Assembly (NCBI GenBank): GCA_002709695.1
Contig: PAQF01000013.1
Location: 102,432-137,154, forward strand
Length of the DNA stretch: 34,723 nucleotides
Direction: 5' to 3'
Origin: Candidatus Poribacteria bacterium
Lineage (GTDB): Bacteria > Poribacteria > WGA-4E > UBA9662
Below the pieces are notes generated by a model. It saw nothing but the letters and a program-made list of their open reading frames with translations, ran no database searches and was not told the origin of the DNA. Position 1 is the first letter of the stretch, and each line of letters opens with the position of its first letter. The position numbers were made by a program, and so were the translations under genes. This document shows, piece after piece, positions 1-34,723 of the stretch.

Positions 1-43
1 CTGTGGTGGATTAATATAACATCCAATCTAAAAGTGAGCATAG

Positions 44-1984
44 ATGATTTTTCTAAGCAAAGTTCTTAAAAAAAATGTGATAGTATTAGTAGTGCTATTC
101 ACCTTTTTCTCTGTTGGTATTAGTTATGGAGAAATTTCTGTTTCGGTTTATTTGAGAAATGGAGATCGGGTCACCGGTCGCTGGCTAAATGCTGATAACC
201 GTGTCATTAGGATTGATTTTAATGGGCAGGAAATATTGGTTCCTTTGGACGAGATAAGTGATATTTCAATTACTTCAAATGCTATATCCGAAAAGTACCT
301 GCGGAATGCTGAAGACCTTTTAAAGTTAGGGTTACGGAATCAAGCTAAAGAACTCTTACGATTATCAATCCGAGAGTCCCCTCAGAATGCAAGGGCCTAT
401 TTTCAGCTAGCGGAGCTTTTCCAAGAAGATGGTGAAACAGATGATGCTGTCAAATATTTTGGATTAGCAGCTGCGGTTGATCCTTCGTATGATTTGTCAG
501 AAAAATTTATTCTATCTGCTACTGCTTATCTATCGAAGAATGAATTTGCGAAAGCTGCTGAAAGCTACATCCTGTTATTTGAAAATTACCCTGAACATGA
601 GCAATGTGCATATGCTGGTTATCAAGCTGCGTTCCTTTTAGCAGAGAAGGTGAAAGCATTTGATCAAGCTCTTGAGTTGTTGATGCAGGTTTCAGAGAAG
701 TTTCCAGAAAGTGATGGCTATGAAAGAGCTCAGTATTTGATTGGGAACTTGCAGGTAGAAACGAACCAAGCTGAGTTAGCAATATCGACTTTGACCAATT
801 TTATTTTGACTTATACAACGAGTCAATGGCTTCCTTATGCCTATACTATGCGTGGGAGAGCATTTTTGAAACTTCACCAAAATAGTGAAGCAATCACAGA
901 TTTTACCACTGCGATTGACATGACTCAAGATCTGAAATTACAACAAGAAATTCGCCAAATGCGTGATAGTAGTGCTTGGATGATTTATCGAGTCTCTGAT
1001 GGGCTACCGAGCAATAAGGTAAAAGCCATAGCTGTCGATGGCACGACAGTATGGGTTGGGACATCCAAGGGACTGACTGAGGCAGATACCAGTTCTGCTT
1101 TTTGGGAAATTAAAACAGAAATTACTACTCAGCTTGAAGAGATGTTTGAAGGTTCTCCTTTGAATATCCAGTCTTTGGCGGTTGATGAAAATGAGTTATG
1201 GATTGGCACTATGAATCATGGTGTTATACGCTATAACAAAGCAACGGGTAGCATCGAGAATTATACACAAGATCATGGGTTGCCACATAAATTAGTATAT
1301 GATATAAAGATTTTTGGAAGTGAAGTCTGGATGGGAACTTTTTCTGGAGTTGCCCAATATAGCAGGTCTGCCGATGGGTGGCGTGTATTTAATCGTGAGA
1401 TTGATGAATTGCCTGCTGACGATATTGTAGCGCTAGAAGTGACTCCAAGGACTGTTTGGATTGGTACCTCAAAAAGTGGTGTTGCTTTTTATGACCGAGA
1501 ATTCAATTATTGGAGATCTTATGGTGACTTAGAAGGTCTTGATTCGATTGTAGGGAATTCGATTGTCAGCTTCGATACCATTGGCCGTCAGCTTTTCTTT
1601 ACTTGGTATAATCAGGCTAAGGAAACTAGTGGTTATACTGAGTGTGATCTTGATAGCCTGAGCAGTTTCTCAGAGGAGGTTGTGCGAGGAGATTTGGATA
1701 GTCTCGTTCGTCCTGAGAATATTCACATTTCTGTTACAGAAAATGAAGTGTGGTTGGCAACCAGCGATGGTGTTTATAAAAATTCTCGCGAGACTGGAGA
1801 ATGGGATCTCATCTCTTATCCGGAGGATCGGATAGGGAATCCGGTTATAAATTCAATAGAACTTGGTGATAGTATTGCTTGGATTGGTACTTCAAATGGA
1901 CTGGCCAGAATCAATACCAGTGCACTAAATTTGCGTGAAGAAGAATTAAACCCCAAACTTGAGGAAGAGGAAAGTTATGAGTGA
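44..1984 (+). CDS. Exported TPR and beta-propeller protein
   Basis: The protein has 646 residues and starts with a signal peptide or membrane anchor (about residues 1-29). A short beta-rich segment follows (about 33-75, with the RNGDRVTG motif), then TPR-like helical repeats (about 80-320) and a repeat region (about 325-635). The last region carries recurring W-[VILM]-[GA]-T motifs such as [32 protein letters not shown] and WIGTSNGL, typical of two-component-regulator propeller (Reg_prop) blades. I see no kinase or DNA-binding domain, so it is not a one-piece hybrid sensor. An envelope scaffold or ligand-sensing role is inference. Its stop overlaps the start of the next gene by 8 bases, which suggests translational coupling, although the function of the pair is not obvious. 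Confidence 0.85.
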
Positions 1985-3017
1985 TCTAAATGTTGGAATT
2001 GTTGGACTTGGATGGGTTGCGGGGGCACACATTGACACATTCAAGGCAGTAAATGGTGCTAATGTTACTGCGATTTGTTCACGTCGTGAGCATAACCCAG
2101 ACGATTTGGAAGAACAATATGGTATTCCATTGAGGTCCTATACAAATTATGAGCAATTCATTGCCGATCCAGATATTGACATTATTGACATATGTACACC
2201 ACATCCGTTTCATCCTGATCAAGCGGTTGCAGCTGCAGAGGCAGGGAAACATTTAATTATTGAAAAACCTATCAGCATAGATTATGAAGGTGCAAAGCGT
2301 ATTCAATCTGCTGTGAGTTTAAACGGGGTTAGTGTGTGTGTGTGTTTTGAATGCCGTTTTAGTAAACATTTCACTTTGATTCGGTCTCTGGTAGATGAAG
2401 GGCTGCTTGGAGATTTACATTACGCCGAAGTAGATTATTATCATGGTATTGGTCCATGGTATGGTCAATACGATTGGAATATCAAGAAAGATTTTGGTGG
2501 TTCTAGCTTGTTGACTGCTGGGTGCCATGCCCTTGATTCTATGTTGTTTTTCATGGATGGGAAGGTAGAAGAGGTAACTAGTTATCAGGCCAAATCGAGG
2601 AGTCAACATTTTGGTCCCTATGAATATAAAACTACCAGCGTCACTATTCTCAAGTTTGAAGGGGCAGAGCGGATTGCGAAAGTAACTTCGTGTGTAGATT
2701 GCCTCCAGCCTTATTATTTTCATGTCCACCTTGTCGGTAGTGCTGGTAGTCTGTTGGATAACCGTATTTATTCTGAGAAGTTGAGAGGAATGAACAAAGA
2801 TAAATGGTCGACGCTTGAAACCTCGTTGATTGATTCCGGCGATGTTAGTGATCATCCTTATGAACCACAGTTTCAAGCTTTTATTGATAGCATTGGAAGT
2901 GGGAAACCTATGCCGCTAACCGACTTCAATACTGCTTTTGAAACACATCGCGTTGTTTTTGCTGCTGATCTCTCTGCTCAGGAAAATAGGCCTGTTAATC
3001 TTTCAGAATTTGAATAA
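1977..3017 (+). CDS. Gfo/Idh/MocA family oxidoreductase
   Basis: This is a predicted NAD(P)-dependent sugar or cyclitol dehydrogenase of 346 residues. The N-terminal Rossmann motif [12 protein letters not shown] and the family hallmark EKPIS (about residue 95) are clear, followed by the C-terminal alpha/beta substrate domain. The start is ATG 1977, preceded by the purine-rich GAGGAAGAGG; a longer frame from 1959 would begin before this ribosome site. The gene overlaps the upstream TPR-propeller gene and is followed after 18 bp by two PhyH genes, so the three probably form a catabolic operon. The substrate cannot be determined from sequence. Confidence 0.9.
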
Positions 3018-3035
3018 TTGTAAGGACAATCTATT

Positions 3036-3920
3036 ATGGAAAAATGGTCTTCTTGTGGTTTTGAATTCGATACTAGCCCGGAAAGGTTTGGTGAATTGCG
3101 CTCATCAAATGACATTCTTGAGGATGGTCAAGCGCTGCGTCACAGGATGAAGCAGGATGGTTATCTTTTATTGCGCCAGATTTTAGATCGGGATATAGTC
3201 ATTGAAGCACGGCATGAGTTAGTTGAGCAATTGGATTCGATTGGCGATATTGACCCTCATTATCCTTTAATTGATGCCATCCTCAACCTGGAATCTAGTA
3301 ACAAGTCTATGAGTGCGACGGGGTTTGCTAAGAAATTAGGGGCTGGGAGAGCCATTCGCCGACTTGTTCATCAAGGTGAGATGATCAAGTTTTATAGAAG
3401 ATTTTTTGGTAGAGGAGTTCGTCCTCTAGATTTTGTTTGGGTGCGAACAACACGGGTGGGATCATCTGCCGCTTGTCACTACGACTGGGTTTATATGGGA
3501 CGGGGTTCTAAACTTCTACATACTAGCTGGACTCCTATTGGGGATGTACCTAAAATAGAAGGATCCCTCGCTATTCTGGAGGGATCTCACCAGTTTGATG
3601 AACTTATCAGTACCTATGGTTCAATTGATGTGGATGATGAGCGAACAAATAAAGAATATAAAGGACAATACACCTCAAATCCGGTTGAAGTACAGAAAAA
3701 ATTTGGGGGAAAATGGTTGACTACCGATTTCAAAGCCGGTGATTTGTTGCTCTTTACTATGCATACGATGCATTGTTCTTTGGATAATAAATCGCCTAAT
3801 AATCGCATTCGTTTGAGTGTAGATACCCGGTACCAACCAGCAGATGAACCTATCGATGAACGTTGGATTGGCAAACACCCTATTGGACATGGAGAGCAAG
3901 CTAAGCGGAACAGCGGATAG
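3036..3920 (+). CDS. Phytanoyl-CoA dioxygenase (PhyH) family protein, copy 1
   Basis: This is a predicted Fe(II)/2-oxoglutarate oxygenase of 294 residues. The facial-triad HxD is visible as CHYDW (H148, D150). The distal His is in MHCSLDN (H246) and is followed by the 2-oxoglutarate-binding Arg region NNRIRLS. The N-terminal MEKWSSCGFEFDTS aligns with the start of the next gene, so the two are tandem paralogues. The family hydroxylates small molecules and many members have unknown substrates. Linkage to a Gfo/Idh/MocA dehydrogenase suggests consecutive oxidation steps on a sugar-like or osmolyte-like compound, which is inference. Confidence 0.88.
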   Translation: MEKWSSCGFEFDTSPERFGELRSSNDILEDGQALRHRMKQDGYLLLRQILDRDIVIEARHELVEQLDSIGDIDPHYPLIDAILNLESSNKSMSATGFAKKLGAGRAIRRLVHQGEMIKFYRRFFGRGVRPLDFVWVRTTRVGSSAACHYDWVYMGRGSKLLHTSWTPIGDVPKIEGSLAILEGSHQFDELISTYGSIDVDDERTNKEYKGQYTSNPVEVQKKFGGKWLTTDFKAGDLLLFTMHTMHCSLDNKSPNNRIRLSVDTRYQPADEPIDERWIGKHPIGHGEQAKRNSG

Positions 3921-3983
3921 GTTCTGTTCGTTCTTCACTATATATTGATTTTGTTTAACAACTGAAAATTTTTGGAGGATACT

Positions 3984-4844
3984 TTGAGGCAATGGACGTC
4001 GTGTGGATACCAATTCAATACTAGCACGGAGAGGTTTGGTGAACTGCGTTCATCAAATGATATTCTTAAAGATGGCCAGGCTCTATCTGAGAGAATGAAG
4101 GATGATGGCTATCTGTTTCTACGTGGTGTTTTGGATAATGATTTGGTGTTAGAAGCTAGGCATGAGCTACTGCTGAAAATGGCGGTTAATAACCAGATTG
4201 ACGATGATTATTTAATTAATGAAGGTATTGACCCAAGTTTAAAAACAGAAGTTGATCAAACAAGTTATCGCGAAGGTCGTGCGGTTAGGCAATTAGCACA
4301 CCAGGGAGAAATGACGGAATTCTATGAAACCTTCTTCGGTAAACAGGTTCAGGCTTTCGATTTTATTTGGGTAAGAATCGTTGGGGTTGGAGTATCAACT
4401 GGTTGCCATTATGATTGGGTGTATATGGGTAGAGGATCGAAAAGTCTGCACACAAGTTGGACCCCACTTGGCGATGTGTCTAAAGTTGAAGGGGCATTGG
4501 CTATTCTGCATGGTTCCCATAAGTTTAGCGGTTTGATTAGTACTTATGGGTCAATTGATGTAGATGATGAGCGAACTAATCAAAAGTATGGAGGATGGTA
4601 TACTCAAAACCCTGTTGAGGTCCAAGAGAAATTCGGGGGGAGATGGCTGACAACTGACTTTGAAATGGGAGATTTAGTTGTGTTTTCAATGCACACAATG
4701 CACTGTTCTCTTGATAATAATTCTCCTAACAACCGAATTCGTTTGAGTTTGGATACCCGCTATCAACCAGCTGGCGACGAGACAGATGAACGTTGGGTTG
4801 GAGAAAGCCCGATGGCTCATGGTGCCGAAGCTAAACGTGGATAA
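3984..4844 (+). CDS. Phytanoyl-CoA dioxygenase (PhyH) family protein, copy 2
   Basis: This tandem paralogue of the preceding gene has 286 residues. I chose TTG 3984 as the start because GGAGGA lies 4 bases before it and because MRQWTSCGYQFNTS then aligns exactly with the start of copy 1. A TTG at 3972 would sit on top of the ribosome site. The iron ligands HxD (CHYDW, H142 and D144), the distal MHCSLDN His and the NNRIRLS Arg are kept, so both copies look catalytically competent. The copies differ most between the N-terminal helix and the HxD strand (about residues 65-100), which may change substrate choice. Confidence 0.87.
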   Translation: MRQWTSCGYQFNTSTERFGELRSSNDILKDGQALSERMKDDGYLFLRGVLDNDLVLEARHELLLKMAVNNQIDDDYLINEGIDPSLKTEVDQTSYREGRAVRQLAHQGEMTEFYETFFGKQVQAFDFIWVRIVGVGVSTGCHYDWVYMGRGSKSLHTSWTPLGDVSKVEGALAILHGSHKFSGLISTYGSIDVDDERTNQKYGGWYTQNPVEVQEKFGGRWLTTDFEMGDLVVFSMHTMHCSLDNNSPNNRIRLSLDTRYQPAGDETDERWVGESPMAHGAEAKRG

Positions 4845-4869
4845 TAATTTCTTCCCTGTGGTGGTTGTC

Positions 4870-5220
4870 TCAGTTAGTTACAATAGCTGCTGAATACCCC
4901 GCGTTTTTGATGGCACTGATAAGTTGTTGGTTTTTAACTTTATTAGGATCAATTTTGACAATTGCTTTGTCAGGCATGGAAACCTTGGCACTAACAACTC
5001 CGTCAACTTTTGTGAGTGCGGACCGCACTCTAGCTACACAGCTAATTCCTCAGGTCATTCCATCGACAGTTAAGGAGATCTGCTGAGCGATTCCCTTTGC
5101 TTTTGTTGTTTTAATCTCTTTACCCTTTTCCGATGTTGTTTCCAGCTTGTGTTCAGAAGCACAGTTAATGAAAAGCATTGTTACTGATACGAGCAAAAAG
5201 AGAAGTTTTACCGAACGCAT
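4870..5220 (-). CDS. Putative selenoprotein: exported heavy-metal-associated (HMA) domain protein with in-frame TGA
   Basis: Read through one TGA (codon 57, bases 5052-5050), the minus strand gives a continuous frame of 116 residues. It has an N-terminal signal sequence (about 1-20, ending FINC, a weak lipobox), a charged linker (about 21-40) and a complete HMA ferredoxin-like domain (about 46-116). The metal motif reads GMT-(TGA)-GISC followed by VARVRSAL; HMA proteins normally have Cys at the TGA position. The domain continues well beyond the TGA (VDGVVSAKV, the DPNKV segment, then IKNAGYSA), so readthrough restores the whole fold. A GGUC-type hairpin starts 19 bases after the TGA. I infer selenocysteine at residue 57. 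The alternative is a recent nonsense mutation of a Cys codon. No Sec machinery is in this window. The plus-strand frame here is an antisense shadow. Confidence 0.72.
5014..5030 (-). promoter_or_regulatory. Candidate bacterial SECIS hairpin
   Basis: On the minus strand the bases GAGTGCG-GTC-CGCACTC form a perfect 7-bp stem. It begins 19 bases after the in-frame TGA at 5052-5050. The apical region contains GGUC, as in the E. coli fdhF SECIS element, and the spacing falls within the range described for bacterial SECIS elements. I do not see a clear bulged U in the stem. The perfect dyad could instead be a DNA operator inside the gene, but its position after a TGA in an HMA motif favours SECIS. 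Confidence 0.6.
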
Positions 5221-5259
5221 TATTTCATAATCCTTTCCTTAAATTGAGTGTCGATTGAT

Positions 5260-5289
5260 ATTCTATTTGTTTAGAATGAGTCATGTCAA
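5260..5289 (-). promoter_or_regulatory. Sigma70-like promoter with overlapping palindrome, for the HMA selenoprotein gene
   Basis: On the minus strand TTGACA (5289-5284) and TAGAAT (5265-5260) are separated by 18 bases, matching 6/6 and 5/6 of the sigma70 hexamers. Transcription would start near 5253, about 30 bases before the ATG at 5220. The ribosome site AAGGAAAGGA lies 10 bases upstream of that ATG. A perfect inverted repeat, ATTCTA-n6-TAGAAT (5260-5277), covers the -10 box and most of the spacer, a usual place for a repressor or metalloregulator operator. The regulator is unknown. Confidence 0.55.
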
Positions 5290-5316
5290 GTTTATTTGTT
5301 TTGTGAGTTTTTCAGT

Positions 5317-7392
5317 ATGAAGAAGTTCTTAATTTTTTCTTCCATTTTATTAATTCCTTCTGTAGTGGTCTTAGCACAAGTGTTAACATTTGATCAGGCT
5401 GTTCAGCGTTACCGAATTCGAGTGCAGAAAGATCCAAAAAATATTGAGATGCATCAGAAGATGGTAGATTATGCGGCTAAGACAAATCAGATGAAAGTCC
5501 CTTTAAGTATTTATCAAGCTGCTTACAAAAAACAACCAAAAAATCCAATTGTGATTTATGTCTTGGCTTATGCTTATCTAGCTAATAATCAAGAAGACAA
5601 GGCGTTTCCGTTGTTGCAGCAGTGTGTGATGACAAAAGTCGATATTTGGCAGGCACATTTGCAATTGGCTAGGTATTTTAAGAGTCATGGTGAGTTTGCA
5701 AAAGCAATCGTCCATTATGAAAATGTAAGAGACCTACATGCCAAATCGATAGTGTATCGTTTTGAAATGGGACAGGTTTACCGAGAACTTGGGGCTTTAG
5801 ATGCTGCTGAGGGTGCTTTTGTGCAGGCAATCGATCATGATAAATTTTCGGCTCAGGCATATTATGAATTGGGTCAAGTTTATGCGCTCCAGAAAATGGC
5901 TGATCGAGCTATTGAACAGTATCGAAAAGGAAAAAAATTAGATCCCGATAATCCTGTTGTGCGATATCAGCTTGCACATATTTTTATTGATAACGATGAT
6001 GGACGCAATGCTATCCTAGCATTGCGTAGTGGTATGAGTGTAGATACTCAGTATTCCCAGGTTGCTAACCGATTGAAAAATGTTAGTAGTCTACAAGCTT
6101 TATCAATCTTAAAACAAATTTTGAGAGTAAAACCAAATAATGCACATTTGCAGTATTTTGTAGCGAAACTATGCAACAAAATTGGTGAAATAGAACAAGC
6201 TGTTTTTCACCTGAAAAGAGCTAAGATTTTGGATCCAATGGATGCAAGTGTGCGGTTTTTGCTTGGGCAGTTGTATGAAGAACAGTCTCAAACTCAGATG
6301 GCAACTGCAGAGTTTGAAGAGGCAACTGCTCTCGATAACGTTCAGCTTGAATTATTGCTTAAGTTAGCTGAAACATATCAGCGTCAAAATAATCAGGAAG
6401 AATTTACTAAGATAGCTGATCAAATACTAGAAATAGATGCGAATCAGCCTGAAATCCATTATCAGCTTTCTCTATATTATGATTACCAATTTCAGCAGAA
6501 AAGGAGAGAGGGGTTAATAGAAGAATCAGAGGCTTTATCAAAAAAAGCGGTTGAACATGCTGATCGGGCTGTAAAATTAGCACCTGATGTTGCTAGATAT
6601 AATCTTATACTTGGGCAACAGTACGATCGTCAAGGGATGTTGAAAGCTATCCGTTTTTATGAGAAGGCTATTCAGCTCGATCCTCAGAATGCGGAACCAT
6701 ATTATCGCCGGGGATTATTTATGTCTAATTTTACGTTTGGGGCGGCTAAGGTTCTCCTTTATGAACCTGAACTCGTAATGGAAGATCTAACACGGGCTGT
6801 TCAGTTGGATCCAGACTCAGCCGGTGCCCACTACGCTCTAGGAGTTGTTTTCGACCGTATGGGTAATGTGCAACAGGCGATGTTAGAATTTAATAAGGTA
6901 GCTAAGCTTGACCCAGCTGATCCTCGCCCTCATTTGTATCTCGGCGAAAAGTATGCTAATAATAGCCAGTTTCAGTTAGCAATTTCTTCTTTTGCGACAG
7001 CAATTAAAATAGATCCAAGTAATGTTGAAGCGTTGAAGGACTATGCGTTCTTGTGTCTTTCACATGACCAAGATCGATTGTGGCGGAATGCTAATAGAGC
7101 ACTTGAGTCAGCGATCAAGATCCGAGCCAATGATGCTGAAATTTTAATGAACTATGCTTATACACTTTACTTGAATGATGAATTTCAACGAGCTGTTGAG
7201 TATTACCAACGTTCCCTTGAGGTTCGACCCAATTGGGAGAAGACTTACTATAACTTGGCCTTGGTGTATGAAAGAACTGGTCAAAGGGGTTTAGCATTTC
7301 AGGCGTATGAAAAAGTTATAAATATAGCACCGAGGAGCCGTCAGGGCATCAAAGCACTTGAGAAAATGAAAAAACTTAAAGGAACAAATTGA
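5317..7392 (+). CDS. Exported TPR-repeat protein
   Basis: The protein has 691 residues from ATG 5317. That start gives a clean signal peptide (MKKFLIFSSILLIPSVVVLAQ), which a start at 5296 would spoil. Almost all of the rest is tetratricopeptide repeats, recognisable by recurring A/G-x3-F/Y patterns and by phrases such as KLDPDNPVVRYQLAHIF, IQLDPQNAEPYYRRG, IKIDPSNVEAL and AYEKVINIAPRS near the C-terminus. No catalytic domain is visible. It probably acts as a periplasmic protein-protein scaffold. Its stop directly abuts the ATG of the YdjY-acylphosphatase gene, so the two are likely co-transcribed. Confidence 0.85.
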   Translation: MKKFLIFSSILLIPSVVVLAQVLTFDQAVQRYRIRVQKDPKNIEMHQKMVDYAAKTNQMKVPLSIYQAAYKKQPKNPIVIYVLAYAYLANNQEDKAFPLLQQCVMTKVDIWQAHLQLARYFKSHGEFAKAIVHYENVRDLHAKSIVYRFEMGQVYRELGALDAAEGAFVQAIDHDKFSAQAYYELGQVYALQKMADRAIEQYRKGKKLDPDNPVVRYQLAHIFIDNDDGRNAILALRSGMSVDTQYSQVANRLKNVSSLQALSILKQILRVKPNNAHLQYFVAKLCNKIGEIEQAVFHLKRAKILDPMDASVRFLLGQLYEEQSQTQMATAEFEEATALDNVQLELLLKLAETYQRQNNQEEFTKIADQILEIDANQPEIHYQLSLYYDYQFQQKRREGLIEESEALSKKAVEHADRAVKLAPDVARYNLILGQQYDRQGMLKAIRFYEKAIQLDPQNAEPYYRRGLFMSNFTFGAAKVLLYEPELVMEDLTRAVQLDPDSAGAHYALGVVFDRMGNVQQAMLEFNKVAKLDPADPRPHLYLGEKYANNSQFQLAISSFATAIKIDPSNVEALKDYAFLCLSHDQDRLWRNANRALESAIKIRANDAEILMNYAYTLYLNDEFQRAVEYYQRSLEVRPNWEKTYYNLALVYERTGQRGLAFQAYEKVINIAPRSRQGIKALEKMKKLKGTN

Positions 7393-8328
7393 ATGTTAAG
7401 GTATCTGATGTTGATTTTATGGTTATCATGTTTCTTTGCCTTTGGTCTCTTTGCTGGGAAAGAAAACGATTTGTTTTTGGAGGAGGGCAAAATTGTTATC
7501 GATGGTGAGGTATCAAAGGCTCTTGGGCAATATGACGATCATCTTAAAGGTATAATTGAATTTCTTGTTTGTTCTAAAGGGGGTAAAGAGTATGAAAGTC
7601 TTATTGTTGTTGACACAGATCCAAAGTTGATTTTTGACATGGTTCTCTCTCTTGGCGTAGAAAGAGGGGTTCCTGCAGTTTACGATCAAGATTTTAACCG
7701 AATGGTTGGGCCGAAAGGAACTGGATTTTTGATTGATGTTGAATGGCGTGTTGACAATAAAGAGACACGAGTTAGGGCTGAAGAGTTACTTTACAATGTT
7801 AAGACCGGGAAGCCGATGCCATATGTGGCATGGATATTTTCGGGATCTCGCCAAGTGTATGATGTAGAAAGTGATGATGAAGATGAGTTAATTCCACAGG
7901 CGTTCATTACTAAAAGTATCGTGTCGCTTCAGAATCTTGACGCAAGTGCCCTTTTTCAAGTACCATTGCTTGAAGCTGTTGGGAATACATACAAGAAAAA
8001 CGATCGATTGTTACCACCATTGGGTACAAAAGTAAAGTTGGTAATTGAAATGAACCGACGAGTACACTTATACATGACGATTACAGGTAGAGTGCAAGGA
8101 GTTGGATTTCGTTATTTCACTGAAAGAAATGCTAAGGATTTGGGCTTAGTTGGGTATGTCAAAAATCTGCCAACTGGACAAGTGGAAGTGGTTGTAGAAG
8201 GGGATAAATTGGAGCTTGATCAATTTGTTCAGTTGATGGGAGAAGGGCCAGCGATTGCGAAAGTTTCCAATGTTAAGGTTCAAGAACGACCCCTCACAGA
8301 ACAATATAGGACCTTTGAAATTCGGTGA
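7393..8328 (+). CDS. YdjY-domain and acylphosphatase fusion, exported or membrane-anchored
   Basis: The protein has 311 residues. An N-terminal hydrophobic segment (about 1-22, MLRYLMLILWLSCFFAFGLF) is followed by a YdjY-like domain (about 30-215; FLVCSKGGKEYESL is the family-like motif). The C-terminal 90 residues are a full acylphosphatase domain. The domain contains GRVQGVGFRYF, with the catalytic Arg, and VKNLPTGQVEVVVEG, with the catalytic Asn. Acylphosphatases hydrolyse acyl phosphates and are normally free cytosolic proteins of about 90 residues, so the fusion behind an export signal is unusual. The YdjY assignment is from memory of the motif and is less certain than the acylphosphatase. 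Confidence 0.82.
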   Translation: MLRYLMLILWLSCFFAFGLFAGKENDLFLEEGKIVIDGEVSKALGQYDDHLKGIIEFLVCSKGGKEYESLIVVDTDPKLIFDMVLSLGVERGVPAVYDQDFNRMVGPKGTGFLIDVEWRVDNKETRVRAEELLYNVKTGKPMPYVAWIFSGSRQVYDVESDDEDELIPQAFITKSIVSLQNLDASALFQVPLLEAVGNTYKKNDRLLPPLGTKVKLVIEMNRRVHLYMTITGRVQGVGFRYFTERNAKDLGLVGYVKNLPTGQVEVVVEGDKLELDQFVQLMGEGPAIAKVSNVKVQERPLTEQYRTFEIR

Positions 8329-9056
8329 TGAAGGTTTCTCAACAAGAAATTCAGGAATTGATTGATCAGCTAGATTCTTGTGGTGTTCCCCAAATTAAAG
8401 AGATCTATCAAGCAAGGAACCGGGTTTCCAAAAAGAAAAAAAAACTCGGGATCTTTTCCGGTTCTTTTAACCCGATGACAATTTCACATGTTGAGATGAT
8501 TGATGCCGCTCAGTCTAGATTCAAGTTAGACGAGATACTCTTGGTTTTGGCTAAGACAAATGTTGACAAGGAAATTTTTGGTCTGCCACTTGCCAAGCGA
8601 CTCATAACATTATCTCATTATGCTAAGAATCGAGAAAATTTTTCAGTTGCTGTTTCTAGTCATGGTCGTTACATCGAAAAGGTTGAAGCACTTAAATCTA
8701 TTGTCCCAAGTGGAACAGAATTTTGTTTTATCGTCGGATATGATACCTTTGTTCGTATCTTTGACAGTAAATACTATGTGGATATGTATACTGAGCTAGA
8801 TCAACTTTTCGGTCAGTGTCGCCTAATCGTGGCGAATCGGGGCAATCATGATGACAGAGCTATCCGTAATTTTCTGTCTTTTTCGGATAGGGAGGTTTAT
8901 GCGGAGAAGATTGATTTGATTACATTAAGTGATTTTCACGCAGGAGTTTCTTCAACGGATATTCGCTCGAGATTGGAAAATGGTCAATCAATATCTGAAT
9001 TGGTTCCTGCTGAAATTCTACAATTAGTTGTTGGATTCCTATCGAAAGGTCGTTAA
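8328..9056 (+). CDS. Nicotinate/nicotinamide-nucleotide adenylyltransferase-like protein (NadD/NMNAT family)
   Basis: The protein has 242 residues from ATG 8328, which overlaps the upstream stop by one base (TGATG). The nucleotidyltransferase signature GIFSGSFNPMTISH (about residues 41-54, from the G-x-F-x-P-x4-H family) and the C-terminal SSTDIRSRL motif (about 208-216) match NadD/NMNAT enzymes, which join NMN or NaMN to AMP. An extra 38-residue N-terminal segment, helical and ending in a lysine run, precedes the catalytic domain and is not usual in NadD. Because of this and the divergent motif it may act on another nucleotide. Confidence 0.78.
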   Translation: MKVSQQEIQELIDQLDSCGVPQIKEIYQARNRVSKKKKKLGIFSGSFNPMTISHVEMIDAAQSRFKLDEILLVLAKTNVDKEIFGLPLAKRLITLSHYAKNRENFSVAVSSHGRYIEKVEALKSIVPSGTEFCFIVGYDTFVRIFDSKYYVDMYTELDQLFGQCRLIVANRGNHDDRAIRNFLSFSDREVYAEKIDLITLSDFHAGVSSTDIRSRLENGQSISELVPAEILQLVVGFLSKGR

Positions 9057-9412
9057 TCAATCTCAAGTCAAAAATCTTGATTTGTCAGTTGATTTCTGTA
9101 TTTGGGGCTTGCTAGATGGATTCTAAGCAGAAACTGTAGATAGTAAGGTTAACGGTTTTTCGAATGGTACCAATTGAGATTGCCGGATTTCTAGTTTTTT
9201 ATCTTGTTTTTTTAGGATGATTAAATTTTGTCAACATTTAATCTTACGTTTTGGAATTTTTGCATATTAAGAACATGTGATATGAGTAGTCGGTACGTTT
9301 GTTCTAGTTTGATGGCTTGTGGGAATTGTAACTGGGAGAAAATAGCGTAAGATGTACATGTTTGGAATTAGTCGAAATCGATACATTGAATTATAGTAAA
9401 GGGAGAGAATTC
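9057..9412. other. Intergenic region, 356 bp
   Basis: This stretch is AT-rich with no coding frame longer than short peptides and no RNA gene I recognise. It must hold the promoter of the following dehydrogenase gene, but I could not find a hexamer pair better than chance. The ribosome site GGGAGAG lies just before the GTG at 9413. Confidence 0.5.
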
Positions 9413-10477
9413 GTGGATAAGGATAATAAAGTGCGTCTTGGTTTTGTCGGAGCAGGTTATATGGGCCAATTGGCTCATATTGCTAACTATGCGACAATTG
9501 AAGACTGTGAGTTGGTTGCTTTAGCAGAAGGGCGTGCTGAAACGGCAAAAGCAGTGGCCAAGAAGTACGGAATTCAAGAAGTTTACTTAGATCATCATAC
9601 TTTGCTTGAGAAAGCCGAAGTTGATGCTGTTATTGGCATTATGGGGTTCCACTTCTTTTATTCATTGGTAAAGGATTTGTTGTCCAGTGGTAAGCATACT
9701 GCTACTGAGAAACCGATTTGCATCCAATCTGCATCGGCTCGGCATCTCGTAGAACTTGCTGGTGATAATCAGCTTATCTATCAGGTTGGATATATGAAGC
9801 GTCATGATCCCGCTGCAAAAATTGTTCGTCAGACAGTCTTAGACTGGAAAGCTTCTGGAGAGGTCGGTAATATGACATATGTTCGTATTACAATGCCTTC
9901 TGGTGACTGGAATTACCAAATTGAATCACCTGTGAACATGGGGGATTCTGCTGAGCAGTATGAAGGTCAAACTATAGAGGTTGCTCCAGAGTGGATGGGT
10001 GACTTTGGGCAACAATATATTGGATTCATCAATTTTTATATTCATCAAGTAAATCTGTTACGTTACCTTATTGGTGAAGATTATATTGTTGATTATGTGG
10101 ATCCAAAATCTCGAGTGTTAGTAGCCATATCAGAAAGTGGAGTTCCATGCACACTTGAGATGGCACCTTGTGGGCATAGGGATCGGTGGGAAGAGCATTA
10201 CAGGATTGGTTTTGATGGTGGGCTAATCCAATTGGATCTTCCTGCTCCGATGGCACGTCAGCGAGCTGGAGATGTCACGATTTATAAAAATACTGGTTTT
10301 GGAAGCCAAGAATATGCACAAGAAATTCGCCCCGTTTTGCCTCAGCGTTGGGCTTTTTTGGAGCAAGCGCGGCATTTTGTCCATTGTGTTAAGAATGGAC
10401 AACCAACAATTTCTCCCGCTTTGGATGGTGTTAAGGACTTGGAGGTTTCCGAGCAATATATCCGAAAGCTTATGTAG
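9413..10477 (+). CDS. Gfo/Idh/MocA family oxidoreductase
   Basis: This is a predicted NAD(P)-dependent dehydrogenase of 354 residues. The Rossmann motif GFVGAGYMGQLAH (about residues 10-22) and the TEKPI motif define the family. I chose GTG 9413 because GGGAGAG lies about 6 bases upstream and the protein then starts just before the Rossmann strand. A TTG at 9362 would add 17 residues not typical of the family. It stands alone between an intergenic gap and queF, so no pathway can be assigned. Confidence 0.87.
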   Translation: MDKDNKVRLGFVGAGYMGQLAHIANYATIEDCELVALAEGRAETAKAVAKKYGIQEVYLDHHTLLEKAEVDAVIGIMGFHFFYSLVKDLLSSGKHTATEKPICIQSASARHLVELAGDNQLIYQVGYMKRHDPAAKIVRQTVLDWKASGEVGNMTYVRITMPSGDWNYQIESPVNMGDSAEQYEGQTIEVAPEWMGDFGQQYIGFINFYIHQVNLLRYLIGEDYIVDYVDPKSRVLVAISESGVPCTLEMAPCGHRDRWEEHYRIGFDGGLIQLDLPAPMARQRAGDVTIYKNTGFGSQEYAQEIRPVLPQRWAFLEQARHFVHCVKNGQPTISPALDGVKDLEVSEQYIRKLM

Positions 10478-10566
10478 GCTGGCTAGGGTTGTTCTTTTAG
10501 TATTGGTATTTTGTGGATGGTATAGTTGTGTTGTTACCGAGTGTGTTTAATGAGGAGATTGGGGTT

Positions 10567-10965
10567 ATGGAAAACGTATCGTCTTATGCTGGTTTACAAT
10601 CTGCTATTCGTGAGATGGAAACACCGGAGATTGAAACATGGGAGAACGCTTATAGTGACAAAGAGTACGTCGTTGAGATCTCTCATCCGGAGTTCACAGC
10701 AATTTGTCCGAAAACAGGATTACCTGATTTTGCAAGCATTAAGATTTCTTATATGCCTGACAAATGCTGTGTAGAATTGAAGTCTTTGAAGGAATATTTC
10801 TATTTCTATCGTGATGTTGGTGTATTTCATGAGCACGTCATAAACAAGATTCTAGAAGATTTTGTTACGTCTTGCAACCCACGTAACGTTGATATTGAAG
10901 GAGACTTTAATATTCGTGGTGGAATTAAAACAGTAGTTCGTGCAAGTTACACAAGGGAGGGGTAG
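10567..10965 (+). CDS. queF: NADPH-dependent 7-cyano-7-deazaguanine reductase QueF
   Basis: This enzyme reduces preQ0 to preQ1 in queuosine (tRNA wobble base) synthesis. The 132-residue protein is the short unimodular type. The catalytic Cys is in ICPKTGLPDF (C47), followed by the conserved Asp (D54) and the FHEH motif (H88, E89); the family C-terminus GDFNIRGGIKTVVRASY is intact. ATG 10567 is preceded by GAGGAG 9 bases upstream. I looked for a preQ1 riboswitch in the 89 bases before it and did not see the consensus. The gene is convergent with, and 7 bases from, the next gene. Confidence 0.93.
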   Translation: MENVSSYAGLQSAIREMETPEIETWENAYSDKEYVVEISHPEFTAICPKTGLPDFASIKISYMPDKCCVELKSLKEYFYFYRDVGVFHEHVINKILEDFVTSCNPRNVDIEGDFNIRGGIKTVVRASYTREG

Positions 10966-10972
10966 GGTTTCG

Positions 10973-11989
10973 TCATTTTTTTCGTCTTTCGTTGAGCCAT
11001 TGTTCTAGGACTAGGAAAATAAGTGCTAAAGCAAGAAAATATTGAAATCTCTCTTCGTAATGTACAATTCTTTTTTGTTTAAATTCGCGTTTGCCAAGAG
11101 ATGAGAGATCCTTGTATAATTCATCGATTTCTGTCCCAGAAAGTGTGGCTTGATAGTAGGTACCACCTGTCGTTAGTGCTAGGTTTTGTAGTAGTTTATC
11201 GTTCAATTTAGTAACGATCAGATTCCCATTCCGTCCTCGCTTATATTCTTCTCGTTTCGTGTTTTTGTAAACAATTGGAATTGGCGCTCCGTTTTCCGTT
11301 GATCCTAAGCCAACACAAAATATTCTAATACCTTGGTTATGTATGACCTTGGCGGTTTCAATGGTTTCTTGTCCATGATCTTCGCCGTCGGAAAAGAAAA
11401 TTAATGCCTTGTACTTTTCCTTATTCTGATCAAAGACGCGCATGGCGGTTTCCATGGCATCACGGAATTTTGTTCCTCCTTGTGATATTGTATCTACATC
11501 CAGTGCGAACAGGAATGTTTGTAGAACTTCATAATCAGTGGTAAGCGGACATTGGACAAAACTACTTCCAGCAAAGGCTATTAGTCCAACGCGATTCCCG
11601 TTTTGTTTCCTTATTAGTTGGGAAATGCCGTTTTTAGCTTTCAGAAGTCTGTTCGGTTTGATATCCTCAGCTAGCATGCTGGCTGATAGGTCGATGGCAA
11701 TAACTAAATCTGATCCCATTTGTTTTATCGTTTGTTTTGTGCTTCCGATTTGTGGCTGGGCTAATGCGAAACTGAGGAACAGATATACTAATAGTAGAAA
11801 TAGTAAACGTATTTTTTGAATTCGGAAATCAATCCACTGAGTGAGATGTGGCAACAGGTTAGCATGGCTAAACGTACGATATAATTGTTGTTTACGTAAA
11901 TAGCCGAATATAACTAGCAGTGAGAGGGGAATAATGAACCATACGATTGGCAATAAGGATGGATTGCCAAATCTAACCCAGTTTAGCAC
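10973..11989 (-). CDS. BatB-like von Willebrand factor A (VWA) membrane protein
   Basis: The protein has 338 residues. There are two N-terminal membrane segments (about 10-30 and 60-80), then a VWA domain with an intact MIDAS motif DLSAS and the family stretch MLAEDIKPNRL and FAGSSFVQCPLTTDY. A C-terminal membrane helix (about 315-332) ends in basic residues. It matches the Bat (Bacteroides aerotolerance) BatA/BatB family, whose members usually sit beside a MoxR ATPase and BatD. None of those partners is next to it here, so it may belong to a broken-up operon. The start is GTG 11989. Confidence 0.85.
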   Translation of the reverse strand: MLNWVRFGNPSLLPIVWFIIPLSLLVIFGYLRKQQLYRTFSHANLLPHLTQWIDFRIQKIRLLFLLLVYLFLSFALAQPQIGSTKQTIKQMGSDLVIAIDLSASMLAEDIKPNRLLKAKNGISQLIRKQNGNRVGLIAFAGSSFVQCPLTTDYEVLQTFLFALDVDTISQGGTKFRDAMETAMRVFDQNKEKYKALIFFSDGEDHGQETIETAKVIHNQGIRIFCVGLGSTENGAPIPIVYKNTKREEYKRGRNGNLIVTKLNDKLLQNLALTTGGTYYQATLSGTEIDELYKDLSSLGKREFKQKRIVHYEERFQYFLALALIFLVLEQWLNERRKK

Positions 11990-12049
11990 AATATCGAGCC
12001 TGTCTATAGTAGTTTTTCGACTTCGTTTTTTAAAACTGAGTTTACACTC

Positions 12050-12365
12050 TTAGTCCAGTGTGAAGAATTGACTATACTTGAGATTAAATTCATCTGTCAT
12101 CTGATCGAATTTGTTGAGAGTTAGCGTCTGGCACTTTACAAAATTTTCATATAAGTCGTTTGATAATCCGATCTTGAGGTATATTACCAGATTAGGTTTT
12201 TGCCGTTTTTTTGACTGGAGTGGATGAATTCCATTCGGTAAAAAAAAGACGCTATAACCTTCTGAAAACAACCATTTGTGTAGGAGATCTACTTGTGTGC
12301 TTTTCCTAAGATCCGTCAATTCCTTCTACGGTGAAGAGTTTTCCGGGATAAGGATAGTCTTCCAT
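12050..12365 (-). pseudogene. Decayed thymidylate kinase (tmk-like) remnant
   Basis: Three minus-strand frames together spell pieces of a dTMP kinase. The first frame gives YPYPGKLFTVEGIDGS and then hits TAG (12308-12306). A one-base shift continues inside the P-loop as KSTQVDLLHKWLFSEGYSVFF. A second shift, in a run of eight T's (minus strand), yields TEWNSS, the substrate motif of one dTMP kinase subgroup, before another stop. The C-terminal family signature survives as GLSNDLYENF and then FDQMTDEFNL. The middle of the enzyme is deleted: about 105 codons remain out of the usual 200 or more. I infer a non-functional relic; a functional tmk must lie elsewhere. An 89-codon open frame through it is a by-product. 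Confidence 0.75.
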
Positions 12366-12417
12366 GAGTAGATTGAGCATTTCGCATCCTGACAGTATTG
12401 TGAGTTTAATGAGTTTT

Positions 12418-13590
12418 TCAGCTCAGGAGATTGTTGTCAAAGTTGTGATGGGCTAGAACAGAAGCGCCAATTACTCCGGCGTCATCTCCTAGTTTAGCGG
12501 TTACGATTTCCACACCATCCATGGTGTTTGGAAGGGCATATTCTGCTGCAAATTTACGGATTCGCTCGATAAATTTATTATCTAAAGCTTCAACGACACC
12601 TCCACCTAGTATGATCATTTCGGGGTTCAAAAAGTTGACCACTGAAGCGATACCGATTCCAAGATACTTGGCTGCTCGTTGCATTACCTTAATTGTGACT
12701 TTGTCACTTTTTGATATGGCTTTTGCTAAAGTCCCACTCCGGATACTGTTTAGATTACCATCGTTCAATTCCAAAATATGGCTTTTCTTCCCCTGTGTTA
12801 GGACAGCTTTGCGAATCTGTTTGGTAATCGCTGTTCGACTCGATATTGCTTCAAGGCATCCTGAATTGCCACAATTGCACTTGGGGCCATCTGCTTTGAC
12901 AATTATGTGACCGATCTCGCCAGCTGTTTTATTTGCACCATGAAAGAGTTCCCCATTTAGGATAATGCCACCTCCAATTCCCGTTCCAACAAAAATCCCA
13001 ACGAGGCTGTTAACCCCTTGTCCTGCACCATGTTTAAATTCGCCCATAGTTCCAACGTTCACATCGTTATCAAGGAAAGTTGGGATCTCAAGTCGATCTT
13101 CAAGTTCTTTTTTCAATGGAACATTATACCAATTCAGGTTAGGTGCGAATATAATAACACCATCTTGCGGGTTAAGTGGACCTGGGGCACCAATCCCGAT
13201 CGATTGGATATTATTTTTACTCAGACTTGCTTGTTCTATTGCCTTATTTATGCAATCGGCGATACGATCAATTACCTTTGTTGGATTTTTGTGCGCTTTC
13301 GTGGCTGTTTTCGCTCTTGAAAGAATGGTTCCATCTTCGGTGATTGTGGCTGCAAGAATCTTTGTTCCTCCCATATCAACTCCCACCACATATTTTTTGG
13401 AGCCTTTGTGAGTATTAAGAATCTGTGCTTCTTTTATAATTCGTGTTGCTATTGGTAATGGTATGTTTGTGTCAGCTTGTAGATTCTTTGCATTTGCGTT
13501 GACAATATGCGTTACTGATTTGTATCCGCCTTGTCTTAGTTTTTTTGCAAAAGAATCTCCTACTCCCTTAATGGAAGTTAAATCCTTCAT
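12418..13590 (-). CDS. ROK-family sugar kinase with N-terminal helix-hairpin-helix domain
   Basis: The protein has 390 residues. Residues about 1-60 form a helix-hairpin-helix module (LTSIKGVGDSFAKKLRQGGY) of the kind that binds DNA or mediates protein contacts. Residues about 65-385 are a complete ROK kinase. They include the phosphate-1 motif GVDMGGTKI, GAPGPLN, the catalytic DNDVN, GTGIGGGII, the GEIGH motif and the zinc site CNCGNSGCLE. The domain ends with GDDAGVIGASVLA. ROK enzymes of this type phosphorylate glucose or N-acyl-hexosamines. An AAGGAG site precedes ATG 13590. Usual ROK regulators carry a winged helix, not a helix-hairpin-helix, so this fusion is atypical. Confidence 0.9.
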   Translation of the reverse strand: MKDLTSIKGVGDSFAKKLRQGGYKSVTHIVNANAKNLQADTNIPLPIATRIIKEAQILNTHKGSKKYVVGVDMGGTKILAATITEDGTILSRAKTATKAHKNPTKVIDRIADCINKAIEQASLSKNNIQSIGIGAPGPLNPQDGVIIFAPNLNWYNVPLKKELEDRLEIPTFLDNDVNVGTMGEFKHGAGQGVNSLVGIFVGTGIGGGIILNGELFHGANKTAGEIGHIIVKADGPKCNCGNSGCLEAISSRTAITKQIRKAVLTQGKKSHILELNDGNLNSIRSGTLAKAISKSDKVTIKVMQRAAKYLGIGIASVVNFLNPEMIILGGGVVEALDNKFIERIRKFAAEYALPNTMDGVEIVTAKLGDDAGVIGASVLAHHNFDNNLLS

Positions 13591-13701
13591 TTTCTTTCTC
13601 CTTCATTTTACCTGATAGTTGATAAAATCTGGTTTGTGATTTTCCAAGAATTAGTCTTACATTTTGGGAGTTAGTATTTTGTTGATATCATATCCTAAGA
13701 A

Positions 13702-14793
13702 TTAGGACACAGAGTTTTCAAGATTCTTGGCATTTTGGCGTAAAAGATGATCTACTAGAACCAATGCCATCATGGCTTCAACAATTGGTACAGCTCTGGG
13801 TAATACGCAAGGATCATGACGACCTCGGGCGGAAAGTACAATTTCATTTCCATCTATATCTACGGTTTGCTGATCTTTTCGAATTGTAGCTGTAGGTTTA
13901 AACGCGGTTTGAATTAGAATGTTTTCACCGTTAGAGATGCCTCCTTGTATACCCCCTGAATGATTGGTACGGGTACGAATTTGCCCTTCGTCATTATAAA
14001 AAGAATCATTATGCTCGGAGGCTTTCATCGTAGTGCTGTTAAAGCCAGAACCAATCTGGAAACCCATCGTCGCTGGAATGGACATCATACCTTTGGCTAA
14101 ATCGGCCTTCAGTTTATCAAACACTGGTTCTCCTAGCCCCACTGGCACATTTCGAGCAATTGATTCCACTACGCCGCCAAGCGAATCACCTTCTTGTCGA
14201 GCACGGTCTATACTGTTGACCATTTCCTTGCTGGCTTGTGGGTCAGGACATCGTACCAAGCTTTGTTCTATTTGGTCTATTGTAGTTGTTTGTGGGTTTA
14301 TTTCGGCAAGCACTTTATGAATTTGTTTAACGTAACCAACAATCTCGGTTCCACATTGTTCATATAGAATTTGTTTTGCAATTGCACCAGCAGCAACTCG
14401 TCCAACTGTTTCTCTCGCACTTGCTCTTCCACCCCCTTGCCAGTTACGGATACCATATTTTTCTTGGTACGTCATATCTGCGTGAGAGGGGCGATATACA
14501 TCTTTCAAATGCTCGTAGGCGGATGGTCGGGCGTCTTTATTCCTAACCAGTATTAGAATTGGTGTGCCTAGTGTTTTGCCTTCAAAAATACCTGATAAGA
14601 TCTCGACTTGATCTGGTTCTTGGCGTGGGGTAGTGAGATGGCTTTGGCCTGGTCTTCGCCGGTCAAGATCAAACTGGATACGCTGAATATCAACTTTTAA
14701 CTTTGCAGGACATCCGTCAATAACGGCACCGACAGCACCTCCATGAGATTCACCCCAAGTTGTAACTCGAAAAAGCTGGCCGAATGTGTTCAT
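13702..14793 (-). CDS. aroC: Chorismate synthase
   Basis: This enzyme makes chorismate from EPSP, the last step of the shikimate pathway, with reduced FMN as cofactor. The 363-residue length is normal. The family signatures are present: [14 protein letters not shown] near the start, [19 protein letters not shown], the [12 protein letters not shown] motif and [17 protein letters not shown] near the end. ATG 14793 starts the classic [18 protein letters not shown]. The gene is divergent from the rhomboid gene across a short intergenic region and is not in an aromatic amino-acid operon here. Confidence 0.96.
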
Positions 14794-14995
14794 CAGAAAA
14801 AGGTCTCCAGGTTCTACCCCAAAATCAGCTTGACAAACTAGGGGGGATTCATTAACCTATGCTTTTAATTTCTTGCTGTGTTTAGCTATTAAATGCATTT
14901 TCCAACTATAACATAGGAACATAGCAAGAACAATGATAAATCCTCATGTGTGTTCAATCGAATACTTTCGGGGTTCCGATCCTTTAATTTCCTTC

Positions 14996-15571
14996 ATGAG
15001 AATCCGATACAATTCACCTGTTATTCTTACCTTTTCTATTGTTGTTGTGTTGGTTCAACTTGTTGATACTTATCTGGTACCCGAGTTTACTGAAACAATC
15101 TTCTTGGTTGGTGGTACTATTTCTTTAATAGATCCCCTTGATTATTTCCGTCTTTTCTCACATGTACTTGGTCATACTGATTGGGAACATTTGTTGGGCA
15201 ATCTGACTTTTGTTTTATTGTTAGGACCCATTTTAGAAGAACGTTATGGCAGTGATAAGATCCTGATAATGATTGGTATCACAGCTCTTTTTACTGGAAT
15301 ATTGAATGTGGTAATTTTTTCAACTGGACTACTTGGTGCTAGTGGTATCGTTTTTATGTTGATTATTTTAGTTTCTATCGTCAATATGAAGAAGGGCGAG
15401 ATTCCACTGACTTTTTTGTTGATAGCTACTATTTTTATCGGAAAGGAGTTGATTAGTGCTATAACGTCCGATAATGTTTCTCAAATGGCACATGTAGCGG
15501 GTGGGACAATTGGCTCGGTTTTTGGTTTTTCCATCAGGCAAACAAATCGTGAAAACGAATTGGTTGATTAA
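14996..15571 (+). CDS. Rhomboid-family intramembrane serine protease
   Basis: This is a predicted six-helix membrane protease of 191 residues. The catalytic Ser lies in GLLGASGIVF (S116) and the catalytic His in MAHVAGG (H166). The HxxHxxxN-like signature HVLGHTDWEHLLGNL is conserved (residues 56-70). I prefer ATG 14996 because MRIRYNSPVILTF is the usual beginning of this subgroup; an in-frame ATG at 14933 would add 21 polar residues, and neither start has a strong ribosome site. Substrate unknown. It is followed by a methyltransferase gene after 23 bp. Confidence 0.87.
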   Translation: MRIRYNSPVILTFSIVVVLVQLVDTYLVPEFTETIFLVGGTISLIDPLDYFRLFSHVLGHTDWEHLLGNLTFVLLLGPILEERYGSDKILIMIGITALFTGILNVVIFSTGLLGASGIVFMLIILVSIVNMKKGEIPLTFLLIATIFIGKELISAITSDNVSQMAHVAGGTIGSVFGFSIRQTNRENELVD

Positions 15572-15594
15572 CTGGATCTTATAAAGAGGGAATA

Positions 15595-16122
15595 TTGAAA
15601 TCACTACGTGCGAAGCCTCTCAAAGACTTTCTGAAACGAATTGAACGCCCCAAATTAGAGTTAGTCTTCGTTTTACAGGATGTTGAAGATCCTGTGAATG
15701 TTGGATCCTCCTTTCGGATAGCTGATGCGTGTGGTGTTAAGAAAATTTTTCTAACAGGAATTAGTGCGTGTCCTCCACATCCGGCTATTAAGAAGGTCGG
15801 CAGGGGAAAGGCTCGACGCATCAAGTGGGAATATGCTGAGCAGGCAGCAGATGTAATCATAGGTTTGAAAAGAGAAGGGTTTACTAGTTGTGCGCTAGAA
15901 ATTACTGCAGATGCACAATTGTATTACGAAGTGGAATATCCGGACAAACTCTGTTTGGTGGTTGGTCACGAGGATCATGGTGTTACAAAACGAACTTTGT
16001 CTGTGTGTGACATGAAGATTTTTCTCCCTATGTATGGTAAGGGGACTTCCATGAATGTGCATGTCTCATTGGCAATTGCTGCTGCACATATTCTATATCG
16101 TAAAAGCATCACACAGCGTTAG
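15595..16122 (+). CDS. TrmH/SpoU-family RNA 2'-O-methyltransferase
   Basis: This is a predicted SAM-dependent SPOUT (knotted) methyltransferase of 175 residues acting on tRNA or rRNA ribose. Motif 1 is NVGSSFRIADACGV, motif 2 LVVGHEDHGV and motif 3 GTSMNVHVSLAIAAAHILY. It lacks the N-terminal L30e-like extension of RlmB-type enzymes, so it is a catalytic-domain-only member close to TrmH or TrmL. The start is TTG 15595 with GAGGG 5 bases upstream. The target nucleotide is unknown. Confidence 0.88.
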   Translation: MKSLRAKPLKDFLKRIERPKLELVFVLQDVEDPVNVGSSFRIADACGVKKIFLTGISACPPHPAIKKVGRGKARRIKWEYAEQAADVIIGLKREGFTSCALEITADAQLYYEVEYPDKLCLVVGHEDHGVTKRTLSVCDMKIFLPMYGKGTSMNVHVSLAIAAAHILYRKSITQR

Positions 16123-16137
16123 AATTGAAAGGTAAGA

Positions 16138-16947
16138 ATGAATTATACAGAAATTCTGAAAATCACAAAAGATATTGCCCGTGAAGCTGGTAGTATTCTA
16201 ATGGACCATTATGGGAAAATACATGATATTAAATATAAAAGTCCTGGGGATGTTGTTACCGAAGCAGATGTAGCGTCAGAGGAATATATTACCGAAAGGC
16301 TCAAATCTGAGTTTCCTCGCTACACTGTTTTGGGTGAAGAATTCGGTCTCTCAAAAACAGAATTGGATTCGGACTGTTGCTGGGCAATTGATCCACTAGA
16401 TGGGACCGCGAACTATGCAATGCACTTTCCTATCTTTGCGGTTTCAATCGGACTATTATGTAACGGTAATCCAGTTGTTGGGGTTGTGTATGATCCCAAT
16501 AATAACCGAATGTTTTGTGCGGCTAAAGGTCACGGTGCTACGATGGATGGCAAACCTATTTCAGTCAACCCGAATGCTAAAATATCATCCGATGGACTTT
16601 TTGGATTTGCCTCTCGCATGTTACATACTAACCATCATTTTATCGGTAATTTTCTAAAAGGACGTAGTTTGGGGTCAGCAGCTTTGCAGATCTGCGCAGT
16701 TGCATCTGGGTTTTTTGATGGTACAACTGATCTTGGTACCAAGCTATGGGATATTGCTGCCGGAGCGATAATTCTCGCAGAAGCTGGAGGGAAGATTTCA
16801 TCACCACATGGTGCTTCAATCTTTCCGTTGGCCAAGGATTCGTTGGCGTACAATAGCCATGCTGTCGATTTTCTTGCGACTAATGGAGCTCTTCATGATG
16901 AATGTGTGGCTCGTTTCAAGGAAGGAAAAAGTAATTCTGTAGCTTAA
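16138..16947 (+). CDS. Inositol-monophosphatase-family phosphatase (SuhB-like)
   Basis: This is a predicted Mg-dependent, Li-sensitive-type sugar phosphatase of 269 residues. The metal-binding motifs are present: VTEADVASE, GEEFG, the WAIDPLDGTANY motif (about residue 80) and WDIAAGAIILAEAGG. The family includes inositol-1-phosphatase, histidinol-phosphatase and bisphosphate nucleotidase, and the sequence does not separate these. ATG 16138 follows GAAAGG. It lies 15 bp after the methyltransferase and before peptide deformylase in a plus-strand run of housekeeping genes. Confidence 0.9.
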   Translation: MNYTEILKITKDIAREAGSILMDHYGKIHDIKYKSPGDVVTEADVASEEYITERLKSEFPRYTVLGEEFGLSKTELDSDCCWAIDPLDGTANYAMHFPIFAVSIGLLCNGNPVVGVVYDPNNNRMFCAAKGHGATMDGKPISVNPNAKISSDGLFGFASRMLHTNHHFIGNFLKGRSLGSAALQICAVASGFFDGTTDLGTKLWDIAAGAIILAEAGGKISSPHGASIFPLAKDSLAYNSHAVDFLATNGALHDECVARFKEGKSNSVA

Positions 16948-17023
16948 ACTGTTTTCCTTGACCAGTGTATTTTTGTAGTGATATGATTAACAAGTTTTGA
17001 TTTAGACTGAGGGAATAAAGTTG

Positions 17024-17605
17024 ATGGAAGATAACCTTGCAGAGGAAAATAGAAAACTCGAATTCCATTTATTAGAGGCTGATGAAGTTTACCGTATTCG
17101 GATGTATGGAGATCCGGTTTTACACGAAAAAGCTTTGCCTATTGAAGCAATTACAGAAGAGGAGCATCAAATAGCAAAGAAGATGCTAGCAACTATGTAC
17201 AGTAATCCTATTGGGATTGGCTTGGCTGCAACTCAGGTGGGGATTCTGAAGCGGTTGATTGTTATTGATATTGATCGTGATGATCCTGATAATGCCCCGA
17301 TTGTTTTGATTAATCCGGAAATTCTAGAACATGAAGGTGAGTCTGTTATTGAAGAGGGCTGCTTGAGCATTCCAGAGTTGAAGGCTGAGGTGAAAAGACC
17401 GGAAAAGGTAATAGTTTCTGCTCGTACCTTGGATGATGAGGAAATAGTTATTGAAGATGGTTCGCTTCTTTCACGTGTCCTTCAGCATGAGATTGACCAT
17501 TTAAATGGTGTGTTATTCATAGACCACTTAAGTCGAAAGAAGCAGAAGCGGTTGAAAGCGAAATTACGTCAAATCAGACAAGAATATGCTGAGATTCCTG
17601 CCTAA
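17024..17605 (+). CDS. def: Peptide deformylase
   Basis: This metalloenzyme removes the formyl group from nascent N-formyl-Met. The protein has 193 residues. All three motifs are present: GIGLAATQVG, EGCLSIPE (metal ligand C113) and QHEIDHLNGVLF (H155 and H159 as metal ligands, Glu as catalytic base). The 20 extra N-terminal residues before the usual start region are charged and probably disordered. A TTG at 17021 immediately precedes the chosen ATG 17024, with GAGGG upstream. It is not next to fmt, its frequent partner. Confidence 0.93.
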   Translation: MEDNLAEENRKLEFHLLEADEVYRIRMYGDPVLHEKALPIEAITEEEHQIAKKMLATMYSNPIGIGLAATQVGILKRLIVIDIDRDDPDNAPIVLINPEILEHEGESVIEEGCLSIPELKAEVKRPEKVIVSARTLDDEEIVIEDGSLLSRVLQHEIDHLNGVLFIDHLSRKKQKRLKAKLRQIRQEYAEIPA

Positions 17606-17821
17606 TCAGATAGTTGCTTTTGAGGTACTTGCTTGGGGTAGCAGAATAGCATTTAAAACTGACTTTCAAGACAATCGTTATTTTAATCATGATTGGTATT
17701 GTGTACTGTTTGTTGATAGTCAGCGTTTATGTTTGTTATTATCTAATTTTAGTTATATTATTATTAAGAATTGCTTGGCTAGGTGGTGGCAGTTAGTTTA
17801 AGTATGTGATAGGGGAATTTT

Positions 17822-18682
17822 ATGTCAACGTTCGATCAAAAATTGGAGCATCTGGATGAAATCCTAAAATCATATGGGAAACTTATTGTGGCTTTCTCAG
17901 GTGGGGTAGATAGTACCTTTTTGGCAGAAGCGGCAAGTAGGGCGGTTGGTGATAACGCAGTAGCGGTGACCGCGATTTCTGATTCGTATCCTGAACGTGA
18001 GATGAAGGCTGCACAAAGGATTGCTGAAGAAATTGGCATTCGACTTGAAACGGTTAGTACTGGTGAACTTGAAATTGAGGGCTATGTAAATAATTCAGTG
18101 AATCGTTGCTACTTTTGTAAAAGTGAGCTGTTTGATAAGCTTCAGGTGATTGCGGAGAAGTATAATATGGGCACAATAGTTTATGGAGCTATTCCGGATG
18201 ATATTGGGGATCATCGCCCGGGCATGGATGCTGCGAAAGAGATGGGAATCCGGGCTCCACTAATTGAAGCTGACTTAACGAAAATGGATATTCGTCAGGC
18301 CTCAAAGAAATGGAAGTTAAAAACGTGGGATAAACCAGCCTTTGCTTGTCTATCATCCCGTTTTCCTTACGGGACTAGAATCACAAGAGACAAATTGCGA
18401 CAGGTGGATCAGGCGGAACAATTTTTGTATGATCTTGGTATTCACCAATTTCGAGTTAGGCATCATGATAACTTTGCTAGAATAGAACTTGACGAAGATG
18501 GTATTAATGTGATGAGGCAAAAGAACATTCGAAGACTGATTGACCAGAAATTTAAGTCACTTGGTTATCGTTGTGTGGCGCTTGATTTGCAAGGATATCG
18601 GTCTGGAAGTCTGAACATGGGTGTTACTACAGTGATTAAACTGGAATCTAATGCAACAGTTGAAACTTCGCTGAACGGTTAG
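17822..18682 (+). CDS. larE: LarE-type ATP-dependent sacrificial sulfur transferase
   Basis: The protein has 286 residues. The PP-loop SGGVDS (residues 26-31) binds ATP. NRCYFCKSELF follows, and the conserved KPAFACLSSRFPYG motif places a Cys at residue 176, the same number as the sacrificial sulfur-donor Cys described for Lactobacillus plantarum LarE. In the Lar system LarE inserts sulfur into the nickel-pincer cofactor together with LarB and LarC. Neither partner lies nearby, so this copy could serve that cofactor or another sulfur-transfer job. It starts at ATG 17822 after AGGGG and is followed after 7 bases by mnmA, another PP-loop sulfur-transfer enzyme. Confidence 0.9.
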   Translation: MSTFDQKLEHLDEILKSYGKLIVAFSGGVDSTFLAEAASRAVGDNAVAVTAISDSYPEREMKAAQRIAEEIGIRLETVSTGELEIEGYVNNSVNRCYFCKSELFDKLQVIAEKYNMGTIVYGAIPDDIGDHRPGMDAAKEMGIRAPLIEADLTKMDIRQASKKWKLKTWDKPAFACLSSRFPYGTRITRDKLRQVDQAEQFLYDLGIHQFRVRHHDNFARIELDEDGINVMRQKNIRRLIDQKFKSLGYRCVALDLQGYRSGSLNMGVTTVIKLESNATVETSLNG

Positions 18683-18689
18683 GATACAA

Positions 18690-19769
18690 GTGGGTAAAAA
18701 AATTATTGCTGCTATGAGTGGTGGTGTTGATAGTTCTGTGACAGCTGCCTTGATGGTGAAAGCGGGTTATGATGTGATAGCTGTGACCATGAGACTTGGT
18801 AACCATGATACTGTTGAATTTGATGCCGATAAGCCAAATTGTTGCTCACTTGAAGGTGTGGAAGATGCACGCCGTGTTTCGCGATTGTTGGATATTCCTT
18901 TTTATGCCTTTAATTATACGAATCAGTTTCGGAAGAGTATCGTTGACTATTTTGTAGATGAATATACTGCTGGTCGTACACCTAGTCCATGCGTGATGTG
19001 TAATAAGGATTTAAAGTTTGGTAAACTACTTGACCAAGCAGATCAACTTGGTTACAACTATGTAGCTACAGGCCATTATGCACGTATTGAACAAGATGTA
19101 GAGAGCGAGCGTTATCTTTTACGTTGTGGTGTTGATCTGCAGAAAGATCAATCGTATTTTCTGTTTTCTTTAACCCAAGATCAACTTAGCCGTGCGATTA
19201 TGCCACTAGGCGAGCTCAACAAAGATCAGGTTAGGGCGATTGCACGTGAATATAATATGTTGACAGCTGATAAACCTGAGAGTCAAGAACTTTGCTTTAT
19301 TGCAGATGATAATTATAAACGGTTTCTGAAAGATCGAATTCCTGATCAAATTCAGCCAGGGGCTATTGTTAATCAGGATGACGAAAAACTCGGTGAGCAT
19401 CAAGGCGTTCCGTTTTATACCATTGGACAGCGTCGTGGGCTTGGGGTTTCTGCTAAGACCCCGCTTTATGTGATGCAAATTCGGACAAAAGATAATAAAA
19501 TTGTCGTTGGTGAATCACAAAGTCTGATGCGAGACAGCATGCAGGTAGAAGATTTGAATCTAATTTCAATCAGTAAATTGGAAGCCCCTATCCGAGCCAA
19601 AGTCAAAATTCGTTACAAAGACTCTGGGGCAATGGCAACGATTCTTCCATTAGGTAAAACATCAGCCAAAGTGCAATTTGATAGTCCACGCAGAGCTATT
19701 ACTCCCGGACAGGCCGCCGTTTTTTATCATGATGATTTGGTTATTGGTGGAGGGTGGATTTCTAAGTAG
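18690..19769 (+). CDS. mnmA: tRNA-specific 2-thiouridylase MnmA
   Basis: This enzyme adds sulfur to U34 of tRNA(Lys/Glu/Gln). The protein has 359 residues. The N-type ATP pyrophosphatase motif SGGVDSS (about 10-16), the first catalytic Cys in PSPCVMCNKDLKF and the second in SQELCFIAD are present. The C-terminal FYTIGQRRGLG and the ITPGQAAVFY barrel are intact. The start is GTG 18690, after TAGGAT. It is 7 bases from larE and is probably co-transcribed with it. Confidence 0.95.
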   Translation: MGKKIIAAMSGGVDSSVTAALMVKAGYDVIAVTMRLGNHDTVEFDADKPNCCSLEGVEDARRVSRLLDIPFYAFNYTNQFRKSIVDYFVDEYTAGRTPSPCVMCNKDLKFGKLLDQADQLGYNYVATGHYARIEQDVESERYLLRCGVDLQKDQSYFLFSLTQDQLSRAIMPLGELNKDQVRAIAREYNMLTADKPESQELCFIADDNYKRFLKDRIPDQIQPGAIVNQDDEKLGEHQGVPFYTIGQRRGLGVSAKTPLYVMQIRTKDNKIVVGESQSLMRDSMQVEDLNLISISKLEAPIRAKVKIRYKDSGAMATILPLGKTSAKVQFDSPRRAITPGQAAVFYHDDLVIGGGWISK

Positions 19770-19777
19770 TGATGTAG

Positions 19778-20305
19778 ATGATGAAAACGATTATCGTCTT
19801 TGCCTCTGTATTACTTGTTTGTGTAATAGCAGCGGTTTTCGCCGTGTACTATTTTTCTCGAGATTCCAATAGAGTCCTCACCAACCAAAAAACAGGGGCG
19901 GATCAAGTATTCAAGCTGTCTGATGAAAATAAGATGATCTACGTTTTCGATGAAGCTCGTGGTAATATTGCTAATCCAGATGGAGATAGTGTTCGGTTTT
20001 TTATGGTACAAGCAGTTGGGTCTATACCTACTGGCAAACATATATTGATTCAAAAAAAGGTGGGTTATGCGAAGGTCGCTCGTGCTAAGATAAAGGACTT
20101 GATGATTACGGTTATTAGTAATAAAACAGCTATTGAACTCCAAAATCCTTTAGTGAAAGAGGAAATGCGATCGTACTTCAGGATGGAATTTAATCGGATT
20201 ACGCGAGAGGAATTTTCTAGAGTGCATCCCCAGGCTGATCCTAAAGATCTACTGTTATCAACTTATATTGAAGATTTGTATTTCCGTACATATAATGTTC
20301 AATAG
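19778..20305 (+). CDS. Membrane-anchored protein of unknown function
   Basis: The 175-residue product begins with a strong hydrophobic helix (MKTIIVFASVLLVCVIAAVFAVYYF as positions about 2-26, positive-inside). A soluble region of about 145 residues follows, with no motif I recognise. It is 8 bp from mnmA and 11 bp from the next gene, so it is probably in the same transcript. I cannot name a family. Confidence 0.7.
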   Translation: MMKTIIVFASVLLVCVIAAVFAVYYFSRDSNRVLTNQKTGADQVFKLSDENKMIYVFDEARGNIANPDGDSVRFFMVQAVGSIPTGKHILIQKKVGYAKVARAKIKDLMITVISNKTAIELQNPLVKEEMRSYFRMEFNRITREEFSRVHPQADPKDLLLSTYIEDLYFRTYNVQ

Positions 20306-20316
20306 AGGCCGCTGTT

Positions 20317-21048
20317 GTGATTCCAATTACACTTCGTACCCGAAAAAACATTTTCCTTGGTTCAGATGATTGGCAAGAATTTTATTTCAAACGGCGTTTT
20401 GATCCCGCTAAGACAGCTATTTTAATCTGCGACATGTGGGATCTTCATTGGTGTGCAATATCCACCAATCGTTTTAATCGGATTGCCCACCAGATGTCAG
20501 ATATTATTGAGTCTGCTCGGGATCAAGGTTTTCGAATTATACATTCTCCATCTGACTGCATGGATTTCTATAAAGATCTACCGCAACGACAAAGTATGAT
20601 CAGTCTGTCTCGTGTTCAACCACCCGATTCGTTACATATTATTGATCCTCCTTTGCCTATTGACGCGTCTGATAATGGTTGTGAAGATGACCCTTCACCA
20701 GAACCTTATTCTGCTTGGACCCGCCAGCATGCTGCTATCCGGATTGCGGAAGGCGATTTGATTTCTGACAACGGTGGAGAGGTATATAGTTTTTTTGCGG
20801 GTGCTGAGATTAAAGATATGTTCATTATGGGAGTAGCTGTAAACATGTGTGTGTTAGGTAGAACGTTTGCTATTCGCCAAATGACAAATTGGGGCATTAA
20901 TTGTGTCTTGGTTCGTGACATGACGGATTCTATGTATAATCCAAAGATGCCGCCTTATGTTAGCCATGACAAAGGTACTGAGCTGGTTGTCCAGCACATC
21001 GAAAAATATTGGTGTCCTTCCTGCCTTAGTGAGGAGTTACTTTTCTGA
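20317..21048 (+). CDS. Isochorismatase-like cysteine hydrolase
   Basis: This is a predicted Cys-dependent hydrolase of 243 residues in the isochorismatase/nicotinamidase superfamily. The nucleophile elbow AVNMCVLGRTF (Cys about residue 178) and the Asp of ILICDMWDLHW (about residue 34) are visible. Other members hydrolyse nicotinamide, carbamoylated amines or isochorismate, so the substrate is open. The start is GTG 20317 after GAGG. Its 3' end overlaps the ferrochelatase gene on the opposite strand by 12 bases. Confidence 0.87.
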   Translation: MIPITLRTRKNIFLGSDDWQEFYFKRRFDPAKTAILICDMWDLHWCAISTNRFNRIAHQMSDIIESARDQGFRIIHSPSDCMDFYKDLPQRQSMISLSRVQPPDSLHIIDPPLPIDASDNGCEDDPSPEPYSAWTRQHAAIRIAEGDLISDNGGEVYSFFAGAEIKDMFIMGVAVNMCVLGRTFAIRQMTNWGINCVLVRDMTDSMYNPKMPPYVSHDKGTELVVQHIEKYWCPSCLSEELLF

Positions 21049-21993
21049 ATTAAGTAGTATGTTTTCAATTCGACCTGCCAGCATTTCGATGAAAAGTGGG
21101 TGGTTGCCTACTGTTCCCGATCGAGTCATGTTTATCCCACACGATTGTGCTGTTTCGTTGGCCGCGATATCAAGATCGTAAAGTACTTCAACATGATCAC
21201 ACAAAAAGCCAATTGGTGATACGATTATATCTCCAACATTTTTTCCTTTTTTTAACTTAATCAGATTTTCGATATCTGGCTGAGTCCAGGGGATAGAGGG
21301 ATTATCAGGCGCACTTTGGTAGGCAGTTTCGTAGTCTTTATCAAGTTTGGACGCGATCAGCTTTGCAGTTGCGAGGAATTGTGTTGTGTAAGGCGACCGT
21401 TCCGCAGCGACCTGAGGAATGGCGTGTGCAGTTAGGATCAGATTTGCTCTTTTAAATCGTTCAGGCCCCCAGTCTCGGCATGATGACCGGATTAAATCAG
21501 TAATAGCATCGACAAAACCATTTTCTTTGTACCAAGGTTTTATATAGTGTACAGTTAATGATCCATTCGTTGAGTTTTGAACAGCATCCTGTACTTCTTT
21601 TTGATAACGTTCCCAACTGGCATTGGATTGGAAAGATGATAGGATAATTCCAATGACATTCCTAGATCCGTTTGCGACCATTTGTTCTATAGCTTCCCCA
21701 AAAAATGGTGACCAGTTTCGCATGCCGACATAAACCGGAAGGTCGAGTTTTTTGGTTTTTAGAACGCCTCTCAGGGTTTCAGCTTGCTTGAAAGTCAGTT
21801 CGTTGAATGGAGAGAAACCACCAAAGTGGTTGTAGTGTTTAGCTACTTCTTTAGCTCGGTTCATGTTTTTATCTCCAACGATGCATTGAACGAAGCATAG
21901 TGCTTCGCTTCCTGGGCAGGGATTTAACCGCTTACAGCAACCTGGGGTTGGTCCTCCAAAGCCAATCAGAAATACGCCGTCGTATTGATTCAC
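21037..21993 (-). CDS. hemH: Ferrochelatase
   Basis: This enzyme inserts iron into proto- or coproporphyrin. The protein has 318 residues. The catalytic His lies in LILTAHAIP (H190) and the conserved Glu in VSPIGFLCDHVEVLYDLD (E269); YVGMRNWSP is also standard. The start is GTG 21993, overlapping the hemE stop by four bases (GTGA). The N-terminus is odd: between GFGGP and HYNHFGG it has five Cys residues (C19, C20, C26, C33, C37) where most ferrochelatases have none, so an iron-sulfur or zinc site is possible. No protoporphyrinogen oxidase gene is adjacent. Confidence 0.93.
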   Translation of the reverse strand: MNQYDGVFLIGFGGPTPGCCKRLNPCPGSEALCFVQCIVGDKNMNRAKEVAKHYNHFGGFSPFNELTFKQAETLRGVLKTKKLDLPVYVGMRNWSPFFGEAIEQMVANGSRNVIGIILSSFQSNASWERYQKEVQDAVQNSTNGSLTVHYIKPWYKENGFVDAITDLIRSSCRDWGPERFKRANLILTAHAIPQVAAERSPYTTQFLATAKLIASKLDKDYETAYQSAPDNPSIPWTQPDIENLIKLKKGKNVGDIIVSPIGFLCDHVEVLYDLDIAANETAQSCGINMTRSGTVGNHPLFIEMLAGRIENILLNSEK

Positions 21994-23045
21994 AATTTGC
22001 TACTCTGGTTATGAACATAATCAACTAGAGCGGCTACTTTATCAACAGACATAGTTGGTAGTATGCCATGCCCAAGATTGAAAATATGACCGTTTCGGCC
22101 TTTAGTTTGGTCTAATATGTGTTTGGCACGTTTCTCGATTTCTGAGTAATCAGCATAAAGGACGCATGGGTCCAGGTTTCCTTGTACTGCGACTTGTCCA
22201 AGTCTGTCCCATGCTTGTTTGAGTTCAACCCGGAAATCTAGCCCAATTATCTGACCACCTGCTTCTTTCATGAGTTCAAGTAGCATTGCGGTTCCAGTAC
22301 CAAAATGGATTAATGGCGTTCCGTCGACAATAGCATCAATAACAGATTTTGTGTAGGGTAATACGAATTCGCGGTAGTCAGATGGGCTAAGACAACCCAC
22401 CCAACTGTCAAAAAGTTGCAATGCTTGTGCACCAGCGTTAACTTGCCCATTTAGGTATTTGGCAGTAGCAGAACTGATCAATGACATCAAGTCGTGCCAT
22501 GCCCTTGGTTCGCTGTACATCAAGGTTTTTGTGTTTTCGTAATTTTTTGAACTTCCGCCTTCTATCATATAGCTTGCTACGGTAAATGGAGCTCCTGCAA
22601 AACCGATTAATGGAATATCCGGTTGGAGCATAGCGCGTGTGGATCGAACAACGTCAAACACAAAGCTCAAAGATTCTGCTGGGTCTACTTCACGTAGATT
22701 CCTAATTTGGTCGAACGAGCGAATTGGATTATGTAAGACAGGGCCTTCATTTTTGATGTATTCCAAGTCCATACCCATTGGTTGCAGAATGAGCAGAATA
22801 TCGGAAAAGATAATCGCTGCGTCAACACCAATACGTTCGACGGCTGTTATCATAACTTCAGCTGCCAATTGTGCGTTCTTGCATAGATCTAGAAAAGGCA
22901 CTTTTTCCCGAATGTCACGGTATTCTTTCATGTACCTTCCAGCTTGACGCATTAGCCAAATCGGTGTGTAGTCGGTAGGTTCACATCGGCACGCTTTCAT
23001 GAACATTGAGTCGTAGAGTAGGTTAGGCGTTTCTGTCTCGATCAT
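21990..23045 (-). CDS. hemE: Uroporphyrinogen decarboxylase
   Basis: This enzyme decarboxylates uroporphyrinogen III to coproporphyrinogen III. The protein has 351 residues, normal for the family. WLMRQAGRYMKEYR, the GFAGAPFT motif, AVQGNLDPCVL and FNLGHGILP are conserved. ATG 23045 is preceded by GAGGAG. The frame stays open upstream to 23168, but the added 41 residues overlap the end of the GNAT gene and lie before the ribosome site, so I reject them. It is translationally coupled to hemH. Confidence 0.95.
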   Translation of the reverse strand: MIETETPNLLYDSMFMKACRCEPTDYTPIWLMRQAGRYMKEYRDIREKVPFLDLCKNAQLAAEVMITAVERIGVDAAIIFSDILLILQPMGMDLEYIKNEGPVLHNPIRSFDQIRNLREVDPAESLSFVFDVVRSTRAMLQPDIPLIGFAGAPFTVASYMIEGGSSKNYENTKTLMYSEPRAWHDLMSLISSATAKYLNGQVNAGAQALQLFDSWVGCLSPSDYREFVLPYTKSVIDAIVDGTPLIHFGTGTAMLLELMKEAGGQIIGLDFRVELKQAWDRLGQVAVQGNLDPCVLYADYSEIEKRAKHILDQTKGRNGHIFNLGHGILPTMSVDKVAALVDYVHNQSSKL

Positions 23046-23058
23046 ACTGCTCCTCATT

Positions 23059-23958
23059 TTAAATTTTTTTGCTTCCTTGGACGAAAGTAGCACATATTTT
23101 GGCACCAACCGTATGAGTGTAGAACGAAATTGGTCCAACCCATACGATTTCACATCGAGGATATCCACGTTGTTTCATGTCTAGTAAACAACGTAATAAT
23201 AAGGCTTTCCCAATTCCTAAGCCTCGTAATTTTTCATCAACCCCTGTTGGGCCGAAGCCTCCGCGAAACATAGTAACATCGTAAGAAGCAAAACCACGGA
23301 TTGCTTTATGTTTATCCCGTGTGATAAAAGTGGTGATTGGGTCATTTTTTAGTCCATTACAGGATTCTTCTGCCCACCCTTCTCCCCAAGTATCTGAAAC
23401 CCATTGGAGGTATTCCGCGTGGTTTTGCGGGGCTAATCGTTCGATTGTCACCTCTAGGCTTGATAATAACTTGTCAGATTGAGAGAAGTCAAAATCATTT
23501 TTTTGTAGATCAACGCTCATATTATGAACATAGTTATCTAGTTGGTAACCGTTCGAATGTAGAAAGCAAAACGCGTCGGTATAGCGTACATCTAGGCCAG
23601 GTGTTAAATAATAAGGTGCTGCATTGAGAACATGGATTTGATTACAACCTTCAGACTTGAAAAGTGCCTCCAGCTTTTTCAGCATCGCTTTGCCAAACCC
23701 TTGACGTCGATAGGTTTGATCTATTCCAAATAGCTTGAGCCAACCTTCTTCCCTTCGAGTGACTCCAATCATACAACCTATTATTTTTTTATTATCGAAT
23801 AGTAAAAAACCGTGTTCGTTTCGGTGGCTTGGATCGTCAAATATACGCTTCTTGAGGATTTCTGGTTCAAATTGTCCTTGGTGGAGCTCACAATTGGCAT
23901 TACAAAAATCCGAAAGTGCTTCTAGGTAATCTTGGGTTAACTCAGTATAATGCGCCAT
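23059..23958 (-). CDS. Tandem GNAT-domain acetyltransferase
   Basis: The protein has 299 residues with two GNAT-like domains. The acetyl-CoA pyrophosphate-binding motifs are YRRQGFGKAM (about residue 85) and LRGLGIGKAL (about residue 248), both R/Q-x-x-G-x-G. Tandem GNATs acetylate small molecules or antibiotics, or mature peptides; the substrate here is unknown. The gene ends 13 bases before hemE on the same strand, so it is probably the first gene of the haem operon, without an obvious biochemical link. ATG 23958 is preceded by AGGAAAA. Confidence 0.85.
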   Translation of the reverse strand: MAHYTELTQDYLEALSDFCNANCELHQGQFEPEILKKRIFDDPSHRNEHGFLLFDNKKIIGCMIGVTRREEGWLKLFGIDQTYRRQGFGKAMLKKLEALFKSEGCNQIHVLNAAPYYLTPGLDVRYTDAFCFLHSNGYQLDNYVHNMSVDLQKNDFDFSQSDKLLSSLEVTIERLAPQNHAEYLQWVSDTWGEGWAEESCNGLKNDPITTFITRDKHKAIRGFASYDVTMFRGGFGPTGVDEKLRGLGIGKALLLRCLLDMKQRGYPRCEIVWVGPISFYTHTVGAKICATFVQGSKKI

Positions 23959-24590
23959 TTTTTTCCTGATTTTAACTTGATTCCAATTTTGAAATGTCTA
24001 GGAGTCTTAGTACTATCGATACATGGTCTTTGAAATGGAAAAATTGGAAAATAGATCTCATTCTATCACAGGGGGGAACAGGCTGGGTTAATAAAATACT
24101 TAGCATTTCTGTGCAGAATTATATCAAACTAGGCTGTCGAAACTAATGTGAATTTCTAGGTCAAGTTTTGTTCAATCAAAGCTAATATTGGTTGTATGTA
24201 TCCATTTTATTTCTAGTGGCTTTAGGGTAGTTAATGTTACACTCGTTCTTTTGCTTCCGGGGTTTGAATTTCGAGAACAGTTTCTGTGATTTTATGAGTG
24301 ATTTTAGTGGGTGTGAAGGTTCAATATTACTGTCAATCACTAGAGATGTGATGATTTAATTTAGCGTCTGTTTTTGCTGTATTCTTACTGCTTGATCTAT
24401 GAAAGGAGATTGGGTATAATCTCAGAAATTTTGCAGGATTTCTGATTGTGCAATAATAAGGTGTCTTACAAGAGGTCTTCGGTTTTTGCAACTGATGAAA
24501 AGTACGGTTAAGAAAGAATCAATTGTGTTTTATTGATTTAATTTAGCCTGATTTTTTATTTTAACTAAATACATTATTAAGGAGAGTAAA
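23959..24590. other. Intergenic region, about 630 bp, divergent promoters
   Basis: This is an AT-rich stretch between the GNAT gene (minus) and the amidohydrolase gene (plus). No coding frame with family similarity and no recognisable RNA gene is visible. It contains a good sigma70-like promoter at 24392-24420 and, just downstream, an inverted repeat CAGAAAT-n8-ATTTCTG (24422-24443) that could form a hairpin in the leader RNA. Confidence 0.5.
24392..24420 (+). promoter_or_regulatory. Sigma70-like promoter
   Basis: TTGATC (24392-24397) and a perfect TATAAT (24415-24420) are separated by 17 bases. The leader to the GTG at 24591 would be about 165 bases. The 7-bp inverted repeat at 24422-24443 lies at the predicted transcription start and might be an operator or leader hairpin. 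Confidence 0.5.
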
Positions 24591-25448
24591 GTGCCTGATT
24601 TTTCGGTAGTAGATACCCATCTCCACCTGTGGCAGGTTGACAGATTTGATTATCCTTGGCTTAATGACATACCGCCATTAAATAGATCGTTTCTATTAGA
24701 AGATTTTCATCAGCATTCGAAAGAAGTTGATATCAGTGAGATGGTTTTTGTCCAATGTGACACTATTGCTTCACAGGGGCTTGATGAGGCAAGATGGATT
24801 GCTTCGCTAGCTGATGTGGATTCCCGGATCAAGGGAATTGTTGCTTTTGCTCCTATTGAGGAAGGTGCTGGGGTGAAATCCTATCTTGATGAGTTGGTGA
24901 AAATACCAAAGATCAAGGGCGTTCGCCGTTTGCTACATGTTTTGGATGATAACGAATTCTGCTTACAACCAAGTTTTATTGAAGGTCTGCATATCTTGTC
25001 TGATTACAATTTAAGCTTTGATATTTGTATGAGACATGACCAACTCTCAAATGGTGTGCGGATGGTTCAGCAATGCCCTGATTTACAGTTTATGTTGGAT
25101 CATATTGGTATTCCCGATGTAGAGAATAAAGTATTTGATTCATGGCGTGATAATATTGAATCTCTTTCTGATTTTGCTAATGTGTGTTGTAAAATTTCAG
25201 GGGTTGTTACAACTGCAGATCATCAAAGTTGGACGGTTGATGAGATTAGCCCTTATATTAGTCATGCAATTGATTGTTTCGGTTGGGACCGTGTAGCATA
25301 CGGTGGCGATTGGCCGGTTTCTACGTTGGCAACAACATATCCACGTTGGGTGGAAGTGTTGGACCACATAGTTAGTGGGGCCTCGGATTATCAAAAACGT
25401 AACCTTTACCGTGAGAATGCTATCAAGTTCTATCAACTTGAAAAATGA
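24591..25448 (+). CDS. COG3618-type metal-dependent amidohydrolase / lactonase
   Basis: This is a predicted TIM-barrel hydrolase of 285 residues, related to L-fuconolactonase-type enzymes. The metal motif VVDTHLHLW is near residue 10, the FMLDHIG motif and CKISGVV lie in the middle, and YGGDWPVS near residue 240 carries the catalytic Asp. The start is GTG 24591 after AAGGAG. It is followed after 13 bases by a PhyH gene, probably one operon. Family members open sugar lactones or hydrolyse related bonds; the substrate is unknown. Confidence 0.88.
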   Translation: MPDFSVVDTHLHLWQVDRFDYPWLNDIPPLNRSFLLEDFHQHSKEVDISEMVFVQCDTIASQGLDEARWIASLADVDSRIKGIVAFAPIEEGAGVKSYLDELVKIPKIKGVRRLLHVLDDNEFCLQPSFIEGLHILSDYNLSFDICMRHDQLSNGVRMVQQCPDLQFMLDHIGIPDVENKVFDSWRDNIESLSDFANVCCKISGVVTTADHQSWTVDEISPYISHAIDCFGWDRVAYGGDWPVSTLATTYPRWVEVLDHIVSGASDYQKRNLYRENAIKFYQLEK

Positions 25449-25461
25449 CTTAGGAGAGAAA

Positions 25462-26208
25462 ATGAATGAAGAGGAGCGTTATCTCTTTGATTTGTGGGGA
25501 TATGTAGTCATCGAGAATGTTTTAAGCATAAGCCAGTTAACCATACTCAACCAGTTGATAGATCAGCGCAATTTTCCCGTGCCAACTGAAGATATCCAAT
25601 CTCAACGCTTCGGTGGTTTTTTTGATTGGGAAGAGGATGCTTTTCGTCGTTTGCTAAACCATGAAAGAATTACACCATTACTCAAAGAGATTATAGGCTC
25701 AAAATTCCGGCTTGATCATGCTTATGGTATCCTGATGACCAAGGGTAATATGGGCGGGAATTTACACGGAGGAGGTGAACCTTATGACCCTGCGCAATAC
25801 TACGTTTTTAAAAATGGGCAGATGTATAATGGTTTGACAGTTGTTTCTTGGGCTTTAACCGATGCTTTATCAGGGCAAGGCGGTTTTTGTTGTATTCCCG
25901 GTAGCCATAAGAGCAACGTGCGTCGACCACCTAGATTCACTCCTGTCAATGGCAATCCAAAATGTATGGTTAGTGTTCACCAGAAAGCTGGAGACGTCGT
26001 CATATTTACTGAGGCACTGACTCATGGCACTTTACCTTGGAGAGCAGGTCATCCACGTCGTTCAATTCTGATTAAATATAGTCCTGGGCATTTGTCTTGG
26101 GGACGTGGTCGATATTCTGATGATTTGCGGCAAAAAATGGAATCTGAAGATCAGAGGTTGATGCTTGAACCTCCATATGTGAGCAATCGTAAAGTGGTGA
26201 CTGAATAA
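25462..26208 (+). CDS. PhyH-like protein lacking the usual iron-binding carboxylate
   Basis: The protein has 248 residues from ATG 25462, preceded by TAGGAGAG; a longer frame from 25375 overlaps the upstream gene and is not used. The PhyH core is clear: FCCIPGSHKSN (about 142-152), distal His in ALTHGTLPW (H188) and Arg pair HPRRSILIKYSP. At the HxD site it reads LHGGGEP (H102 then Gly-Gly), so the Asp/Glu ligand is missing, as in Fe/2-oxoglutarate halogenases or in non-catalytic members. The plus-strand neighbour amidohydrolase suggests a catabolic role. Paralogue of the gene at 30416-31177. Confidence 0.85.
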   Translation: MNEEERYLFDLWGYVVIENVLSISQLTILNQLIDQRNFPVPTEDIQSQRFGGFFDWEEDAFRRLLNHERITPLLKEIIGSKFRLDHAYGILMTKGNMGGNLHGGGEPYDPAQYYVFKNGQMYNGLTVVSWALTDALSGQGGFCCIPGSHKSNVRRPPRFTPVNGNPKCMVSVHQKAGDVVIFTEALTHGTLPWRAGHPRRSILIKYSPGHLSWGRGRYSDDLRQKMESEDQRLMLEPPYVSNRKVVTE

Positions 26209-26491
26209 GGAAGAAATTGGGACAACTGTTTTTTTGCAATAGTTGGATTAGGTTGTAGGAAGATTGAAATTTGCCTCAAAATATTATATGTACTGCCAAC
26301 TGGAAATTCTAGGTCTTTTGTTCTTAACTGATATGGCTGATGGTTTTTTAGATGAGAAAGTTGGTCAGAGAAGGGTCTTGGTAATTAATTAGTATTGTGC
26401 ATGCGGGTGAAACGAGAGTGGTTTTTAAGTTGCACCACACAATAGCTTGATATGTTATTTTGTTGCTTAATGAAATTAAAAAGGAAAAATT

Positions 26492-27409
26492 ATGGCAACA
26501 GTAGGCCAAGAAGAAAAATTTATCAGAATTGAAACGGATTGTTATCAAGCATCTGTGCAAACAGAGGGTTATGTTAGCGGGGTTAGTGCAGGAAGTTTTA
26601 TCGATAAACGAACAGGTGCTTCAGATCTTAGTTTTGGCTTGTGTATTGCTGATTTTTTGCTTGAACCAGGTATTGAGGATAGCGACACGTCTGCAGATTT
26701 TTGTTATCACTGGGGTGATGCAGTGCATGGGAATATTCCGAAACGCTATGTAGAGTTACCACAGATATGTACCCAAGCTGGCAAGCTCCCATATGAAATT
26801 TTAGAGGGTAAAGATTTTGTGGCTGTACATCAGTGGTATAACTGGAACTCAGCTCGTTTCCCTTACGAAGGCGGTTCATTGTGGGAGCAATGGTTGGTTT
26901 TTCCCGATGGTGTTCGTTGGTTCTTAGCTTACGATAAAGTAACTAGCATCAATACTGTAGACAAACTGATACTACGAATGGATATGCCGGGGCATATTAA
27001 ACATCAGAAAGGGGATGAGTTCGATCGGATATACTTGAGTTATTATGATTGTATATCATCAAAAGCATTTGTTAAGGATTTCTCTCCAGATGTGCATTAT
27101 TTGTATCAACGCCAAAAGAATAAAATTCCGAAACGTTATATTCGTTCCTATCAATTGTCAAGTGGGACTTGGTTGGCAGGTATGGCATTGGATCCTTCTA
27201 TTGTTTATGAGGCTTGGTGCCACCAGCGTGGTTATGTATGTATGATTCAGGAGATTGGCGGTATATTGATACGTGAGGGAGAAAGTTTTGGGGCTGTTCA
27301 TCTTGTTGGTTTCTTTGAAAGTATCGAAGAGATGGAGGATGTTTTCGATACATATCGAGGGACGAAAACGATGCGGGTTGAAGCTGCTGGTTGGTCACTA
27401 GAAACTTGA
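26492..27409 (+). CDS. Conserved-looking protein of unknown function, Trp/Tyr-rich
   Basis: The protein has 305 residues with no signal peptide and no motif I recognise. It is rich in Trp and Tyr (for example FVAVHQWYNWNSARF and SLWEQWLVFPDGVRWFL), consistent with a beta-sandwich that handles carbohydrate, but this is only an impression. ATG 26492 follows AAGGA. It lies between a PhyH gene and a Gfo/Idh/MocA gene, after a 283-bp gap in which I see nothing else. A role with those genes in sugar modification is plausible and unproven. Confidence 0.75.
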   Translation: MATVGQEEKFIRIETDCYQASVQTEGYVSGVSAGSFIDKRTGASDLSFGLCIADFLLEPGIEDSDTSADFCYHWGDAVHGNIPKRYVELPQICTQAGKLPYEILEGKDFVAVHQWYNWNSARFPYEGGSLWEQWLVFPDGVRWFLAYDKVTSINTVDKLILRMDMPGHIKHQKGDEFDRIYLSYYDCISSKAFVKDFSPDVHYLYQRQKNKIPKRYIRSYQLSSGTWLAGMALDPSIVYEAWCHQRGYVCMIQEIGGILIREGESFGAVHLVGFFESIEEMEDVFDTYRGTKTMRVEAAGWSLET

Positions 27410-27528
27410 AGAAGCTGTTCGGGTAGAAATTTTATTTAGGCTAAAGGTTTGGTTTAAGGAATTGGATTGTAAAAATGCCTGTTAACAAACAATATTAACT
27501 AACTAGTATTCGGAGGTTGGGCTCAAAC

Positions 27529-28707
27529 ATGGCTGAAACTATTGGTGTGGGTGTAATTGGAATGGGATGGATGGGGATCGTCCATAGCAGATGTTATCTT
27601 CGCGTCGGTCAGCATTTCCCTGATCTTAATTTGCGTCCGCGCTTAATTATTTGTGCTGATGAGGTTGCTGATCGCAGTCGTGAGGCTAAAGACCGTTTCG
27701 GCTTTGAACGACAGACGTCCAATTGGCAAGAGGTGATTGCTGACCCGGATGTGGAAATTGTAAATATTGCAGCACCAAATAGTATGCATCTTGAAATTGT
27801 GCAAGCGGCAGCTGAAGCAGGAAAACATATTTTTTGCGAGAAACCAGTTGGTCGAAACCCTCAAGAAACTGCTGATATCGAATATGCTGCAAGACGAGCG
27901 GATGTTCGAACCTGTGTGGGGTACAATTACAGGTGGGCACCCTTAGTACAATACGCTCGGCAGTTGATCCAAGAAGGCCGTTTAGGTCAAATCACGCACT
28001 ATCGAGGACGGTTCTTTGCTGGTTATGCTAGTAATCCCCATGCAGTGTTGTCGTGGCGTTTTCAGCGTGAACTATCGGGTTTAGGAACTTTGGGAGATCT
28101 GATGTCTCATGTAATTGATATGGCACAGATGATTGTTGGTTCTGTCAAACAGGCGGTAAGTAACAGTGAAACTTTTGTTCCTCAGCGTCCATTGTCAATC
28201 CCTGGCAAAGGTACTCATTTTACTGTTCAAAAAGGGGGGGCTGTTGGTCAGGTTACTAATGAAGATTATGTTGGTTCTCTGGTTCAATTTACTAATGGTG
28301 CGCAAGGTACATTAGAGGCGTGTCGAATAATAAGTGGACTAAAGTGCCAAATGGCATTTGAAGTTAACGGAACTGAAGGTGCTTTGAATTGGGATTTTGA
28401 GAGAATGAATGAACTTGATCTCTATTTGCCAAATGAGAACGATTCTCATGATGGTTATGTTCGTGTCCTGAGTGGGCCTGAGCATCCCTACCACTTGCAG
28501 TTTAACCCTGCTCCTGGTACTGGGCTTGGCTACGACGATTTGAAAGTTATTGAGAACTACAATTTTTTGAAAGCAATTGAACTTGGGAAACAAATGAGGC
28601 CTGGTTTTGCTGAGGCTTTGTCGGTTGCGAGGGTGCAAGCTGCGATGCAGGACTCATGGGGAAGCGAAAAATGGGAAATTGTCGATTATGAGTCTGTTGC
28701 AGAATAA
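27529..28707 (+). CDS. Gfo/Idh/MocA family oxidoreductase
   Basis: This is a predicted NAD(P)-dependent dehydrogenase of 392 residues. The Rossmann motif [15 protein letters not shown] is at the start and FCEKPVGRN carries the catalytic Lys. [14 protein letters not shown] follows, then the C-terminal domain [15 protein letters not shown] chose ATG 27529, because the TTG at 27517 directly abuts the GGAGG ribosome site. The last 20 bases overlap the following small membrane-protein gene. The substrate is unknown. Confidence 0.89.
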
Positions 28708-29191
28708 GATATATATATGGTTGATGTTTCTAATCACACTACTCTTTCTGTATAGTTGTCATGTTGATGATTCCGCGAAGACTGCTGATATTGCTTATGA
28801 AAAGGGGAAGCAAGCAGGATATCATGAAGGTTTCCTTGAGGGCTTAGAAAAAGGGAAGCAAGAGGTTATTAGTCAGGAGGAAACCAAACAATCGAAACCG
28901 TTAATCGTTGAGATTTTAGAGACTATTTTAAAATCGGGAACAATCCTTTTTATACTATTTTTCATCGTTATGATTATTTGGATGACTAGTTCTAAAGAGT
29001 ACCGCAGAAAAGAAATGGTTCAGATTTGTGGCGATTTGCAAGCAACACATGAGGAGATCCAGCTATTACGGATGGAAATGAGTAAGATTGAATCGACAAT
29101 CTCAGATGTGTCAACAGAAGTCAAAGAAGCAATGATTGGACTTTATCCCAGCCGCTTCGGGGCTACACAAAAAGATCATCAGGAAAAATAA
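28688..29191 (+). CDS. Small lipoprotein-like membrane protein with glycine-spaced repeat and coiled coil
   Basis: The protein has 167 residues from ATG 28688, inside the end of the dehydrogenase gene. An N-terminal signal ends in LYSC (C24 as lipobox Cys). A charged helix with Gly every three or four residues ([19 protein letters not shown]) follows, then a membrane helix (about 80-102) and a C-terminal coiled coil (about 115-150). No ribosome site is obvious, so translation may depend on coupling with the upstream gene. Function unknown. The Gly-spaced helix resembles that seen in Yae1- or FliH-like proteins, without enough similarity to name a family. Confidence 0.65.
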
Positions 29192-29265
29192 AACTCGGAA
29201 ATGTTATTTAACCTAAATGATTTGGTTTGGTTTGTAGGTCACGGTATGCAAGATGGGGATTGGGA

Positions 29266-30231
29266 ATGAGAATGAAGCGAATTGCTAATGTCATTGGTGG
29301 CCATGTTCATCCTGCAGTTTGTGTTACCGATAGTGGTAAGATACTTGTTGTTTATAACAAAGAAGGTGGGGGAGGAAAAGAACTGCTGTTAGTTCATTCA
29401 AATGATGTTGGGTTAACTTGGAGTTTCCCTGCTTCCATACCCATCATACAAAATTGCTCGATTTACCCTGGGTCTCTGACAACATTAAGTAGTGGGGCAA
29501 TAGTGCTCAATTGGTCATGTTATCGGAAAACGAGAGAAACTCTTTGGCGGGAACCACAGTTTTCCTTGAGTTATGATGAAGGTCAAACTTGGTCTGATCC
29601 AAAAAGTTATCCTATTACCGATCACACAAATTACACTTGTTTACGGCATGCTGTAACCGAACGGTCAGTTTCTGAGTGGGTGTGTCCTTTTTATGATAGG
29701 ACAGTTTTATATGATCATCAGAGTAATCAGCTAAAGCCTTTCGGTGATGGTCGTAATCATGGTATGGTCCCTATTATATGTACAAGTAATGGTATTTGGA
29801 TCAGTGGAGCCCCACAAGCTAATGCCCCTGTGCCTGTTGGTGTACCAGCAGAAATGGTAGGTGGCTTACGTTCAACTGATGATGGTCTTACTTGGAAGGC
29901 AATGAATGTCTTTCCTCATTTTGGTGTGGCTGGTTATGATCTTACAATATTGGCTAATGATTGGGTGATTTTAACGTACATTGCCTATGGAATAGGCCAC
30001 GATGGTGAATTTAGTTATAACTTAACTGTCTCACGTGATGAAGGAATCACTTGGCAATTTGATAATGTTGTTGAAGTTTATCATCCAGGACGGCGTATCA
30101 TGGGACGTGGATGGCCTCGAACTGTCCAGCTCGATGATGAAACTATTGGCACAATTTTTTATGATCTTGACCAGGAACAATTTGGTGGACCAGGAATATT
30201 TATTGTCCGTACATCATTGGATGAATGCTGA
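29266..30231 (+). CDS. Sialidase/BNR-repeat-like protein
   Basis: The protein has 321 residues from ATG 29266 (another ATG lies at 29272). Four Asp-box motifs are visible: SNDVGLTWS, SYDEGQTWS, STDDGLTWK and SRDEGITWQ, spaced through the chain as in a six-bladed sialidase-fold beta-propeller. No signal peptide is visible with this start, so it may be cytoplasmic. I cannot see the full sialidase catalytic set (Arg triad, Tyr, Asp), so glycosidase activity is not certain; many such proteins in Poribacteria-like genomes are of unknown specificity. Confidence 0.83.
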   Translation: MRMKRIANVIGGHVHPAVCVTDSGKILVVYNKEGGGGKELLLVHSNDVGLTWSFPASIPIIQNCSIYPGSLTTLSSGAIVLNWSCYRKTRETLWREPQFSLSYDEGQTWSDPKSYPITDHTNYTCLRHAVTERSVSEWVCPFYDRTVLYDHQSNQLKPFGDGRNHGMVPIICTSNGIWISGAPQANAPVPVGVPAEMVGGLRSTDDGLTWKAMNVFPHFGVAGYDLTILANDWVILTYIAYGIGHDGEFSYNLTVSRDEGITWQFDNVVEVYHPGRRIMGRGWPRTVQLDDETIGTIFYDLDQEQFGGPGIFIVRTSLDEC

Positions 30232-30386
30232 TAAGTAGATGCTTTTGCAATTTGAGGGCAATGGGCGTTTACTATCTGTTGGTGTTTAGATAGAATTGTT
30301 CAGGTGAAGCCTGAAATGACGGTCGTATAAACCTGGTTTTCTAGCCCTAAGTTTTTGAATGTTTCACTTGATAAATGAATAGAAAT

Positions 30387-30413
30387 CACCAAGTAAATAC
30401 CTTATTTTTGGTG
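30387..30413 (-). terminator. Possible weak terminator hairpin after the PhyH gene
   Basis: CACCAA (30387-30392) and TTGGTG (30408-30413) are inverted repeats with an AT-rich interior. It sits 2 bases past the stop of the minus-strand PhyH gene and is followed on that strand by a T-rich stretch. The sialidase gene converges on it from the other side. The stem is short, so this is only a candidate. Confidence 0.35.
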
Positions 30414-30415
30414 GA

Positions 30416-31177
30416 TTAGGAAGGACTAATAATATACCCTTCTTCGGTTTTTTGATTTGATGGCCGGGTAATGTATGGGGCACGGAGTATCTTTTGCTGA
30501 GAGTTGGTGTAATCGTAAGCTTTAGGGTCATAGTAAGTTCCCCAGAAAGAAACATATCGGGGGGAATATTTATAAAATAAGGTTCGACGTTGGGTTGTTG
30601 CTGTCCAAGCAAGAGTGCCGTGCCTTAATGCCTCGGTGAAGATAATTGCAGAACCTGCTGCACAAGGTATTTGCTCTATACAGTCCGAGGGCTTTCCTAC
30701 GGAGGTAATACTGATGGGAGGAGGGAAACTGCTCTTGTGGCTACCGGGAATGCAACAAAAGCCGCCTGCTCCTGATGGTACATCTTTTAGTGCCCATGCA
30801 ACTGAAACCAGCCCACAATGGATTTTATCGTCTTGCACGTTATAGTGATACATTGTGCTGTATGGTGTGCCGTTGAAATGTAATTCACCCGCTCCTCCTT
30901 CTATCATGTGTTCTGCGTAATCGTGGTCTAGGCGGAAATCGTCTCCTAAAATTCCTTCTAAATAGGGAACGAGTGTTGGATGGTCGATCAGATTTCGATA
31001 ATCTTTTCCCCATGAAATTAAGTTCCAGTAACGTGCTCGGCCAGCGCTAGGATTCTCAGACTTCACCTGCTTTTCGTCAAAGGTTGCATTCAGTGTTGCA
31101 AGTTCTTGTTCGTTTAACACTTGGTTCAGTATCATATAACCACGTATGTCAAATAAGTATCTCTCTTCTTCAGTCAT
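30416..31177 (-). CDS. PhyH-like protein lacking the usual iron-binding carboxylate, second copy
   Basis: This 253-residue paralogue of the gene at 25462 shares EEERYLFD at the start, FCCIPGSHKSS in the core, the distal His in EALRHGTLAW (H186) and the QRR pair. At the HxD site it reads ELHFNGTPY (H100-F-N), so Asn replaces the carboxylate ligand. The two copies are clearly related but have diverged through the substrate-facing segments. Iron binding with only two His ligands, or loss of catalysis, is inference. ATG 31177 is used. Confidence 0.84.
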   Translation of the reverse strand: MTEEERYLFDIRGYMILNQVLNEQELATLNATFDEKQVKSENPSAGRARYWNLISWGKDYRNLIDHPTLVPYLEGILGDDFRLDHDYAEHMIEGGAGELHFNGTPYSTMYHYNVQDDKIHCGLVSVAWALKDVPSGAGGFCCIPGSHKSSFPPPISITSVGKPSDCIEQIPCAAGSAIIFTEALRHGTLAWTATTQRRTLFYKYSPRYVSFWGTYYDPKAYDYTNSQQKILRAPYITRPSNQKTEEGYIISPS

Positions 31178-31579
31178 GGTGATTGCCTTTTGGGTTAATC
31201 ATTTTTTGAATTGTTTTTCATCTATTGGTATATGTGTTTAGAGTAATATTAGTGGAAAACCACTGATAAAGGGGCTTGAATTTTCTGAATCTAAACAGGT
31301 CGCCTTTTTTTAGAGGGTTAAGTGTTGCATAGTCTTAAAATATATTGGGTATCTAAAAGGTTGCCTATTCTCTTATCTTGATGATGGAGGAAATTTAAGT
31401 TTCAGAAAAAGTTTTCATGGCCCCTGTAAGATTTTATTTTTATGTTAGAGCTATGAGACTTGGTATTATTGTCTGGTGATATTTTCTGTGTTTTGTATAT
31501 CTTATAAGTCATGTTATAATACAGCATTCTATTATGCCTATAAACAACTAATTATCTACCCCATCTAGAGAGAAAAACA
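31178..31579. other. Intergenic region, about 400 bp, divergent promoters
   Basis: This is AT-rich DNA between two divergent PhyH-type genes. It holds a good -10 box at 31515-31520 for the plus-strand gene and a short inverted repeat AGTGG-AAAA-CCACT near 31251-31264. I see no gene or RNA element in it. Confidence 0.5.
31493..31520 (+). promoter_or_regulatory. Extended -10 promoter candidate
   Basis: TGTTATAAT (31512-31520) is a perfect extended -10 element. The -35 region (TTGTAT at 31493-31498, spacer 16) is weak, as is usual with extended -10 promoters. It is about 60 bases upstream of ATG 31580, whose leader carries AGAGAG as ribosome site. Confidence 0.45.
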
Positions 31580-32953
31580 ATGCGTAAGGAAGCACACCTG
31601 CTTAGTGACGAAGCAATGCAACGTTTTATCCGGAACGGTTATATTACTGTTAAGCCTGAATTTCCGGCGACCTTTCACCAAAGAATTTATCAGAAAACAG
31701 AAGAGATGTTTGAAAAAGTAGGTAACCCGGGTAACAACCTCTTGCCCCGTATTCCGGAGTTACGAAACGTTTTCGGACATCCAGTGGTCCGTGGAGCACT
31801 GACTAGTATCTTAGGAGAAGATTATTATCTTCATCCGCACCGGCATTGTCATGAGAATCCTCCAGATAGTGGAGAACAGGGAATGCATAAGGATAGTCTT
31901 CATAATAGTCGGTTTGCTATTGATGAACATCATCGTCATCATCGTACACGTTGGGCAATGGCGTTTTATTATCCGCAAGATACTCCACTGGAACTTGGTC
32001 CGACTGGAATATGGCCAAGTTCTCAGTATTTCAATACACAACCACCTTTTGGTAAGGGGGAGGAGTTGCCTCTGGATGGTGAAGCGGGCACGGTTGTTAT
32101 TGTTCACTATGATGTATTCCATCGCAAAATGCTTAATACCTCAGACAAAGTTCGATACATGGTAAAGTTTTTGTTTACACGAATGTCGGAACCTCAATAT
32201 CCTAGTTGGAATCACCAAGATGTAACTTGGGAAACCACAGGTGATTTGCAAGAACTGACATGGCAAAACCTCTGGAATTGGTATCTGGGCGAAAATGGGA
32301 AAGACCAAAATGGCAGCGAAACTCGTTCTCTCTCAGAATTGACTGAGAAATTGAGTGACGAGTCTGAAGCTATTGGTGTTAATGCCGCTTATGAATTGGG
32401 GCACATTGGTGGTCAAGCGTCTTCTGTCGTCATGGATTCTTTGAAAGGAAAAGATGAGGTTGCTTGTCGAAATGCCGGTTATGCTTTCAATTCGATGGGG
32501 CGATCAGCAGTTCCATATTTAACTGAAGTTCTGCGTGATAAAGATGAAAAGGTAAGAGCTCGTGCTGCTGATGCACTTGGTGATCTTGGTTTTGATGCGC
32601 AAGAGGCAGCTGCCGACTTGATAGGAATTTTGAATGATGAGTCTAAGGATGTCAGAAATCATGCGACTGAGGCTCTTGGTACAATTACTCAGACTACAGA
32701 TATTGGCGTGATACCGCTGGCTGAAAGGTTGACAGATGATGACGGTCTCATTCGTCGAAATGCTGCTCTGTCATTGGCACGAATTGGGGAACATGCATCA
32801 GCCGCATTGCCTGCGCTATCTGAGGCATTATATGATGAGAACCATTTTGTGCGTGCATTTTCCTTGCAAGCACTTGAGCGAATTGGAACTAAGGAAGCAA
32901 CAGAAGTATCTGTTGATTATTTACGGTCTGCTCGGTGGTGTACCTCACATTAG
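31580..32953 (+). CDS. PhyH-family dioxygenase fused to HEAT repeats
   Basis: The protein has 457 residues. Residues about 1-210 are a PhyH-like Fe(II)/2-oxoglutarate oxygenase: HxD is present as GMHKDS (H103, D105), and the distal ligand region VIVHYDVFHRKML (H181) is followed by KVRYMV (R192). A His-rich loop HPHRHCHE and EHHRHHR flank the active site. Residues about 245-450 are HEAT/PBS-lyase-type repeats of about 35-38 residues (AAYELGHIG, RAADALGDLG, ATEALGTI and ALSLARIGEHA). The repeat half probably positions a partner or large substrate. The substrate is unknown. Confidence 0.86.
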   Translation: MRKEAHLLSDEAMQRFIRNGYITVKPEFPATFHQRIYQKTEEMFEKVGNPGNNLLPRIPELRNVFGHPVVRGALTSILGEDYYLHPHRHCHENPPDSGEQGMHKDSLHNSRFAIDEHHRHHRTRWAMAFYYPQDTPLELGPTGIWPSSQYFNTQPPFGKGEELPLDGEAGTVVIVHYDVFHRKMLNTSDKVRYMVKFLFTRMSEPQYPSWNHQDVTWETTGDLQELTWQNLWNWYLGENGKDQNGSETRSLSELTEKLSDESEAIGVNAAYELGHIGGQASSVVMDSLKGKDEVACRNAGYAFNSMGRSAVPYLTEVLRDKDEKVRARAADALGDLGFDAQEAAADLIGILNDESKDVRNHATEALGTITQTTDIGVIPLAERLTDDDGLIRRNAALSLARIGEHASAALPALSEALYDENHFVRAFSLQALERIGTKEATEVSVDYLRSARWCTSH

Positions 32954-32989
32954 AATAAAGGTTCCAGCTTCTACAAGTTTGTTCTTTTA

Positions 32990-34096
32990 TTATATTTCCG
33001 TCGGTACCATCACTTCGTAGATTTGAGCGTGTCCGCTGCCGCTGCGATCTGAGGTGAAGACAATGTGTGTACTGTCTGGACTGAATGATGGATGTGGATG
33101 GGTGTGTTGGGGAGCGTAAACCTTAATTGGTCCATCGGCATAAGGAAATGGTTCGGCCCAGTGTTCGCCGACCGAGGTTGCATCCGCATAACAGATTGTT
33201 TTTGGCTTTCCTTCATTATCTCTCGGGTCAAAGATCTGAATACCAATATCAGGGAAGTTAGTATCTGCTACCATCATAGTCCCTTGAGGGTTACAGATTG
33301 CATGCCAGGCGTTGAATGAGGTTATTTGCCGCTCTTGATTTGTGTCCACATTGATACAGCGGATTCCGTTAGGCCAATCAACGAAAGCCAATTCCCGAGT
33401 TCCTGGTATCCATGATTCGTGGGTAATCCACTCATTTTTCTCCGCGTTTCTAGCATATAGACGTCGGTTGTTTTCTCCGTTCCGATTAATTACCCAAACT
33501 CTATCGGTTAAAGGACCTGCGTAGTAGAGTATATTGGAATCGTCTGGACAAAACTGTAGGTGACCAATGCTATCCCGTTGTAGTATTGTCTCATACATAC
33601 CAGTTTCGGTATCAATTATTGATAATGCTGCTTCTGTACCGACATTGTAGCGAATAGCCCACCACTGATCGTTATGGCTTAAGGCTGTTGTTCCCATGGC
33701 TGCCCCTACCATACCTTCTTCGCGCATCCGTGTCGCAGCGAAGTTGACCAATTCTATTTCTTCCAGTGTTTCTAGGTCTAAACGCCAGGCGCTAGTCCCT
33801 GCAGTGAAAAAGACATAGTGCCCATTGTGGGCTGGATGGACTGACCACTCACTAAGATCATCTCGATTTGTCAACTGCATTAGTTCGCCAGTAGCACGGA
33901 TTTCAGCAAATATTTGTGGGGTGCCTGTTCTATGTGAAACGAAAATCAGCCGCTTCATTTCATCGTCGTAGGCAGGGATAATGAAAAATGGATGGTGGTG
34001 CAAGGCGAAGGTAGTAGTTACTTGCCGGATTTCAGCCCCTGTTCTTGCGTCTTTAAAAGTGAGAGATTCTGATGGATAAATCGTTCCTTTTGACAT
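32990..34096 (-). CDS. PL22-like oligogalacturonate lyase / TolB-type beta-propeller
   Basis: The protein has 368 residues in seven propeller blades with no signal peptide. The residues that bind Mn and catalyse in the Yersinia oligogalacturonate lyase (PL22) have counterparts: ITHESW (H226), NAWHAICNPQG (H265) and PQHTHPHPSFSPDS (Q330, H333 and H335, the same Q-x2-H-x-H spacing). Such lyases split unsaturated digalacturonate in the cytoplasm. Because many Poribacteria-like proteins share the fold, the substrate may be another uronate. It lies 15 bp downstream of the MetE-like gene on the same strand. Confidence 0.8.
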   Translation of the reverse strand: MSKGTIYPSESLTFKDARTGAEIRQVTTTFALHHHPFFIIPAYDDEMKRLIFVSHRTGTPQIFAEIRATGELMQLTNRDDLSEWSVHPAHNGHYVFFTAGTSAWRLDLETLEEIELVNFAATRMREEGMVGAAMGTTALSHNDQWWAIRYNVGTEAALSIIDTETGMYETILQRDSIGHLQFCPDDSNILYYAGPLTDRVWVINRNGENNRRLYARNAEKNEWITHESWIPGTRELAFVDWPNGIRCINVDTNQERQITSFNAWHAICNPQGTMMVADTNFPDIGIQIFDPRDNEGKPKTICYADATSVGEHWAEPFPYADGPIKVYAPQHTHPHPSFSPDSTHIVFTSDRSGSGHAQIYEVMVPTEI

Positions 34097-34111
34097 GTTT
34101 TTCCTTTAATT

Positions 34112-34723
34112 TCAGTTGTTGGTGGTACCATTATAAAGATTTTTGCCGGCGACTAATGCCTTGAGTTTTCCCTCAGCAACGGTTCGAGGAAGCATCCGGA
34201 GTCCGCAATCCGGATTTACATAAGCAATTCGTTCAGGGCCTAGGATTTCGGTAATATCTTCAATCCTATGTGCTATCTGTTCTGGGTTTTCGATCTGCAG
34301 GTCTTTGACATCAACGACACCAATTCCGAATTGGGTTTTCGGCTGAACATCGCACAGATGGCGTATTTCATCTTTTGATCGGCGGGTAAGTTCTAGAGTG
34401 AGACAATCGCAGTTCAACTGATTCATAAAACTGATTAGCTGCTTGTAACTGCTGTCTTGGATGGTTTGCCCGTGATAATTTCCAAAACATAGGTGGACAT
34501 TCTTCTCACCTTCAATTGCAGCTAGTACGCGATTAATTGCTTGAGATGCGATTTGACCGTCTTCGGGATGTCCTGTTAGGTTGGGCTCATCAATTTGAAT
34601 CACAGTTGCGTCGATGCGAGCTAATTGATTTGCCAGAATATCTGCAAACGCAAATGCCAAATCAGTTAAGCTGGCATAGTATTTATTGGAAACAACTTTA
34701 GCTAACATGTAGGGGCTGGTTAC
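34112..34723 (-). CDS. Cobalamin-independent methionine synthase (MetE)-like methyltransferase, partial
   Basis: Only the C-terminal 203 codons are in the window; the frame is open to the right edge (VTSPYMLAK begins at 34723). Zinc-ligand motifs are intact: HLCFGN (His and Cys), CLTLELT (Glu) and NPDCGL (Cys). IQIDEPNL and the final CGLRMLP match MetE. An apparent start at 34708 is internal. MetE-like short proteins transfer methyl groups to thiols; the acceptor is unknown. It probably forms an operon with the PL22-like gene. Confidence 0.85.
   Translation of the reverse strand, partial: VTSPYMLAKVVSNKYYASLTDLAFAFADILANQLARIDATVIQIDEPNLTGHPEDGQIASQAINRVLAAIEGEKNVHLCFGNYHGQTIQDSSYKQLISFMNQLNCDCLTLELTRRSKDEIRHLCDVQPKTQFGIGVVDVKDLQIENPEQIAHRIEDITEILGPERIAYVNPDCGLRMLPRTVAEGKLKALVAGKNLYNGTTNN

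Follow-up and report, generated by a model that had tools for sequence, protein, structure and literature searches.

The Sec-HMA Gene and Its Surroundings

The window, that is, the whole stretch of 34,723 nucleotides analyzed here, carries on its minus strand a gene of 116 residues plus stop at positions 4870–5220 (terminal TGA at 4870–4872), with a single internal TGA at 5050–5052. When this TGA, which is also present in the sister gene of genome G001, is read as selenocysteine (Sec, U) at residue 57, the translation is MRSVKLLFLLVSVTMLFINCASEHK...LTVDGMT-U-GISCVARVRSAL...GYSAAIVTN. Under the standard code, gene calling would end the gene at residue 56. The original prediction, made from the letters alone, was of an unannotated selenoprotein gene with a signal peptide, an HMA domain and TGA at the first metal-ligand position; its coordinates and the residue number proved right, and the frame, the domain, the hairpin behind codon 57 and the selenocysteine genes described below were all recovered. 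The HMA domain (Pfam PF00403) covers residues 50–109 (4894–5073, minus strand), residues 46–114 adopt the HMA fold in the structural model, and the score of 44.3 bits is over the gathering cut-off of 24.8.

The second ligand of the motif is Cys61 (codon at 5038–5040, minus strand). The ligand loop, GMT-U-GIS-C, departs from GM-x-C-x-x-C by Sec and by one extra residue, so that U-x-x-x-C exceeds the normal C-x-x-C by one residue. The GM-x-C-x-x-C loop is not present in every HMA domain, and membership is therefore decided by the profile score. The extra residue and a lipoprotein-like leader go beyond what had been predicted. This leader is a signal peptide (5161–5220, minus strand) with a lipobox-like FINC ending in Cys20, which reads FISC in the sister protein of G001; the Asn at position −1 of the lipobox is atypical.

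A promoter and a ribosome site had also been predicted before the gene and were located there on the minus strand. The promoter-like site TTGACA-18-TAGAAT (5260–5289) fits 11 of 12 consensus positions, and two such sites occurred in 751 bases versus 1.4 expected from shuffles; the purine-rich ribosome-binding stretch AAGGAAAGGA lies at 5231–5240. Sites of a similar kind were recognized by eye before the sister gene in G001. A two-codon frame, ATG-AAA-TAA (5220–5228, minus strand), lies behind the ribosome site and overlaps the gene start as TAATG; it is absent before the sister gene in G001.

A divergent gene for a TPR-repeat protein (5296–7392, plus strand) adjoins the Sec-HMA gene in G000, G001 and G002. 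On the other side, two phytanoyl-CoA dioxygenase-like (PhyH) genes in tandem were found beside a Gfo/Idh/MocA oxidoreductase (3036–4844, plus strand), and a PhyH gene also adjoins the Sec-HMA genes of locus L093. Ten neighboring proteins (TPR, PhyH, Gfo/Idh and others) were scanned, and no metal-resistance or mer family was detected among them.

Selenocysteine Machinery and Distribution of the Family

The source genome (5.2 Mb in 87 contigs, 96.15% complete, 2.91% contamination) was searched for selA, selB, selC and selD, the genes that the original prediction had named for checking, and all four were found over cut-off. The scores were 577.1 bits for selA, 343.6 bits for selB on contig C82, 70.6 bits for the tRNA-Sec gene (selC), which lies directly behind selB on C82, and 359.9 bits for selD, with one TGA inside the selD match. 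The Sec machinery is thus complete in the host genome. The tRNA-Sec was also present in nine of the ten other genomes checked, and was missing from G002, which is 80% complete.

Matches to the protein were obtained in all of the 58 genomes searched (its own and 57 of its order), and each genome had, among the matches listed, at least one with an internal TGA. The 30 best matches (L009–L038), from 30 genomes, all had U at the first-ligand column and none had only C. This uniform U was not built into the pattern with which sites were collected; the pattern did require U or C at that column, so that the placement of TGA is partly built into the collected set. The pattern was run on L009–L038, L041 and L071–L113, and L042–L070 (Cys HMA domains of other genomes) were deliberately left out. 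It returned 69 rows, which after removal of one false match (L084, DLFCSFU) gave 62 distinct Sec sites, 56 UxxC and 6 UxxxC, and six Cys copies. These six were the genome's own P-type ATPase, its own 74-residue CopZ-like protein, the fusion proteins L087, L088 and L089, and one repeat of L095. Cys relatives outside the pattern, and not counted among the six, were GLECGKC in G001 (L086) and GMTCPTKC in G084 (L107/L112). The expectation that homologues would show TGA or Cys at the aligned column was thus confirmed. Additionally, a protein scan of named genomes gave 31 loci, with TGA at the column in two (L041 and L071) and Cys in 29, read by the motif pattern or, for L042, L060, L063, L068 and L070, by translation of the matched stretch.

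By a loose pattern, a lipobox-like leader was recognized at 43 of the 49 Sec sites outside fusions; the other six were the GTG-started L017 and the sites of the multi-domain proteins L095 and L105. A Cys relative in G084 looks exported, so exported copies may also be Cys. No match was obtained at E 1e-12 in 12 other genomes of the phylum outside the window's order; this limit was also missed by 30 of 72 genomes of the order, known carriers included, and absence outside the order is therefore not established.

In one relative in G045 (L095:5308–5977, plus strand) the last of four HMA repeats has Cys, and the other three have Sec, each of these with a hairpin of its own. An IS605 OrfB-type (TnpB-like) gene lies upstream of it (L095:3433–4665, plus strand).

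The Hairpin Behind the TGA

A perfect GGUC-topped hairpin had been predicted 19 bases after the TGA, and was found as GAGTGCG-GTC-CGCACTC at 5014–5030 (minus strand), with a perfect stem of 7 bp and the apical loop GUC. It starts 19 nt behind the TGA, its loop lies 26 nt from the TGA, and its energy is −10.7 kcal/mol by itself. The bacterial SECIS model has a loop of 3–9 nt with G in the first two positions and a stem of 4–16 bp, placed 16–37 nt from the UGA, with a minimum free energy of at most −7.5 kcal/mol (PMC13188914). The window hairpin lies within this model in loop, stem, spacing and energy, in agreement with the SECIS element proposed at the outset.

The loop, stem and spacing terms also held at 62/62 collected Sec sites, where the apical loop was always 3 nt with G first and the stem 5–9 bp. 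The energy limit, applied to the hairpin alone, was reached at only 20/62 sites (range −10.7 to −5.1 kcal/mol), and many hairpins fell at −7.4 to −6.2 kcal/mol. The distance from TGA to loop was exactly 23 nt at the 56 UxxC sites and 26 nt at the 6 UxxxC sites.

Across 53 distinct rows the 7-bp helix was paired in 96.5% of cells, versus 19.7–48.2% in slid controls. Both partners had changed in three of the seven helix pairs, including A-U to G-C beside the loop, and G-C to A-U in the stem of L017. With shuffled columns, pairing and covariation score came up to the observed values in 0/500 cases, and doubly changed pairs were as numerous in 13/500; this control does not remove the relatedness of the rows. 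Among the Sec sites the Val codon was GTG at 61/62 and the Ala codon GCA at 60/62, whereas the codon usage of the window favors GTT and GCT. Eight codons over the hairpin are the same in the window gene and the G001 sister. The peptide VARVRSALTK was randomly recoded 200,000 times, following the codon usage of 18 frames of the window; a 7-bp Watson-Crick hairpin arose at the same position in 0.0245% of the trials, and in 0.89% with G-U pairs allowed.

Only 3 of the 1494 TGA triplets of the window, on both strands, are followed by such a G-loop hairpin 16–37 nt on, and two of the three share the SECIS-type hairpin. The remaining one, at 6050 on the minus strand, is followed after 31 nt by a perfect G-loop hairpin of 7 bp, lies antisense inside the TPR gene and is probably due to chance. 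The 55-nt stretch of the window folds with ordinary energy (z −0.86; 34 of 200 shuffles folded as well), and in several of 40 sites (e.g., L011, L012 and L041) the 44-nt piece has a minimum-energy fold other than the hairpin. None of the Rfam families scanned across the window was over its cut-off.

The helix was missing in three of the six Cys copies. The other three, L087, L088 and L089, are cytochrome/WD40 fusions near Sec copies on the domain tree. Four pairs are retained in L087 (−1.3 kcal/mol), six in L088 with a loop lacking G (−6.1 kcal/mol), and six in L089 with a 5-nt loop (−6.6 kcal/mol), the last being much like a weak Sec hairpin.

The UxxxC Variant

The UxxxC motif was found in G000 (GMTUGISC), G001 (GMIUGISC) and G002 (GMTUGVSC), all three of the window's family, and also in G084, a metagenome-assembled genome of Verrucomicrobia, as GMKUGSSC in L041 and as GMKUGVGC and GMKUGNSC in L105. 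These six domains grouped together, with support of 96/83 and in 96% of bootstrap trees, on the domain tree, which has 68 rows and only 68 columns. At E 1e-10 the Sec-HMA family was detected in 1/387 Verrucomicrobia genomes, namely G084, whose tRNA-Sec scored 58.6 bits. Since only this one genome of the 387 matches, we infer that the UxxxC domain was likely passed between phyla. Misbinning could also place UxxxC in G084, but the 375-kb contig with L041, by reading, codes as well for putative phosphate-transport and other cell genes.

A lipoprotein-like Cys relative in the same genome (L107, C93:108377–108679) has the motif GMTCPTKC, a natural CxxxC counterpart of UxxxC. L105 (G084 C31, about 102749–103204) is a double-HMA protein with Sec in both motifs, and two more in-frame TGA codons (frame offsets 22 and 37) lie between a signal-peptide-like start and the domains. 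Export of these domains would need both extra TGA codons to be read through, possibly giving four Sec in one protein.

Cytochrome/WD40 Fusions and Neighboring Cytochromes

In the relatives G005 and G019 the TPR gene is again near the Sec-HMA gene, with a gene for a multiheme cytochrome of 810–862 residues in between. No homologue of this cytochrome was found in the stretches compared for G000, G001, G002 and G012.

Thirteen of the Sec sites lie in fusion proteins. The fusion of the own genome (L078:3995–5646, plus strand) combines WD40 repeats and a PSCyt1 cytochrome with a tail that is the second Sec-HMA domain of this genome (GMTUGAC), has a hydrophobic N-terminus, and is followed by a PSCyt2/PSD1 protein. 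Fusion relatives in G014, G016 and G021 have Cys at the Sec position of the HMA tail. Neighborhood and fusion suggest a place in the envelope and perhaps a part in electron transfer; they name no metal.

Relation to Known Families

Selenoproteins of the HMA/MerP kind are already known, so the window gene is a variant of them. MerP-like selenoproteins of marine metagenomes had been mentioned in the original prediction, and a MerP selenoprotein with two sequences is indeed tabulated for the Global Ocean Sampling set (PMC2398784). That MerP-type protein is likewise predicted to hold Sec, but it is known from a table that gives no motif, and the scanned neighbors of the window gene show no mer family. 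The tables of a 2026 review list a UxxU family (NF041115), a mercuric transport (MerT family) protein and a cation ATPase; NF041115 is entered there as 'Metal-binding protein (putative mercuric reductase)', UxxU (PMC13188914). Sec has been suggested for a few families as a metal ligand of carrier domains and not as a redox catalyst; according to the review, the precise roles of these families need further study (PMC13188914).

The window protein was compared with the profiles of these families. NF041115, a UxxU metal-binding (seleno)protein, gave the best NCBIfam match; like the window protein, it places Sec at the metal site of an HMA-like domain. By contrast, the window protein scored under the cut-off (62.2 vs 95 bits) and has one Sec, UxxxC rather than UxxU, and a lipoprotein-like leader. 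NF045683, a MerT/CopZ fusion-like heavy metal transport selenoprotein, resembles the window domain in its C-terminal part (profile positions 153–231), whereas the window protein has no MerT part and reached 37.6 bits against a cut-off of 375. MerP (TIGR02052, 49.1 vs 92.55 bits) and CopZ (NF047957, 51.6 vs 85 bits) share the fold and the GM-x-C loop, and membership in either was likewise rejected. MerP is also exported, and both MerP and CopZ carry two Cys at C-x-x-C. None of the listed NCBIfam models reached its cut-off for the window protein, L041, the own fusion or a C-terminally shortened piece of L014.

The review text contains none of the terms 'UxxxC', 'HMA', 'lipoprotein' and 'WD40' (PMC13188914), and the open-licence literature returned nothing on UxxxC with selenocysteine or on Poribacteria with a selenoprotein; two papers came up for Poribacteria with selenocysteine. 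No earlier description was found of the U-x-x-x-C spacing, the cytochrome/WD40 fusion or the order-wide spread.

Proposed Role and Alternative Explanations

The sequence evidence suggests that, in a Poribacteria-type relative of sponge symbionts, UGA is read as selenocysteine at the metal-binding site of a small exported protein. UGA codon 57 would be decoded by SelB with tRNA-Sec, steered by the adjacent downstream hairpin. The product would be an HMA-fold protein exported to the envelope and probably anchored in the membrane, with Sec as the first metal ligand. In the AlphaFold2 model, computed from 12 sequences with Cys in place of Sec, residues 41–116 had block pLDDT means of 82–97, and the model superimposed on the solved HMA domains of HMA7 (3dxs) and MerP (1osd) with rmsd values of 1.0 and 1.1, respectively. 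CopZ and MerP bind metal, and pass it on or hold it, with two Cys. By analogy, and as the fold and motif suggest, the Sec57/Cys61 pair may take up a soft metal, with Cu(I) and Hg(II) as the likeliest ions, and pass it on or hold it. As first proposed, Sec in place of Cys might give tighter binding of such a metal, or redox chemistry. The spacing U-x-x-x-C instead of U-x-x-C should alter the geometry or the redox behavior of the site. Our confidence is good in this overall reading, an exported and probably membrane-anchored Sec-HMA protein that uses Sec57 and Cys61 to bind a soft metal for delivery or retention. Weighing against it are the use of Cys in some relatives, the ordinary folding energies, the pairs kept in some Cys copies, the cytochromes near the gene in two relatives, and the lack of a metal-resistance family among the ten neighbors scanned. 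Given that it is a selenoprotein, a soft-metal chaperone or trap in the envelope seems the most likely role, favored by a moderate degree.

The main rival to this soft-metal role is a selenoprotein whose Sec-Cys pair carries out thiol/selenol redox chemistry in the envelope, for instance with c-type cytochromes. Oxidoreductases make up most selenoproteins of known function (PMC2398784), a multiheme cytochrome gene lies near the Sec-HMA gene in two relatives, and one PSCyt1 cytochrome/WD40 protein ends in a Sec-HMA domain. However, the fold is that of an HMA domain with a loop of the GM-x-C type, and the cytochrome of G005 and G019 has no counterpart in the four other stretches compared; redox work is considered the clearly less probable role, at perhaps one chance in a handful.

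An assignment of the window protein as the MerP of a mercury-resistance operon is unlikely, as its resemblance to MerP in fold and domain (TIGR02052; 1osd) stops well short of the family cut-off and no mer family stands among the ten neighbors scanned.

A true stop at the TGA, in a shortened or decayed HMA gene, would agree with the fact that no minus-strand frame of at least 60 aa is listed here under the standard code. By contrast, the comparison of the window gene with its sister in G001 gave dN/dS of 0.247/0.843 before the TGA and 0.118/0.635 over the 58 codons behind it, and such protein constraint behind the TGA speaks strongly against a decayed gene. Nor would a decayed gene retain TGA and hairpin across an order, as is seen at the 62 collected TGA sites with their paired hairpins, and this explanation is regarded as highly improbable. 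Still less credible is a code change in which TGA is read as an ordinary amino acid, for which only the open frame speaks, while TGA ends 10 of the 27 window frames of at least 200 aa and selA, selB, selC and selD are all in the genome.

The exported Sec-HMA protein with a soft-metal site remains the preferred explanation. A broader proposal, in which Sec-HMA lipoproteins, the cytochrome/WD40 tail and the multi-Sec repeats would belong to one order-wide selenium-based metal/redox system of the envelope, and UxxxC would be a new class of ligand loop passed between phyla, is tentative and at present doubtful. A family distributed across an order, whose domain occurs naturally in Sec and Cys versions and has gained a residue in the ligand loop, allows a direct test of why selenium is used here.
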